64,000 bases of DNA from Myxococcus guangdongensis (lineage in GTDB: Bacteria; Myxococcota; Myxococcia; Myxococcales; Myxococcaceae), in contig NZ_JAJVKW010000007.1 in NCBI RefSeq assembly GCF_024198255.1, forward strand, positions 124,001-188,000, given 5' to 3'. Made by a program: the position numbers and the translations under genes. The notes under the pieces were generated by a model that saw only the letters and a program-made list of their open reading frames with translations, had not been told where the DNA came from and searched no databases. How positions within the stretch are numbered: position 1 is the first letter of the stretch; each line of letters starts with the position of its first letter. Below are positions 1-64,000 of the stretch, piece after piece.

Positions 1-179
1 AGGGGACACCCCTGGTGACAGAAGGGGACGCCACAGTCCATGCAGCGTCCGGCCTGTCGCTTCGCCTCCTCGACGGAGAGCGGCAGCGCGAACTCGCGGT
101 AGTCCCCGAGCCGCTCCTCCTTCTCACGCTTCGGCGCGTGGACACGGCCCCACTCAGTGAATCCGGTCGGCTTGCCCAT
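1..179 (-). CDS. gltD: glutamate synthase small subunit (partial, N-terminus only)
   Basis: The first 59 codons are visible before the window edge; the gene continues to the left. The protein begins MGKPTGFTEW and carries the N-terminal [4Fe-4S]-binding cysteine cluster typical of GltD (C46, C49, C54 and C58 in the segment CMDCGVPFCHQGC). GltD passes electrons from NADPH to the large subunit GltB in ammonia assimilation, converting glutamine plus 2-oxoglutarate to two glutamates. Its ATG lies three bases after the gltB stop codon, with a GGGAGGGG Shine-Dalgarno inside the gltB end, so the two are one operon and probably translationally linked. The family assignment is firm; the rest of the protein (FAD and NADPH domains) cannot be seen here. 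Confidence 0.93.
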   Translation of the reverse strand, partial: MGKPTGFTEWGRVHAPKREKEERLGDYREFALPLSVEEAKRQAGRCMDCGVPFCHQGCP

Positions 180-182
180 GAC

Positions 183-4739
<4,557 letters not shown>

Positions 4740-4913
4740 CAACTTCCCCTTTCCCGCCTGACGCGGGAGGTCATCGCTGTGTGGCCCTACGCTAACGCGT
4801 CGCGTTGACTCCCGTAAAGACGGGCGGGAGCAGGGGGCCGGCAGAGGGGTGGCGGGGCGAGGTGCCAACAAGGGCCTCCCCTCGGACGCAGGCTCATGGT
4901 GAGGTGCGCGCCC

Positions 4914-5402
4914 ATGCCCTACTCACCCATCATCGGCACCCTGGGCTACGTGATGTCGCCGGATCAGCGCCGCGTGCTGCTCATCCACCGCAACGCGAGG
5001 CCGGAGGACGCGCACCTGGGCAAGTACAACGGCCTGGGCGGGAAGATGGAGCGCGACGAGGACGTGGCCGCGTGCATGCGCCGCGAGATCCGCGAGGAGG
5101 CCGGCATCGAGTGCACCCGGATGGTGCTGCGCGGGACGCTCTCCTGGCCCGGCTTCGGCAAGCAGGGCGAGGACTGGCTCGGCTTCGTCTTCCGCATCGA
5201 CGCCTTCGAGGGCACCCCGCTGGAGCGCAACGCCGAGGGCACGCTCTCCTGGGTTCCCCTCACCGAGCTCCCCCGCCTGCCCATGTGGGACGGCGACAGG
5301 CATTTCCTGCCGCTCGTGTTCGACGAGGACCCGCGCGTGTTCCACGGTGTGATGCCGTATTCCGGCGGTCGCGCGGTGAGCTGGAATTACACCCGGCTGT
5401 GA
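4914..5402 (+). CDS. Nudix hydrolase (MutT/8-oxo-dGTP diphosphatase type)
   Basis: A 162-residue single-domain Nudix protein. The full Nudix signature G-x5-E-x7-REUxEExGU is present (from GKMERDE to RREIREEAGI), giving the metal-binding glutamates needed to hydrolyse a nucleoside diphosphate linked to another group. The start at 4914 (MPYSPIIGTL) is preferred because GGTGAGG precedes it at suitable spacing; an ATG six codons upstream at 4896 is possible. The GLGGK...RRE arrangement resembles the MutT/YtkD nucleotide-pool sanitising group, so oxidised-nucleotide cleanup is the best guess, but substrate cannot be read from the sequence. It stands alone, divergent from gltB. Confidence 0.88.
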   Translation: MPYSPIIGTLGYVMSPDQRRVLLIHRNARPEDAHLGKYNGLGGKMERDEDVAACMRREIREEAGIECTRMVLRGTLSWPGFGKQGEDWLGFVFRIDAFEGTPLERNAEGTLSWVPLTELPRLPMWDGDRHFLPLVFDEDPRVFHGVMPYSGGRAVSWNYTRL

Positions 5403-5465
5403 GGTGGGCCGCGCCGTGCGTTGACGCTGCCCGGGAATGGGCGTACTCCTGCGAGCGGCAGTGGC

Positions 5466-5484
5466 GATAATGATTCTCAATATC
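5466..5484. promoter_or_regulatory. Fur-box-like operator upstream of PepSY gene
   Basis: The 19-base segment GATAATGATTCTCAATATC matches the classical Fur consensus (GATAATGATAATCATTATC) at 16 of 19 positions, with the left nine bases exact. It is an AT-rich island in GC-rich DNA and lies 49 bp before the PepSY start codon. The placement predicts repression by ferric-uptake regulator when iron is plentiful. The match is seen directly; binding is inferred. Confidence 0.7.
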
Positions 5485-5532
5485 GACACCTTCTCCGACG
5501 CTCCCGTCGCGACGCCGTGAAGTGAAGCGCCC

Positions 5533-6744
5533 ATGGTCCTCCCGTTTCGCAAGACGCTCTTCTGGATTCACCTCGTGGTTGGACTCGTGGTGGGGCTGGT
5601 CGTCGCCCTCATGTCGGTGACAGGGGTCGCCATCGCCTTCGAGCGACAGGTCCTCGAGTGGGCGGAGGCCGGCTCACGCACCGTGTCCGCTCCCGGGCCG
5701 AACGCGCCGCGCTTGTCGCTGGAGGACCTGGTCGCGAAGGCGCGCGAGGCGAAGCCGGACGCGCAGGTGTCGGGCATCACCGTGTTCCCGTCGGAGACGG
5801 CGGCGGTGCAGGTGGCGTTGGGGCGCGCGGGCGTCGTCTTCGTGAATCCCTACACGGGGGCGGTGCGTGAGAGTGACGCGAAGGGCTGGCGCTCCTTCTT
5901 CCAGGTGATGACGGAGTGGCACCGCTGGGTGTCGATGGCGGGGGACAACCGCCCGGTGGGCAAGGCCATCACCGGCGCTTGCAACGCGGGCTTCCTGTTC
6001 CTGGCCCTCTCCGGGCTGTACCTCTGGTGGCCGCGCAAGTGGACGCTGAAGACGGTGCGGCCGGTGCTGTGGTTCCGGCGGGGCCTGAAGGGCAAGCCGC
6101 GCGACTTCAACTGGCACAACGTCATCGGCTTCTGGACGCTGCCCGTGCTCATCGTCCTCACGGCGTCGGGCATGGTCATCTCGTACAAGTGGGCGTCCGA
6201 CTTCGTCTACACGCTGACGGGCAACACGCCTCCGGCGCAGCAGGGCCCGGGCTCGGCGGGCGTGAAGGTGACGCCGCCGACGGAGGATGCCCCGCGCAAG
6301 GACCTGGGCTCGATGCTGGGCGTCGTGGAGGAACAGACGCCCGCCTGGACGAGCATCACGTACCGGGTGCCGTCGCCGCCACGCGAGGCGAAGGGAGGCA
6401 AGCCCGACGCCGCGGTGGACGCCGTCACCTTCAACCTGAAGCAGGACGGCTGGCCCTACTTCGCGACCACCCAGGTCTCCGTGAATCCCTTCTCGGGTGA
6501 AGTCGCCAGGAGCGAGGGCTACGCGGAGTTCAACAGCGGCCGCAAGGTGCGCACCTGGCTGCGCTTCCTCCACACCGGAGAGGCGCTCGGCTGGCCCGGC
6601 CAGCTCATCGCGGCCATCGCCTCGCTGGGCGGCGTCTTCCTCGTGTGGACCGGCTTCGCCCTGTCCTGGCGGCGCTTCTTCCCGAAGCGCCAGCCGCGCG
6701 ACACCGTGGCTTCACCGTCGGGGACACCCGAGGCCTCCGCCTGA
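5533..6744 (+). CDS. PepSY-associated membrane protein (PepSY_TM family)
   Basis: A 403-residue inner-membrane protein of the PepSY_TM (PiuB-like) family. Four hydrophobic segments are visible: about residues 10-35, 140-163, 198-220 and 358-380, with periplasmic PepSY-type regions between them (for example VTFNLKQDGWPYFATTQVSV). Conserved histidines flank the membrane segments (FWIHL, EWHRWVSM, NWHNVIGFW), as is usual. Members are often linked to siderophore uptake and are thought to reduce ferric siderophores or handle haem-like electron transfer; the exact reaction is not settled. The Fur-like box 49 bp upstream supports an iron role. No TonB-dependent receptor is adjacent. It converges on the helicase gene with a 36-bp gap. 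Confidence 0.85.
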   Translation: MVLPFRKTLFWIHLVVGLVVGLVVALMSVTGVAIAFERQVLEWAEAGSRTVSAPGPNAPRLSLEDLVAKAREAKPDAQVSGITVFPSETAAVQVALGRAGVVFVNPYTGAVRESDAKGWRSFFQVMTEWHRWVSMAGDNRPVGKAITGACNAGFLFLALSGLYLWWPRKWTLKTVRPVLWFRRGLKGKPRDFNWHNVIGFWTLPVLIVLTASGMVISYKWASDFVYTLTGNTPPAQQGPGSAGVKVTPPTEDAPRKDLGSMLGVVEEQTPAWTSITYRVPSPPREAKGGKPDAAVDAVTFNLKQDGWPYFATTQVSVNPFSGEVARSEGYAEFNSGRKVRTWLRFLHTGEALGWPGQLIAAIASLGGVFLVWTGFALSWRRFFPKRQPRDTVASPSGTPEASA

Positions 6745-6780
6745 GACCGGGTGTCCCAGGCGGCGCCCCGGGTCCTTCGC

Positions 6781-8499
6781 TCAGCCCCGGTCCTTGCGGA
6801 CGACGACCTTGCGGCCGCGAATCGTCGCCGCCTTCAGCGCGGCGATGACGCGGTTGGCCTCCGGCTCCGGCACCTCCACCAGCGAGAAGCCGTCGCCAAT
6901 CTGGATGGCGCCGATGTGCGACGAGTCCAGGCCCGCCTCGCCCGCGATGGCGCCCACCAGGTCCGCGGGGCGAATGCCGGCCTGACGTCCCGCGCCGATC
7001 CACAGGCGGGTGACATCCCAGGTCGGGGCGGCTCGACGAGGTCCCCCTCGCTCGGGACGGCCACCAGGACCGGAGCGCCCCGCGGGGGCACCGGGACGGC
7101 CCGGGCGCTCCTTGCGCTCCTCCCTCGGCGCGACGGCGGGGATGTCCTCCTCCTCCTTCGCGCGGCCCTCGTCCTGGGCGTCCTGGAGCAGCTTCACCGC
7201 GGCGGCGGCGATGTCGAGCGGCTCGAACTCGCTGGCCAGGTCCTCCACCAGCCCCCGGAACGAGTCCTGTCCCCCTGCCACCAGCGTCTCGCGCAGGGTG
7301 GCGCGCAGCAGCTCCTGCCGCTTGGCGCGCAGGTCCGCCACGGTGGGGACGGTGGCCACCTGGATGCGCTGGCCGGTCACCTTCTCGATGTTGCGCACGA
7401 GGCGGGCCTCGCGCGGCTCCACCAGGGTGATGGCCACGCCCTCACGGCCGGCGCGGCCGGTGCGGCCGATGCGGTGCACGTACGCCTCGGGGGCGTTGGG
7501 CACGTCGAAGTTCACCACGTGGGACAGGCGCGGGATGTCCAGGCCGCGCGCCGCCACGTCCGTGGCCACGAGCAGGTCCGTGCCGTGGGACTTGAGCTGC
7601 TTGATGACCCGGTCTCGCTGCTCCTGCGTCATGCCGCCGTGGAGCGCGTGCGCGCGCCAGCCCCGGCCGTTGAGCGACACGGTGAGGTCATCCACCTCCG
7701 TGCGCGTGCGGCAGAAGATGATGGCGGCGGTGGGGGACTCCACGTCGAGCAGGCGCCCCAGCGCGGCGATCTTGAACGCGCGCGGGACGATGTACGCCGT
7801 CTGACGGATGCGCGGCAGCTCGCCCGGCTCCACCTTCTCCTTGGCGATGCGCACGCGCACCGGCTGACGCAGGTGGCGCTCGGCGATGCTGGCGATGCGC
7901 GGCGGCAGGGTGGCGGAGAAGAGCGCCGTCTGGCGGTCCTCGGGCGTGCCGGAGAGGATGGCCTCGAGGTCATCGGCGAAGCCCATGTCGAGCATCTCGT
8001 CGGCCTCGTCGAGCACCACGGTGCGCACGTTGTCGAGCTGCAGCGTGCCCCGGCGCAGGTGGTCCAGCGCGCGGCCCGGGGTGGCGACGACGACGTCCAC
8101 GCCCCGCTTGAGCACGCGCAGCTGCTGGCCGATGACCTGCCCGCCGTAGAGGGGCAGCACGGTGGCGCCGAGCTTCTGGCCGTAGCGGTGGATGGCCTCG
8201 GAGACCTGCATGGCCAACTCGCGCGTGGGCACGAGCACCAGCGCGGAGGTGGCGTGGGCGCCGGCCTCCCCCGGGACCAGGTGGTGCAGCAGCGGGAGGG
8301 CGAAGGCCGCCGTCTTGCCGGTGCCAGTGGCGGCGATGCCCAGGAGGTCCTTGCCCGCGAGCAGCGGCGGCAGGGAGGCGTTCTGGATGGGCGTGGGCTC
8401 CTCGTAACCGAGGGCGGTGAGCGCCTCCACGAGCTGGGGCTTGAGGCCCAGGGATTCGAAGGTGGCGTCGGGGGGCGAGGACGGCGGTGCGGAAGTCAC
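6781..8499 (-). CDS. DEAD-box ATP-dependent RNA helicase with DbpA-type RNA-binding domain
   Basis: A 572-residue helicase. The GTG at 8499 is chosen because the Q-motif region (TFESLGLKP...PTPIQ) starts about 12 residues later; the longer frame adds a low-complexity stretch unlike the family. Motifs in order: Walker A ATGTGKT (57-63), PTRELA (91-96), TPGR, DEAD (164-167), SAT, and HIGRTGR in the second RecA domain. After a helical region and a Gly/Arg/Pro-rich linker, the last ~75 residues form a DbpA/CsdA-type RRM fold (VTRLWIGAGRQAGI...). That domain directs such helicases to structured RNA, typically 23S rRNA in ribosome assembly or cold-shock RNA. It lies 88 bp downstream of the Dbr1-like gene on the same strand, so the two may share a transcript. 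Confidence 0.95.
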   Translation of the reverse strand: MTSAPPSSPPDATFESLGLKPQLVEALTALGYEEPTPIQNASLPPLLAGKDLLGIAATGTGKTAAFALPLLHHLVPGEAGAHATSALVLVPTRELAMQVSEAIHRYGQKLGATVLPLYGGQVIGQQLRVLKRGVDVVVATPGRALDHLRRGTLQLDNVRTVVLDEADEMLDMGFADDLEAILSGTPEDRQTALFSATLPPRIASIAERHLRQPVRVRIAKEKVEPGELPRIRQTAYIVPRAFKIAALGRLLDVESPTAAIIFCRTRTEVDDLTVSLNGRGWRAHALHGGMTQEQRDRVIKQLKSHGTDLLVATDVAARGLDIPRLSHVVNFDVPNAPEAYVHRIGRTGRAGREGVAITLVEPREARLVRNIEKVTGQRIQVATVPTVADLRAKRQELLRATLRETLVAGGQDSFRGLVEDLASEFEPLDIAAAAVKLLQDAQDEGRAKEEEDIPAVAPREERKERPGRPGAPAGRSGPGGRPERGGPRRAAPTWDVTRLWIGAGRQAGIRPADLVGAIAGEAGLDSSHIGAIQIGDGFSLVEVPEPEANRVIAALKAATIRGRKVVVRKDRG

Positions 8500-8587
8500 G
8501 CGGGGCTTGTACCACCGGCTTCCTCCCTCGTGCCTCGAAGAATCGCCGTTCTGTCCCACATCTATCGCCCAGGCGTGCGTGTCGGCC

Positions 8588-9436
8588 TCAGCGGACAGGC
8601 AGTGTGCCCAGGTGGGTGACCTCCTGGAGGGCGCCCCGGGAGGACTGGAAGATGGCGAAGGCCTCCGCGCCCTGTTCGACACTCGCCAGACAGCAGACCG
8701 GGGTGGCGGCGCCGGAGGGCCACTTCAAGGCGCCGCGATAGCGTTTGTGCAGGTGGCCGCAGAGCACGAGCCGGGGCTGGAGCGCCTCGGCCACCAGTCG
8801 GGCGTACTCGTTGCCCACCGCGTCCGCATGAGGGCTGCGGCGCTGGTGCTGGAAGTCCTGGCGGTCCTCGTCGGCGACGAGGCCGGAGGGCCAGTCATGG
8901 ACGAGGAGGATGTCCGCCCGCGCGAGGCCCAGGGCCCGCTCGATGTCCTCCTCGTTGAAGCACGCATAGTCCTTGTTGGAGACGGTGCCGAGCAGGGACA
9001 GGGCGGGGTGGGGCTTCTGGAAGCCCGGGGCGTCGTGGATGCCGGAGAGGCCGGCGATGCGCAGCCCGCGGGTCTCCACGACGCCGACGCGGCCCAGGTA
9101 GTGGCAGTTCGCGGTGAGCAGGAAGCCCTCGGGGGCCGAGTCCAGGTAGCCGTGGGGCTCGTGGTTGCCGCCGATGAAGTACACGGGCCAGGGGAAGCGC
9201 CGGCGCTTCTGGTGGTAGTCCGCGAAGTCGCCCAGCTGCTTGTAGCGGGCGGGGGCGGCCATGGTCGCGAGGTCCGCCTCGTCGCGGTGGGGCTCGAAGT
9301 CACCGACCTGGAGGACGAAGGCCAGCTCCCGGTTCGCGCTCTTCGTCCAGGACTGGAGGATGGACACCATCCGGTCCATCCGGCCGTGCACGTCGCCCAC
9401 GGCGGCGAAGCAGAAAGTGTCGGGAGGCGTGGCCAT
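8588..9436 (-). CDS. Dbr1-like calcineurin-fold metallophosphoesterase
   Basis: A 282-residue metallophosphoesterase. The ATG at 9436 has GGAG seven bases upstream; the longer frame adds only five residues and has no ribosome site. Metal-binding motifs are complete: GDVHGR (D15, H17), VGDFE (D46), GGNHE (N91, H92), VHDWP (H180) and GHLH (H228, H230). The pattern GDF..R.EADL..MA.P..Y before FIGGNHE, then YLGRVGVV..RGLRI.G.SGI and DILLVHDWPSG, follows eukaryotic RNA lariat-debranching enzyme Dbr1 almost motif for motif and in register. One difference: Dbr1 has Cys where this protein has the first Asp (GDVHG), so a two-metal centre is expected here. Debranching of 2',5' linkages is inferred; a general phosphodiesterase role remains possible. 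Confidence 0.85.
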   Translation of the reverse strand: MATPPDTFCFAAVGDVHGRMDRMVSILQSWTKSANRELAFVLQVGDFEPHRDEADLATMAAPARYKQLGDFADYHQKRRRFPWPVYFIGGNHEPHGYLDSAPEGFLLTANCHYLGRVGVVETRGLRIAGLSGIHDAPGFQKPHPALSLLGTVSNKDYACFNEEDIERALGLARADILLVHDWPSGLVADEDRQDFQHQRRSPHADAVGNEYARLVAEALQPRLVLCGHLHKRYRGALKWPSGAATPVCCLASVEQGAEAFAIFQSSRGALQEVTHLGTLPVR

Positions 9437-9517
9437 GGGTGACTCCAGCATGGCGCATCCGCGCGCCGGGCGGCGCAGCGACGCGGTGGGCGTCCGGCGG
9501 CTGACCGGGCTCGCGCC

Positions 9518-12274
9518 TCAACCGACGAGCGAGGGCCAGTTGCGGCCGACCCAGGCGCGCTGCTCGACCTCGTCCCGCCACCGTGGGTCCTGCCGGTCGA
9601 TGCGGCGCGAGGTGGCGAAGAGGGCGTCGAGCGCCGCGAGCATCCGCTCGGTGAACGGCGTGTCCTCGACGACGAGCAGCGCCTCGCTCTCCCAGTACGC
9701 GGCGGTGACGTCCAGGTTGGCGCTGCCCACCGCGACGGCGCGGGTGTCGCACACCAGGACCTTCGCGTGGACGTGGGGGAAGAGGCGCTCCAGCTCCGGC
9801 TCCCAACCAGGCCGCGAGGGCAGCGCCAGCTCGTGGGCGATGCCTCCCGCGGCGATGACCGCGTCCAGGCGGCTGCGGACATAGCGGTCGGCCACCTCGC
9901 GAATCGCGCCTCCGGGGAAGTAGGTCCGCGCGTCGCCGTGGTGGGGCCGCACGCTGCCGAAGAGGACCTCCACGCGGACACCCCGCTGGAGGGCGGCGAT
10001 GAGCGCGTTCTGGAGCTCGAGCAGCAGGGGGAAGGTGTTCACCAGGACCAGGCGAGAGCGCGCATGGCGGATGAGCGCGAGCTGCGTGTCCAGGGTGTGC
10101 GTGTCCTTGAGTCCCTCGTGCAGGGCGATTCGGGCCGCCATCGTCCCCGCCGGCGCGGAGGGCGTCACGGTGAACGGCTCTCCTCCCGCGCGCGTCCACT
10201 CCGCGAGGAACGCGTGCTCCAGGTCGGTGACCAGCGGTCCTTCCAGTCGCGCGCCACAGTCGAGCCAGGGGATGTCGCGGTAATGGGTGTCGCGGCCGAG
10301 TGGCACCTCGTCGAAGCCCGTGTAGTACGGCGCGCCGAGATTCCGGCCCGAGACGAATGCGAGCGTGGAGTCGACGAGCGTGAGCTTGCGGTGGTTGCGC
10401 TGCTTGAGCTCGTAGAGGTTGGGGCCTCCGACGAGCGGAGCAATGGCGCGCACCTCGACGTTGGGGGGGCCGGAGAGCCCGACGAGGGCGGGGTTGAGCG
10501 CGCCGAAGGAGTCGTGTCCGCTGTAGAGCGCGTCGGCGAGGAAGCGCACGCGGACACCTCGGGTGGCGGCCCGCTTCAGCGCCTCGGTGATGCGGGCGGT
10601 GATGGGGTCGTCCTCGACGATGTAGCACTGCCAATGGACGGTGCTTCGCGCGGCGTCGATGGCGGCCAGGACGGATTCGCGGGCCTGGGCGTTGTCGAGC
10701 TCGAAGTCGATGTGATGGCCCTCGGTGCGCGGGCTGCATCCGGCGAGCGTCAGCTCCCGGGCCCAGGCGTCCTGCTCGGATGGGAGCGGGAGCGGCTCCA
10801 GGGGGGTGTTCCTGGGCAGGGCCTCGCACTCCTCGGGGCTGAGCGTGCGGAGGGCGGGATGGATGGGTTTGTAGGCATCGCGCGTGATGACCGCGGCGAT
10901 GGGCACGTGCGCGGCGGCGAGCCGGGTGGCGACGCGCAACAGACGCTGTCCATCGACCTGCCGGGGCACGTCATCCGCCCGGGCATCGTCGAGCCACGCG
11001 CTGGCGTCGAGCAGCAGGGGCCACGCGAGGTCGGGCAGGTGCTCACGCAGCCGCGCGCGCTGCTCGTCGAGCGAGTCGCTGTCTCGCATCCGCACGAAGC
11101 TCAGGTGGTACCGGTCCGCGGCGAGCTCGCGGACGGCCAGGAGCGTGTCCTCCTCGACGAGGCTGTCCACCAACAGCAGCGGCTTCTCCGGCGCGAGCAC
11201 ATGGCTGGGCACCAGTTCGCGCGAGGCGGAGGGGTCCGCGAAGGAGAAGGCCAGGGGATGCAGCCCGTGCAGGTGCCCGAGCCACGCGGCGTCGATGATG
11301 GCGGTGCCACCCTGGTGACGGACCTCGCCGAGCGCGGTGCCGTTCGCGAACACCGTCACGAGGCCCGGCTCCAGGAGGGTGACGCTGGACAGCAGCCCGA
11401 CGCGCTCGACAGCGAAGCGCGGGGACAGGCCGGGCGCCACGAGTGAATCGGAGACGGCGTGATGGTCCTCGAAGAGCGTCAGCCCTGTCTGGGTCCGTGG
11501 CAGGAGGAGGGTGGGGACCCGGGCCTCCTGGAGCGCACGGGCGCCCGTCAGCCCGACATACAGGGCCTCCAGGTCGGCGAGGGAGTCGGCGGGGACGACG
11601 AGCAGGCTCGCCCCGGAGCGCAGCGCGACGTCGTCGAAGGCCTCCGCGCGACTGCTGGCGGCGTTCCCGGTGAGCGACTCGACGGCCAGCGTCTGGGTGA
11701 TGCCCAGCGCTTTCGAGAGGGCCTGGAGCGCTCCGGTCTGCTCCGGCGCCAGGCCGGTGGTGAGCGCGATGAGCTCCGAGGGCTGCGCGCAGTGGGGCAG
11801 GAAGCTGGCCACGGCGCCGAGTCCCCGGCCGTCCGGTGCGATGGCCAGGGCCATGCGGAATGGCTCGGTGCTGACCCTGTCCGGCGCGCGTCCCAGGGAG
11901 AGCACGGGCAGGTGCTCGCGGAGGGCGAGCAGCAACATCGCGCCCACCCGGGCCCGGGGCGACGTGTCCAGGAGGGGGCCCAGCACGACGAGCTCCGCGC
12001 CGTGTCGCCGCGAGACCTGGACCAGGTCGCCGATGTCGAGGTGCGTCTCCAACGCGCCGGTGACCTGGATGGCGGGGCTCCAGTCCTGGAGGGTGTGCCG
12101 GAGCCGGTCCAGCACGGTGAGACTGGTGGGCGGCGGCGCCTCCAGCTCACTGCGCTCGGGGACCAGGCCGTACAGGTAGACGGCTTCGGGCTCGGAGGTC
12201 AGCCGTCGTACGGCGTGAAGGACGTGCTCGGACTCGGAGCCTGCATCGAAGACGACCACCAGACGTCGGAACAT
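9518..12274 (-). CDS. universal-stress-like / phospholipase D (cardiolipin synthase-like) fusion
   Basis: A 918-residue fusion. The ATG at 12274 (MFRRLVVVFDAGSE) starts right at a universal-stress-protein-like fold; the 49 extra residues of the longer frame are low complexity. The first ~300 residues look like two USP-like alpha/beta domains (for example GAELVVLGPLLDTSPRARVG). A less clear middle part follows. Residues ~560-900 are a phospholipase D superfamily unit with two HxK(x4)D motifs: HRKLTLVD near residue 626 and HAKVLVCD near residue 836, each followed by GRN or GSAN. Two HKD motifs form one active site that transfers or hydrolyses phosphatidyl groups, as in cardiolipin synthase. No membrane anchor is obvious. 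Pairing stress-sensor domains with a lipid-active enzyme is unusual. Confidence 0.82.
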   Translation of the reverse strand: MFRRLVVVFDAGSESEHVLHAVRRLTSEPEAVYLYGLVPERSELEAPPPTSLTVLDRLRHTLQDWSPAIQVTGALETHLDIGDLVQVSRRHGAELVVLGPLLDTSPRARVGAMLLLALREHLPVLSLGRAPDRVSTEPFRMALAIAPDGRGLGAVASFLPHCAQPSELIALTTGLAPEQTGALQALSKALGITQTLAVESLTGNAASSRAEAFDDVALRSGASLLVVPADSLADLEALYVGLTGARALQEARVPTLLLPRTQTGLTLFEDHHAVSDSLVAPGLSPRFAVERVGLLSSVTLLEPGLVTVFANGTALGEVRHQGGTAIIDAAWLGHLHGLHPLAFSFADPSASRELVPSHVLAPEKPLLLVDSLVEEDTLLAVRELAADRYHLSFVRMRDSDSLDEQRARLREHLPDLAWPLLLDASAWLDDARADDVPRQVDGQRLLRVATRLAAAHVPIAAVITRDAYKPIHPALRTLSPEECEALPRNTPLEPLPLPSEQDAWARELTLAGCSPRTEGHHIDFELDNAQARESVLAAIDAARSTVHWQCYIVEDDPITARITEALKRAATRGVRVRFLADALYSGHDSFGALNPALVGLSGPPNVEVRAIAPLVGGPNLYELKQRNHRKLTLVDSTLAFVSGRNLGAPYYTGFDEVPLGRDTHYRDIPWLDCGARLEGPLVTDLEHAFLAEWTRAGGEPFTVTPSAPAGTMAARIALHEGLKDTHTLDTQLALIRHARSRLVLVNTFPLLLELQNALIAALQRGVRVEVLFGSVRPHHGDARTYFPGGAIREVADRYVRSRLDAVIAAGGIAHELALPSRPGWEPELERLFPHVHAKVLVCDTRAVAVGSANLDVTAAYWESEALLVVEDTPFTERMLAALDALFATSRRIDRQDPRWRDEVEQRAWVGRNWPSLVG

Positions 12275-12518
12275 GGTGCGCGCGATTCCCGGGACGGCCC
12301 CTTCACCGACGCTCGGTTCCGGGGCGACAAGGGTCCCATCATGCCGGGAACCGGCCCGGTTGGCGTCACCGGAACGAGGGGGCCGGGATTCCGGGACCCA
12401 CCGTGGCCGTGTCCGCCCCATGCCTTGCCCGAGTCCCGCCGCTCCGCGAAATTGCAGGCGGAATGAAAGTGGTTGCCTGAGTCAACCAGTCTGTCTTTGC
12501 CGTGCTAGGCTTCAGGGT

Positions 12519-13640
12519 ATGACCTCTTCATCGCGTTGCAGGAGCCGTCAGTGGGTGGCGCTCGTCGTCGCGTGCGTCGTCCTGGGCTGTGGGACCGAAG
12601 TGTCGGAGCTCCGGGAGGGCCAGGCGGTAGCGTCAGCTCCCCTGGTGGACTTCGCGCTGGGCATCTCCGACTCGGATGCGGAGACCTTCTCCCATCCCGC
12701 GTGGGATGGGCTCAACGTGCAGCGGGCGCGAGTCGTCGTGCCGTACGACGTGGCGCTGCGTCCCGCGAATGACGCCCGACGCCTGAAGTTCGAGGCCTGG
12801 ATGCAGGCCGCGGCGGCGAAGTCCGTGGAGCGCTACGTGACGCTGGGGCCGAGTGATCTGCGCAAGGCCGCGAACGGGAAGTTCCTGGCCCCCACGGATG
12901 TGGAGTACCGCGCGGCGTTCGAGGCCTTCCATGCCACGTATCCGGCCATCTGGCTGGTGGGCGCCTGGAACGAGCCGAACTTCCCGAACACGGTGCTCCA
13001 GAGCGGAGTCCCGTTGGACCAGCCGACCTGCGCCAGCGAGGATCTGGAGTCCTGTGGCCCGCTCCGGGCGGCGTTCTATTACCGGTTGGTGGTGAGCATC
13101 TGCGCGGAGTGCACGGTGGCGGCGGGCGAGTTCGACGCCACGCCGAATGACCCCTACTGGGATCGCTACCGCGTCTTCCTGCGGGGACACCGGCCCAAGC
13201 TGTGGAGCATCCACCCGCACCACGACGCCAATCGCTATCAGGCGAGCGGTGCGCACTGCATCCCGGGGGACCCGAGCTGCACGACGCGCACGTTCATGAA
13301 CTGGCTCGGCGGGCTGGACTCGACCTGGGACGTGGGCCACGTGTGGCTGACGGAGGTGGGGGCCTTCTACCGGAACGCGGATGGGCGCGTGTTCAGCGAT
13401 GCCTCTCAGCGCGACACGACGAAGTTCATCCTGCGCCTGCCGAACCTGAGCGGACGCATCACGCGCATCTACTATTACAACTACACCAACCAGTGCTCGA
13501 CGGCCGCGAACTGCGCCATGCAGGACCGGGGCATCATCGCGCCCCAGCCGTGGGATGGCAGCCCGCTGTCCTATGACACCGCGGGCCGCATCCGCCCCGC
13601 GTATGCCGTGTTGCGAGACCGTGACACCAACGGCCCCTGA
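12519..13640 (+). CDS. lipoprotein with glycoside-hydrolase-like barrel
   Basis: A 373-residue lipoprotein beginning at the ATG at 12519; upstream codons in the same frame do not look coding. A signal peptide ends in a lipobox (VVLGCG, Cys24). The rest resembles a TIM-barrel glycosidase of the GH5/GH39 clan: GAWNEPNF places a candidate acid/base Glu at 152, and VWLTEVGAFY places a candidate nucleophile Glu at 279, each at the end of a beta-strand as in clan GH-A. An IHPHH motif lies between them near residue 231. Several cysteines suggest disulfides. Clan-level assignment is by motif only; substrate is unknown. It is divergent from the USP/PLD gene and followed by a secreted esterase on the same strand. 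Confidence 0.68.
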   Translation: MTSSSRCRSRQWVALVVACVVLGCGTEVSELREGQAVASAPLVDFALGISDSDAETFSHPAWDGLNVQRARVVVPYDVALRPANDARRLKFEAWMQAAAAKSVERYVTLGPSDLRKAANGKFLAPTDVEYRAAFEAFHATYPAIWLVGAWNEPNFPNTVLQSGVPLDQPTCASEDLESCGPLRAAFYYRLVVSICAECTVAAGEFDATPNDPYWDRYRVFLRGHRPKLWSIHPHHDANRYQASGAHCIPGDPSCTTRTFMNWLGGLDSTWDVGHVWLTEVGAFYRNADGRVFSDASQRDTTKFILRLPNLSGRITRIYYYNYTNQCSTAANCAMQDRGIIAPQPWDGSPLSYDTAGRIRPAYAVLRDRDTNGP

Positions 13641-13762
13641 GAACACGCCCCGCCCGGTGTCGACGCATCTCTCCGCTCAAGCTGTAAATCGAGCTTAGTC
13701 TGTCGATCTTGCAACTGACTTGCTAACGTCACGGGCTCCACCCGAGCTGGAGAGGAGTCACC

Positions 13763-14518
13763 ATGTCGACACCGCGGCGCATCTTGTTGGGGTTGGTCCT
13801 GCTGGCCGTGCAGGGCGCGTGGGCAGCGCAGGGCGACATCATCGCGCGTCCCATCAATACGGTGCCTGGGATGGATTTCGGGTACTGGGAGTACCTGCCG
13901 CTGGGCTACGACGACAACCCGACGGCGACCTATCCCCTGGTGGTCTTCCTGGGTGGGGAAGGGCAGGCGGGGAACGGAGGGGTCGCGGACCCCAATGGCC
14001 TCGAGCGGATGATGGGACCGACCGCGCCCCCTCTGCTGGTGAGAAACGGGAGGCATTTCCCGTTCATCCTCATCGCGCCCCAGCGCTTCAACGCCTACTG
14101 GCCGACGGACCGGATCGACCACGTCATCGAGTTCGCCAAGAGCCACTACCGGGTGGACACGAATCGCATCTACCTGACGGGGCTCTCCGCGGGCGCCATC
14201 GTCACATGGTCCTATGCGGCGGAGTATCCCCACAAGCTCGCGGCCATCGTGCCGATTGCCGGGAATGGCAATGGCGTCAACGTCTGCAACATGTGGGACG
14301 TGCCGGTGTGGGCGTTCCACGGGACGGCGGACAACGTGGTGTCACAGTGGGGCTCCATCGATCCGGTGAACAAGCTGAACACCGTCTGCAACCCGCGCGC
14401 GAATCCGCCGGCGAAGCTCACGCTCTACCAGGGCGTGGGGCACGACTCGTGGTCGCGGACGTACAGCGGCTCTGCGGGGCATGACATCTACACCTGGATG
14501 TTGAGCTACTCGCTCTGA
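13763..14518 (+). CDS. secreted alpha/beta-hydrolase (esterase/depolymerase-like)
   Basis: A 251-residue secreted hydrolase with a GGAGAGGAG ribosome site and a signal peptide (residues 1-22, ending AWAAQ). The alpha/beta-hydrolase triad can be placed: Ser142 in the nucleophile elbow GLSAG, Asp190 in HGTADNVV and His227 in GVGHDSW. The layout matches the PHB-depolymerase/feruloyl-esterase (LpqC, Esterase_phb) group of secreted esterases. Likely substrates are polymeric or plant-derived esters, but this is inference from the family. The preceding glycosidase-like lipoprotein on the same strand would fit extracellular polymer degradation, although the 122-bp gap may hold a separate promoter. 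Confidence 0.82.
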   Translation: MSTPRRILLGLVLLAVQGAWAAQGDIIARPINTVPGMDFGYWEYLPLGYDDNPTATYPLVVFLGGEGQAGNGGVADPNGLERMMGPTAPPLLVRNGRHFPFILIAPQRFNAYWPTDRIDHVIEFAKSHYRVDTNRIYLTGLSAGAIVTWSYAAEYPHKLAAIVPIAGNGNGVNVCNMWDVPVWAFHGTADNVVSQWGSIDPVNKLNTVCNPRANPPAKLTLYQGVGHDSWSRTYSGSAGHDIYTWMLSYSL

Positions 14519-14530
14519 CGTGAGGGTGGG

Positions 14531-14565
14531 CTCGCTCGCCGCGGCACCGCAATGCGACGAGCGAG
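14531..14565. terminator. possible bidirectional hairpin terminator
   Basis: Inverted arms CTCGCTCG (14531-14538) and CGAGCGAG (14558-14565) are separated by 19 bases, in the 58-bp gap between the converging esterase and di-haem oxidoreductase genes. No T-run follows on either strand, so function is inferred from position and symmetry only. Confidence 0.35.
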
Positions 14566-14576
14566 TCCATTCGTGT

Positions 14577-16817
14577 TCAGAGTGACTTGAGGAACGTCAG
14601 CACCGCGCCGCGCTCGTCCGCGCTCAACGCCTCGAACTGGGTGCGGCTGGAGTCGGCCTCGCCGCCATGCCACGCGATGGCCTCCATCAGCGTGCGCGCG
14701 CGGCCATCGTGCAGGTAGCGCACGTTCTGTGCGCCTCCCTGAACGGACTCGAGCGAGCCGAGCCCCCAGAGCGGCGCGGTGCGCCACTGTCGAGGCCCCG
14801 CCTGTCCCTGCGTCAGCGTGTCCGCCAGCCCCGGCCCCATGTCGTGGAGGAGCAGGTCCGTGTACGGGTGAATCGTCTGGTTGCGCAGCTCGGCGAACGG
14901 GTGGTGGGCGCCGGTGGTCAACGTGGCCGTGTGGCAGTGGGTGCACCGCGCCTGGGCGAACAGCGTGGCGCCGCGCTGGATGCGGACGGGGTCCACGTCA
15001 TGCTCGGGCGAGACCCGGATGCCATCGAGGAAGGCGCTGCGCAGGCTGCGCTGGGCTGGGACTCCCAGCAGCGCGAGGTAGCTGGACAGTCGCTCCAGCT
15101 CGGTCTCGGAGATCTCGGTCGCCGCGCTCGTCGTGTTGCACCCCGGGACGCCGCGCTGGCAGTCGAGCGTCTTGAAGACGGGAGAGGTGATGCCCATGTC
15201 CTTGAGCAGCGCGTCCGCGGACTGCTGCCGCAGCGTCGCCTTGCTCGCCTTCCATCCGAAGCGCCCCAGGTGCCGGCTGCCCGTCTCCGGATTGATGACC
15301 CAGTTGGGCAGACCGCGCACGCCATCTCCGTCTCGGTCCGTCGGGTCGGCCAGCGCCAGCACGGTCGACTCGTCCACCGCTTCGAGCAGGCCCATGCCGA
15401 TGACCTGCGGCGCCTGACGGACGGAGAGCTGCGCCGGCACGGGCCCCGTGAAGGCATACACGGGCTTGCGCAGGGAGACCGTCTCGCCATCGGGCAGCGT
15501 GTGGACGTGCTCCTCGTGGGATGGGATGGACACGGCATGGTCCGTGGCGCCAGCCTCGACGCCGCGCTGCTGGACGTTCAACCCGTAGGTCGCATCCGGG
15601 ACGACCTGAGTGGACGAACTGGACGCCGCCACCTCGATGGCCATCGCATCCAGCCGCGCGCCGGGCGCCGCGACCGGGCTGCGTCCGTTGAGGGCATGAC
15701 AGGAGATGCAGCTCACGTTGTTGTAGCGAGGCCCGAGCTGGTTCGCGTGCTCGGTGAAGACGGGGTTCACGTTCGGGCTCTCGGAGTGCTTTCCGTCCGC
15801 GAACGAGATGTGGAACAGCCGGCGCCCCTCGACGAAGCGCTGGGTGTTGGCGATGCCGATGTTGTTGGCCATCTGCTGGAACACCCGGTGCGGCTCCTCC
15901 GAGTAGTTGTAGGAGACGCTGGCCTCGCCGCCCGAGAGCGTGTGCGCGGGCAGCGGCGCCGCGTCGAGGATGGGCGCGATGCCGTACCAGGGCCGCATGC
16001 CCACGCCGACCTGGTAGAGCTGCTCGAAGGAGTAGTAGCGGCTCCCGCCTCCGTCGATGACGGCCCTGTTGTCGGGCGTGTGGACCAGGAACGGGGCCGG
16101 GGCCAGCTCGATGACATCACCCACCTTGAAGGGCGTTCCTGGCTTGGGTCCGCGCCAGTTGTCGCGGATGACGACCATGCAGTCCGTCCTCGCCGACGTG
16201 GAGTGGCAGGTGTTGGCGCCACCTTCGTTGGGGTTGGTGAAGCCGACGTTCATCATCCAGCCGTAGTCACGGATGTTGGCGTCGACGCGGCGGAAGGCGC
16301 TGAGGCCTGTGTTGACGAACGTCCCCGCGTTCACTCGCAAGGAGACCTCGACGCGTGAGCGGCCGGCGGGGACCTCGTCTCGAATCATCAGGCCGAAGGT
16401 GCGGTTCTGGAAGTACCAGGTCGGGAAGGTGAAGTAGTTGCCAGGGCCAACGTCCGGCGACTCCCACGGTTCACCGCGCTCGCGTGCGTGACGGTTGGTG
16501 GGACGGAAGCCCGCGAGCGTCACCCGTGTGCCGTCGGACTCCGTGTACTGAATCTGCTCGAACACCTGTTGGCCGGCGCCATACAGCGGCACGTACTCCG
16601 TCGCACCCAGGCCCGGGGTCGTCACGGGGACGGGAGGCGGCTCGACACGCGGTGGCGTGGGGAGCTGGGGCTGCTCGGTGGCGTCTCCGTTCTTGGGGGA
16701 CGTGCTGTCTCCGCACGCGGAGAGCGACAGCATCACCGAGAACGCGAAGGGGAGGACCACGGCCGAGGATGTCCGCGCGGAGCGACGCGCGCGGCTGGCG
16801 AAGGAGGAAGGGGGCAT
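14577..16817 (-). CDS. di-haem thiol-oxidoreductase-like lipoprotein (DUF1111)
   Basis: A 746-residue exported protein. The ATG at 16817 is preceded by AGGACAAGG and opens a signal peptide ending in a lipobox (LSLSAC). Two c-type haem sites are present, CISCH in the middle and CTHCH near the C-terminus, both within the region typical of the DUF1111 / putative thiol oxidoreductase family, which is related to di-haem cytochrome c peroxidases. The N-terminal ~250 residues before the first haem site look like an extra beta-rich domain. Phrases such as NNVSCISCHALNGRSP and RYLHDGRARTLMEAI are family hallmarks. It probably acts as a periplasmic or cell-surface redox enzyme; the partner is unknown. 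A hairpin terminator separates it from the CARDB gene upstream. Confidence 0.85.
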   Translation of the reverse strand: MPPSSFASRARRSARTSSAVVLPFAFSVMLSLSACGDSTSPKNGDATEQPQLPTPPRVEPPPVPVTTPGLGATEYVPLYGAGQQVFEQIQYTESDGTRVTLAGFRPTNRHARERGEPWESPDVGPGNYFTFPTWYFQNRTFGLMIRDEVPAGRSRVEVSLRVNAGTFVNTGLSAFRRVDANIRDYGWMMNVGFTNPNEGGANTCHSTSARTDCMVVIRDNWRGPKPGTPFKVGDVIELAPAPFLVHTPDNRAVIDGGGSRYYSFEQLYQVGVGMRPWYGIAPILDAAPLPAHTLSGGEASVSYNYSEEPHRVFQQMANNIGIANTQRFVEGRRLFHISFADGKHSESPNVNPVFTEHANQLGPRYNNVSCISCHALNGRSPVAAPGARLDAMAIEVAASSSSTQVVPDATYGLNVQQRGVEAGATDHAVSIPSHEEHVHTLPDGETVSLRKPVYAFTGPVPAQLSVRQAPQVIGMGLLEAVDESTVLALADPTDRDGDGVRGLPNWVINPETGSRHLGRFGWKASKATLRQQSADALLKDMGITSPVFKTLDCQRGVPGCNTTSAATEISETELERLSSYLALLGVPAQRSLRSAFLDGIRVSPEHDVDPVRIQRGATLFAQARCTHCHTATLTTGAHHPFAELRNQTIHPYTDLLLHDMGPGLADTLTQGQAGPRQWRTAPLWGLGSLESVQGGAQNVRYLHDGRARTLMEAIAWHGGEADSSRTQFEALSADERGAVLTFLKSL

Positions 16818-16964
16818 GGCCTTGTCCTGCTCGGGGAGGGGGCTTTCTTCATAACGACCCCTGCTCGAAACGGACAAGGACTTCACAGGGTGACCCTGCG
16901 TCGTGACCTGTGCGTGTCTCGGGGTACAGCGGTGCTCGGAGTCCTACGACCGGAGCGGAATGCA

Positions 16965-16991
16965 CCCCCACCCTCGAGAGACGGGTGGGGG
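16965..16991 (-). terminator. hairpin terminator after CARDB gene
   Basis: A perfect 9-bp stem, CCCCCACCC (16965-16973) with GGGTGGGGG (16983-16991), encloses a 9-base loop. It starts 20 bases beyond the stop codon of the minus-strand CARDB gene. There is no strong T-run on that strand, which weakens the case for a classical intrinsic terminator. Confidence 0.55.
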
Positions 16992-17010
16992 CTCATTGTT
17001 GGCGCGTGGC

Positions 17011-19446
17011 TCAGTACGTCACGGTGAGCGCGGCACCCACGCGGAGGTTGTTGTCCGTGAAGAACTCGACCACCGAGGGCGGAGCCCTCAGGACCGCGCC
17101 CGGGTGGTAGCGGCCGATGGGCGCGTGGCCGGGCGGCACCGTGAAGGTGCCCGTGGTGCACTGGCCCGGCTGCAGAGCGGGAGCCTCCGTCATGCCCAGG
17201 AAGCGATCATCCGGCTGTCCGATGATGGCGTCGTTCGGGCTCAGGACGAAGTGCAGCTGCGCCTGGGACGCCGACACCGTCCCCTGGTTGCAGACCTCGT
17301 ATGCGAGGTTGAAGGGCTGGTTCGTGGACACGCTCGCGGGGCCCGTCAGCGATGTCACGACGAAGTCGGCCTTGTCGCCCACGCCGAGGCGCCCGGCGGC
17401 CTTCGTGTTGTTCTCGTCGGAGAACTCCGCGATGCCCGGGGAGCGCAGCTCCACGTGGGCACCGAGGAAGTACGTGCCCGCGGGAATGCCCAGGGCCGTC
17501 GCGTTCACCGTCGTGGTGTGGCACGCCCCGGCGTCCAGCCCGACGTCGAGGTACTTCGTGGCGACGTGCAGGTCCTGCCCCGGCTGCCCACCCGTCCCCG
17601 GCGTGATGACCTCATCGTCCGACGCGTAGAGGTGGACGATGGCCTGGGTCCCCAGCGTGCCCTGGTTGCACACCGTCACCTGGACATCGAACGGCTCGTT
17701 CACCCGGACGCTGCTCGCGCCGCTGAGAGCCGTCACGACCAGGTCGGACCGCGAGCCGATGTCGATGCGGGCCCCCGAGGTCGAGTTGTTGTCCTCGACC
17801 AGCTCCGCCACGGTGTTCGCACCGTCGACGCGAGCGACCAGGACGCCACTTCCTTCCACGGGGTGGCCGAACAGGTCCGGCGTCGCCGTGAGCGACAACA
17901 CCTGACACGCCCCCTCGGAGAGCGCGGGGACCGACGCCGACCCGAGCGACGACTCCTCGCCGTGGTAGTTCGTGTCCAGCGCCAGCCGCAGCTCCATCGT
18001 GGTGGGCACCGAGGCCGCCGTGCCCTGGTTGCAGACCCGCACCTGCGCCGCCAGCGATTGACCGAACGCCAGACTCGAGGGACCCGACACCTCGGTGACG
18101 ACCAGGTCCGGGCCATGGCCCACGCCCAGCCGCGCGCTCAGGCGGGTGTTGTTGGCCTCACTCAGCTCCTGGACGCCGTTGTCGAGGTCCACCCACGCGC
18201 CCAGGTAGTACGCCCCGGGCGTGACGGACGGCGCGTTCGCCTGGAACGGCAAATCCCGGCACGCCCCGGGCTCGAGCATCCCGCTGTCCTGGCTGCCCAG
18301 GACGAAGTCGGGGAGCTCGAAGCCGAAGAACGTCCCCGCGAGCCGCTCATCCGCCGACAGCAGCAGCGTCACCGGCGCGCGCCCCGCCTGCGTCCCCTGA
18401 TTGCACACCCGCGCTTGCGCGGTCAGTGCCTGCCCGAAGGCCAGACTCCCAGGCCCCGCCACGGACGTCACCACGAGGTCGGGCCGGAACCCGATGCCGA
18501 TGGGCGCGCTCGCGCGGCTGTTGTTCTCCAGGTCCAACTCCGGCGCGAGGTTGCTCGCCACGGCCATCACGCCCACCGTGTAGGGCCCCTCCAGGACGGG
18601 ACTCGCCGACACGGGATGACTCACGCGCTGGCACTGCCCCGGTTGCAGGTGGCCCACCGTCACCTCGCTCAGGAACGTGTCCGAAGCGGGCGTGAGCGGC
18701 ACATGCGAGACGATGGTGGCATCCGCGCTCAGGTAGAAGCGCGCCGAGACCGAACCGGAGCCCGTCCCCAGGTTGCAGACCTTCGCCGAGGCGAGGAATG
18801 GCTGGTTCTTCAGGGCGCTCGTCGGCGCGGTGACGGAGGTGACGACGAAGTCGGGTTGATTCCCCACGCCCACGCGGGGGCCCACGCGCACGTTGTTGTC
18901 CAGGTTCCGCTCAGGCACGGGCGGCGGACCATGGCGCGGGTTCGCCCAGGCGGCCAGGTAGTAGGCACCCTGGACATTCACGGGCCCGTCCAGCGTGACG
19001 AAGGGCCTCACCGTCGCGCATTGCCCGGGCGCCGGCGCCGGCACCTGGACCATCGAATACGCGCCGAGGCGCACGTCCGAGGCGGGGACGAGCGGCCTGT
19101 CGGGCGTGATGACGGTGTCCGCCGACAGGTAGAGCTCCACGGGCACCGAGCCCCCGGACGACGCATCCCCCTGATTGCACACGGTGACGACGGCCTGGAG
19201 CGCGGCTCCGAGCTGGAGGCTCGCGGGCCCCTTCACGGACGTCACCACGAAGTCCGCCATCGGAGTCGTGGGGACGAGGGATGAGAGGGATTGCGCTGAC
19301 CGCGCCGACGTCAGCGGTGTCGGGTCAGGTGAGGCTTGCGGGGTGGAAGTGGCGTCCGTGGGAGGGACTTCCCCGTTGCAGGCGCCGAGAGACAGACACG
19401 TCAGGAGACCCGCGGCGAACCGCAGGGGGACTCTTCTTGGGTGCAT
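17011..19446 (-). CDS. lipoprotein with six CARDB repeats
   Basis: An 811-residue surface lipoprotein. The ATG at 19446 (MHPRRVPLRF) is chosen because GAGGAG lies nine bases upstream; for the next ATG out, the same GAGGAG would touch the codon. The signal peptide ends in a lipobox (CLSLGAC). Six tandem Ig-like CARDB domains follow, each about 115-130 residues and beginning D(F/L)VVT.(V/L)..P.S and ending near a (D/E)NN motif: DFVVTSVKGP, DFVVTSVTAP, DLVVTSVAGP, DLVVTEVSGP, DLVVTALSGA, DFVVTSLTGP. CARDB folds are adhesion or scaffold modules; no catalytic domain is present, so a cell-surface adhesive or matrix role is likely. The last repeat runs to the C-terminus with no sorting tail. Confidence 0.87.
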   Translation of the reverse strand: MHPRRVPLRFAAGLLTCLSLGACNGEVPPTDATSTPQASPDPTPLTSARSAQSLSSLVPTTPMADFVVTSVKGPASLQLGAALQAVVTVCNQGDASSGGSVPVELYLSADTVITPDRPLVPASDVRLGAYSMVQVPAPAPGQCATVRPFVTLDGPVNVQGAYYLAAWANPRHGPPPVPERNLDNNVRVGPRVGVGNQPDFVVTSVTAPTSALKNQPFLASAKVCNLGTGSGSVSARFYLSADATIVSHVPLTPASDTFLSEVTVGHLQPGQCQRVSHPVSASPVLEGPYTVGVMAVASNLAPELDLENNSRASAPIGIGFRPDLVVTSVAGPGSLAFGQALTAQARVCNQGTQAGRAPVTLLLSADERLAGTFFGFELPDFVLGSQDSGMLEPGACRDLPFQANAPSVTPGAYYLGAWVDLDNGVQELSEANNTRLSARLGVGHGPDLVVTEVSGPSSLAFGQSLAAQVRVCNQGTAASVPTTMELRLALDTNYHGEESSLGSASVPALSEGACQVLSLTATPDLFGHPVEGSGVLVARVDGANTVAELVEDNNSTSGARIDIGSRSDLVVTALSGASSVRVNEPFDVQVTVCNQGTLGTQAIVHLYASDDEVITPGTGGQPGQDLHVATKYLDVGLDAGACHTTTVNATALGIPAGTYFLGAHVELRSPGIAEFSDENNTKAAGRLGVGDKADFVVTSLTGPASVSTNQPFNLAYEVCNQGTVSASQAQLHFVLSPNDAIIGQPDDRFLGMTEAPALQPGQCTTGTFTVPPGHAPIGRYHPGAVLRAPPSVVEFFTDNNLRVGAALTVTY

Positions 19447-19549
19447 GATGGGCATCTCCTCGCGGAGTCGCTCCGGCCGGGCGTCCGTCGAGTGAGCCTG
19501 TGACGCCCCGTTGCACCTGGAATTCAATCGCAAACGCAATTTTGTCGCG

Positions 19550-20560
19550 TCAGTCCTTCCAGAGAATCTTCCACGGGTGCTTGCGCAAATCGGTGACGAG
19601 CGTTCTCAGCTCGTCATACAGCGTGGGGTCCTGGAGGACCGCGCCCGCCGTGCCTTCTCCGGCCTCGATCCGGGCCAGCACCCGGTCCGCGCGCGCCGCG
19701 ATGCTATCGAGCTGTCCCGCCGCGGCCGTGAGCTTCTCCAGCGCCAGCTTCACGCGCTGCCCGTCCTCGGGCCCCAGGGAGCCGGTGAGGGCCGCGAGCC
19801 CATCCAGCGTGGTGCCCGCGGACTTCGTCAGCCCCGGCAGCTCGCCCCTCAGCACCGCCGCCGTCGCCGCCGCGTCGTCGAGCAGTCGCGCCGCCTTGCC
19901 TCCGGGCTGGAGCGCCTCGCGCGCGAGCTGTGAGAGCTGACGCAGGTCCTTCGACGCCGCCGCCAGCTCGGAGGCCAGCACCTTCACGTCCCCCCGGTTC
20001 TCCGTCAGCACCTCGTCCAGCGTCCGAGTCAGGCGCGAGATGTTCGCCACCAGCCCCGTCACCGCCTCCGGGTCCTTCTCCAGCATCTCGGAGAACATCT
20101 CGATGAAGCGCGAGAGCTTCTCCGCCAGCAGGTCCAACCGGGGTGCATCCGAGCCGCGCACGGCCTGTCCCGAGGGCAGCGCGCTCGACTGCGTGCCCGG
20201 GTTCAGCTCCAGGTACGGCTCACCCAACAGGCCCACCGTCGCCACCGTCACGCGCGCATCCGAGCGCAGCGCGCCGAGCGACTCCGGCGACACCGCCAGC
20301 TCCATGCGGACGGGCAGGGGACGGCCCTGGGCATCCCGACGCTCCGGCATCAGGCGGATGGCCTGCACGCGCCCCACCTGCACGCCGCCCAGCTTCACCG
20401 GCGCTCCCTCCACCACGTTACCCGTGTGGCCGAAGTCCACCGGCAGCACCGTGCTGGAGCCGAGCGACAGCTCGCCCATCAACCACAGCAACACCAGCAC
20501 GCCCATCACCGCCGCCAGCACGAGGGCGCCCACCTTCAATTCCAACCGTCGCTCATCCAT
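19550..20560 (-). CDS. MCE/MlaD-family substrate-binding protein
   Basis: A 336-residue MCE protein. The ATG at 20560 has GGAGG upstream and overlaps the preceding ATPase gene by eight bases, in the sequence ATGGATGA. One N-terminal membrane helix (about residues 8-30) is followed by a single MCE domain (~38-120, with VDFGHTGNVVEGAPVKLGG and GLLGEPYLELNPG). The rest (~145-330) is almost all helical and Ala/Leu-rich, the pattern of long MCE tails that form a hydrophobic channel across the periplasm. In Mla systems MlaD is a hexameric ring that binds phospholipid at the inner-membrane complex. It is the last gene of a five-gene overlapping operon. No MlaC or MlaB gene is in the window. Confidence 0.92.
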   Translation of the reverse strand: MDERRLELKVGALVLAAVMGVLVLLWLMGELSLGSSTVLPVDFGHTGNVVEGAPVKLGGVQVGRVQAIRLMPERRDAQGRPLPVRMELAVSPESLGALRSDARVTVATVGLLGEPYLELNPGTQSSALPSGQAVRGSDAPRLDLLAEKLSRFIEMFSEMLEKDPEAVTGLVANISRLTRTLDEVLTENRGDVKVLASELAAASKDLRQLSQLAREALQPGGKAARLLDDAAATAAVLRGELPGLTKSAGTTLDGLAALTGSLGPEDGQRVKLALEKLTAAAGQLDSIAARADRVLARIEAGEGTAGAVLQDPTLYDELRTLVTDLRKHPWKILWKD

Positions 20561-21299
20561 CCGTCGCACCCTCCATGAACGGCGCCGTCAGCACGCGAAG
20601 CTCCGGCGCGGAGGACTCCAGGAAACCCTCGGGAGGCCCCAGGTACGCGCACTGGCCCTGGGCCACCACCAACACCCGGTCCGCCAGCCCTCGCAGCTGG
20701 CGATAGTCATGCGTCACCACCAGGCCGCCCAGCCCTCGCGCCTTCAGCGAGGCCATGACCTCTTCCACCTGCATCGCCGCCCTCCGGTCCAACCCCGTGG
20801 TGGGCTCGTCGAGCAGCAGATAGCGCGGTGAGAGCACCAGCGCCCGCGCGATGGCGGTCCGCTTCTTCGCCCCGGGCCCCAGCTCTGGAGGCATCCGGTC
20901 CGCCCACTCGAGCAACCCCACCTGCTCCAGCGCGGACTCCACGGCCTCGGCGGGCGCGGCAGGGTCCGCCAGCCACACGTTCTCGCGCAGCGTGCGCCAG
21001 TCGAGCAGGGCCGGGCCCTGGACCAGGTACGGTGCCCGACGCCGCAGCTTCACCAGCGCTCGCTCCGGCCGCGTGTCCACCCGCTCGCCCCACAACTCCA
21101 CGCTGCCCGAGTCCGGCCGCAACAGGCCCACCGCCATCCGACACAGCACGCTCTTGCCCGAGCCGCTCGCGCCCGCGATGAAGGTCAGCTCCCGCGTGGA
21201 CACCTCCGCCGTCACGCCGTCCAACACGCGCCGTCCCCCCTCGAACGCGACGCGCACGTCCGTGAAGCGCAGCGTGTCGGGAGGGGCGTCGTTCGCCAT
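20553..21299 (-). CDS. MlaF-like ABC ATPase 2 (degenerate signature motif)
   Basis: A 248-residue ABC ATPase of the MlaF type. Walker A GASGSGKS, Q-loop (LVQGPALL), Walker B with its catalytic glutamate (LLLDEPTTGLD) and the H-loop histidine (LVVTHD) are all intact. The ABC signature is not: where LSGG is expected before the conserved KKR, the sequence is LGPGAKKR, losing the Ser and one Gly. Its operon partner at 22845 has the opposite set of defects, so the two are probably obligate heterodimer halves. Its start codon shares one base with the stop of the permease gene before it, and its 3' end overlaps the MCE gene by eight bases. Confidence 0.93.
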   Translation of the reverse strand: MANDAPPDTLRFTDVRVAFEGGRRVLDGVTAEVSTRELTFIAGASGSGKSVLCRMAVGLLRPDSGSVELWGERVDTRPERALVKLRRRAPYLVQGPALLDWRTLRENVWLADPAAPAEAVESALEQVGLLEWADRMPPELGPGAKKRTAIARALVLSPRYLLLDEPTTGLDRRAAMQVEEVMASLKARGLGGLVVTHDYRQLRGLADRVLVVAQGQCAYLGPPEGFLESSAPELRVLTAPFMEGATDG

Positions 21300-22045
21300 C
21301 ACAGTCGCACGAGGTGGAAGGCGAGGGACACGGCCAGGTCGATCAACAGACACCCCAGGCTCGCGGCGACGACGCCATCGGTGGTCGCCTCGCCCACGGC
21401 CTCCGCGCCTCCGCGTGCGCCCAGGCCCGCCACGGCCGCCGCCAGGGGGATGTACAGCCCACACGCCACGGCCTTGAGCCCCGCCGCCAGCAAATCCCAG
21501 CCATCCACGTAGCGCGGGTCCATGAAGGCCCGGCCATCCACGCCGAAGACGAGCCCCGCCACCGCCGCGGCGGACAACGTCGCGGCCACCGTCCCCAACA
21601 TGCTCAGCAGCGGAACGCCCAGCACGCCCGCCACCACGCGCGGCGCCACCAGGTCCGAGTAGGGGTCCCCCGCGGACATCTCCAGCGCCTCCACCTGCTC
21701 GTTGACGCTCATGGTGGACAGCTCCGCCGCGTGGCTCGCCCCGGCGCGGGACGCCGTCAGGAGCGCGGACACCACCGGCCCCAGCTCGCGAATCAGGAGC
21801 TCGAAGTAGGCGGGCCCCAGCACCGCCACGTTCCCCACGAAGCGCCGTGCCTGGCTGTTGGCGATGGTGACCAGCACCGCCCCGAAGAACGCCATGCCGG
21901 TCAGCACCAGCCACACGCTGCGCCCGCCGAGCTCGTGGAGCTGCACCAACGACTCGCGCCAGGACACGCCTTCACGCAGCCCGGCCCGCGTCGTGCGCGC
22001 GAAGAGCACCACCGGCGCGCCGAAGAAGCGCAGCACCCGGTTCAT
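21299..22045 (-). CDS. MlaE-like ABC permease 2
   Basis: A 248-residue MlaE-family inner-membrane permease with about five to six hydrophobic segments. The family core is visible: ASRAGASHAAELSTMSV followed by EQVEALEM, then DPYSDLVAPRVVAGVLG. In Mla complexes a pair of MlaE subunits forms the lipid path between the ATPases and the MCE ring. Its ATG overlaps the preceding permease stop in an ATGA, so translation is coupled. It differs clearly from the other permease (22042-22848), for example lacking that protein's long N-terminal lead, which suggests the two form a heterodimer rather than being interchangeable copies. Confidence 0.92.
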   Translation of the reverse strand: MNRVLRFFGAPVVLFARTTRAGLREGVSWRESLVQLHELGGRSVWLVLTGMAFFGAVLVTIANSQARRFVGNVAVLGPAYFELLIRELGPVVSALLTASRAGASHAAELSTMSVNEQVEALEMSAGDPYSDLVAPRVVAGVLGVPLLSMLGTVAATLSAAAVAGLVFGVDGRAFMDPRYVDGWDLLAAGLKAVACGLYIPLAAAVAGLGARGGAEAVGEATTDGVVAASLGCLLIDLAVSLAFHLVRL

Positions 22046-22848
22046 GTCATCCACCCGGCGAGCGTGAGCGTGAGCACGAAGTCGATCACGAAGATGGCCG
22101 CGCACCCGCGAACCACGGCGCTCGCCGCCGCGCGTCCCACCGCCTGGGCGCCTCCTCGCGCGGACAGCCCCACCGCCGTGGACACCAACGAGATGGCCAG
22201 CCCGAAGGCCCCCGTCTTCAACACGCCGCCCAGGATGTCCAGCGGGCTCAGCATGTGCGCGAAGGTCCCGAAGAACGTCCGGAGCGGCAGGTCCAGGGTG
22301 AGCAGCGCGGCCAGGGCCTCGAACAGGATGGCCACCAGGAACGTGAAGGTGCTCATCGCGAGCATGCTCAGCTCCATCGCCACCACGCGCGGCGCCACGA
22401 GGATGGCGAAGGGGTCCAGCCCGATGCCGCGCAGGCCCTCGATCTGCCCGCCCACCTGCATGGTGGCCAGCTCCGCCGCGTTCCTCGCGCCGATGCGCGC
22501 GGACATGATGAGCCCCAGCAGCAGCGGTCCGAACTCCCACAGCACCCCGTAGCCGGCGGCCCACCCGAGGAACGCACGCGCCCCGAAGCGCTGGATGTAC
22601 AGGCCCGACTGCAACACGACGATGACGCCCGCCAGCGCCGCGGTGGCCAGGGCCAGGGGCAGCGAGTCGTAGCCGAACTGCACCAGCGCCCGCGCGAGCT
22701 CGCGTCGCTCCAGCCGTGGCAATCCCAACACCGTGCGCGCCGCGACCAGGGCCAGCGCTCCCGCGCCGCGCACCGCCTCCAGCCCCACCGCGCCCGCGCC
22801 ACGCACGGTCCTCAGCCCGGGGCTCTCGACGCGCGGCGATGGGCTCAC
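22042..22848 (-). CDS. MlaE-like ABC permease 1
   Basis: A 268-residue MlaE-family permease. The GTG at 22848 overlaps the upstream ATPase stop in a GTGA. After a ~50-residue N-terminal lead with an amphipathic stretch, the conserved permease core appears: SARIGARNAAELATMQV, then GQIEGLRGIGLDPFAILVAPRVVA, followed by several hydrophobic segments. It matches classical MlaE more closely than its downstream paralogue does. It is the second gene of the operon and is expected to pair with permease 2 in the membrane. Confidence 0.93.
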   Translation of the reverse strand: MSPSPRVESPGLRTVRGAGAVGLEAVRGAGALALVAARTVLGLPRLERRELARALVQFGYDSLPLALATAALAGVIVVLQSGLYIQRFGARAFLGWAAGYGVLWEFGPLLLGLIMSARIGARNAAELATMQVGGQIEGLRGIGLDPFAILVAPRVVAMELSMLAMSTFTFLVAILFEALAALLTLDLPLRTFFGTFAHMLSPLDILGGVLKTGAFGLAISLVSTAVGLSARGGAQAVGRAAASAVVRGCAAIFVIDFVLTLTLAGWMT

Positions 22849-23543
22849 GGGAGCACCTCGTCCTGTTCGCGCTCCAGCTCCGGCGCGGGTCCCCCGTCGT
22901 ATATCAACCGCCCGCCTCGCAGGTAGAGCCAGCGGGGCAGGGGAAGGTCCACCGGCGCCTCGGGCGCGGCGACCAACAGCGTGCCGCCGCGCGACACCTC
23001 GAGCAGCACCCGCGCCACCTGCCGCGCCGTGCCCGGGTCCAACCCCGCGAAGGGGTCATCCGCGAGAAGTACCGACGGACGCGCCGCCAGCGCCCGCGCC
23101 AGCCCCGCGCGCTTCTTCATGCCTCCGGACAGCCGCTCCGGCAGCGTGTCCGCCGCGTCCGTCAGGCCCACGGCGCGCAGCACCTCGTCCGCGCGCGCCT
23201 GCGCCTCGGCCTCCGGTACGCGCCGACGCGTGAGCGGAAAGAGGACGTTCTGCCGCACCGTCAGCGAGTCGAACAGCGCGTCCGTCTGGAACACCATGCC
23301 GAACGAAGCCTGCCGCACGCGACGCTCGGCGGCGGACAGGCCCGCCACGTCCTGGCCATCCCACAGGACGCGCCCGCTGAACGCGGGGACCAGCCCCGCG
23401 AAGGCCTTGAGCAGCGTCGTCTTGCCCGAGCCCGAGCGGCCCAGCACCACCGCCTGCGTCCCCGGAGGCAGCGCGCAGGCCACCTCCGCGAGCACGGTGC
23501 GCGCGCCATGCCTCACCGTCAGGCCCTCCGCGCGCAGGTCCAT
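22845..23543 (-). CDS. MlaF-like ABC ATPase 1 (degenerate Walker B and H-loop)
   Basis: A 232-residue ABC ATPase, the first gene of the tight operon. Walker A GRSGSGKT, Q-loop (MVFQTDALF) and a perfect signature (LSGGMKKR) are present. The hydrolysis side is degenerate: Walker B reads VLLADDPFAGLD, with Asp instead of the catalytic Glu, and where the H-loop His is expected (LLVVTHD in its partner) there is LLVAAPEAP with no histidine. It probably binds but does not efficiently hydrolyse ATP at its own Walker site. Paired with ATPase 2 it would give one fully canonical and one degenerate composite site. Its ATG lies 22 bp after the MopE-like lipoprotein stop. Confidence 0.92.
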   Translation of the reverse strand: MDLRAEGLTVRHGARTVLAEVACALPPGTQAVVLGRSGSGKTTLLKAFAGLVPAFSGRVLWDGQDVAGLSAAERRVRQASFGMVFQTDALFDSLTVRQNVLFPLTRRRVPEAEAQARADEVLRAVGLTDAADTLPERLSGGMKKRAGLARALAARPSVLLADDPFAGLDPGTARQVARVLLEVSRGGTLLVAAPEAPVDLPLPRWLYLRGGRLIYDGGPAPELEREQDEVLP

Positions 23544-23565
23544 GGTGGGACTCGGCTCCTTCCGG

Positions 23566-25539
23566 TCAGGGCTTCCAGCGCGTGAGCAGGCCGTCGTGTC
23601 CGGTGGCCCAGACCTCGCCTGGGCCGAAGCCGCCCAGCGCGTTCACCGTCCTGGTCGGGGTGGCGACAGTGCTCCACGCGGTGCCGTTGAAGAAGTGGAG
23701 GTCGTTCACCACCGAGGACGCCGCGTAGATGCCCGTGCGGCCGAACGCGATGAAGGCCCGAAGGTTCGGCACCACGCCGCCAGTCACGGTGAGCACCGGC
23801 TTCTGCGTCCACGTGGCTCGTGACTTCTCCAGCAGCAGCCCGCGGTCGCCCGCGACGTACACCATTTGGGGCGTGAGCACCTGGACGCCATTGAGGAAGC
23901 CCGTGGTGGTCTCGGGCAGACCGAGCACCTCGCGAGTCCAGGTCGTCCCACTCTCGGGTGAGCTCCACGCCACCGGACGCTGTTCGCCGTTCACCGTCTC
24001 CGCGCCCACCACGAACAGGGAGTCGGCTCGCAGGCCGTCGATGTCCCGCAGGTTCGCCGCGAACTGGGTGACGGTCGTCGGGTCCGGCTGGTTCCCCGAG
24101 GAGCCATGGTCGTAGCTCCAGGACACGACGCGCCCCGTACTGGAGACGCCATACACGTTGAAGACGTTGCTGTTCGGGTCCGGGAAGCCCACCAGGCCGT
24201 TGATGGCTCCCGTCTGGCCGCTCGAGCGGGTCTCGCAGGGGGTGGTGAGTGCGTTGGGCATCAATGTGGCGAACCGACCGTCGCTCGAGCCCAGGAACAC
24301 GCGTCCGTTGGGCGCGGCCCAGGCGGACTTCCAATCTCCCGCACAGCTCGTCGCAGCCGTGAAGGTGTTGCCGTTCACATGGACGACGCGGTCGTTCGGG
24401 CCAGCCAACCACCCCAGTCGCTCGCCATAGTTGGCCACAGCGTCGTACCGCGTGCTCCCGTTGTTGAGCACCGTCACTGCGTTCCAGGCGACCGCGGCGC
24501 AGCCCGGCACCCCGTCATCCACTCCATTGACGCAGTCGTTGTCCAGCCGGTCGCACACCTCGGCAACACCGACGAACGAGACGCGGGGGGTTCCCTCGTC
24601 GCAGTCGTTCTTCTCCGTCGTCGCACCCAGTTCGGGCGCCTGGCAACTGAGCCCCAGGGACGTGCCCGCCTGGCCGTCGCCATCGTCATCCGCGAAGTAC
24701 TCCACGGGCACCTGAGTGCTGACACAGGCCGAGGCCTGCGTGGACTGGCACTGCCGGGTTCCCGCGCAGAGTTGCTCCGTGACGCAGGTGACGCCCACGT
24801 CGAACGGGGCGTTGTCCGCGGCGCCATCGCAGTTGTCGTCCTTGCCGTCGCACCGGAACTCGTCCTGGCCCGGATGCACCAGGGGGTCGTTGTCGTTGCA
24901 GTCGCCCGCTCGCGTCGCGAAGCCCACGGGCGCCGCGCAGCCCATCTGCGGTTGGGTGGTGGCATCGCCGTACCCATCCCCATCCTCATCCACCCAGTAC
25001 TGGACGTTTCCCGGCGCGTCGCTCTCGCCCGCGACGCAGTTGTTGTCCACGCCGTCGCACACCTCGGTGGCGCCGGGGTGCACCTCCGGGCGCGTGTCGT
25101 CGCAGTCGGTGCCGGGGTAGTCGCCCTTCATGGCGAAGAAGCCGTCGTCGTCGAGGTCCTCGGCGCGCAGATCCAGCTTCAGGTCCGTCAGGTTCTCCTC
25201 GGGGAGCTGCACGTCCGCGGACTGCCGGGCGATGACGGGGCCCTCACACGAGCCCTCGTGCGCCTGGGCGATCACCCGGAGGTCCTGACTCCAGCCCGCC
25301 TGCTTCAGGATGACGCCGACGCGCGTGTCGCTCCGGGCGTCCGCGTCCACCGTCACCACACCCGACTCCCGGCGCGTGGGCTCCCGACGGTCTTCCACGG
25401 ACAGCGTCAGGCACTTGGGCCGGAAGGTCGCATACGTGATGAAGACCCGGAACCCGCCCTCATTGGTCGAGGTCTTGCTCTTGCAACCCGCCATCGAAAG
25501 TGTCAGCAGCGCTACACCGACCAGGAATAAACGCACCAT
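23566..25539 (-). CDS. MopE-type metal-binding-motif lipoprotein
   Basis: A 657-residue lipoprotein. The ATG at 25539 has GGAG at nine-base spacing; the in-frame TTG just upstream is less likely. The lipobox is LSMAGC (Cys19). About residues 125-335 hold three copies of the MopE-type putative metal-binding motif, of the form DC(D/N)D..P.VHPG..E.CDG.DNNC. Between them are Asp-rich Ca-loop-like stretches such as DEDGDGYGD and DDDGDGQAG. The last ~310 residues are beta-rich with recurring GxxGxxW-type units (VWATGHDGLLTRW at the end) and may form a propeller. The motif is named after a copper-binding surface protein, but metal identity is unknown here. It sits 22 bp before the MCE-transporter operon and could be co-transcribed with it. 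Confidence 0.82.
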   Translation of the reverse strand: MVRLFLVGVALLTLSMAGCKSKTSTNEGGFRVFITYATFRPKCLTLSVEDRREPTRRESGVVTVDADARSDTRVGVILKQAGWSQDLRVIAQAHEGSCEGPVIARQSADVQLPEENLTDLKLDLRAEDLDDDGFFAMKGDYPGTDCDDTRPEVHPGATEVCDGVDNNCVAGESDAPGNVQYWVDEDGDGYGDATTQPQMGCAAPVGFATRAGDCNDNDPLVHPGQDEFRCDGKDDNCDGAADNAPFDVGVTCVTEQLCAGTRQCQSTQASACVSTQVPVEYFADDDGDGQAGTSLGLSCQAPELGATTEKNDCDEGTPRVSFVGVAEVCDRLDNDCVNGVDDGVPGCAAVAWNAVTVLNNGSTRYDAVANYGERLGWLAGPNDRVVHVNGNTFTAATSCAGDWKSAWAAPNGRVFLGSSDGRFATLMPNALTTPCETRSSGQTGAINGLVGFPDPNSNVFNVYGVSSTGRVVSWSYDHGSSGNQPDPTTVTQFAANLRDIDGLRADSLFVVGAETVNGEQRPVAWSSPESGTTWTREVLGLPETTTGFLNGVQVLTPQMVYVAGDRGLLLEKSRATWTQKPVLTVTGGVVPNLRAFIAFGRTGIYAASSVVNDLHFFNGTAWSTVATPTRTVNALGGFGPGEVWATGHDGLLTRWKP

Positions 25540-25734
25540 CAATGCATTCTCCGGCGCGCCGAGGCGCCCACTGTCGTGACGTCCCGTCGTAGACCCCAGG
25601 ACATCCGGAACTCCCCCTTAGACCGCCGTGCTGGCATCGTCCAGCAGCCCACTCCGCCGGGTTCGCCGTTTCGCTCGTCGGGCCCCAGCACGCACACCCC
25701 GCACTCCGTCGGCCCGAGCCTCGACTTCCCGCTC

Positions 25735-27168
25735 ATGTCCACTGTCCGAACCGCCCTCGTCGCGCCCCTGTGTGCCTGGATGGTGCTCTCCCCATCCCAG
25801 TCCCAGGCGCTCCAGAGCGACGCTCCCGTGGCTCCCACCCCCTCGCGCGAGGCTGCGGATTCCGCACCCGGGGCTGCGAAAACCGCACCGACCGCTGCGG
25901 ATTCCGCACCGGGAAGCACCACCCCCGCGGGCTCGGCGCTGACGTTCGAGCAGGCGGTGTCGATGGCGGCCGAGCGCAACGAGTCCGCGCTCGCCGCCCA
26001 GGAGCGCGTCAAGGCCGCCGAGGCCCGGGTGTCGCGGGCCCGCGCGTTCTTCTTCCCGGAGTTGACCGCGACGGGCACGTACACGCGCCGCCCCAACCAG
26101 ACCACGCGCGAGGTCGGCGGACAGCAGGTCATCATCCAGCGCTACAACGCCTTCGGCGCGAACCTCGTCGCTCGGATGACGCTCTTCGACGCGCGCGGCT
26201 TCCCCCTGTACCGCGCCGCGAAGCGGGAGAGCGAGGCGGTGGGCATGGAGTCGGTGGAGGCCCGGCGGCAGGTCTCGTTCGAGGCCGCCAACGCCTTCCT
26301 CATCACGCTGCAGGAGCAGCAGGTCTTCCAGGCCGCCGAGCAGCGCATCGCCTTCGCCCGGCAGTCGCACGCGGACGCGCAGGCCCGCGCCAAGGCGGGG
26401 CTCGCCAGCACCAACGACGTCACCCGCGCGGAGGTGGAGGTGGCCACCGCGGAGGTGGAGCTCATCAGCGCCCGGAACCTGGCGCAGACCAGCCGCCTGG
26501 AGCTCGGCTATCTGCTGGTGGAGCCGGTGGAGGGAGCGCTCGCGGCGCCCCAGCGGCTGCTCGAGGACGCGGCCCGTCCGCTCGACACGCACGACCGCAT
26601 CATCCCGGGTGCGGTGGAGCGGCGGCCGGACATCCTCGCGGGGCAGCTGCGCGTGGAGTCGCTGCAGGCCAACGCGTGGGAGCCGCTCGCGCGGCTGTTG
26701 CCCGCGCTCGGCGTGTCCGCGACCTACCGGCTCACCAACGAGCAGGGCCTCGCGGGCCGCACGGGGGATGGCTTCCTGGCCGCGGACCTGACGTGGAACC
26801 TCTTCGACGGCGGCGAGCGGTACGCGGAGCGCCACGAGCGGGTGGCCCTGGCGCGCGCCGCGGAGCTGGAGCTGGAGCAGGGCACCCGGCGCGTGGATGT
26901 GGACATCCAGCGGGCGCGGGTGGCCCTGGAGAACGCGCGGGCGGCGCTGACGCAGAGCGAGCTGGCGACGCGCGCGGCGAAGCAGAACGCGGAGGAGCAG
27001 GGCATCCTCTACCGCCAGGGTCTGTCCACGGCGCTGACGTTGGCGGACGCCTCGCTGCGCCTGTTCGAGGCGGAGGTGGCCGTGGCCCGCAGCCGGTATT
27101 CGCTGGGCGTCGCCCTGTTGGGCTTGAGGGCGGCGGTCGGACTCGATCCTTTGGGGAAGGAACCGTGA
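25735..27168 (+). CDS. TolC-family outer-membrane efflux protein
   Basis: A 477-residue outer-membrane factor. The ATG at 25735 starts a signal peptide (MSTVRTALVAPLCAWMVL); the longer frame places 53 implausible residues before it. After a low-complexity Ala/Pro linker made of 7-residue units (residues ~41-61), two TolC-type coiled-coil/beta halves follow, recognisable by ALTFEQAVSMAAERN, GLASTNDVTRAEVEVATAE, NLFDGGERYAERHE and ILYRQGLSTALTLADA. It forms the outer-membrane tunnel for the efflux pump encoded next. Its stop overlaps the GTG start of the membrane-fusion gene in a GTGA, showing one operon. Confidence 0.95.
   Translation: MSTVRTALVAPLCAWMVLSPSQSQALQSDAPVAPTPSREAADSAPGAAKTAPTAADSAPGSTTPAGSALTFEQAVSMAAERNESALAAQERVKAAEARVSRARAFFFPELTATGTYTRRPNQTTREVGGQQVIIQRYNAFGANLVARMTLFDARGFPLYRAAKRESEAVGMESVEARRQVSFEAANAFLITLQEQQVFQAAEQRIAFARQSHADAQARAKAGLASTNDVTRAEVEVATAEVELISARNLAQTSRLELGYLLVEPVEGALAAPQRLLEDAARPLDTHDRIIPGAVERRPDILAGQLRVESLQANAWEPLARLLPALGVSATYRLTNEQGLAGRTGDGFLAADLTWNLFDGGERYAERHERVALARAAELELEQGTRRVDVDIQRARVALENARAALTQSELATRAAKQNAEEQGILYRQGLSTALTLADASLRLFEAEVAVARSRYSLGVALLGLRAAVGLDPLGKEP
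25854..25908. repeat. three phased 13-bp dyads in tolC-like 5' coding region
   Basis: TGCGGATTCCGCA (25854-25866), TGCGAAAACCGCA (25875-25887) and TGCGGATTCCGCA (25896-25908) occur at exact 21-bp spacing. The outer two are perfect inverted repeats around one central base. They encode the heptad-like linker AADSAPG / AAKTAPT / AADSAPG just after the signal peptide. They may be only a short tandem repeat in a linker, or an operator inside the gene. Confidence 0.75.
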
Positions 27169-28370
27169 AGGTGATGCGACGCGCAGGAACGCTGACCTTG
27201 GCCGTGGCGATGCTCGCCATGGGGGCATGCAAGAAGGACGGGGAGGCGTCGAAGGGCGAGGCTCCCGCGGCGGGTGGGAAGGCGGGCGGTCGCCCCGGTG
27301 GCGGCGGCCGGGGCCCCATCCAGTTCCCCGTCGAGGTCGCGCCCGTCGAGGCACGCGACGTCGAGTACGTCGTGAACGCGGTGGGCTCCGTGGAGGCCTT
27401 CGAGCGGGTGCAGATCACCGCCCGCGTGCCGGGCGCCGTGGAGCGCGTGCTCTTCATGGAGGGGCAAGGGGTGAAGAAGGGGGACGTGCTCGCGGAGATC
27501 GAGCCCGCCCGCTACGCCATCGCCGTGCGGGCGGCCGAGGCCACGCTGGCCAAGGCCCGCGCCTCGCTGGTGGAGGCCCAGGCCGGCGCCGAACGTCGCA
27601 CGGCCGTCAACGAGGCCAGTCCCGGCCTGTTGCCCGCCGAGCAGCTTGAGACCTTCACGGCGCGCGCGCGCACCGCGGAGGCGGACGTGGCCTCCGCGCG
27701 GGCCCTGCTGGACCAGGCGCAGCTCAACCAGCGCGACGCGTATGTCCGCGCGCCCATGGACGGCGTGCTGCAGACGCGCACCGTGCAGACGGGCCAGTAC
27801 GTGCAGCCCGGCCTGGTGCTGGCGACGCTGCTGCGCAGGGACCCGCTGCTGCTGCGCTTCACGGTGCCGGAGGCGGACGTGGCGCGCATCAAGCCGGGGC
27901 TCTCGGCGCGCTTCACGGTGCGCTCGGAGAGCGGCGCGTTCACCGCGAAGATCACCCACGTGGCGCAGGCCGCGGACGAGGCCAACCGCCTGGTGCCGGT
28001 GACGGCGGAGGTGTCCGCCGAGGACGCGGCGAAGCTGCGCCCCGGCGCCTTCGCGTCGGTGGCGGTGCCGGTGGAGACGCGCGGCGGCAGCCCGGTGGTG
28101 CCGCAGACGGCGGTGCGCGCCAGCGAGCGCGGCTTCCTGGCCTTCGTGGTGGATGGCGAGAAGGCGCGCGAGCGGGTGCTGGAGTTGGGCATGCGCACCG
28201 CGGACGGACGGGTGGAGGTCCGCGAGGGATTGAAGGCGGGCGAGACGCTGGTCATCCGCGGCGGCGAGGCCCTGCGTGACGGCGTGACGGTGAGGGTGGT
28301 GCAGGAGAAGAAGCCCACCCTGACGGCGGAGCCGCGCGCGGAGGATGGCGGCCAGGGAGCGCGGCGATGA
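27165..28370 (+). CDS. RND efflux periplasmic adaptor (HlyD/AcrA family) lipoprotein
   Basis: A 401-residue membrane-fusion protein. The GTG at 27165 overlaps the tolC-like stop (GTGA) and has GGAAGG upstream; an ATG three codons later is an alternative. A lipobox (LAMGACKK) anchors it to the inner membrane. A Gly-rich linker precedes the lipoyl/barrel-sandwich half-motifs (VGSVEAFERVQITARVPG and YVRAPMDGVLQTRTVQTGQYV), an intervening alpha-hairpin, then the beta-barrel and membrane-proximal domains. It links the RND pump to TolC. Its stop overlaps the pump start in an ATGA. Confidence 0.94.
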   Translation: MKVMRRAGTLTLAVAMLAMGACKKDGEASKGEAPAAGGKAGGRPGGGGRGPIQFPVEVAPVEARDVEYVVNAVGSVEAFERVQITARVPGAVERVLFMEGQGVKKGDVLAEIEPARYAIAVRAAEATLAKARASLVEAQAGAERRTAVNEASPGLLPAEQLETFTARARTAEADVASARALLDQAQLNQRDAYVRAPMDGVLQTRTVQTGQYVQPGLVLATLLRRDPLLLRFTVPEADVARIKPGLSARFTVRSESGAFTAKITHVAQAADEANRLVPVTAEVSAEDAAKLRPGAFASVAVPVETRGGSPVVPQTAVRASERGFLAFVVDGEKARERVLELGMRTADGRVEVREGLKAGETLVIRGGEALRDGVTVRVVQEKKPTLTAEPRAEDGGQGARR

Positions 28371-31300
28371 ACCTGACGGAAGCGTGCATCAAGAAGCCCG
28401 TCCTGGCGTGGATGATCATGGCGGCCACCATCGTCTTCGGACTGGTGGCGGCGCAGCGCATCGGCATCAGCCAGTTCCCGGACGTCGACTTCCCCACCAT
28501 CAACATCAGCGTGACGTGGGAGGGCGCCAACCCCGAGGCCGTCGAGACGGACGTCATCGAGCCCATCGAGGAGGCGGTGACGCAGGTGGAGGGCGTCACC
28601 AGCATCACCTCCAGCGCGCGCCAGGGCGGCGCCAACATCACGGTGGAGCTGGACCTGTCGCGCAACGTGGACATGGCGCTGCAGGAGGTCCAGACGAAGA
28701 TCAGCCAGGCGCAGCGCCAACTGCCCGAGGACATCGACCCGCCCATCGTCACCAAGACGAACCCGGAGGACCAGCCCATCATCCAGGTGGGCGTGTCCGG
28801 GCCCTTCTCCCAGCAGGTGGTGAGCGACTTCGCCCGCTACCGCGTGAAGGAGAAGCTGCAGACGGTGCCCGGCGTGGGCGAGGTGTCCGTTGGTGGCTCG
28901 TTGGACCGCAACATCCGCATCTGGGTGGACTCGGCCAAGCTGGACGCGCTCGGGCTGACGGTGACGGACATCACCTCCGCGCTGCAGCGTGAGCACGTGG
29001 AGCTGCCGGCGGGGCGCATCGAGGCCGAGGGGCGCGAGGTCAACGTCCGCGTGCTCGGCGAGGCGCTGGACCTGGAGACGCTGCGCGACATCGTCGTGCG
29101 CGAGCAGGGCGGCCAGCCGGTGTACCTGCGCGACGTGGCGCTGGTGGAGGACGGGTTCGAGGACGTGCGGCGCATGGCGCGCGTCAACGGCACGCCCGCG
29201 CAGGGCCTGGGCATCCGCAAGCAGCGCGGCGCCAACGCGGTGTCCGTGGCGAAGGGTGTGCGCGAGGAGCTGGCGCGCATCCAGAAGGACGCTCCGGAGG
29301 GGATGGACGTGGCCATCCGCTTCGACACCACGCAGTTCATCGAGGAGAGCGTCCACGAGATCGAGTTCGAGCTGATGCTGGCCTGCATCCTCACGGCCTT
29401 CGTCTGCTGGCTCTTCCTGGGCTCGCTGTCGAGCACGATGAACGTGGTGCTGGCCATCCCCATGTCGCTGTTGGGGACGGTGGCCGTCATCTACTTCCTG
29501 GGCTTCACGCTCAACACCTTCACGCTGTTGGGCCTGGCGCTGGCGGTGGGCATCGTGGTGGACGACGCCATCATGGTGCTGGAGAACATCTTCCGACACT
29601 CGGAGGAGGGGAAGGACCGGGTGCGCGCGGCGCGAGAGGGCACCGCGGAGATCACGTTCGCGGCGCTCGCGGCCACCGCGGCCGTCATCGCCATCTTCCT
29701 GCCCGTCGTCTTCATGAAGGGCGTCATCGGCAAGTTCTTCCTCCAGTTCGGCGTCACCCTGTGCGTGGCGGTGATGCTGTCGTACGTGGAGGCGATCACC
29801 CTGGCGCCGGCGCGCTGCGCCCAATTGCTGAAGACGTCCCGTGAGGGGCGCAGCAAGGTCGGCGTGTGGGTGGACAAGGCCTTCACGAAGCTGGAGCACG
29901 CCTATGGCCGGGCGCTCGGGTGGGCGCTGGTGCGGCCGTGGCGGGTGCTGGCCGGGGCGCTGGTCATCCTGGCGGCGAGCGTGTTCGCCTTCCGCGCGCT
30001 GCCCGGTGAGTTCGTGCCGTCGCAGGACCAGAGCCGACTGATGGTCCGCATGCAGACGGCGGTGGGCAGCAGCATCGAGGAGACCAACCAGCTCTTCCAG
30101 AAGGCGGAGGCGTTCGCCGCCTCGCGGCCGGAGGTGACGAGCGTCTTCGCGTTGGTGGGCGGCGGTGGTGGCGGCGTGAACTCGGGCTTCATGATGCTCA
30201 CGCTCAAGCCGCCCGACGAGCGCATGACGCAGTCGGAGTTCCAGCAGGTCCTCCGCAAGGAGCTCAACGGCTACCCGGGCCTGCGCGCGGTGGTGCAGGA
30301 CCTGTCGCAGCAGGGCTTCTCCGCGCAGCGTGGCTTCCCGGTGGAGTTCAGCGTGCGCGGCTCGGACTGGGACGCGCTGGTGAAGGCCAGTCAGGAGATG
30401 CGCGACAAGGTCCAGGCCAGCGGCAAGGTGGTGGACGTGGACACCGACTACCAGCTCGGCATGCCGGAGCTGCGCATCACCCCGGACCGGGCGCGCGCGG
30501 CGGACCTGGGCGTGCCGATGCAGACGGTGGCGACCACCATCAACGCGCTGGTGGGCGGCGTGCGCGTGGGCAAGTACAGCACGGGCGGGCGCCGCATCGA
30601 CGTGCGCCTGCGCCTGCTCGCGGGGCAGCGCTCGCGTCCGGAGGACCTGGCGCTGCTCAAGGTGCGCACGGCCAGCGGCGCGCTGGTGCCGCTGTCGGCG
30701 CTGGTGTCGCAGGAGGAGCGCCCGGCGCTGCAGGCCATCACCCGCAGGGACAGAGAGCGCGCCATCAGCATCTTCGCCAACGTGGCGCCGGGCTCCAATC
30801 AGGAGGAGGCGCTGGCCACGGTGGAGCAGCTGGCGAAGGACCTGCCGGGCGGCGTGCGCGTGGTGCCGGGCGGCGCGAGCGTGGCGTTCCGCGACTCGAT
30901 GGGCAGCCTGTTCTTCGCGCTCTTCCTGGGGATTGGCGTCGCGTACATGGTGCTGGGCGCGCAGTTCAACTCGTTCCTGCATCCCGTCACGGTGCTGACG
31001 ATCCTGCCGCTGTCGGTGGCGGGCGCGGCCTTCGCGTTGTTGGGCACGGGCAGCACGCTGAACATCTTCAGCATGATTGGTCTGTTGCTGCTGATGGGCA
31101 TCGTGAAGAAGAACTCCATCATCCTGGTGGACTACGCGCTCCAGCAGCGGGAGTTGGGGTTGGGCGCGGTGGAGGCGATGCAGCGCGCGGGGCCGGTACG
31201 CCTGCGGCCCATCCTGATGACGTCCACGGCGACGATGATGGCGGCGGTGCCGGCGGCGCTGGCGTTGGGCGCCGGCAGCGAGACGCGCGCGCCCATGTCC

Positions 31301-31495
31301 ATCGCGGTGCTGGGCGGGCTGTCGGTCTCCACGGTGCTGAGCCTGGTGGTGGTGCCCGCCTTCTACGTGGTCGCCGACCGCATGAAGACGCGGTTGTCCA
31401 ACTGGCGCGGCAAGCGTCCGGACGACGAGGAGGGCAGCCCCACCGCCCACGGCAGCCCGGGCGGCGACGAGCCTCGCCCCGCGGCGCACGGCTGA
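28367..31495 (+). CDS. RND multidrug efflux transporter (AcrB/MdtB family)
   Basis: A 1042-residue RND permease, full length for the family. It opens with the typical first helix (IKKPVLAWMIMAATIVFGL) and the porter-domain sequence FPDVDFPTINISVTWEGA. The proton-relay aspartates of TM4 are present (GIVVDDAIMVLENIFRH), and the TM10-11 region GIVKKNSIILVDYA is intact. Two large periplasmic loops and twelve helices fit a trimeric proton-driven drug exporter. Substrate range cannot be read; similarity of the N-terminus to MdtB/MdtC and other HAE-1 pumps is by eye. It ends a three-gene operon with no adjacent TetR or two-component regulator in this window. Confidence 0.96.
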   Translation: MNLTEACIKKPVLAWMIMAATIVFGLVAAQRIGISQFPDVDFPTINISVTWEGANPEAVETDVIEPIEEAVTQVEGVTSITSSARQGGANITVELDLSRNVDMALQEVQTKISQAQRQLPEDIDPPIVTKTNPEDQPIIQVGVSGPFSQQVVSDFARYRVKEKLQTVPGVGEVSVGGSLDRNIRIWVDSAKLDALGLTVTDITSALQREHVELPAGRIEAEGREVNVRVLGEALDLETLRDIVVREQGGQPVYLRDVALVEDGFEDVRRMARVNGTPAQGLGIRKQRGANAVSVAKGVREELARIQKDAPEGMDVAIRFDTTQFIEESVHEIEFELMLACILTAFVCWLFLGSLSSTMNVVLAIPMSLLGTVAVIYFLGFTLNTFTLLGLALAVGIVVDDAIMVLENIFRHSEEGKDRVRAAREGTAEITFAALAATAAVIAIFLPVVFMKGVIGKFFLQFGVTLCVAVMLSYVEAITLAPARCAQLLKTSREGRSKVGVWVDKAFTKLEHAYGRALGWALVRPWRVLAGALVILAASVFAFRALPGEFVPSQDQSRLMVRMQTAVGSSIEETNQLFQKAEAFAASRPEVTSVFALVGGGGGGVNSGFMMLTLKPPDERMTQSEFQQVLRKELNGYPGLRAVVQDLSQQGFSAQRGFPVEFSVRGSDWDALVKASQEMRDKVQASGKVVDVDTDYQLGMPELRITPDRARAADLGVPMQTVATTINALVGGVRVGKYSTGGRRIDVRLRLLAGQRSRPEDLALLKVRTASGALVPLSALVSQEERPALQAITRRDRERAISIFANVAPGSNQEEALATVEQLAKDLPGGVRVVPGGASVAFRDSMGSLFFALFLGIGVAYMVLGAQFNSFLHPVTVLTILPLSVAGAAFALLGTGSTLNIFSMIGLLLLMGIVKKNSIILVDYALQQRELGLGAVEAMQRAGPVRLRPILMTSTATMMAAVPAALALGAGSETRAPMSIAVLGGLSVSTVLSLVVVPAFYVVADRMKTRLSNWRGKRPDDEEGSPTAHGSPGGDEPRPAAHG

Positions 31496-31621
31496 GGCAA
31501 GCAACGGGCCCGTCGCTGCCCGAGGTGAGCGTAGCCGAGCGAGCACGTCGTCCCAGCAGTGCCCACCGTGACTGACACGCCGCGAAGCGCGCGCGTCTGC
31601 GGCGAGCAAGGAGACGACCCC

Positions 31622-32080
31622 ATGGCGCAGGAGACGGAGCTTCCCACCACCATCACCCCGGTGAAGGAGCGCGACGAGTCGCTGGACCTCCAGGCGTTCC
31701 TGGACGAAATCGGCAACAGCCAGGAGGTCCGCGTCAACAAGCTGGATGGCCGGACCGCCGCGCACGCCGTGCTGTGCACGCTGGCGCGCAGGCTGTCGGA
31801 CGGCGAGGACGTGAAGCTGATGCGCGCGCTCGGCGACGACATCGGCGAGATCCTCGGCGAGTGCACCATCCTGCGCGGCCCCTCACACGCGAAGCGCATG
31901 AAGCGCGAGGAGTTCATCTCCGACGTGGCGGACCATCTGGGCATCCCGGTGGACCAGGCGTTCCGCGTGATGACGGTGGTCTTCACCGCCGTGAGAGACC
32001 GCATCCCCGAGGACGAGGTCTCCGCGGTGGCCTCACAGCTCCCCGCGGACCTGGCGGACAGCTTCCGACGGCCGGTGTAG
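31622..32080 (+). CDS. DUF2267 domain protein
   Basis: A 152-residue soluble protein. The ATG at 31622 (MAQETELPTT) has AAGGAG nine bases upstream; the longer frame lacks this. The sequence fits the DUF2267 family: LDLQAFLDEIGN at the start, then AVLCTLARRLSDGED, MKREEFISDVADHLGIP and AFRVMTVVFTAVRDRI, all likely helices. Function is unknown; the family is often found as small stress-associated proteins. It lies 126 bp after the RND gene and is probably transcribed separately. A hairpin directly overlaps its stop region. Confidence 0.8.
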   Translation: MAQETELPTTITPVKERDESLDLQAFLDEIGNSQEVRVNKLDGRTAAHAVLCTLARRLSDGEDVKLMRALGDDIGEILGECTILRGPSHAKRMKREEFISDVADHLGIPVDQAFRVMTVVFTAVRDRIPEDEVSAVASQLPADLADSFRRPV

Positions 32081-32126
32081 CCCGGCCAGGGGCCCGGACC
32101 CGGGCATGCGGCTTCCGGGGCCGGGC
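32080..32126. terminator. hairpin between convergent DUF2267 and LVIVD genes
   Basis: GCCCGGCC (32080-32087) pairs with GGCCGGGC (32119-32126), and the loop contains further GC-rich complementarity (GCCCGG with CCGGGC at 32092-32105). It fills the 58-bp gap between converging genes. No T-run is seen, so the call rests on position and pairing. Confidence 0.4.
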
Positions 32127-32138
32127 CGCCAGCCCCCG

Positions 32139-33827
32139 CTACAGCTCGTTGAAGATGATGAGGCCGCGCGCCGATTCCACGACGTACACGTAGCCATCGC
32201 CAGGGATGCGCACGCCGAAGGCCCCCTCCAGGCTGCCGGCCCTCCGGCCCGGGTCGGCCTCGCCGTAGGTGTTGAAGTGGGCGACCTGTCGGGGCTGGGT
32301 CGGGTTGGAGACGTCCAGCACGCGCAGGCCCTCCTGATACCAGGCGACGTAGAGGCGGTCGCCGCGCAGCAGCATGTTGTGGATGGACGTGGGCGCCCGC
32401 ATCCGGAACGTCCCGATGAGCGGGATGTTCGTCGGGTCCGTCACATCGAGCACTCGCACGTGGGTGCCAGGGCCTTCACCGCCCTCGAAGGCGATGGTGC
32501 GCCCCGCGAACGTGCCCACCGCGCTGTGATGGGCGTAGACGAAGCTCCCAGGTGGCATGTAGTCGCCGAGGTGCTGGACGTTGTCCAGGTCGGTGACGTC
32601 CATGATGGAGTAGCCCGAGTCCGCGTTGCTGACGTAGAGCCGGCTCCCGTAGACGAAGACATCATGCGGACCGCCGCTGAAGCCTCCGGGCGTCGGCGTG
32701 ACGAGCTGGCGCAGGGCGGGCGCGAGCGGCGTGGTGATGTCGTAGACGTAGGTGGCCACGCCAGCGCTGTTGGCGTAGAGGCGGTCGCCGTCGACGAGCA
32801 CGGTGTGGACGTGGGACGGGCCCTCGGCGCGCCGCACGAAGACGGGATTGGCGGGGTCCGAGATGTCGAAGACGACGAGCCCCGACGAGTCGCTGGCGAT
32901 GTAGAGCGCGTCCCCCTTCGCCCAGACGCCGTTCCAGGCATGGTCCCCAGGGATGTTGATGGTCTTGACGAGCGTGGGGTTCGTCCGCTCTCTCACGTCG
33001 AAGACCGAGAGGCCGCCCAGCAGGGGAGCGCGGGTCAGCGAGACGACGTAGGCGTGCTCCTTGGCGACATAGACGTCCACCGGCATCCCGATGGGCGTCG
33101 AGGCCTCTCCCACGCGAGCGATTCCTCCAGAGGACTCGCCCTCACCCGGGGCCCACGTCATCCGGTAGGCCTCGAAGGTGCCGAGCGTCTTGCTGTAGCC
33201 CGTGACGGGACTGTCCGTGCAGGTCACGTAGCAACCGGTGATGACACCGGGAGTGGGGACGTGGCAGCCGGCGAACGCGGTGGTCGTGATGATGTTGCCG
33301 TAGGGCGTCGTGAGGGTGCGGCGCCCCGCGACGAAGAAGGTCCCACCCTCCGTCACGCGGGCCACGAGCGGCGCGTTGCCCATCGCGTCGCGGGAACCAT
33401 CCTGGCTGAGCATGAAGGCGTTGCTGCCGTTGGAGATGCCGGTGGAGTTGGGGCGGTCGGGGCGGACGCGCAGCTCCGAGCGGGTGTTGAGCTGGTAGAT
33501 GCCCTTGCCCTCGAGTCCGGAGAGCTGCTCGGTGGAGCAGCTCGACAGGTCGAAGCTCGACAGGCTCTGGCACAGCTGCGGGTCCAGGTTGTCGGCGTCG
33601 AGGAACTGGCACGTGTCATAGCGCCCCGTGTCGATCCAATCGCCCAGGTCCTCGAGCACCGTATGGGTGCCATCCCAGGGCGGCGAGCCGCTGTCGGGCG
33701 TGCCCGCGTCCTCGGGAGGTGCGCCGCCATCCGGAGTGCCTGCGTCGGAGTCTCCGCAGGCGATGAGGAGCGGCAGGAGGACACAGAGGAAGCGCCACGA
33801 ACCCGGCGGGGACAGCGGTGTCTGCAT
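32139..33827 (-). CDS. LVIVD-repeat lipoprotein A
   Basis: A 562-residue lipoprotein starting at the ATG at 33827. The lipobox is LPLLIAC, followed by a short Asp/Ala/Gly/Pro linker (DAGTPDGGAPPEDAG). Residues ~45-240 are a Cys-containing region shared with its neighbour (CQFLDADNLDPQLCQSL, SSFDLSSCS). The C-terminal half has LVIVD-type repeats of about 45 residues (GLSVFDV, GLVVFDISDPANP, YVYDITTPLAP, SIMDVTDLDN, VRVLDVTDPTNI, LRVLDVSNPTQP), predicted to form a beta-propeller of six to seven blades. It is a tandem paralogue of the gene at 34031-35779, collinear end to end. A surface binding role is likely; the ligand is unknown. Confidence 0.85.
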   Translation of the reverse strand: MQTPLSPPGSWRFLCVLLPLLIACGDSDAGTPDGGAPPEDAGTPDSGSPPWDGTHTVLEDLGDWIDTGRYDTCQFLDADNLDPQLCQSLSSFDLSSCSTEQLSGLEGKGIYQLNTRSELRVRPDRPNSTGISNGSNAFMLSQDGSRDAMGNAPLVARVTEGGTFFVAGRRTLTTPYGNIITTTAFAGCHVPTPGVITGCYVTCTDSPVTGYSKTLGTFEAYRMTWAPGEGESSGGIARVGEASTPIGMPVDVYVAKEHAYVVSLTRAPLLGGLSVFDVRERTNPTLVKTINIPGDHAWNGVWAKGDALYIASDSSGLVVFDISDPANPVFVRRAEGPSHVHTVLVDGDRLYANSAGVATYVYDITTPLAPALRQLVTPTPGGFSGGPHDVFVYGSRLYVSNADSGYSIMDVTDLDNVQHLGDYMPPGSFVYAHHSAVGTFAGRTIAFEGGEGPGTHVRVLDVTDPTNIPLIGTFRMRAPTSIHNMLLRGDRLYVAWYQEGLRVLDVSNPTQPRQVAHFNTYGEADPGRRAGSLEGAFGVRIPGDGYVYVVESARGLIIFNEL

Positions 33828-33976
33828 GGAAGGCCTCGGGAAGACCACCCGTGAAGCCGCGAGTGGTGTCTCCAGCAAGGGCGAGGCGTGCGCCCGACGC
33901 CAATGCGGGCCTCCGGTGCTTGCCGGATGATGACGGAATCGCGGCCACGTGCCGTCAACGCCGCCCGCCGGAACGT

Positions 33977-34009
33977 CCGGGCCGTGTCCTTGCAAATGAC
34001 ACGGCCCGG
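33977..34009 (-). terminator. 12-bp-stem hairpin after LVIVD gene B
   Basis: A perfect 12-bp inverted repeat, CCGGGCCGTGTC (33977-33988) and GACACGGCCCGG (33998-34009), encloses a 9-base AT-richer loop. It begins 21 bases beyond the stop of the minus-strand gene B and lies in the 203-bp gap before gene A. There is no T-run, but the stem is the strongest structure in the gap. Confidence 0.6.
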
Positions 34010-34030
34010 GTCCGGAGCTACCGCGCGGGC

Positions 34031-35779
34031 CTACAGTGCGTTGACGATGATGAGGCCGCGTGACGAGTCGACCAGGTACACGAAGCCATCCCCTGGGACG
34101 CGCACGCCGAAGGCGCCCTCGAAGATGTTGTGCCCTCGACGCGGGTCGGTCTCCCGGTAGGTGTTGAAGTGGGCGATCTGCCGAGGCCGGGTCGGGTAGG
34201 AGACGTCCAGGACGCGCAGACCCTCGTGGTACCACGCGACATAGAGCAGGTTCCCGCGGAGCAGCAGGTTGTGCATGGACGTGTGGGGGCGCATCCGGAA
34301 CGTGCCGATGAGCGGGACGTTCGTGGGGTCCGTCACGTCGAGCACCCGCACGTGGGTGCCCGTGTACTCGCCGCCCGCGAAGGCGAGGGTGCGCCCCGCG
34401 AAGGTGCCCACCGCGTTGTGATGTGCATACGCATCGGCGAAATCCGGCTGCAGGTAGTCCCCGAGGTGCCGGACGTCGTCCAGGTCGGAGATGTCCATGA
34501 TGTGGAAGCCGGTCCCCGCGTTGCTGATGTAGAGCCGGTTGCCGTGCACGAAGATGTCATGGGGACCGCCGGTGTAGCCCTCGGGGGCCCACGTGATGAG
34601 CTGGAGCAGCACCGGGGCCAGGGGCGACGTGATGTCATAGACGTAGGTGCCCGTGCCAGAGGAGTTGGCGAAGAGCCGCGCCCCCTCGACGAACACGGTG
34701 TGCACGGCGTCGGGGCCCTCGGCGTGGCGGACGAAGACGGGATGGGCCGGGTCCGTGATGTCGAAGACGACGAGCCCCGATGAGTCGCTGGCGACGTAGA
34801 GCGCGTCACCCTTCGCCCAGACGCCGTTCCACGCGCCGTCCCCGGGGATGGTGACGGTCTTGACGAGCGTGGGGGTCGTCCGGTCCTTCACGTCGAACAC
34901 GGAGAGTCCCCCGACGAGGGGCGCCTTGCTCAACGACACGACGTAGGCGTGCTCCTTGGCGACGTAGACGTCCACGGGCAGGCCGACGGTGGTGGAGGCC
35001 TCGCCCACGAGCGAGAGCCCGCCGGAGGACTCGCTCTCGCCGGGGGCCCAGCTCATCCGCTCGGTCTTGAAGGTGCCGACCGACTTGGTGAAGCCGGACG
35101 TCGGATTGTCGGTGCAGGACACATAGCAGCCGGTGATGACGCCAGGAGAGAGGACGTGGCAGCCCGCGAGCGCGGTGGTCCTGACGATGTTCCCCCAGGG
35201 GCTGCGGGTGGAGCTCCTCGCCGCGAGGAAGAACGTGCCGCCTTCGGTGACGCGGGCGATGAGCGGCCCGGAGCTGTACGCGTCCTGGGTTCCGTCGGCG
35301 CTGAGCCGGAAGCCCACGAAGGAGTTGGTGACGGAGGCCGTCGGAGGCCGGGTCGCGGAGTAGGTCATCTCCTGGCGGACGTTGATCTGGAAGATGCCCT
35401 GGTTCTCCACGCCGGAGAGCTGCTCGCTCGAGCAACTCGACAGGTCGAAGGACGCGATGCGCTCGCACAGCTGCGGGTCCAGGTCCTCGGGCGTGACGAA
35501 CTGACACGTGTCATGGCGTCCGCTGTCGATCCAATCGCCCAGGTCCTCGAGCGCGGTGTACGTCCCATCCCAGGGCGGAGGACCTGCATCGGGCGTCCCC
35601 GCGTCGGGTGGCCCGGCGTCCTCGGGAGGCGGGCCGCTGTCCGCGACGCCCGCGTCGGAGCCCGAGTCCGGGAGCGAGCCCGCGTCATCCCCCGAAGAGG
35701 CGTCGTCACAGGCGGACAGCAGCAGGAGCATGAGGGGGATGCAGCGCCAGGGGCCCAACGGATGGGGCGATGTCGTCAT
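34031..35779 (-). CDS. LVIVD-repeat lipoprotein B
   Basis: A 582-residue lipoprotein starting at the ATG at 35779, with lipobox LLLLSAC and a longer linker rich in Asp/Ala/Gly/Pro (including DAGPPDAGTPDAG). It is collinear with lipoprotein A over its whole length: the same Cys pattern, the same DVYVAKEHAYVVSL and NGVWAKGDALY blocks, and the same propeller-like repeats (GLSVFDVKD, GLVVFDITDP, YVYDITSPL, HIMDISDLDD, VRVLDVTDP, LRVLDVSYP). The pair arose by tandem duplication. Both upstream regions keep the sequence CCCGAGGC just before the start codon, probably the ribosome site. Each gene has its own gap and hairpin, so they may be separately expressed. Confidence 0.85.
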   Translation of the reverse strand: MTTSPHPLGPWRCIPLMLLLLSACDDASSGDDAGSLPDSGSDAGVADSGPPPEDAGPPDAGTPDAGPPPWDGTYTALEDLGDWIDSGRHDTCQFVTPEDLDPQLCERIASFDLSSCSSEQLSGVENQGIFQINVRQEMTYSATRPPTASVTNSFVGFRLSADGTQDAYSSGPLIARVTEGGTFFLAARSSTRSPWGNIVRTTALAGCHVLSPGVITGCYVSCTDNPTSGFTKSVGTFKTERMSWAPGESESSGGLSLVGEASTTVGLPVDVYVAKEHAYVVSLSKAPLVGGLSVFDVKDRTTPTLVKTVTIPGDGAWNGVWAKGDALYVASDSSGLVVFDITDPAHPVFVRHAEGPDAVHTVFVEGARLFANSSGTGTYVYDITSPLAPVLLQLITWAPEGYTGGPHDIFVHGNRLYISNAGTGFHIMDISDLDDVRHLGDYLQPDFADAYAHHNAVGTFAGRTLAFAGGEYTGTHVRVLDVTDPTNVPLIGTFRMRPHTSMHNLLLRGNLLYVAWYHEGLRVLDVSYPTRPRQIAHFNTYRETDPRRGHNIFEGAFGVRVPGDGFVYLVDSSRGLIIVNAL

Positions 35780-35856
35780 GGAGCGCCTCGGGTGCCCCCC
35801 GCGACAATGCGGGCGGCCTTCCCGGATAGGACAGTGCGGGCTCCCGATTCCATCGT

Positions 35857-35895
35857 GGGTTGCCGCTGATTTCGACCAGCGGACAGCGGCAACCC
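35857..35895 (-). terminator. 12-bp-stem hairpin after glutathione peroxidase
   Basis: GGGTTGCCGCTG (35857-35868) and CAGCGGCAACCC (35884-35895) form a perfect 12-bp stem with a 15-base loop, 10 bases past the stop codon of the minus-strand peroxidase gene. No T-run follows. Position and stem length make it a likely transcription end. Confidence 0.6.
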
Positions 35896-35905
35896 CAAGT
35901 GGGCG

Positions 35906-36454
35906 TCAGGCGCCCTTGGCCAGCTCCGCGTCGATGGCCTGCACCAGGCGCGGGTCCTCCGCGGTGACGTCCGGGGCGAAGCGAGCGGCCACGCGACCAT
36001 CCCGGCCGATGACGAACTTCTCGAAGTTCCACTGGACCTCGGGAATGGGGTTCGCCTCGATGCCGTAGCCCTTGAGGCGCGCGCGCATGGGGCCCTCACC
36101 GGTGGCGTCCGGGAACGCGCGCGTCAGCTCCTGGTAGAGCGGGTGCTTGTCCTCGCCGACGACGGAGATCTTCGAGAACAGCGGGAACTTCACCGCGTAG
36201 TTGAGGTCGCAGAACTGCTTGATCTCCTCCTCGGAGCCCGGCTCCTGGCCCATGAAGTTGTTCGCCGGGAAGCCCAGCACCTCGAGCCCCTTCGCGCGCT
36301 TCTCCTCGTAGAGCTTCTCCAGTCCCGTGTACTGCGGCGTCAGGCCGCACTTGGAGGCCACGTTCACCACCAACAGAACCTTGCCCTTGAACTGTCCCAG
36401 CGTGCTGGGGGCGCCATCGATGGACTTCACGGGGATGTCGAAGAGGGTGCTCAT
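35906..36454 (-). CDS. glutathione peroxidase family protein
   Basis: A 182-residue thioredoxin-fold peroxidase of the glutathione-peroxidase (BtuE) family. The peroxidatic cysteine lies in NVASKCGLTPQYTGLEKLY (about residue 36), followed by the family motifs GFPANNFMGQEPGS and WNFEKFVIGRDG, which supply the Gln and Trp of the active site. It is a Cys, not a selenocysteine, enzyme. Bacterial members usually draw electrons from thioredoxin and reduce hydrogen or lipid peroxides in the cytoplasm. The ATG at 36454 begins MSTLFDIPVKS, the normal N-terminus. It is divergent from the GH5 gene. Confidence 0.95.
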   Translation of the reverse strand: MSTLFDIPVKSIDGAPSTLGQFKGKVLLVVNVASKCGLTPQYTGLEKLYEEKRAKGLEVLGFPANNFMGQEPGSEEEIKQFCDLNYAVKFPLFSKISVVGEDKHPLYQELTRAFPDATGEGPMRARLKGYGIEANPIPEVQWNFEKFVIGRDGRVAARFAPDVTAEDPRLVQAIDAELAKGA

Positions 36455-36667
36455 GTGCGGCTCGCTTCCGGAGAAAAGTGGGAGGGCATCCCGCGTGGGA
36501 GGGCCCGCGAGGTATACAGGACGAAATCCCCGGTCCCGGCAAGCAACATCCCTGGAGTCGGACCTGGGAATCAGACGGCCGGTCCACCAGTGGACGGGGC
36601 CTTCCGGGTCACCCGTCGCGGGTGGAGCGCCGTCGGAACGGGGGGATACACCTCGCAAGGGAGTCCC

Positions 36668-38629
36668 ATGTTTCCAAGCAAGTCCGTCTCGTGGTTTTCC
36701 GTGGTGCTGTTGTTGCTGCTGCCGCTGTCGTCGAGCGCGCTCACGTTCGTGAACGCCGGCGCCTACACCGCGCCGAAGACGGCGGCGGTGGGACAGACGG
36801 TGGGCTTCACCCTCGTCCCCCAGTCCCCGGAGGCCGTCTCCAACGTCACCTTCACGTTCCAGGTCCGTCCCTATTCGGCGGATGGCACCATCTCCCCCTC
36901 GGCCGTGTTCACGCACCGGGTGACGGGCCAGTCCTTCACCGCCGGGGAGAAGCGTCAGTACAAGGTCGCCTTCACCATCCCCGCGTCGTTGACGACGGGT
37001 GAGTACGTCTGGACGACGCGCGCCACCAACGCCGCGGGCACCGCCGTCTACATGAGCATCGCGCGTGTCGCCTCCAACTTCACGTTCCACGCGGACGCCG
37101 CACCCGCGCGCCGCTACGTGCGGGGCGTCAACCTCATGGACCTGGGCAACGCCGGCGGCGTGCTCCCGGGCGTCATGGGCACGAACTACCCCAAGCCGAC
37201 GCTCGCCGGCCTGCAGCGACTGAAGGCGCGCGGGCTCGACGTGGTGCGCGTCCCGTTCCTCTGGGAGCGCATCCAGCCCGTGCTCAACGGCGCGCTGAAC
37301 ACCACGTACCAGAACTACCTGCTGGACACGCTGGAGGACGCGAACCAGGCGGGGCTGGGTGTCATCGTCGACATGCACAACTACGGGCGCTACACGTCGG
37401 GTGGGGTGCAGCGTCCCTTCGGTGCTCCGGGCGCGCCGACGAAGGCGCAGTACGCGGATGCCTGGAGGCGGATCGCCACGGCCATCCGGAGCAGCCCTTC
37501 AGCGTATGCGTCCGTCCATGCGTTCGACCTGATGAACGAGCCCTTCGGCCTGCCGTATGACGAGGGGACGTACGCGAGCCCGGTGACGTTCGCCTCGTTC
37601 GAGTCCGGCGTGGAGGGCTGGGCCCCGAGGTCCGCGGCGAACACGGCGGTGGCGAGGGTGGCCCGCAACGGGCAGGGCTCGCTGCGCATCACCACGCAGG
37701 CCACGTCAGGGAGCGGCCTGGTGCTCGGCGCGGGCGTGTCCGCGTCGACGAAGCGCGCGGAGCGGGCCCAGGGCGCGACGTTCCAGGCGAAGGTCTTCGT
37801 GCCCACCACCACGCCGGGCAGCGTCCGGGTGCGGCTGGTGATGGTGGATGGTGCCTACACGTACCAGTTGGGCGAGCCGTTCGCGGTGACGAAGGGCGTG
37901 GACACACGCGTGTACTTCAAGCCGCCCGAGACGGCGTGGAGCAACAACAAGAGCTTCTCCGTCGAGTTCATCGTGGATGGGAGCGACGGCAGCGCGCCCC
38001 TGGTGTTCTTCATCGACCACGTGGCGCAGGGGACGCAGAGCGGACAGCGCACGCCGCAGCAGGTCTGGGAGGACTACTCCCAGGCGGCGGTGACGGCGCT
38101 GCGCGAGCTGGGAGAGACGAAGCTCCTCATGGTGGAGGGCTACGAGTACGCCTCCGCCGAGCAGTGGCCGAAGAACCACCCGACGAAGTGGGTGAGCGAC
38201 CCGCTCGACAACATCATGTACCACGCGCACTTCTACTTCGACCGCAGCGGCGAGTACGAGGTGAGCCACGCGGCGCTGCTCGCGAGCGCGAAGAGCGCGG
38301 GCCACGCGACGGTGGGGCAGATGGGCATCGCGCGGATGAAGAACTTCACCGACTGGGTCGAGGCACAGGGGACCCGGGGCTTCATCGGCGAGCTGGGCTG
38401 GCCGAACACGGTGCGACGTCCGACGGAGGGCGCGGCGTGGAACGCGGACGGCGAGGAGCTGCTGTCGTTCCTGGACTCGGTGGGCATGGGCGTGACGATG
38501 TGGACCACCGGCACGTGGGAGAAGGCCTCCAACCCGAGTGTGAACATCAACACGCTGTATCAAATCGAGCCGTCGTTCCTGCCGCTCTCGCAGGCCGAGG
38601 TGTTCGAGCGCCACCTGGGCAAGCCCTGA
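36668..38629 (+). CDS. secreted GH5-like glycosidase with inserted carbohydrate-binding module
   Basis: A 653-residue secreted enzyme with AAGGGAG before the ATG at 36668 and a signal peptide (residues 1-24). Residues ~25-140 are an Ig-like beta domain. A GH5 TIM barrel begins near RGVNLMDLGN (152) and includes DMHNYGRY. The candidate acid/base Glu291 is in DLMNEPFG and the nucleophile Glu575 in GFIGELGWPN, with YHAHFYF (519-524) between. The gap of about 284 residues is far longer than the usual ~100 because residues ~304-456 form an inserted jelly-roll module (VTFASFESGVEGW to APLVFFIDHVAQG) like CBM4/9/11/22-type carbohydrate-binding domains. The likely substrate is cellulose or another beta-glucan, inferred from the family. 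Confidence 0.87.
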   Translation: MFPSKSVSWFSVVLLLLLPLSSSALTFVNAGAYTAPKTAAVGQTVGFTLVPQSPEAVSNVTFTFQVRPYSADGTISPSAVFTHRVTGQSFTAGEKRQYKVAFTIPASLTTGEYVWTTRATNAAGTAVYMSIARVASNFTFHADAAPARRYVRGVNLMDLGNAGGVLPGVMGTNYPKPTLAGLQRLKARGLDVVRVPFLWERIQPVLNGALNTTYQNYLLDTLEDANQAGLGVIVDMHNYGRYTSGGVQRPFGAPGAPTKAQYADAWRRIATAIRSSPSAYASVHAFDLMNEPFGLPYDEGTYASPVTFASFESGVEGWAPRSAANTAVARVARNGQGSLRITTQATSGSGLVLGAGVSASTKRAERAQGATFQAKVFVPTTTPGSVRVRLVMVDGAYTYQLGEPFAVTKGVDTRVYFKPPETAWSNNKSFSVEFIVDGSDGSAPLVFFIDHVAQGTQSGQRTPQQVWEDYSQAAVTALRELGETKLLMVEGYEYASAEQWPKNHPTKWVSDPLDNIMYHAHFYFDRSGEYEVSHAALLASAKSAGHATVGQMGIARMKNFTDWVEAQGTRGFIGELGWPNTVRRPTEGAAWNADGEELLSFLDSVGMGVTMWTTGTWEKASNPSVNINTLYQIEPSFLPLSQAEVFERHLGKP

Positions 38630-38645
38630 GTGACGAGAGCCGTGT

Positions 38646-38665
38646 CACGGTGACTTTCCACCGTG
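38646..38665 (+). terminator. hairpin after GH5 gene (first of two)
   Basis: CACGGTG (38646-38652) pairs with CACCGTG (38659-38665) around a 6-base loop, 16 bases after the glycosidase stop codon. It is immediately followed by a second, longer hairpin. Confidence 0.5.
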
Positions 38666-38675
38666 GAATGGCCAG

Positions 38676-38712
38676 GCGGGCATGGCCGTGAACGGAATCA
38701 CGGCCTGCCCGC
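38676..38712 (+). terminator. 15-bp-stem hairpin after GH5 gene (second of two)
   Basis: Left arm GCGGGCA + T + GGCCGTGA (38676-38691) pairs with TCACGGCCTGCCCGC (38698-38712), giving 15 bp with one bulged T and a 6-base loop. No T-run follows. It lies between the glycosidase and the sugar-dehydrogenase gene, and probably ends transcription or stabilises the upstream mRNA. Confidence 0.55.
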
Positions 38713-38786
38713 AACGAGGCTTGCGCGCCAGGGAGCACGACGGCAACTTCCCCCTCCGCTTCATCCCCCCCTCAGGAGAGAGACGC

Positions 38787-40151
38787 ATGCGTTTCCTGTC
38801 GATGCCCCTCATCGTCGCCGCCCTCCTCGTCGGTTGCAGTGACGACCCCGACCCCACGCCAACGCCGGACTCGGGCGCCCCACAGCAGGACGCGGGCAAT
38901 CCGCCCGAGGACTCGGGCACCCCACAGCAGGACGCAGGTGTGCCACCGGAAGACGCGGGCACCCAGGAGCCGGACGCGGGTGTTCCCCCGGAAGACGCGG
39001 GTCCGCTGCCCAGCGGGCCCCCCGTTCCCCAGGGGCCGCCCAACGTGCCCGAGTTCCCTCCGGCCTTCCCCGGACAGACGCGCGCCCCGGCCGTCCAGTC
39101 GCAGACGCAGCTCCAGGTCACCGAGATTGCCTCCGGCTTCAGGAATCCCTGGGCCATCGCCTTCCTGCCAGACCAGCGCATGCTGGTGACGGAGAAGGCC
39201 AACGGGCGGCTCTACATCGTCACCCAGCAGGGCGCGAAGTCGCCCGCCGTCACGGGGCTGCCCGCGGTGGACGCCCGGGGCCAGGGCGGGTTGCTCGACG
39301 TGGAGATCGGCCCCGACTACGCGCAGAGCCGGCTCATCTACTGGACCTATACCGAGCCGCGTGAGGGCGGCAACGGGCTGGCGGTGGCGCGCGCGAAGCT
39401 GGTGGACGGCGCACAGCCCGCCGTGGAGAACGTCCAGGTCATCTTCCGCATGATGCCCACGCTCGAGTCGACGTTGCACTCGGGCGGACGGTTGGTGTTC
39501 ACGCCCGACGGCAAGCTGTTCGTCACGCTCGGGGAGCGCTCCATCCTCGAGGGCCGCAAGCAGGCGAGGGACGTGAAGAGCCACTTCGGCAAGGTGGTCC
39601 GCATCAACCCGGATGGCTCCGTGCCGCAGGACAACCCCTACGTGAACACGCCGGAGGCGAAGCCGGAGATCTGGTCGGTGGGCCACCGCAACATCCTGTC
39701 GGCGGCGCTCGATGGGCGGAACCGCCTGTGGATCGTGGAGATGGGGCCGCAGGGCGGTGACGAGCTGAACCGGCCCGAGGCGGGCAAGGACTACGGCTGG
39801 CCCACCATCGGCTATGGCGAGGAGTACTCGGGCGCGCCCATCCACGACAGCCCCGTGGGCGAGGGCATGGAGCAGCCGGTGTACTACTGGGATCCGGTGA
39901 TTGCTCCCTCGGGGATGACCATCTACTCGGGGACGCTGTTCCCCGAGTGGCGCAACGACATCTTCGTCGGCGGTCTGGCGGCGCAGACGCTGGTGCGGCT
40001 CATGGTTCGCAATGACCGGGTCGTGGGTGAGGAGCACCTGCTCAAGAACCGCAACGAGCGCATCCGCGAGGTGGTGCAGGGGCCCGAGGGCGCGCTCTAC
40101 CTGCTCACCGATGCCACCAACGGCAAGCTGCTCAAGCTGACGCCGCGCTGA
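38787..40151 (+). CDS. PQQ-dependent soluble sugar dehydrogenase-type lipoprotein
   Basis: A 454-residue lipoprotein. The ATG at 38787 follows CAGGAGAG and opens a signal peptide with lipobox LLVGCSD. A ~60-residue linker of repeated DAG-P-P-E/Q units (QQDAGVPPEDAG) precedes the enzyme. The six-bladed propeller of soluble aldose-sugar/glucose dehydrogenases (GSDH, YliI-like) begins at VTEIASGFRNPWAIAFLPD and includes LHSGGRLVFTPDGKLFVTLGE, GHRNILSAALD, WIVEMGPQGGDELNRP and GKDYGWPTIGYGEEY. The family oxidises aldoses using PQQ with calcium. It may act on sugars freed by the upstream GH5 enzyme; that link is inference. A T-rich terminator follows. Confidence 0.9.
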   Translation: MRFLSMPLIVAALLVGCSDDPDPTPTPDSGAPQQDAGNPPEDSGTPQQDAGVPPEDAGTQEPDAGVPPEDAGPLPSGPPVPQGPPNVPEFPPAFPGQTRAPAVQSQTQLQVTEIASGFRNPWAIAFLPDQRMLVTEKANGRLYIVTQQGAKSPAVTGLPAVDARGQGGLLDVEIGPDYAQSRLIYWTYTEPREGGNGLAVARAKLVDGAQPAVENVQVIFRMMPTLESTLHSGGRLVFTPDGKLFVTLGERSILEGRKQARDVKSHFGKVVRINPDGSVPQDNPYVNTPEAKPEIWSVGHRNILSAALDGRNRLWIVEMGPQGGDELNRPEAGKDYGWPTIGYGEEYSGAPIHDSPVGEGMEQPVYYWDPVIAPSGMTIYSGTLFPEWRNDIFVGGLAAQTLVRLMVRNDRVVGEEHLLKNRNERIREVVQGPEGALYLLTDATNGKLLKLTPR

Positions 40152-40176
40152 GGTCTTCATCCAGCCACCGCAGCAA

Positions 40177-40220
40177 CGCGCGCCCCGGGGCAATCGCTCC
40201 TCGGGGCGCGCGGTCGTTTT
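40177..40220 (+). terminator. intrinsic terminator after sugar dehydrogenase
   Basis: CGCGCGCCCCG (40177-40187) pairs perfectly with CGGGGCGCGCG (40202-40212) around a 14-base loop, followed by GTCGTTTT. An 11-bp GC stem plus T-run 26 bases after the stop codon is a classical rho-independent terminator on the plus strand, and the clearest in the window. Confidence 0.8.
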
Positions 40221-40221
40221 G

Positions 40222-40241
40222 AGGGCTGGGGCGACAGCCCT
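40222..40241 (-). terminator. hairpin after DNRLRE gene
   Basis: AGGGCT (40222-40227) pairs with AGCCCT (40236-40241) around an 8-base loop, starting 10 bases past the stop of the minus-strand DNRLRE gene. Short stem, no T-run on that strand. Confidence 0.4.
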
Positions 40242-40250
40242 GGATGCCCA

Positions 40251-41426
40251 TCAATACGAGTAGGTGATCTCCAGCTTGGGGCGCCGCGCCGGGTCCGCGG
40301 TCTCGCGTGAGTAGTAGTACCCCTTGTAATCCCCGGCCACGATTCGGAACGAGATGCGCCGGTCCGTGGCATCCGAGGCATTCTGGACGGCGGGGATGAG
40401 CAAGGGGCTGTCATTGACCGCGAGCCGATCGAGCGGGTCGAAGTTGGGGTACCAGACGAACCACGAGCCCAGGGCCTCGCCCGAGGTCGGCGGATGGTTG
40501 GTGTAGTTGAGCGTGTGCTCGCCCCACGAGTTGTCGGGGACCAGGTAGGTGGAGACGAGCCCATTGCCTCCCGGCGACGTGCCTTGCCTCGAGACGGCGG
40601 AGAGCTTCACGCTCTTGATGAGCGCGCCCGCGGGGAGGCTGCCGAGGTTGAAGCGCAGGAAAGGGGACTCGGGCCAGAAGAGCGTGCCGGGGAGGATCTC
40701 CGCCGAGCCGTAGTCGGCGGTGGCCTCCCACGGATGCCCGGAGATATAGGTGTCCGCCTCGGGCTCCAGCGTGGTGACGACCTCCGGCGGCGAATACGTA
40801 TACGCGATGACGAGGCGAGGCCGCTGGGCGACGAAGGACGACTCGCGCGACCGATAGACGGTCTTGTACCCCGGGGAGTGCAGCCGGAGGCTGAGGAGCT
40901 TGTCTCCGTCGAGCTCGCCCTGGACCACGGGGATGAGCGCCGGACTGGCGTTGACGCCCAGCTTGTCTTCGGGCGTGGCGCCGTACGAGAGGTACCACTC
41001 GCCCAGCGTGTCTCCGGTGGCGGGGGGCTTGTTGTTCCAGACGAGGGCCGTCTCCGACCAGGAGTCATCGGGCACGAAGGTGGTGTAGACGTTGCCGTCA
41101 CCGCCGTGGGCGACCCCCATGAAGGCCGTCGCCTCCAGGCGGACGGACGTCACGGTGGCACCGGCGGGCAGCCCGCCGAGGTCGAACCGCAGATAGACGT
41201 GGCTGAACTGGCGATTCACCTCCCAGGCCCCTGACGTGCCGTAGTTGGTGGTGGGCGAGGAGGGGGTGACCTGGGTGTCCGCCACGGGCGCGAGCGTCAC
41301 GCTGCCCTCGAGCGCGGCGGTGCGGGTCGACATGGAGGGCGGCTGCTCCTCGGAGGAGGGAGCGCCACAGCCCAGGGAGGACAGGAGCAGCAAGGTGTTC
41401 GCGGCGAGTTGTCTCGAGCAACGCAT
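40251..41426 (-). CDS. lipoprotein with two DNRLRE/CBM96-like domains
   Basis: A 391-residue lipoprotein. The ATG at 41426 has GAAGG at eight-base spacing; the frame extends six codons further only to a TTG. The lipobox is LLSSLGC. Two tandem jelly-roll domains of ~170 residues follow, each starting (A/E).(A/E)DT(Q/Y)(V/I) and continuing YLRFDL..LPAGA or FLRFNL..LPAGA, then W.E..L.(W/Y).N.PP..G..LG.W, and closing RPRLVIAYTYS or RPKLEITYSY. This is the DNRLRE (CBM96-like) pattern, a module usually attached to polysaccharide-active or surface proteins. No catalytic domain is present, so binding or structural function is likely. Confidence 0.85.
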   Translation of the reverse strand: MRCSRQLAANTLLLLSSLGCGAPSSEEQPPSMSTRTAALEGSVTLAPVADTQVTPSSPTTNYGTSGAWEVNRQFSHVYLRFDLGGLPAGATVTSVRLEATAFMGVAHGGDGNVYTTFVPDDSWSETALVWNNKPPATGDTLGEWYLSYGATPEDKLGVNASPALIPVVQGELDGDKLLSLRLHSPGYKTVYRSRESSFVAQRPRLVIAYTYSPPEVVTTLEPEADTYISGHPWEATADYGSAEILPGTLFWPESPFLRFNLGSLPAGALIKSVKLSAVSRQGTSPGGNGLVSTYLVPDNSWGEHTLNYTNHPPTSGEALGSWFVWYPNFDPLDRLAVNDSPLLIPAVQNASDATDRRISFRIVAGDYKGYYYSRETADPARRPKLEITYSY

Positions 41427-41853
41427 TCGGGATGCCTTCGGCAATGAGGTGCCGCGGCGCTATGCAAGACAGCACCCAAGCTCACACAAGGGGTGTGAAC
41501 AGGGATGGACGTGCGGCGTTGCGTGTCAGGAGGACGCAGGGCTCCGGATTCCGCGTTCCGAGACAACGAATCTCGCGGGGTGTGTCCGGTGACGCATGGG
41601 TCTCGGGTCACCTGGTGCGTTTCAGGGTGAACGCGTCGAGCGTCTCGCGGGGCCGCTCGTCACCGACGTGACGCAACCGATGCCCCCGATGCTCAGGAGC
41701 CCGCAGAGCCACGCCGAGCCGTTCATGGGAGCACAGCGACGCGTTCACGGGGTGTCTACGCGCTGAGCGCTTGCTTGTCAGGGGCGCAGCCCGAAGCCAG
41801 TGTGCCGCGCGCAATTCCTGGGACACCTCCCCCCTTCACATCGAGGACTCGCC
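41427..41853. other. 427-bp divergent intergenic region
   Basis: This gap separates the divergent DNRLRE and amidohydrolase genes and should hold both promoters. No supported coding frame was found; frames crossing it lack ribosome sites and family features. A small inverted repeat, TCACAC (41482-41487) and GTGTGA (41493-41498) with a 5-base spacer, lies 56 bp upstream of the minus-strand gene and could be an operator. No clear -35/-10 pair is visible. Confidence 0.5.
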
Positions 41854-43236
41854 ATGCGTCCGAGGTTGAGTCATGCAATCCGCTGCATCCGCGCCTGGTC
41901 GAGCGGAGCGCTGGCCGTGTGGTTCCTGTCGAGCCTCGCGTGGGCCCAGCCTCCCGCGGGCGAGCCACCCCGCGCGGTGCTCTTCCAGGGCGTTCGCGTG
42001 TTCGACGGCAAGTCGAAGGGGCTGACAGGTCCCGTCAACGTCCTGATTGAAGGCAACAGGATCGCGCGCATCGCGAGCAGTCCCATCGCGCGCAAGGGCG
42101 AGGTGCGCGTCATCGAGGGGAAGGGGCGCACGCTGATGCCGGGGCTCATCGACGCGCACTACCACATGATGATGGCCTCGGTGCCGCTGACCGTGGCGTT
42201 GGCGGGGCCGGAGGGGTACCTCACGTTGGTGGCGGCCCGTGAGGCGAAGGCGACGCTGTTGCGAGGCTTCACCAGCGTGCGCGACATGGCGGGGCCGGTC
42301 TTCAGCATCAAGCGGGCCATCGACGAAGGGCTCATCGAGGGGCCGCGCATCTGGCCCTCGGGCGCGATGATTTCGCAGACCAGCGGGCATGGGGACTACC
42401 GTCGGGCGGAGGCGCTTCCTCGGACCGCGATGTCTTCGCTGACGTTTGCCGAGCGCGTGGGAGGGGCGGCCATCGCCGACGGGCAGGACGAGGTCCTGCT
42501 GCGGGTTCGTGAGCAGTTGATGCTGGGGGCCTCGCAGATCAAGCTCGCGGCGGGGGGCGGCGTGTCCTCGGACCACGACCCGCTGGATGTGTCTCAATAC
42601 ACGGAGGCCGAGCTCCGGTCCGCCGTGGAGGCCGCGGAGAACTGGGGGACGTATGTGGCGGTGCATGCGTACACGCCGCGCGCCATCCAGACGTCCATCC
42701 GGGCGGGAGTGAAGGTCATCGACCATGGGCAGTTGATGGACGACGCCACCGCGAAGCTCATGGCGGAGAAGGGCATCTGGCTGAGCCTCCAGCCGTTCCT
42801 CGACGACGAGGACGCGACGCCCTTTCCGGAGGGCTCCGACAATCGCGAGAAGCAGTTGGAGATGACGCAAGGCACGGACAAGGCCTATGCGTTGGCGAAG
42901 AAGTACAAGCTGAAGACCGCGTGGGGGACGGACTCGTTGTTCGACCCGAAGGTGGCGGCGCGGCAGGGGGCGCAGCTGGTGAAGATGACGCGGTGGTACA
43001 CGCCGGTGGAGGCCCTGCGGATGGCCACGGGCACCAACGCGGAGCTGCTGGCGCTGTCTGGCAAGCGCAGCCCGTACAAAGGGCGACTCGGCGTCGTCGA
43101 GGAAGGGGCGCTGGCGGACCTGTTGCTGGTGGAGGGAGATCCCGTGGCGAACTTCGAGTTGATCGCCCACCCCGAGAAGAACTTCCTCGTCATCATGAAG
43201 GACGGGCGGATCTACAAGGACCTGCTCGGGCCTTGA
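41854..43236 (+). CDS. secreted metal-dependent amidohydrolase (prolidase-like)
   Basis: A 460-residue exported amidohydrolase. The ATG at 41854 (MRPRLSHAIR) opens a signal peptide ending LAWAQPP. The fold's metal-site motifs are visible: GLIDAHYHMMM (HxH), then IKLAAGGGVSS, YVAVHAYTPRAI with HAY, IDHGQLMDD, and the late Asp in AWGTDSLFD. The closing composite-domain sequence GVVEEGALADLLLVEGDP is standard. It resembles the imidazolonepropionase-like / Xaa-Pro dipeptidase branch, many of which are exported dipeptidases or carboxypeptidases in myxobacteria and Xanthomonadales. The substrate cannot be told from sequence, but peptides or cyclic amides are plausible. Confidence 0.88.
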   Translation: MRPRLSHAIRCIRAWSSGALAVWFLSSLAWAQPPAGEPPRAVLFQGVRVFDGKSKGLTGPVNVLIEGNRIARIASSPIARKGEVRVIEGKGRTLMPGLIDAHYHMMMASVPLTVALAGPEGYLTLVAAREAKATLLRGFTSVRDMAGPVFSIKRAIDEGLIEGPRIWPSGAMISQTSGHGDYRRAEALPRTAMSSLTFAERVGGAAIADGQDEVLLRVREQLMLGASQIKLAAGGGVSSDHDPLDVSQYTEAELRSAVEAAENWGTYVAVHAYTPRAIQTSIRAGVKVIDHGQLMDDATAKLMAEKGIWLSLQPFLDDEDATPFPEGSDNREKQLEMTQGTDKAYALAKKYKLKTAWGTDSLFDPKVAARQGAQLVKMTRWYTPVEALRMATGTNAELLALSGKRSPYKGRLGVVEEGALADLLLVEGDPVANFELIAHPEKNFLVIMKDGRIYKDLLGP

Positions 43237-43274
43237 GCACGGGTGTCCGGTGGCCCGTCAATCGAAGGCATTTG

Positions 43275-43290
43275 CGCGTCAATTGACGCG
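43275..43290. promoter_or_regulatory. 16-bp perfect palindrome upstream of Kelch gene
   Basis: CGCGTCAATTGACGCG is a perfect palindrome with an AT core, 106 bp before the Kelch-protein start and 38 bp after the amidohydrolase stop. With no loop it cannot act as an ordinary hairpin terminator, so an operator for a dimeric regulator is the likelier reading. Its role is not shown. Confidence 0.35.
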
Positions 43291-43396
43291 TCAGCCGTGA
43301 GGCCCGTGTCGAGGGGAGGAGCGTCCGTGCCCCTTGGAGCCGAGGGGTCCGTCATTTGCACAAGGCCTTCGTGCGGATCCCTCCACGAGGCCACTC

Positions 43397-46300
43397 ATGC
43401 CACCTGTTCCCAGAGACATGTCGAGGCTGCTCGCGCGTCTGCTCCTGTTTCTCGCGTTGCTGTGGTTGGCGTGCGGTGAGCGGAGGCGCGTCGAGGACCA
43501 GAACCCGCGTCAGACCCAGGCCCTTCAAGACACGGCCCTGGAGACGTGGCGGCCCACGGGATCCATGGCCTCGGGACGCGTGGGCCACACTGCGACGTTG
43601 CTGCCAACAGGACAGGTGCTGGTCTCCGGCGGCGATGACCAGGAAGACTATTTCGCCGTCGCCAGCACGGAGCTCTACAACCCGATGACGGGACAGTGGA
43701 GCTCGACAGGCTCCATGGTCACGGCACGCCATCTCCACACGGCGACATCGTTGCCCTCAGGGCAGGTGCTGGTCTCCGGTGGGATTGGCCCAGAAGAAGA
43801 TCTCGCCAGCGCGGAGGTCTACGACCTGGAGAAGGGACAGTGGAGTCCCACGGAGCCCATGACCACGGCTCGCGTGGGCCATACGGCGACGTTGTTGCCC
43901 TCGGGCAAGGTCCTGGTCTCCGGTGGTGGTGGCGCGGCGGACGCCCTCGCCAGCACGGAGGTCTACGACCTGGAGAAGGGACAGTGGAGTCCCTCGGCGT
44001 CCATGACCACGGCACGCAGGGGCCATACGGCGACATTGCTGCGCTCAGGTCAGGTGCTGGTCTCCGGGGGGGGAATCCCAGGCGACGACAGGCCCAACGC
44101 GGAGGTCTACGACCCGGGCAAGGGACACTGGATGCCCACAGGCGCAATGGTCGCGGCACGCCGTGACCATGAGGCGACGCTCCTGCCCTCGGGCCAGGTG
44201 CTGGTCTCCGGTGGCCTTGGCCCTCAAAGAGCCCTCGCCAGCGCGGAGCTCTACGACCCGATGACGGGACAGTGGAAGTCCACGGGCGCCATGGCCACGG
44301 CACGCTCTGGCCATACGATGACGTTGTTGCCCTCGGGCAAGGTGCTGGTCACCGGAGGGAGTGACCTGGAAGATTTCCCCTCCAGCGCGGAGCTCTACGA
44401 CCCGATGACGGGGCAGTGGAGCCCGACGGCCCCCATGGCCGCGGTTCGCTCTGGCCATACGGCGACGTTGTTGCCCTCGGGGCAGGTGCTGGTCGCCGGT
44501 GGCTATCACCTGGGCCGCGACCGCTCCAGCGCGGAGGTCTATGGCCCGACGTCGGAGCAGTGGCGTCCCGCGGAGTCCATGACCCTGGCACGCAGTTCCC
44601 ACACGGCGACGTTGTTGCCCTCGGGGCAGGTGCTGGTCTCCGGTGGCAATGGTCCCGAGGACACCCTCGACGGCGCGGAGGTCTACGACCCGTCGACGGG
44701 GCAGTGGAGTCCCACGGAGCCCATGACCACGGCACGCCGTTCACACACGGCGACGTTGTTGCCCTCGGGGCAGGTGCTGGTCGCCGGTGGCCAGGGTCCA
44801 GAAGGCGCCCTCGACAGCGCGGAGGTCTACGACCCGACGACGAGAAAGTGGAGCTCCACGGGCGCCATGGCCACGGCACGCCGTTACCACAAGGCGATCC
44901 TGCTGCCCTCGGGCAAGGTCCTGGTCTCCGGAGGCAATGGCCCCGCAGCAGCCCTCGAAAGCACAGAGGTCTACGACCCGGCGACGGGGCAGTGGAGTCC
45001 CACAGGGGACATGATCACGGCACGCTATTCCCACACAGCGACGTTGTTGCCCTCGGGCAAGGTCCTGGTCTCCGGAGGTCACGGCCGGGAGAACCACCTC
45101 GCCAGCGTGGAGCTCTCCGGCGGTAACAGCGACGAGGACTACCTCGACAGCGCGGAGGTCTACGACCCGAGGACAGGACTGTGGACGCTCACGGGGGCGA
45201 TGGACCGGGCACGCCTGGCCGCGACGGCGACGCTGCTGCCCTCGGGCAAGGTCCTGGTCTCCGGTGGCCAGCACCCAGGCGGCATCCACACCAGCGCGGA
45301 GGTCTACGACCCGATGACGGGACAGTGGAAGGTCACGGGCGACATGGCCACGGCACGCCAAGACCACACGGCGACGTTGCTGTCCTCGGGCCAGGTGCTG
45401 GTCTCCGGTGGCCAGACCCTCGGTGGCACCAGCACCCTTGCAGAGGTCTACGACCCGGCGACGGGACAGTGGAGTCCCACGGGCCCCATGGCCAATGCGC
45501 GCCGCTACCACACCGCAACGTTGCTGCCCGCTGGCCAGGTGTTCGGCAAGCTCCTGGTCTCCGGCGGCAGGGGCCCGGGCGGAGACCGCGCCAGTGCGGA
45601 GGTGTACGCGTTCTTGCTGGACACCACGCCGCCGGCAGCCCCAGCGTTGCTCACTCCCGTCAGCGGAATCACCACCAACGACGCTCGGCCCACGTACAGT
45701 GGCACGACGGAGCCGGGCAGCACCGTCACGGTGATGGTGGATGGGACGGTCGTGTGGATCACGGTGGCCAGTGTCTCGGCCGCGTGGAGCGTCATGCAGC
45801 TCGGGGCGCTGGCGGATGGCGCCCACTCCGTGAAGGTCTGGGCGACGGATGCCTCGGGCAACACCAGCCCCGAGTCCAACACCCATCCATTCACGGTGGA
45901 CACCAGGCCGCCGGTGGCCCCGGAGGTCCTCACACCCGCCACCACCAACGCCTGGCCCACCTACAGCGGCACGGCGGAGCCAGGCAGCACCATCACCGTG
46001 ACCCTGGATGGGGGCGTGGTTGGAACCACCACGACGGATGACACGGGCCGTTGGAGTTACCGCCCCGCCATGGAGTTGTCCCGAGGCGCCCACATCGCCG
46101 AGGTCACGGCCACCGACTCCGGGGGCAACGTCAGCCCCATCACCGTCTACGCCTTCACGGTCGACTCCGTGGCGCCCAGGATGCCTGAGCTGACGGCGCC
46201 TGGAGCCTGGGTCAATACGTCGATGCCTGTCATCGGCGGCAGGGCGGAAGAGGGCAGCACGGTGACGGTGTGGCTGGATGAACAGGAAGCAGGCCACGCC

Positions 46301-46822
46301 CTGATGGACGCTGCGGGCAATTGGAGCTTCGCGCCAACGACTCCGCTGTCCGAGGGCGCGCATCGGGTATCCACCGCGGCCAGGGATGCCGTGGGAAATG
46401 ACAGCCTCCGCTCTCCGGACGCTCACTTCACGGTCGACACCCTGCCTCCGCCGGCGCCGGAGGTGCGCTCGCCCAGCACCATCGCTCCCTCCCAGAAGGT
46501 CACGGTCCGCGGCGTGGCGGAGCCGGGCACCACGGTGATGGTGTGGCTGGATGGTATTGCCGCGGGAACAGCCCAGATGGATGAGGTGGGAAACTGGAGC
46601 CTCGTCCTCACCACGACGCTGACCGACGGCCGCCACCTGGTCGTGGCCTCCGCCACGGATGAAGCCCTCAACACCAGCCCGCTCTCCAGGGCGCATCCCA
46701 TCTTCGTCTCCGAAAGCCACTACGGCTGGAGTTGTGCCACCACGCCCGCCCTGCCTGCCACCTGGGCCTTGCTGACGCTGGCCTTGCTCCTCCGCAGGCA
46801 CCGGCCCAGCCGCCCCATCTGA
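43397..46822 (+). CDS. Kelch-repeat / Ig-like surface lipoprotein with MYXO-CTERM-like tail
   Basis: An 1141-residue surface protein. The ATG at 43397 has GAGG seven bases upstream; another in-frame ATG is at 43418. The signal peptide ends in lipobox LLWLAC. Fourteen Kelch-type repeats of ~48 residues follow (M.TAR..HTATLLPSG(Q/K)VLVSGG......SAEVYDP), enough for two seven-bladed propellers. Repeat 11 is irregular. Four Ig-like (Big-type) domains come next, each opening D(T/S)..P..P.(L/V) and containing PGST(V/I)TV..DG. The C-terminus is a Ser-Cys, a hydrophobic helix (WALLTLALLL) and RRHRPSRPI, resembling the MYXO-CTERM sorting tag. A role in surface attachment or carbohydrate binding is inferred. 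Confidence 0.87.
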   Translation: MPPVPRDMSRLLARLLLFLALLWLACGERRRVEDQNPRQTQALQDTALETWRPTGSMASGRVGHTATLLPTGQVLVSGGDDQEDYFAVASTELYNPMTGQWSSTGSMVTARHLHTATSLPSGQVLVSGGIGPEEDLASAEVYDLEKGQWSPTEPMTTARVGHTATLLPSGKVLVSGGGGAADALASTEVYDLEKGQWSPSASMTTARRGHTATLLRSGQVLVSGGGIPGDDRPNAEVYDPGKGHWMPTGAMVAARRDHEATLLPSGQVLVSGGLGPQRALASAELYDPMTGQWKSTGAMATARSGHTMTLLPSGKVLVTGGSDLEDFPSSAELYDPMTGQWSPTAPMAAVRSGHTATLLPSGQVLVAGGYHLGRDRSSAEVYGPTSEQWRPAESMTLARSSHTATLLPSGQVLVSGGNGPEDTLDGAEVYDPSTGQWSPTEPMTTARRSHTATLLPSGQVLVAGGQGPEGALDSAEVYDPTTRKWSSTGAMATARRYHKAILLPSGKVLVSGGNGPAAALESTEVYDPATGQWSPTGDMITARYSHTATLLPSGKVLVSGGHGRENHLASVELSGGNSDEDYLDSAEVYDPRTGLWTLTGAMDRARLAATATLLPSGKVLVSGGQHPGGIHTSAEVYDPMTGQWKVTGDMATARQDHTATLLSSGQVLVSGGQTLGGTSTLAEVYDPATGQWSPTGPMANARRYHTATLLPAGQVFGKLLVSGGRGPGGDRASAEVYAFLLDTTPPAAPALLTPVSGITTNDARPTYSGTTEPGSTVTVMVDGTVVWITVASVSAAWSVMQLGALADGAHSVKVWATDASGNTSPESNTHPFTVDTRPPVAPEVLTPATTNAWPTYSGTAEPGSTITVTLDGGVVGTTTTDDTGRWSYRPAMELSRGAHIAEVTATDSGGNVSPITVYAFTVDSVAPRMPELTAPGAWVNTSMPVIGGRAEEGSTVTVWLDEQEAGHALMDAAGNWSFAPTTPLSEGAHRVSTAARDAVGNDSLRSPDAHFTVDTLPPPAPEVRSPSTIAPSQKVTVRGVAEPGTTVMVWLDGIAAGTAQMDEVGNWSLVLTTTLTDGRHLVVASATDEALNTSPLSRAHPIFVSESHYGWSCATTPALPATWALLTLALLLRRHRPSRPI
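43550..45620 (+). repeat. tandem ~144-bp DNA repeats encoding Kelch units
   Basis: About fourteen direct repeats, mostly near 144 bp, share long identical stretches such as CACGGCGACGTTGTTGCCCTC and GCGGAGGTCTACGACCCG at corresponding positions. The DNA-level similarity, not just protein similarity, suggests recent expansion or gene conversion. One unit (about 45070-45170) is a fusion of two, joined inside the GGAGCT / TCCGGCGG region. Confidence 0.85.
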
Positions 46823-46827
46823 ACAGG

Positions 46828-47772
46828 TCAGTAGGTGGGGATGAGCGTCACGGTGAATGCATCCACCGCCGCCGTGTTCCGTCCCCACACGACTCGCTGG
46901 TACCCCACGAGGAACTGGAGGTCCTCACTGAAGAGGACCTCCACTCCGGCGCCCACCATCACCTCTCCGAGCGAGCCCTCCGCCTCCTGGACGCCGTCGA
47001 GCCGGGTCGGCCCCTGGTGTATGCCGCTCACCTCCAACATCAAGGCATAGCGCTCCTGGAGGAAGGGCCACTCCCCGGCGGCGCTCCAGGAGAACGTGTC
47101 CCCATATCGGGTGTCCACGCCACCGACGCGCGCCTCGAGCGCACGGGTGTAGAGCACCTCCAGGTGCAGCAGCACGGGCCGCAGCCCCTTGGTGACATCC
47201 ACGCCCACCGTCAGGTCCACGTTCCCCGTGCCGCGCACGTCGGTGTCGAGCAGGGTGTTCCTCGCGCTCGCCTCACGCCCCGTGGGGAGCTTCACCTGGG
47301 CCTGGAGCGTCACCTCGGGCCTCGCGCCCGGTGTCTCGCTCAACAGGACGCCCCGCGCGAAGAGGAGGGTGTCGCTCATCCCCGTGGAGGAGGCCCGCTC
47401 CGCCACCTCGCGTCGCCGGTTGTGCAGCACCGCCAGCTGCGCCCCCACGGCCAGTCGGTCCAGGACGCCGTACTCCATGAAGAGGCTCAGCGCGGCGCAG
47501 TGCTCGGACTCGTCCTCCGAGAAGGGCGTGTAGCGCTCCCGCGCGTCATATGCCCCCCGGGTGGGTGAGACGGACAGGATGGGCTGGAACAGGAGATATC
47601 CGCGCGGCGTGGTCAGCGCGGTGAAGGTGACGAACGGACCCGCGGTGGTGGGGCGGAACACCTCAGCGCCCTGCGGGGCAACCACGGCGCCAGGCTCCTC
47701 CGCCCTCGAAGGCCGCCCGAAGACGAGGGCAATCAACAGGGCTATGGGAAGGGCCCATCGGCGAGGGGACAT
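46828..47772 (-). CDS. outer-membrane beta-barrel / transporter-like protein
   Basis: A 314-residue exported protein with a signal peptide (MSPRRWALPIALLIALVFGRPSRA). The mature part is rich in alternating hydrophobic strands and ends in a C-terminal aromatic residue (VTLIPTY), typical of outer-membrane barrels. Phrases such as VTLQAQVKLPTGREAS and VDLTVGVDVTKGLRPVLLHLEVLYT fit the family of putative transporters related to phenol-degradation meta-pathway OM proteins. The ligand is unknown. It converges on the Kelch gene with only five bases between stop codons, and follows the UbiB gene on the same strand. A 7-bp hairpin sits right before its start codon. Confidence 0.75.
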   Translation of the reverse strand: MSPRRWALPIALLIALVFGRPSRAEEPGAVVAPQGAEVFRPTTAGPFVTFTALTTPRGYLLFQPILSVSPTRGAYDARERYTPFSEDESEHCAALSLFMEYGVLDRLAVGAQLAVLHNRRREVAERASSTGMSDTLLFARGVLLSETPGARPEVTLQAQVKLPTGREASARNTLLDTDVRGTGNVDLTVGVDVTKGLRPVLLHLEVLYTRALEARVGGVDTRYGDTFSWSAAGEWPFLQERYALMLEVSGIHQGPTRLDGVQEAEGSLGEVMVGAGVEVLFSEDLQFLVGYQRVVWGRNTAAVDAFTVTLIPTY

Positions 47773-47777
47773 GCGGC

Positions 47778-47799
47778 CGAGGGTAGGGACCCACCCTCG
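47778..47799 (-). promoter_or_regulatory. hairpin abutting the OM-protein start codon
   Basis: CGAGGGT (47778-47784) pairs with ACCCTCG (47793-47799) around an 8-base loop. On the minus-strand mRNA it ends six bases before the ATG at 47772, so its GAGG-containing arm would bury the only Shine-Dalgarno-like sequence. It may instead end the UbiB transcript; both readings are inference. Confidence 0.4.
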
Positions 47800-47857
47800 C
47801 GCCCCGGTATCGGACCAGCATGCGGCCTCAGGGTCCTGAACCGAGCCAATCCCCGCG

Positions 47858-49549
47858 TCACTTCCGCTTCGGCCCCTTCAAGTACTTGCTCAGCCGCACC
47901 TTGCCCAACCCACGTCCACCGAACAGGTACCAGGTGATGGCCGCGCCGAAGAGCGCCGCCGCCAGCGCGATGCCCAGCGCCCCGAGCACCGGGATGTTCC
48001 CGTACATCCACGGCTTGGGCGCGAAGGAGATGAACGCCCCGACGATGAGTCCGCAGGCACACAACCCCATGAACATGATGACCGAGGCGCTGCGCAGGTT
48101 CTCGTTCAGCTTCTCGAACTGGTCCGCCCGCACCGTCACCGTGAACTTGCCCGACTCCATGTCCAAGAGAATCTGCGACAGCTGCGTGGGCAGGTCCGCC
48201 GCCATCGACTGGATGCGCAGCAGCGTGCGCATCAGCCCGCCCTGCAGCTGCATCGGGTCATAGCGCCCCGCGAGCAGCTCCTTCGCGTACGGCAGCACCA
48301 CCTCCACGATGTTCATCTCCGGATACAGGCTGCGCAGCATGCCCTCCGTCGACACCGACGCGCGGCTGAGCAGCGCGTACTCCTTCGGAATCCGGATGCG
48401 GTACTTCACCGCCAGATCCAACAAGTCCCGCAGCAGCGAGCGCGTGTCCACCTGGCCCAGCGTCGTGGGCAGGTGCTGTCCCAGGATGCTCTCGATGTCG
48501 TTGCGGAAGCCCACCAGGTTGGCCCGCGCGTCCGGCACGCCCACCCGGTAGAGGATGCGCGCCACCGAGTCGCTGTCCTTCAGCGCCACCGCGAGGCACA
48601 ACATCACCAGCGTCTCCTGCATCGGCCGCGTCAGCCGACCCACCACGCCGAAGTCCAGCAGCGCCAGCCTGTTGCCCTCCAGCAGCAACACGTTCCCCGG
48701 ATGCGGATCTCCGTGGAAGAGCCCGTCGTCGAAGAGCTGCCGGAAGCTCGCCTCCAGGATGTGGTGGGCGATGGCCTTCCGGTCCTCGTCCGACAGCTCC
48801 GCCTGGCTGATCTTCAGCCCGCGGATGAACTCCAGCGTCAGCACCGTCCGGCTCGACAGCGCCGCGTAGACGCGCGGAATCTTCATGTACTCGCGCTCCC
48901 GGTGGTTCTCCAGGAACGCGCGGATGTTGGCGGCCTCGTTGATGAAGTCGAGCTCCTCGTGGATGGCCCGGTCGAACTCGTCGACGATGCCCGTGGGCGT
49001 GTAGATGCCCGTCTCCTCCACCACGGCTTCCAAGAGGCGCGCCAGGTTTCGCAGCACCACCAGGTCCGAGTCGATGCTCGCGGCGATGCCCGGCCGCTGC
49101 ACCTTCACCACCACCTCGTCGCCCTCCAGCGTCACCGCCCGGTGCACCTGGGCAATCGACGCCGCCGCCAGCGGCGCCTCGTCGATGTGCTTGAACAGCT
49201 CGCGGGCGTCCTTGCCCAGCGACTCGCGAATCTGCGCGTGCACCTGCTCCAGGGGAATCGGGTCCACGTTGTCCTGCAGCAGCGCCAGCTCGTCCACGAA
49301 CTCCGCGGGCAACAGGTCCGCCCGAGTGGAGAGCACCTGGCCCAGCTTCACGAAGGTGGGGCCCAAATCGTTGAGCAGCATCCGGAAGCGCCGGGCCGTG
49401 GACGCACGCTGCGCCTCCGGCGACACCTCGACCTTCTCCTGCCTCCCGAGGATGCGCCACAGCCCCGCGCGCTCCAGCACCTCGCCGAAGCCGTGACGGG
49501 CCGCGATGACCGTAATCTGCCGCACACGGTTCAGGTCCTGGAAGTTCAC
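47858..49549 (-). CDS. UbiB/ABC1-family atypical kinase
   Basis: A 563-residue protein of the UbiB/ADCK family. The GTG at 49549 (VNFQDLNRVRQ) follows GAGGAG; no nearby ATG exists. Family hallmarks: the KxGQ motif (FVKLGQVLSTRADLLP), the Ala-rich loop (APLAAASIAQVHRA), the catalytic Lys (VVVKVQRPG), HGDPHPGN and LLDFGVVG. Two hydrophobic segments near the C-terminus (about 490-545) anchor it in the membrane. The family has ATPase activity and supports ubiquinone or other isoprenoid-lipid metabolism; the true substrate is unknown. It lies 26 bp after the nhaA stop on the same strand, so the two are probably an operon. Confidence 0.93.
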   Translation of the reverse strand: MNFQDLNRVRQITVIAARHGFGEVLERAGLWRILGRQEKVEVSPEAQRASTARRFRMLLNDLGPTFVKLGQVLSTRADLLPAEFVDELALLQDNVDPIPLEQVHAQIRESLGKDARELFKHIDEAPLAAASIAQVHRAVTLEGDEVVVKVQRPGIAASIDSDLVVLRNLARLLEAVVEETGIYTPTGIVDEFDRAIHEELDFINEAANIRAFLENHREREYMKIPRVYAALSSRTVLTLEFIRGLKISQAELSDEDRKAIAHHILEASFRQLFDDGLFHGDPHPGNVLLLEGNRLALLDFGVVGRLTRPMQETLVMLCLAVALKDSDSVARILYRVGVPDARANLVGFRNDIESILGQHLPTTLGQVDTRSLLRDLLDLAVKYRIRIPKEYALLSRASVSTEGMLRSLYPEMNIVEVVLPYAKELLAGRYDPMQLQGGLMRTLLRIQSMAADLPTQLSQILLDMESGKFTVTVRADQFEKLNENLRSASVIMFMGLCACGLIVGAFISFAPKPWMYGNIPVLGALGIALAAALFGAAITWYLFGGRGLGKVRLSKYLKGPKRK

Positions 49550-49575
49550 GGAAACGCTTTCTCCTCGCGACGACG

Positions 49576-50931
49576 TTAGACCGCGACCGCCGGCTTCGCC
49601 ACGAAGCGCAGGAGGACATACCCCACCAGCGCCGACAGCAGCGAGCCCACCACGATGCCCAGCTTCGCTTCGTTCAACACCGAGGGCTGGTCCCCGAAGG
49701 CCAGCCCCGCCACGAACAGCGCCACCGTGAAGCCGATGCCCGCGACCACCGCCACCCCGTGCAGCTGGGAGAGGCTCCCGCCGCCCGGCATCGACGACAC
49801 GCCCAGCCTCACCGCCCCCCACGTGAAGGCGAGGATGCCCACCTGCTTGCCCACGAAGAGGCCGACGATGATGCCCAGCGGCACGGGCGACACGAGCTGT
49901 GCCCAGCCCATGCCCGCCAGCGAGATGCCCGAGTTCGCCAGCGCGAACAGCGGCACGATGCCGTACGCCACCCAGCCCTTCCACAGGTGCTCGAAGCGGT
50001 TGAGCGGCGGCTCGAGCTCCTCCAGGCGCTCCTCGATGTAGAGCAGCTGCGCGCCCCGCATGGACTCGTCCTCGGAGCGCTCGGTGCAGTCCCGGATGTA
50101 GACGGACAGGTCGTCGAGCACCTCGCGCCCGGGCCTGGTGGGCCGCGAGGGGATGCACAGCCCTATCACCACACCCGCCAGCGTGGCGTGGATGCCGCCG
50201 CGGTGCATCGTGTACCAGAGCGCCGCGCCTGCGAGCAGCCATGGGATGCCATTGCGGACATAGAAGCGATTGAACGCGACCAGCACCGCCACCACCGCGC
50301 CCGCGGCCAGGAGCCATCCGCCGTGCACACCGGTCCCGTAGAACAGCGCGATGACCAGGATGCCGCCGATGTCATCGAAGATGGCGAGCGCCGTGAGGAA
50401 CACCACCAGCCCGTGGCTCACGCGCGAACCCACGAGTGACAGACACCCGATGGAGAACGCGATGTCGGTGGCCATGGGGATGGCCCAGCCCGCCTGCGCG
50501 GGAGTGCCCGTGTTGATGACGGCGTAGATCAGGCCCGGCACCACCATGCCGCCCAGGGCCGCGATGAGCGGGAGCACGGCTCGGGCCGGCGTGCGCAGCT
50601 CCCCGGCGCTCAGCTCGCGCTTGACCTCCATGCCGACGAGGAAGAAGAACAACGTCATCAGCCCGTCGTTGATGAGCTGTCGGACGGTGAAGGTCGCGTG
50701 GGTGCTCGCCACCCCGAAGGACAGCCGGGCATCGAAGAGGCCCTCATAGGACGTGGCCCATGGGGAGTTGGCCCAGGCCATGGCGAGGACAGCGCAGAGG
50801 GCCAGGAGGATGCCGCTGCTGGTCTGGAGCTGGAAGAAGGCGCGCAGCGGCGCGACCGCCACGCGAAAGAGGGCGGGCACGGGCGTCGGGCTGCGTGTCC
50901 TGGGGGCGGTCGAGGGGGGAGGCGACTCCAT
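49576..50931 (-). CDS. nhaA: Na+/H+ antiporter NhaA
   Basis: A 451-residue NhaA-family antiporter. The ATG at 50931 (MESPPPSTAP) is preferred; further ATGs at 50958 and 50970 lack clear ribosome sites, so the start is uncertain. Signature elements: LMTLFFFLVGMEVKRELSAGEL, MATDIAFSIGCLSL and the paired ion-binding aspartates in ALAIFDDIGGILVIALFY, then YGIVPLFALANSG and the terminal GIGFTVALFVAGLAF. It exchanges internal sodium for protons and supports pH and salt tolerance. It is longer than E. coli NhaA (388 residues) owing to an N-terminal extension and a charged loop (RDCTERSEDESMRG...). It is divergent from mutS. Confidence 0.95.
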   Translation of the reverse strand: MESPPPSTAPRTRSPTPVPALFRVAVAPLRAFFQLQTSSGILLALCAVLAMAWANSPWATSYEGLFDARLSFGVASTHATFTVRQLINDGLMTLFFFLVGMEVKRELSAGELRTPARAVLPLIAALGGMVVPGLIYAVINTGTPAQAGWAIPMATDIAFSIGCLSLVGSRVSHGLVVFLTALAIFDDIGGILVIALFYGTGVHGGWLLAAGAVVAVLVAFNRFYVRNGIPWLLAGAALWYTMHRGGIHATLAGVVIGLCIPSRPTRPGREVLDDLSVYIRDCTERSEDESMRGAQLLYIEERLEELEPPLNRFEHLWKGWVAYGIVPLFALANSGISLAGMGWAQLVSPVPLGIIVGLFVGKQVGILAFTWGAVRLGVSSMPGGGSLSQLHGVAVVAGIGFTVALFVAGLAFGDQPSVLNEAKLGIVVGSLLSALVGYVLLRFVAKPAVAV

Positions 50932-51082
50932 GGCGGCGCGGAAGATGCACTCGCGCATGGAAGGCCGCATCCGTTTTCGCGACGGCGCGAGCGGAAATGT
51001 CGGTGGTGGATGATAGGGAAACCGGGCGGGTAGGGTCAGCGGTTCGTTGATCCAGGGGTGGGGGCATGAGAGAAGGGCGGGG

Positions 51083-53848
51083 ATGGCCGTGACGCAGCAG
51101 ATGAAGGCAGCCAAGGCAGCAGCGATGGAGCTTCCCGTGGACCCGACGCAGGACGTCGCGCCGGATGGGGAGAAGGCGAGCGAAGGCTCGGGCGCGAGGG
51201 AGATCGCGTCCCTGACGCCGATGATGCGCCAGTACCTCGAGGTGAAGGCGCTGCACCCGGACTCGGTGCTCTTCTTCCGGCTCGGGGACTTCTACGAGAT
51301 GTTCTTCGAGGACGCGGTGAAGGCCTCGGAGATCCTCCAGATCACGCTCACCGCCAGGGCCAAGGGCGCCGACAAGGTGCCCATGTGCGGCATCCCCTAC
51401 CACTCCTCGCGCCGCTACATCGCGCGCCTCATCGGCGAGGGGCTGAAGGTCGCCATCTGCGAGCAGGTGGAGGAGGCCGGCAGCGGGCCCGGCATCGTCC
51501 GGCGCGAGGTGACGCGGGTCATCACCCCCGGCATGGTGCTGGACGAGGAGGTGCTCGAGCCTCGCGACAGCAACTTCCTGGCGGCGGTGTTCTGGAACGA
51601 GAAGGGCTGGGGTGGGGCGCTGTTGGAGGCGTCCACCGGCGAGTTCCTCGCGATGGAGGCGGGCTCGGCGGCGGAGCTGGCGGAGTCGCTGTCGCGCGTG
51701 GAGCCTCGGGAGCTGTTGGTGCCCGCGGGGCAGCGCAATTCGGCGGAGGTGGCGCAGCTGTGCTCGCGGCTGCCTCGCGTGCCGGCGGTGGCGGAGGGCG
51801 AGCTTGCGGCGTTCGAGCCTGCGCGTGCCGCGGGCTTCCTGCGGTCGCACTTCGCGGTGCAGTCGTTGTCGGCGTTCGGGTTGGATGACGCGCCGCTGGC
51901 CACGGGGGCTGCGGGCGCGGCGCTGCGGTATCTGAAGGACACGCAGAAGACGCCCGCGGCGCACGTGGACCGGCTGAGCCGGCAGGAGCGCTCGGGCAGC
52001 CTGCTGATGGATGAATCCTCTCGCGCGAACCTGGAGGTCCTGCGCTCGCAGCGGGATGGTGGGCGCAAGGGTTCGCTGCTCGGAGTGCTGGACCGGACGG
52101 TGACGAGCCTGGGGGCGCGGAAGCTGGCGCGCTGGCTGGCCTCGCCGCTGGGGTCGCTCCCGGAGATCCACGCGCGGCTGGACGCGGTGGAGGAGCTGTC
52201 CGCGAAGAGCGTGTGGCGTGAGGAGCTGTCGGGCATCCTCAAGGAAGTGGCGGACCTGGAGCGGCTGACGGGCCGGCTGTCGTTGGGCGCGGGGAATGCG
52301 CGGGACCTGCGGGCGCTCGGGGTTTCACTGGCGCAGCTGCCCCGGTTGGGTGCGGCGCTGGCGCGGTGTCAGGCGTCGTTGCTCCAGTCGCTCGCGGGGC
52401 CGCTGACGGCGCTGCCGGAGCTGGCGAACCTGTTGGCGCGCTCGGTGGTGGACGAGCCTCCCGTCGCGCTGAAGGAAGGCGGCTTCATCCGGCAGGGGTA
52501 CCACGCGGAGCTGGACCGCCTGGTGGAGCTGTCGACGTCCGGCAAGGACGTGCTGCTGAAGATCGAGGCGCGGGAGAAGGAGCGCACCGGCATCGGCTCG
52601 CTGAAGATCCGCTACAACAAGGTCTTCGGGTACTACCTGGAGGTGACGAAGTCGAACCTGCACCTGGTGCCGGCGGATTACATCCGCAAGCAGACCACGG
52701 TGGGGGCGGAGCGGTTCGTCACGCCGGAGCTGAAGGAGCACGAGGAGCAGGTGCTGACGGCGGAGGAGCGCCGGTGCGCGCTGGAGCTGCAGCTCTTCGA
52801 GGAGCTGCGGGCGAAGGTGGCGCAGGCGGCGCCGCGCATCCGTTCCGCGGCGGAGGCGGTGGCCACGGCGGACGCGCTGTTGTCCTTCGCGCGGTGCGCG
52901 TCGGAGTACGGCTACACGCGGCCGGAGGTGGACGCGTCGGAGGTGCTGAGCATCACCGCGGGGCGTCACCCGGTGGTCGAGCGGATGCTGGGGGCAGGGG
53001 AGTCCTTCGTTCCCAACGACGTTCGGATGGACCCGGAGGACGCGCAGCTGCTGGTCATCACGGGCCCGAACATGGCGGGCAAGAGCACGGTGATGCGGCA
53101 GGTGGCGCTGACGGCGCTGATGGCGCAGGCGGGCTCGTTCGTTCCGGCGAAGGCGGCGCGGATTGGCCTGTGTGATCGCATCTTCACGCGCGTGGGCGCG
53201 GCGGACAACCTGGCGCGCGGCCAGTCGACGTTCATGGTGGAGATGACGGAGACCAGTCACATCCTCCACCATGCGACGAACAAGAGCCTCATCATCCTGG
53301 ATGAGATTGGCCGTGGGACGTCGACGTTCGATGGTCTGTCCATCGCGTGGGCGGTGGCGGAGCACCTGCACGACCACGTGAGCGCGCGCACGCTGTTCGC
53401 GACGCACTACCACGAGCTGGTGGACCTGGCGCGTGAGCGGTCCAAGGTGAAGAACCTGTGCATCGCCGTGAAGGAGCAGGGCGGCAAGGTCATCTTCCTG
53501 CGGAAGCTGATTCCGGGCGGGGCGAGTCGCTCCTACGGCATCGAGGTGGCGAAGCTGGCGGGCCTGCCGACGGAGGTGGTGGGGCGGGCGCGCGAGCTGC
53601 TCCAGAACCTGGAGTCCGGGGAGCTGGATGACGCGGGGCGGCCCCGGGTGGCGGTGCGGCAGAACCCGAAGAAGGCGGCCGTGGCGGCTGGGCAGTTGGG
53701 GCTGTTTGGTGAGCCCGTGGCTCCGGCTCCCGCGCTGCCTGCGTCACATCAGAAGGCACTGGAGGCGCTGAAGTCAGCGGCCATCAACAACCTGACGCCG
53801 CTGGACGCGCTCAACCTGTTGGCGAAGCTCCAGCGCGAGCTGGAGTAG
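51083..53848 (+). CDS. mutS: DNA mismatch repair protein MutS
   Basis: A 921-residue MutS. The ATG at 51083 (MAVTQQMKAAK) has GAGAAGGGCGGGG upstream; the earlier in-frame start adds 12 residues. The mismatch-wedge motif GDFYEMFF is near the N-terminus after a ~50-residue lead, followed by connector, lever and clamp domains, then the ATPase with Walker A GPNMAGKST, the helix region GQSTFMVEMTET, Walker B IILDEIGRGTSTFDG and the signature ATHYHEL. A C-terminal helix-turn-helix (LTPLDALNLLAKLQREL) ends it. It binds mispaired bases and recruits MutL. It converges on the DUF2911 gene. Confidence 0.98.
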   Translation: MAVTQQMKAAKAAAMELPVDPTQDVAPDGEKASEGSGAREIASLTPMMRQYLEVKALHPDSVLFFRLGDFYEMFFEDAVKASEILQITLTARAKGADKVPMCGIPYHSSRRYIARLIGEGLKVAICEQVEEAGSGPGIVRREVTRVITPGMVLDEEVLEPRDSNFLAAVFWNEKGWGGALLEASTGEFLAMEAGSAAELAESLSRVEPRELLVPAGQRNSAEVAQLCSRLPRVPAVAEGELAAFEPARAAGFLRSHFAVQSLSAFGLDDAPLATGAAGAALRYLKDTQKTPAAHVDRLSRQERSGSLLMDESSRANLEVLRSQRDGGRKGSLLGVLDRTVTSLGARKLARWLASPLGSLPEIHARLDAVEELSAKSVWREELSGILKEVADLERLTGRLSLGAGNARDLRALGVSLAQLPRLGAALARCQASLLQSLAGPLTALPELANLLARSVVDEPPVALKEGGFIRQGYHAELDRLVELSTSGKDVLLKIEAREKERTGIGSLKIRYNKVFGYYLEVTKSNLHLVPADYIRKQTTVGAERFVTPELKEHEEQVLTAEERRCALELQLFEELRAKVAQAAPRIRSAAEAVATADALLSFARCASEYGYTRPEVDASEVLSITAGRHPVVERMLGAGESFVPNDVRMDPEDAQLLVITGPNMAGKSTVMRQVALTALMAQAGSFVPAKAARIGLCDRIFTRVGAADNLARGQSTFMVEMTETSHILHHATNKSLIILDEIGRGTSTFDGLSIAWAVAEHLHDHVSARTLFATHYHELVDLARERSKVKNLCIAVKEQGGKVIFLRKLIPGGASRSYGIEVAKLAGLPTEVVGRARELLQNLESGELDDAGRPRVAVRQNPKKAAVAAGQLGLFGEPVAPAPALPASHQKALEALKSAAINNLTPLDALNLLAKLQRELE

Positions 53849-53854
53849 CAGCGG

Positions 53855-53885
53855 GCCGGGCGAGGTTCGCGGACCTGCACCCGGC
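53855..53885. terminator. possible bidirectional terminator after mutS
   Basis: GCCGGG (53855-53860) pairs with CCCGGC (53880-53885), with a second inner pairing AGGT/ACCT (53863-53866 with 53873-53876). It sits in the 53-bp gap between converging mutS and the DUF2911 gene. No T-run. Confidence 0.35.
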
Positions 53886-53901
53886 GCCGCGGCCATCGCG
53901 A

Positions 53902-54486
53902 CTACTTCTTCTTGGCGACGCTCAGGGGAACGGAGACCTGGGTGTTCTCCCAGGCGATGTTGAGCGCGGGGGCCTTCTCGTCGAGGGTGATGGTGAGGGC
54001 CTCGTAGGTGTCGGCGGACTTCTTCGTGGGGACGTCGACGCGCAGCACGTCCTTCGTCTTGTCGTACTTGTACGCGCCCCACTGGCCCACGTCCTTGCTG
54101 ACGATGAGGGTCCACTTGTCAGCCTGGGGAATGGTGAAGAGCGAGTAGGTGCCGGCGGCGAGCTTCTTGCCGGCGAGCTCGATGTCACCCGTGGTGGTCA
54201 GCTCCGTGGCCTGGTTCGCGCCCAGGCGCCACACCTCGCCGTAGGGGACGAGCTTGCCGAAGATCTGCCGCTTCTCGCCCGTCTTGGGGTCCTGGATGCG
54301 GGGCGAGTTGTACGTCACCTTCACGTACGTGGTGTCGTCCAGCTTCTTCGCCGTCATGGCGAGGGGGCTGGCAGGTGCCTTCTCGGGAGGAATCGACTTC
54401 TGGGCCACAGCGGGTGTGGCCGCGAGGAGGAAGAGCGCGGCGAGGGCGGGGATGCACAGGTGCCACGAGAGTCGATGGTTGGTCAT
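53902..54486 (-). CDS. exported DUF2911 protein
   Basis: A 194-residue exported protein. The ATG at 54486 (MTNHRLSWHLC) opens a signal peptide ending PAVAQ. The body matches the DUF2911 family: VKVTYNSPRIQDPKTG, IFGKLVPYGEVWRLGANQATELTTTGDIELAGKKLAAGTYSLFTIP and WTLIVSKD. The family is common in Bacteroidetes and myxobacteria; its function is not known. Beta-strand-rich content suggests a periplasmic or surface beta-sandwich. It stands alone between mutS and the HEAT-repeat gene. Confidence 0.85.
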   Translation of the reverse strand: MTNHRLSWHLCIPALAALFLLAATPAVAQKSIPPEKAPASPLAMTAKKLDDTTYVKVTYNSPRIQDPKTGEKRQIFGKLVPYGEVWRLGANQATELTTTGDIELAGKKLAAGTYSLFTIPQADKWTLIVSKDVGQWGAYKYDKTKDVLRVDVPTKKSADTYEALTITLDEKAPALNIAWENTQVSVPLSVAKKK

Positions 54487-54628
54487 AGGGGCGCCCATAG
54501 TACACACCGCGTGGCGGCACATCACCTCGAGACGCCCCGTCCGCGTCACCCGTCTCGGTGGCGCTCTCGCGCTTCAATCTGGCCACGCGCGCCGAGCGCT
54601 CGGAGAAGACGTCTGCGGAAGCAGGCGC

Positions 54629-56353
54629 TCATTTCAGGCGCCCAGGCGTAGCCAGTTCGATGCGGCCCTCCGAGTCGATGACGATGTCGGCCCGCCGGGT
54701 GGAGACGAAGAGTCGCCCATTCAACAGGAGCCCAGACTTCAGGGCCTGCCCCGGCAGGGCTCGCCAGGGGCGGGCCACGTAGCCATCCCCTTCCTGGATG
54801 ATTCGGTACAGCATCCCTTCATCCAGATAGCGCGAGAACGTCCCGGTGACGGCGACGAGGTGTCGACCCAGTCTGTGGAGCTTCGACACGTTGGCGGTAA
54901 GGACCCGGCTCACCCCGCCATCGTCACCGACGTGAACGAGCGTCCCTCCCCAGAACCGAGGGTTCGAACCCAGGAGCCGCCCGTCGGAAACACGCATGCC
55001 GCAGTCGGGCCCCGGAGGAACCGGCACCTGGGCGGGACGTGCCATGGCGTGTTCGGGAACGAGCGCGGCGAAGTCGATTGCGTCGAGCTCGGCGCGCGAA
55101 ATCGCGCCCGGCCCGTCGTCGACGACGGTGTCGGGAGAAGGCTTCATGGCTTCGCGAGTCAGGGGCGGGCGCAGGGGCGCGAACCTGTCGGAGTAGGACG
55201 ACCTGTGTCGAATGATGTCCATGGCCTGGTAGGCGGCATTCCGTACGTCGGACATCACGTGTCTCCTTGCGACCCTCTTCAGACTGGGAAGCGCTTCGAC
55301 CGCGTGCATCGCCCCCAGCGACTTGCATGCGAAGTACACACGTTGCCAGTCCTCGGAATCCTCCAGGAGGTTGATGAGCGAGGCCGTGGCGCCGCGGTGT
55401 TGGATGGCTCCGAGGACCTGGATGGCGGCGAGCTTCACGTTCCACTTCTTGCTGTCGAGAAATGGGAGGACGTCCGCTCCCGCCGAATCAGCGCGGCTGA
55501 GGAGATTGCCGATCAGAAGAAGGGCTTCGGCCGAAGGCTCGTCGTGGAGGGTCTCGAGGAGCTTCGGTAATTCGGCGGGGGGATGCAGCGCCTTCCGGGT
55601 CTCCTCGACCGCCACTCGAAAGGTCCCATCGCCGCCGGCCAGTTGTTCGAGTGAGGGGAGGCTGCTCCGAGCGGAGGGACCGATACACCCCAACAAACGA
55701 ATGGCGTGCCACCGGTTCCGCGGAGAGACCGTGTCGTCCATGGCGACGGACAACAACGCGGAGACGCCTCCGCGCGCCCCTGCTTGCATCTCCCACAGCA
55801 CGCCGCAGACCGCGTTGACATACATGGGAAACAGTGGGTCCAGGGAGGTCGAACCACGCAAGGTTTCGGCGAGCGCGACGGCCGCATCGCTTCCCGCGAT
55901 GACCAGGCCCTGGGTGACATGGACGTTGCCCTGGGGTTGGAGCATCAACTGCCGGATGAGCCAGTCGATGGCGCGGGCGCTTCCCAGGCGTCCGATCGCC
56001 ACCTCGATGTAGCCACTTCCACGCGCGTGGGCACGTAGCAAGGCGGGCAGGTGCTTCGCGTTCAGCCCTTCGATGTCGCTGAGCGCATGACTGGCGTGCC
56101 TCCTGACTCTCTCCGAGGGGCTCTCCAGCAGCGCCATCAGGGAGGGAATCGCCTCGGCTCGATAGGCCTGGATCTGTCTCGCGGATTCCTGGGCCTTCTC
56201 GTCGATGTAGTCATGGCTGTCGTTCGCGCGGGCGACCAGGTCCTGCACGAGCGCCTGGAGGTGGGGATTCTTCCTGGCCTCGGCCCGTTGCAGGGGACAG
56301 AGCAGCAGCAGGAGCAGACTCCAGAAGACACGGGGGTGGCACGCTGGGGACAT
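54629..56353 (-). CDS. exported HEAT-repeat protein with beta-rich C-terminal domain
   Basis: A 574-residue protein. The ATG at 56353 (MSPACHPRVFW) has GAGG upstream and begins a signal peptide (FWSLLLLLLCPLQRAEA). Residues ~70-400 are HEAT-like helical repeats (AIPSLMALLESPSERVRRHASHAL, RNRWHAIRLLGCIGP, WNVKLAAIQVLGAIQ, DVRNAAYQAMDIIR). After a linker, the last ~130 residues (GMRVSDGRLLGSNPRFWGG to IVIDSEGRIELATPG) are beta-rich and of unknown family. HEAT repeats are protein-binding scaffolds. The gene lies 121 bp downstream of the nuclease-like gene on the same strand; partnership is possible but unproven. Confidence 0.7.
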   Translation of the reverse strand: MSPACHPRVFWSLLLLLLCPLQRAEARKNPHLQALVQDLVARANDSHDYIDEKAQESARQIQAYRAEAIPSLMALLESPSERVRRHASHALSDIEGLNAKHLPALLRAHARGSGYIEVAIGRLGSARAIDWLIRQLMLQPQGNVHVTQGLVIAGSDAAVALAETLRGSTSLDPLFPMYVNAVCGVLWEMQAGARGGVSALLSVAMDDTVSPRNRWHAIRLLGCIGPSARSSLPSLEQLAGGDGTFRVAVEETRKALHPPAELPKLLETLHDEPSAEALLLIGNLLSRADSAGADVLPFLDSKKWNVKLAAIQVLGAIQHRGATASLINLLEDSEDWQRVYFACKSLGAMHAVEALPSLKRVARRHVMSDVRNAAYQAMDIIRHRSSYSDRFAPLRPPLTREAMKPSPDTVVDDGPGAISRAELDAIDFAALVPEHAMARPAQVPVPPGPDCGMRVSDGRLLGSNPRFWGGTLVHVGDDGGVSRVLTANVSKLHRLGRHLVAVTGTFSRYLDEGMLYRIIQEGDGYVARPWRALPGQALKSGLLLNGRLFVSTRRADIVIDSEGRIELATPGRLK

Positions 56354-56474
56354 GGGGGCCTCGCGGTCGAGCCGGTGAAGGGTCCCCCAGTTCGCGAGTG
56401 GTGGCCTCACGTCGCGCGCACGGAAGCATCATGGCTTCATCACCGAGCTGCCTGCGCAGTCGGCCCTCCAGCGC

Positions 56475-58295
56475 TCAGCTCCCGTGGTCGTGCAGGCACG
56501 TCTGACACGTATTGGGGAGCAGCAGGCACGGGACGAACTGCGAACAATCGCAGCCCATGACGTAGCACGAGTGCAGGTTGTCGTAGCGCCCACCGGAGGG
56601 GTGGGGCGAGAACGTCTGCATCGACACCTTGCTCACGCTGGTGGTCGGCGTGGGGAACGACGACCCTCCGTAGCCGATGAACAGGGGCTGGGGGATGGGG
56701 TCCGTCTTCAATGCCTTCGGACCCTGGCTCCGCGGGCTGGCCCACAACAGCAGCTTCACCAGGGGCACGTCGTTCTTGCCCGGGTCGGGCAGGCGTACCA
56801 GCACGCGGAAGTACAGCGCCCTCGTCGCCCAGTGCTCGGGTGACTGGAAGTCCCAGAACAGCTCGCTGACCGTCGCGACGGTGGGGTGGACCGAGCTGCC
56901 TCGATACGCCCCGAGGCCCTTGTACTTGTCGACGTGCATGACGGCCTTGGAGCAACGGTCCATCACGAACATCCACTGCTCCTCCTCCGCGTGCTCCAGC
57001 GACGTCTGGAACTTCGCGGTGCTGGCCTTCACCTCGAAGAAGGCCCAGCGGGGACTGGTGGGCGTGTGCTTGAGCTTCGCCGTGATGTCCACGCCGTTGC
57101 CGGTGTTGTTCTGCACCGGCCCGCGGATGTCGAACCCGAGCTGCGCGAGGAACTGCATCGCGATGCGCTCGCCGATGTCGCCAATCCAGCTGCTGTCCAT
57201 GTACGTGATGCTGTTGCACTGGGGTAGGAGCGTCATCAGGGTGCCGCCTGTGACTCCCGTCTCGCCCCAGGGGTATCGGACCGCGGTGATCGGCGCGCCC
57301 TGGGTGTACTCGTCGCTGCCGAAGCGGGGCATCGACACGCGGATGAGGTGCAGCTCGAACTCAGCGCCCTTGTTCATGGCGCGCTCGACCGCCCCCGCCC
57401 CCTGGAGGGCGTCGTCGCCGTAGTCTCCCCCCAGCGCCCGCTTGATGCGGTCATTGACGAACTCCTGGGCGTTCTTCTGGGCCTTGGAGCATTGCGCGTC
57501 ATTCACCTTCACCTCGACGCAGTGGATGACGCGGCCACGCTTGACCTGGATGCGCGACGTGCGCTCCCGCGAAGGATAGCGCGAGGTGCTGACGTGGACC
57601 GTCGGGGCCACGCCCATGCACTTCATCAGTTTGTCGTAGTCGTCGTCGCCGTTCGTGATGAAGACCAGGTCGATGCCGTTGTTCCTGCTGACGCAGATGG
57701 AGTCGATGTTCGTCTGGGCCTTGATGAAGTTGCGGAAGAGGGTCTCCGCATGGACGCCGCCATGGTACTGGGGGACGTCCAGCTTCTCCTGGCTCATGGT
57801 GATGATCCGCTCTCCGGCCAGTCCCTCGTAGTACTGCCGCGAATAGCAGTCCGCGCAGGTCGTCCGGGACGTGCATGCCCAGAACAGCCGGGTGCAATCC
57901 TTCGTCGAACAGGTCTTGATGCTGGAGGACTGCTTCATCGCGCAGGAACCACAGATGAACTGGCTGAAGTCCGAGCTGCTGAACCAGTCACTCCCTGTCC
58001 CGTACTTCTCCAGATCCAGCGGCGTCGTGCACACCGTGCACTTCTTGCGGTCATCCCGGAAGACGAAGCCCTGAGTGAAGGTGACCTTCGGCGTCTCCAG
58101 CTCTTTGCACCGCTTCTCCATGTACGCGATGACCGTCCCCACGACGGTCTCGTTGCCGAAGGACTTGAAGCGCAGCGCGGTGATGGCCTGTTCGAGCTTC
58201 CAGGTCTCCACGCAGGTGTTGATGGCACGCGCGAGCGCGTCCTTCTGGGAGGTGTTGTCCGTCTCGTAGTCGATGCCGTCGAAGGTGATCTTCAT
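56475..58295 (-). CDS. zinc-finger protein with two PD-(D/E)XK nuclease-like motif sets
   Basis: A 606-residue protein I cannot match to a named family. The ATG at 58295 (MKITFDGIDY) is used; a GTG 17 codons upstream is possible. A helical N-terminus (~1-75) is followed by a zinc-ribbon-like CxxC...CxxC (C86, C89, C115, C118) and a second Cys group (C129, C134, C141, C147, C150). Two restriction-endonuclease-fold motif sets follow: E184 (HAETLF), D209 (NNGIDLVFI) and E261-x-K263 (CVEVKV); then E376 (GERIAMQFL), D403 (GNGVDITAKL) and E421-x-K423 (FFEVKAS). The second set resembles toxin-type REase domains. The C-terminal 35 residues are Cys-rich. There is no signal peptide. A DNA- or RNA-cutting role is inferred. 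Confidence 0.6.
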   Translation of the reverse strand: MKITFDGIDYETDNTSQKDALARAINTCVETWKLEQAITALRFKSFGNETVVGTVIAYMEKRCKELETPKVTFTQGFVFRDDRKKCTVCTTPLDLEKYGTGSDWFSSSDFSQFICGSCAMKQSSSIKTCSTKDCTRLFWACTSRTTCADCYSRQYYEGLAGERIITMSQEKLDVPQYHGGVHAETLFRNFIKAQTNIDSICVSRNNGIDLVFITNGDDDYDKLMKCMGVAPTVHVSTSRYPSRERTSRIQVKRGRVIHCVEVKVNDAQCSKAQKNAQEFVNDRIKRALGGDYGDDALQGAGAVERAMNKGAEFELHLIRVSMPRFGSDEYTQGAPITAVRYPWGETGVTGGTLMTLLPQCNSITYMDSSWIGDIGERIAMQFLAQLGFDIRGPVQNNTGNGVDITAKLKHTPTSPRWAFFEVKASTAKFQTSLEHAEEEQWMFVMDRCSKAVMHVDKYKGLGAYRGSSVHPTVATVSELFWDFQSPEHWATRALYFRVLVRLPDPGKNDVPLVKLLLWASPRSQGPKALKTDPIPQPLFIGYGGSSFPTPTTSVSKVSMQTFSPHPSGGRYDNLHSCYVMGCDCSQFVPCLLLPNTCQTCLHDHGS

Positions 58296-58556
58296 GCGAG
58301 GGACCCACGTCACGCGAAAGGGTGGAGCCCCGGAGCACGCCTCCACGGGACCATGGCCGACCCCGTGAGCAAGGGCCGTACCGGGGCCCAGGGGCCGCGC
58401 GCCAGGGAGTGGCTGTCGTCGTCCTGCGTTCCCCGACGACGCAGGTGCGTCTCGTGGTGACGCTTACTTCCGGTAGCGCAAGGGACTGTTGCTCAGCCCA
58501 CACTCACGTCACGAGGGCTTCCCGCGCGGCTGGCCCGTGACGAGATCTGGGGGTCT

Positions 58557-59585
58557 ATGAGGCTGGCCTCCATCATCCTGGGAATCTGCGTGACGGGCTG
58601 TGCGGCCCGTGGTGTCTCCTCGGCGCCCGAGCGCGCTCCGGCCTCAGGTGGCTCTGGGCGGGATGTCCTCGTGTTCGAGGGCATGTGTGATGCCTCCGGC
58701 GCCGTGGCCCTGGGCGGCTCGCTGTTCGTCGTGGGCGATGACGAGGACAACATCCTCCGTGTCTACGACGCGCGGCGCGGCGGCGCTCCCGTGCAGAGCG
58801 TGGACCTGTCGCCGGACCTGGAGCTCCCGGCCCACAACCCCAGGAAGAAGCCTCCCGAGGCGGACATCGAGGCGGCGACGGGGCTCGGCGCTTACTCGTT
58901 CTGGCTCACGTCCCACGGACGCAACAGCGCCGGCAAGAAGGCTCCCAGCCGGCTTCGGTTCTTCGCCACCGAGGAGGTCGACGGCAAGCCCCAGCTCGTG
59001 GGCCGGCCCTATACACAGCTCCTCGACGACCTGCTCGCGGCGCCACAGCTCGCGGGCTTCCGGCTGGCGGAGGCGGAGACGCTCGCGCCCAAGGCCGAGG
59101 GCGGTCTCAACATCGAGGGCATGACGTCCATGGCGGATGGCTCATCCATCTACGTCGGCTTCCGCAGTCCCGTGCCACAAGGAAAGGCGCTCCTGGTGCC
59201 CGTGCTCAACCCCGTGCAGATGGTGCTCGAGGGTCAGTCCGCGCGCGTGGGAGAGCCCCGCCTCGTGGACCTGGGGGGCATGGGCATCCGCTCGCTGTCC
59301 TGGTGGCACGGCCGGTATCTCATCATCAGCGGCGCCACCGATGGCTCGGGCACGTCGCGTCTGTTCACCTGGTCCGGCGGGGACGACGCGCCCGTGCTCG
59401 CGAGCGACGTCGACCTCGCGGGATTCAACCCGGAGGCGTTCTTCACGCCCGAGGACGCGGAGGAGATCCTCCTGCTCAGCGACGACGGCACCGTTCCCGT
59501 CGGTGGCACCGCGTGCAAGAAGCTCAAGAACCCGGCGCGCAAGCGCTTCCGCGGCGTCTGGGTGAAGCTCCCAGCGCAGGGCTGA
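58557..59585 (+). CDS. DUF3616 lipoprotein
   Basis: A 342-residue lipoprotein with GGGGG before the ATG at 58557 and lipobox ICVTGC. The body fits DUF3616: VFEGMCDASGAVALGGSLFVVGDDEDNILRVYD at the start, then DIEAATGLGAYSFWLTSHGRN, LNIEGMTSMADGSSIYVGFRSP and SLSWWHGRYLIISGATD. These repeated strand pairs suggest a beta-propeller. Function is unknown. It is divergent from the nuclease-like gene and followed by the 84-bp tandem repeats. Confidence 0.83.
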   Translation: MRLASIILGICVTGCAARGVSSAPERAPASGGSGRDVLVFEGMCDASGAVALGGSLFVVGDDEDNILRVYDARRGGAPVQSVDLSPDLELPAHNPRKKPPEADIEAATGLGAYSFWLTSHGRNSAGKKAPSRLRFFATEEVDGKPQLVGRPYTQLLDDLLAAPQLAGFRLAEAETLAPKAEGGLNIEGMTSMADGSSIYVGFRSPVPQGKALLVPVLNPVQMVLEGQSARVGEPRLVDLGGMGIRSLSWWHGRYLIISGATDGSGTSRLFTWSGGDDAPVLASDVDLAGFNPEAFFTPEDAEEILLLSDDGTVPVGGTACKKLKNPARKRFRGVWVKLPAQG

Positions 59586-59617
59586 CAGCGTCGACGCAGC
59601 CGCGCGGGGCGCGCCGT

Positions 59618-59945
59618 CCCGCATCGAAGGCGCGACCTGCGCGCCTCGACATGGCTCCTTGCCTCGCGCCCATGCGCAGGCCCACTGGCAAGGGGAGCAG
59701 ACCCGCATCGAAGGCGTGTCCTGCGCGCCTCGACATGGCTCCTTGCCTCGCGCCCATGCGCAGGCCCACTGGCAAGGGGAGCAGACCCGCATCGAAGGCG
59801 CGACCTGCGCGCCTCGACAAGGCTCCTTCCTTCGGGTCCGTACGCGGGGCGGCTGCACCCACCTGCATCGAGGGCGTGACCTGGGCGCCTCGACAAGGCG
59901 CCTTGCCGCGCGCCCGTACGCGGGCCTCTGGCGCGGAGGCGGATC
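59618..59945. repeat. 84-bp structured tandem repeats (four units)
   Basis: Four head-to-tail units fill most of the 380-bp gap between the DUF3616 and DUF3592 genes. Units 1 (59618-59701) and 2 (59702-59785) are exactly 84 bp and differ at only a few bases. Unit 3 (59786-59861) is 76 bp and unit 4 (59862-59945) is diverged. Each begins CCCGCATCGAAGG or a variant. Units carry a dyad TCGA(A)GGCGCG / CGCGCCTCGA around a 5-base ACCTG loop, and units 1-2 have a second dyad, CTCCTTGCC with GGCAAGGGGAG. No coding frame across the block has a start site with a ribosome signal. Confidence 0.85.
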
Positions 59946-59965
59946 GCGTGTAGGCTCGTGCCGCC

Positions 59966-60730
59966 ATGCAGCTCGCCATCCCTCATGCACCTCGGAAGAT
60001 TCGTCTGACGCAGGTCCCCGGCGCGGTGGGCCGCCTCGCGCGTGACGCCGTGCTCGGGCTGGCCTTCGTGGCGCTGCTCGGCGCGGTGGCCCTGTGGGCC
60101 GGCCGCCACTTCGTCGAGGAGCAGGGCTTCGCCTCACGCGCCGAGGAGGTCGACGGGACCATCGTGTCCACGCGCCTGCCTCCCGTCGATGCTCGCGTCG
60201 GCGCGGAGGCCACCCTGGAGGTCCTCTACACCTTCCAGGACGTGGAGCACTCCGTCTCCGGTGTCAGGACCTTCGCCGAGGACGCCGAGGGCCTCGGCAA
60301 GGGCGCGATGGTGAAGCTGCTCGTGGACCCCGCCGACCCGGGCAAGCCCCGCGAGGCGCGCTTCGCTCGCGCCCAGGCCCTGCGCACCAACCTGGTCCCC
60401 TGGGGCGTGCTCCTGGGGTTGATCCTCGCCGGCATCTTCTTCACCCGCGAGGCGAAGCGACTCGTGCGCTCCGAAGTGGAGCCCCTCCGCCTGGGCGCGC
60501 TGGTGTGGCTGACGCCGGACGGGCCGCTGCCGGAGGAGGGCGGCGAGGTCGTGTTCCCCGCGCACTACTTCCGTCAGGACGTGAAGATGGAGGTCCGCGC
60601 GCGGGTGCGGCCGGGCAGGGCGCCGGTGCGCAACGGGACGAAGGTGCTCGCGGCGGTGGTGCCCCGGGAGCCCGGCTGGGCGCGCGTCATCGACCAGGAC
60701 CTGGCGGGCGTGCTCGGGTGGCTGCGCTGA
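59966..60730 (+). CDS. DUF3592-type membrane protein
   Basis: A 254-residue membrane protein with two hydrophobic segments, about residues 28-47 and 144-163. Between them is a beta-rich extracytoplasmic domain of the DUF3592 type (VDGTIVSTRLPP, LEVLYTFQDVEHSVSGVRTF, GKGAMVKLLVDPADPGKPREARF). A second soluble part (170-254) follows the last helix. Function is unknown. The ATG at 59966 lacks a good ribosome site, so the start is moderately certain. The gene begins just after the 84-bp repeat block. Confidence 0.78.
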   Translation: MQLAIPHAPRKIRLTQVPGAVGRLARDAVLGLAFVALLGAVALWAGRHFVEEQGFASRAEEVDGTIVSTRLPPVDARVGAEATLEVLYTFQDVEHSVSGVRTFAEDAEGLGKGAMVKLLVDPADPGKPREARFARAQALRTNLVPWGVLLGLILAGIFFTREAKRLVRSEVEPLRLGALVWLTPDGPLPEEGGEVVFPAHYFRQDVKMEVRARVRPGRAPVRNGTKVLAAVVPREPGWARVIDQDLAGVLGWLR

Positions 60731-60817
60731 CGGGCCCTCGGTGGGGGTCGAAAATTTGCCGGTGACGTGGGGCTGTGTGACACACGCCTGTAGCTCCCAG
60801 TCCGCCGGAGGTTCTTC

Positions 60818-62584
60818 ATGTCCCCACGCCTGTTGCTCGCGCTGCTCGTCCTCCTGCTCCTCCCGGGCACGGTGGGCGCAGCGAAGCGGAACGAGGCCGA
60901 GGACGCCTACCAGGGAGCCCGGCGCGCCTACTACGCGCTGAAGGACGACGCCGCCCGGCGCAAGCTGCGCCACCACTGGCTCAACGTCGTGCACAAGTTC
61001 CAGGCGGTGGCCAAATCCCACCCCAAGTCGGACCGCGCGCCCGACGCCCTCTTCACCGCGGGCGAGCTGCTCCAGGAGCTCAGCCGCATCTCCTTCGTCG
61101 AGGAGGACCTGAAGGCGGCCATCGCGGACTACGACAAGCTGCGCACCGACTACCCCAAGCACCGGCTCGCCGATGACGCCGCGCTCGCGCTCGCGCGCAT
61201 CCACGTCCACCGCGCGGACCGCCCCGACGAGGCCCGTCGCGTCCTGACCGAGATGCTCGCCGTCAACAGCAAGGGCGACCAGACCAAGGAGATGAAGGCG
61301 CTGCTCGCCTCGCTCCCCGCGTCCAAGGCCACGCCGCCCCCCGCGCGCAAGCCGTCCCCCACGCCCGTCCCCGTGAAGGAGGACAAGGGCACTGCCATGG
61401 CCCAGGTCGAGACGCCGGCCGAGAAGCCCGCGTCCGCGCTCGTCGGCGCCATCGAGAAGCTGGCCCGCGAGCCGTCCCCGATGATTCCGCGCCTGGACCC
61501 CGCCACCCCCGTGGGCGGTGAGCCGTCCGGTGAGAGCAAGGGCGGACTGGACGCCGCCGTCGCCTCCGCGCTGGCCTCCAAGGAGACCCAGACGCCCACG
61601 TCGAAGCCCGTGGAGACGGCGAAGGTCGCCGCCGTGACGAAGCCCGTCGAGCCGGCGCCGCAGCCCACGCCCGTGGTCGACGTGAAGACGCCCGCTCCGG
61701 TGGCGGTCGCCCCGGCGAAGGTGGAGGCCCCGCGCGCGCAGGAGCGTCGTCCGGAGCCCGAGCCCGTCAAGGTCGCCGTCGAGCCGCCCAAGCCCATCAC
61801 CCGTCCGGTGGACGACGAGGTGGCGCAGGCGCGACTCAAGGCGGTGGCGAAGCAGTCGCGCCGCGCGGAGCTGACGCTGGCGGAGCAGCTCGGACTGAAG
61901 GTCCGCCGCGTCATCATCGACCCCGGTCACGGTGGTCACGACTCGGGCGCCATCGGCAAGGAGGGGACGCGTGAGAAGGACGTGGCCCTGTCCATCTCCC
62001 TCAATCTGGCGGACCTGCTGCGCGAGAAGGGCCTGGAGGTGGTGCTGACCCGCGAAGATGATCGCTTCATCCGCCTGGAGGACCGCGCCAAGTTCGCCAA
62101 CACCGAGCGCGGCGACCTGTTCATCTCCGTCCACTGCAACGCGGCCAGCAGCCGGAAGCTGCGCGGCATCGAGACGTACACGCTGAACACGTCCGCGGAC
62201 CGCTACTCCATCCGCCTCGCCGCGCGCGAGAACGCGTCGTCGGAGAAGGGCATCAGCGACCTGCAGTTCATCCTCGCGGACCTGGCGACCAAGGCGAACA
62301 CCGAGGAGTCCTCGCGGCTGGCGAACCAGGTGCAGCGCAGCCTGGTGACGGAGCTGTCCGGCAAGTACTCGGACATCAAGGGTCTGGGCCACAAGGAGGC
62401 GCTGTTCTACGTGCTGCTCGGCGTGAAGATGCCGGCCATCCTCGTGGAGACCGCGTTCCTGTCCAACCCGGACGAGGAGAAGCGGCTGGCCTCCGGCGCG
62501 TACCAGACGGACGTCGCCAAGGCGATTGCGCACGGCGTGGAGGAGTTCCTCGGCGACCGCAACCGCGTGGCGAAGGTGGACTGA
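60818..62584 (+). CDS. N-acetylmuramoyl-L-alanine amidase with N-terminal TPR-like region
   Basis: A 588-residue exported amidase (Amidase_3). GGAGG lies seven bases before the ATG at 60818, and the signal peptide ends TVGAAK. Residues ~25-165 are TPR-like helices, followed by a long Pro/Lys/Glu-rich linker (~170-335). The catalytic domain (362-582) has zinc ligands H371 (DPGHGGHDSG), E386 (REKDVALS) and H439 (SVHCNA), and catalytic E544 (ILVETAFLSN). It cleaves the amide bond between MurNAc and L-Ala during cell separation or wall turnover. The TPR-linker-amidase layout suggests docking to a divisome or envelope partner. Confidence 0.95.
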   Translation: MSPRLLLALLVLLLLPGTVGAAKRNEAEDAYQGARRAYYALKDDAARRKLRHHWLNVVHKFQAVAKSHPKSDRAPDALFTAGELLQELSRISFVEEDLKAAIADYDKLRTDYPKHRLADDAALALARIHVHRADRPDEARRVLTEMLAVNSKGDQTKEMKALLASLPASKATPPPARKPSPTPVPVKEDKGTAMAQVETPAEKPASALVGAIEKLAREPSPMIPRLDPATPVGGEPSGESKGGLDAAVASALASKETQTPTSKPVETAKVAAVTKPVEPAPQPTPVVDVKTPAPVAVAPAKVEAPRAQERRPEPEPVKVAVEPPKPITRPVDDEVAQARLKAVAKQSRRAELTLAEQLGLKVRRVIIDPGHGGHDSGAIGKEGTREKDVALSISLNLADLLREKGLEVVLTREDDRFIRLEDRAKFANTERGDLFISVHCNAASSRKLRGIETYTLNTSADRYSIRLAARENASSEKGISDLQFILADLATKANTEESSRLANQVQRSLVTELSGKYSDIKGLGHKEALFYVLLGVKMPAILVETAFLSNPDEEKRLASGAYQTDVAKAIAHGVEEFLGDRNRVAKVD

Positions 62585-62597
62585 GGCCGCGCCCGCC

Positions 62598-63077
62598 TCA
62601 GTCTCGCGAGAGCACCAGGCTCACCAGCGCACCCAGACACGCCAGGGTCCGCACGTGATTCCACGCCGTCCATTCTGACTGGTAGCGCTCCCAGTACGCC
62701 GGAGCCTCCGCGCTGTCCGCCTGGAGCCTCGCCAGCGCATCGTTGCGCGGGACGTTGAACCCGGCCGTCACCCCGAAGCAGCCCACCAGGTAGAGCATGC
62801 CGCCCAGCAGTCGCAGGCGCGCGGCCGGTTGGGCCCAGGTGAACACGCAGGAGACCACCAGTCCCGCGCACACCAGCGCCGTGGCCATGAACACCACCAG
62901 GAACACGCTCGGCATCACGGCGGTGTTGATGCCTTGCATGGCGGCGATGCCCGTCGCCGGAGGCACTCGCTCCAGGCCCTTCATCACGAAGGTGGAGAAG
63001 GCGAAGAACACTCCGGCCATCAGACCGCAGCCGAGCAGGGACGCCCACGTCAGGAGGGGCAGCAGGGTTTCGAGCAT
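62598..63077 (-). CDS. DUF1772 membrane protein
   Basis: A 159-residue integral membrane protein of the DUF1772 (anthrone-oxygenase-like) family with about four hydrophobic segments. Typical features are GLMAGVFFAFSTFVMKGLERVPPATGIAAMQGIN near the start, the phrase TAGFNVPRNDALARL, and WNHVRTLACLGALVSL at the end. Enzymatic activity of bacterial members is not established. Its ATG at 63077 is 15 bases after the NmrA-like stop, so the two are co-transcribed; such pairs are common in bacteria. Confidence 0.85.
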   Translation of the reverse strand: MLETLLPLLTWASLLGCGLMAGVFFAFSTFVMKGLERVPPATGIAAMQGINTAVMPSVFLVVFMATALVCAGLVVSCVFTWAQPAARLRLLGGMLYLVGCFGVTAGFNVPRNDALARLQADSAEAPAYWERYQSEWTAWNHVRTLACLGALVSLVLSRD

Positions 63078-63092
63078 GGTGGTCGTTCTTCC

Positions 63093-63977
63093 TCAGTGGG
63101 ACGCGGGGAGTCGCAGCGCGGCGACGAAGTCCTCGAACCGCGTCGGGGTCGTGTTGTCGCGAGTCCTGCCCGCCCGAGGTTGGATGCGCCCCTCGTTGAA
63201 GGCGCGCGTCATCTCGACATAGAGCCCGGCGAACGTCTCGGAGATTCCAGCCTGCATGAGCGCCTGGCGCATCGCCTCGGGCGGGAGCTGCACGTAGTCG
63301 AGGCCGGGGCGACCCAGTCGCGCACCGAGGATGCGGGTGGCCTCGCGGTAGCTGATGTCCCTTGGACCGAGCAGCTCGCGGACGGAGACGCCCGTCCAGT
63401 CGCGCCGAACGAGCGCTCGGGCAGCGACCTCCGCGATGTCGCGTGAGGCGATCATCGGGAGCGCGAGGTCCGGCGTGACGGAGTCCGCGTTGACGCCCTC
63501 GTGCTCGATGACGGGGAGCGCGTCGAGGAAGTTCTCGAAGAAGGACACGGGACGCAGCAACATCACGTGCGTGTCCTTCAGCGTCCCGAGCCGCTGCTCC
63601 TGCGCATGCAACGTGGCGAGCAGGCCCGTGCCCTCGGCGAGCTCCGCGCCCAGGCTGCTCAGCGCGACGACGTGTCGCACGCCGCTGTCACGCAGGGCCT
63701 GGACGATGGCCTCGCCCTTGCGGCGCTGGGATTCGTGGTAGCTCGCGGACTCGCGGTCCGTGGGGAGCAGCGTGTAGACAGCCTCCGCTCCACGGAAGGC
63801 CCGCGTCAGGTACGCCGCGTCCTCGGACTCCCCCGCGAGCACCTTCGCGCCTCGCGCGGCCAGCTCACTCAGACGCTCCTTCGAACGCCCCAGGGCCAGC
63901 ACTTCCTGGCCCTCGGCCAGCAACAACTCCACCACCTTCTTGCCGGTGTTCCCGGTCGCTCCCATCACGGTCAGCAT
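63093..63977 (-). CDS. NmrA-like NAD(P)-binding protein
   Basis: A 294-residue atypical short-chain dehydrogenase of the NmrA family. The dinucleotide-binding motif is at the very N-terminus (MLTVMGATGNTGKKV), followed by VLALGRSKERL, GAEAVYTLLP and HVVALSSLGAEL. NmrA-like proteins act as redox sensors or NAD(P)H:quinone-type reductases; which applies is unknown. A GGGAGAAC ribosome site precedes the ATG at 63977. It heads a two-gene operon with the DUF1772 protein. Its promoter is at or beyond the right edge of the window. Confidence 0.88.
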   Translation of the reverse strand: MLTVMGATGNTGKKVVELLLAEGQEVLALGRSKERLSELAARGAKVLAGESEDAAYLTRAFRGAEAVYTLLPTDRESASYHESQRRKGEAIVQALRDSGVRHVVALSSLGAELAEGTGLLATLHAQEQRLGTLKDTHVMLLRPVSFFENFLDALPVIEHEGVNADSVTPDLALPMIASRDIAEVAARALVRRDWTGVSVRELLGPRDISYREATRILGARLGRPGLDYVQLPPEAMRQALMQAGISETFAGLYVEMTRAFNEGRIQPRAGRTRDNTTPTRFEDFVAALRLPASH

Positions 63978-64000
63978 GTGTTCTCCCAGGGCCTGGGGCC

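Follow-up and report, generated by a model that had tools for sequence, protein, structure and literature searches.

According to a published description, no enzyme other than Dbr1 is known to hydrolyse the 2',5' bonds of lariats selectively (PMC10470207). In the Entamoeba histolytica enzyme (EhDbr1), H16 and Y64 sandwich the branch-point adenine, Gln47 was placed by the authors at the branch-guanine edge, and function in yeast is lost when Cys14 is replaced by Ala or Ser, when the loop is removed, or when the C-terminal domain is removed (PMC4176325). The spliceosome-associated proteins Drn1/CWF19L1 are described as non-catalytic homologues of Dbr1 (PMC10470207). Branched molecules are also known from bacteria: in retron msDNA the branch nucleotide is a guanosine, and Mx162 msDNA in its mature form still has its RNA branch (PMC6868368).

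Work on Dbr1 has treated it as a eukaryotic enzyme. A family of prokaryotic proteins that share its catalytic domain allows its origin to be tested, and small single-domain proteins offer a way to find out what is added by the C-terminal domain and the Cys. A literature search turned up no report of a Dbr1 in bacteria (subscription papers were thinly covered, and an earlier mention is possible), and the Dbr1 homology of the family discussed here is apparently so far undescribed. The gene lies in a 64,000-nucleotide stretch of the genome of Myxococcus guangdongensis, referred to below as the window.

A Dbr1-Like Gene in the Window

The gene (8588..9436, minus strand) encodes a metallophosphoesterase of 282 amino acids, assigned to the bacterial branch of the Dbr1 clan and here called A-type. 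Its start is the ATG at 9436, with a possible upstream ATG at 9451, and its stop is at 8588. The third-codon-position GC content is 0.95 and dN/dS against close orthologues of the same genus is approximately 0.27-0.36 (by a simple Nei-Gojobori count, dS being rough at high GC); this GC bias, together with a dN well below dS, indicates that the ORF is a real gene. The product matches PF00149 at 37.2 bits (cut-off 21.5) with all metal ligands present, which makes it a member of the superfamily. This general calcineurin-like phosphoesterase domain was the only one found by Pfam, without a second domain; NCBIfam gave zero matches for the protein, and an Rfam scan of the window gave none.

Searched with phmmer against 177,635 distinct PDB sequences, the window protein matched EhDbr1 at E 3.1e-33, and the remaining matches at E<=10 were to Drn1/CWF19L1 only (E 3.7e-5 and 0.01). 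A profile of 45 prokaryotic relatives extended this separation, matching Dbr1 at E 3e-57 and Drn1/CWF19L1 at 1e-18, with the next metallophosphoesterase only at E 0.11. The source genome (11.2 Mb) contains 41 PF00149 matches; EhDbr1, searched against the whole genome, found just two genes, that of the window (E 4.5e-33) and a paralogue, B (E 2.9e-20). The window protein and EhDbr1 are approximately 32% identical over 225 residues. An AlphaFold2 model of the window protein (pLDDT 94.5, pTM 0.93) was closest to the EhDbr1 entries, all of which ranked at the top (Z approximately 32, rmsd 2.3, 257 residues, EhDbr1 5-266); CWF19L1 followed at Z 23.8 and ordinary metallophosphoesterases at 18.5 and lower.

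Judged from sequence and model, homology of the window protein to Dbr1 is near certain, and its similarity to Dbr1 in both sequence and fold stands well above that to other metallophosphoesterases, which places it in the Dbr1 clan. The PDB search, the reverse genome search, the fold, and the profile rule out a generic metallophosphoesterase with motifs shared by chance. An earlier reading of the DNA, made from the sequence only, had proposed a Dbr1 homologue distinct from generic bacterial phosphodiesterases, and sequence, profile, fold, and the phylogenetic tree described below all bear this out. The Dbr1 motifs that it quoted are all present in the ORF, and the metal ligands are, as it claimed, nearly identical in numbering, offset by 0-2 residues from those of Entamoeba Dbr1.

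Active Site and Domain Structure

Residues were compared using the EhDbr1 map of PMC4176325, in an alignment whose yeast Dbr1 row is unverified. The ligand and catalytic positions pair as follows (window protein/EhDbr1): D15/C14, H17/H16, D46/D45, N91/N90, H92/H91, H180/H180, H228/H230, and H230/H232. Counting from the ATG at 9436, D15, the first metal ligand, lies within GDVHG at approximately 9387..9392 (D15 codon 9392-9394), and the GGNHEP segment, with N91 as a metal ligand and H92 as the catalytic acid, lies at 9155..9172, approximate to 1-2 codons (both on the minus strand). Counterparts of R50 and W182 are also kept, and the Leu of GHLH occupies the M231 site.

Both residues of the branch-base sandwich are retained, as H17 and Y65. 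The Y65 codon (9242..9244, minus strand, computed from the same ATG) is the counterpart of EhDbr1 Y64. Tyr occupies this position in 22 of 25 bacterial A-type rows, 8 of 10 actinobacterial rows, and all five archaeal/Lentisphaera-type rows; paralogue B has Arg there, and the C-type rows have His. At the Gln47 site, all 25 A-type rows and all 10 actinobacterial rows have Glu (E48 in the window protein).

Residues approximately 131-160 (8957..9046, minus strand) match the lariat-recognition loop in position and length, the distance from GNHE to HDWP being about 90 residues in both proteins, and the segment (cf. EhDbr1 130-158) falls within the model-aligned range; the loop contacts K134, F136, F155, and H156 and the hub R158, compared by sequence only, are not conserved, nor are K59 and D205. 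K155 of the window protein is nearly invariant and may stand in for R158. The C-terminal domain (EhDbr1 262-354) is absent, as the window protein stops at the end of the catalytic domain. With Cys14 and the C-terminal domain absent, the window protein belongs to the Dbr1 clan and is not Dbr1 sensu stricto. The Dbr1-type debranching enzyme of the sequence-only reading is at most putative, since the protein lacks two features that are each essential in Entamoeba Dbr1.

At the Cys14 position, all aligned prokaryotic rows that extend over it have Asp, which supports the earlier suggestion that Asp is the older state of the first metal ligand. The catalytic Cys of Dbr1 probably arose in eukaryotes, by alteration of a two-metal site of the Asp type.

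Family and Distribution

Of the 27 genomes of the genus, 23 carry an A-type gene, as do seven further Myxococcaceae genomes. The B-type paralogue, 36% identical, is present in nearly all core Myxococcaceae genera and has GGNNE in place of GGNHE, so that its catalytic His is Asn; the copy at G000:C5:386100-386846 (L002, L041) is strongly conserved, and its sequence suggests an activity that is possibly altered or lost. A more distant C-type, with FIKGNHE, is found elsewhere in the phylum.

A wider genome scan yielded 77 loci, whose products are at most 38% identical to EhDbr1, spanning cyanobacteria, acidobacteria, gammaproteobacteria, planctomycetes, Chloroflexota, actinobacteria, and two archaeal metagenome-assembled genomes (MAGs). 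Occurrence is sparse: an A-type query found the gene in 2/386 cyanobacterial genomes, and the archaeal protein of locus L070, used as query in its own phylum, in 5/371. The family is an accessory one that carries the Dbr1 catalytic domain, and it is broader than could be known from the window.

The proteins of two small-genome archaea, L070 (7989-8732; DPANN) and L144, have GDFQ and are very Dbr1-like, with Asp in motif I. That of L070, which matches EhDbr1 at E 3.7e-33, also has PPKY and FIGGNHES; archaeal ribosomal protein genes, identified by eye, adjoin its gene on the contig, which counts against eukaryotic contamination. In genome G200 two clan genes lie side by side. Short metallophosphoesterases with GNNE on haloarchaeal plasmids (L032 and L033) belong to the same clan. 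A pattern scan with a single protein found no viral relatives, and a second scan found one locus.

Gene Neighborhood

Approximately 75 bp downstream of the gene, on the same strand, lies a DeaD/DbpA-type DEAD-box RNA helicase (6781..8514, minus strand; Pfam DEAD, Helicase_C, and DbpA), and upstream is a phospholipase D-like protein of 967 amino acids (9518..12421, minus strand; Pfam PLDc_2). The latter has C-terminal phospholipase D domains and a first part of about 600 amino acids without a Pfam match, and is kept in close relatives. The order helicase/Dbr1-like gene/phospholipase D is preserved at five other loci in close relatives; it is confined to one Myxococcaceae group, in which the surrounding genes are preserved too, and a functional link with either neighbor is at most possible. 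No conserved neighbor was found across phyla.

The best RNA-related clue is a single case in Pleionea sp. CnH1-48 (Gammaproteobacteria), in which an RNA ligase, an HD-like/kinase gene, a second RNA ligase, and the Dbr1-like gene follow one another on one strand (L053:5259-8804). The kinase part of the middle gene matches bacterial Pnkp, an end-healing enzyme, and the operon-like run looks like an RNA repair cassette. In a Lentisphaerae MAG (L087:2806-6900), an AAA_2 protein, a truncated RNA ligase start, and another metallophosphoesterase accompany the Dbr1-like gene; the ligase remnant, recognised by eye, lies upstream of that gene and is of the same family as the Pleionea ligase.

A distant clan gene on an IMG/VR contig (L127:1282-10626) directly follows PglX-, PglZ-, and BrxL-like genes and is itself followed by PRiA4_ORF3-like and Fic genes, in a BREX-type defence island. 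Its product has a weak match to PDC-S10, a candidate defence family.

Predicted Activity

We propose, with confidence that is about evenly divided, that the window protein is a single-domain, probably two-metal phosphodiesterase of the calcineurin type, on the bacterial branch of the Dbr1 clan, that cleaves an unusual RNA or RNA-DNA linkage. Two metals would be held by D15, H17, D46, N91, H180, H228, and H230, a metal-activated water would attack the phosphodiester, and H92 would protonate the leaving oxygen, with the base beside the scissile bond held in the H17/Y65 pocket as in Dbr1. The linkage would most likely be one such as a 2',5' branch, and the protein would serve as a clean-up or repair enzyme encoded by an accessory gene. 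From the comparisons above, RNA is a likely substrate and 2',5' debranching a plausible activity; by analogy with EhDbr1, E48 in place of Gln47 could favor a guanine branch. Against branch cleavage stand the missing Cys14, C-terminal domain, loop contacts, and D205, and also the fact that the RNA-ligase operon is one case plus the Lentisphaerae remnant, most loci having no conserved neighbor. Were bacterial 2',5'-branch cleavage true, it would imply an unrecognised bacterial metabolism of branched RNA or RNA-DNA.

The same losses fit a general or signalling phosphodiesterase of the same Dbr1-derived fold whose substrate would not be a nucleic-acid branch; it might, for example, act on cyclic nucleotides, on 2',5'-linked ones, or on some other small phosphodiester. 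We regard this as a possible, if lesser, explanation. The RNA-binding loop contacts and the C-terminal domain are gone, the alpha metal site has the canonical Asp of other phosphodiesterases, some carriers have no reverse transcriptase at all, and a clan member is found in the BREX-type island noted above (PglX, PglZ, BrxL), with its weak PDC-S10 match. This explanation does not readily account for the ligase/kinase operon of Pleionea, or for the stacking Tyr and the block EADL..P.KY..LGDF, which are kept in bacteria, archaea, and eukaryotes and lost in the B and C types; their retention points to a base of the same type beside the scissile bond.

msDNA and Group II Introns as Candidate Substrates

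The sequence-only reading had named msDNA and group II intron lariats as substrates of a working debranching enzyme. Reverse transcriptases are indeed present in 30/30 Myxococcaceae genomes that carry the gene and in 18 of 21 non-actinobacterial bacterial carriers, and E48, invariant in the bacterial rows, replaces Gln47, the proposed contact of a branch guanine; retrons branch at guanosine. Group II reverse transcriptases that score over the curated cut-off are present in 9/30 carriers versus 18/66 non-carriers among Myxococcaceae, and in 9/30 versus 9/26 within the four genera that contain carriers; the source genome has none over that cut-off. Group II introns are therefore rejected as the partner, the gene showing no association with their reverse transcriptases.

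For msDNA, reverse transcriptases are nearly ubiquitous in the same genera with or without the Dbr1-like gene, and in 15 of the 21 actinobacterial carriers none was detected (6/21 have a match; several of these genomes are drafts). Against a cyanobacterial background of 116/194 (60%, genomes of all sizes), their presence in 8/8 large-genome carriers is uninformative. Co-occurrence with reverse transcriptases, common as a background in the same genera and contradicted by the actinobacteria, was rejected as support. Furthermore, mature Mx162 msDNA retains its branch and a M. xanthus strain carries the Dbr1-like gene, which indicates that msDNA is not debranched wholesale. The earlier proposal has gained little from these comparisons: a working debranching enzyme for msDNA, group II lariats, or both is improbable, and either as the specific substrate is unlikely on present evidence.

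Phylogeny and Origin

When six generic metallophosphoesterases encoded by the source genome served as outgroup, a branch with support of 97/72 divided them from the Dbr1-like clan. The tree was the check named in advance for the homology claim, and the window protein groups with Dbr1, apart from the generic enzymes. Within the clan it falls in a clade of bacterial A-type and actinobacterial members (87/80, rising to 99/98 without very long outgroups). EhDbr1, the one verified sequence on the eukaryotic side, groups with the archaeal L070 and L144 proteins at 98/83 in the first tree, whose yeast Dbr1 row is unverified, and at 99/87 in a repeat tree without that row. A sister relationship of EhDbr1 to the archaeal proteins, favored by these bootstrap values, is tentative, as placing EhDbr1 with the bacterial clade is not rejected by an AU test (p 0.54).

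That bacteria recently acquired a eukaryotic Dbr1 gene by horizontal transfer, as the high similarity to a eukaryotic protein and the patchy distribution (e.g., in cyanobacteria) might suggest, is very improbable, given that the prokaryotic members all have Asp and none Cys, that the C-terminal domain is found nowhere among them, and that the deeply diverse bacterial members, from many phyla, form a clade of their own (99/98, with one verified eukaryotic sequence). More doubtful than the proposed linkage-cleaving activity is a scenario in which the prokaryotic proteins would be 2',5'-branch phosphodiesterases independent of spliceosomal introns, E48 in the bacterial members would favor a guanosine branch, as in retron msDNA, over an adenosine one, and Dbr1 would be a descendant that gained a C-terminal domain and changed Asp to Cys.

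Comparison with Known Systems

The generic metallophosphoesterases Rv0805, LpxH, YfcE-like proteins, and Mre11/SbcD share with the window protein the superfamily fold and the metal motifs, including Asp in motif I; unlike members of the clan, generic bacterial enzymes reach at best Z 18.5 to the model and give no significant profile match. PHROG 1649 (E 1.6e-15) and PADLOC PDC-S10 (2e-6) are detectable relatives, probably from the C-type or viral part of the clan, and carry no functional assignment; the related rows, those of the C-type and of L127, have another residue in place of the stacking Tyr. Drn1/CWF19L1, described as non-catalytic, provides the second-best match by both profile and fold; in the window protein the active site is complete. 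The closest described system is EhDbr1 (PDB 4PEF to 5UKI). The window protein has Asp for its Cys14 and Glu for its Gln47, lacks its C-terminal domain, and does not conserve its loop RNA contacts, R158 hub, K59, or D205; it shares the catalytic fold (Z 32), six of the seven metal ligands, the catalytic His, the stacking Tyr and His, the HDWP and GH[LM]H motifs, and a loop of equal length.
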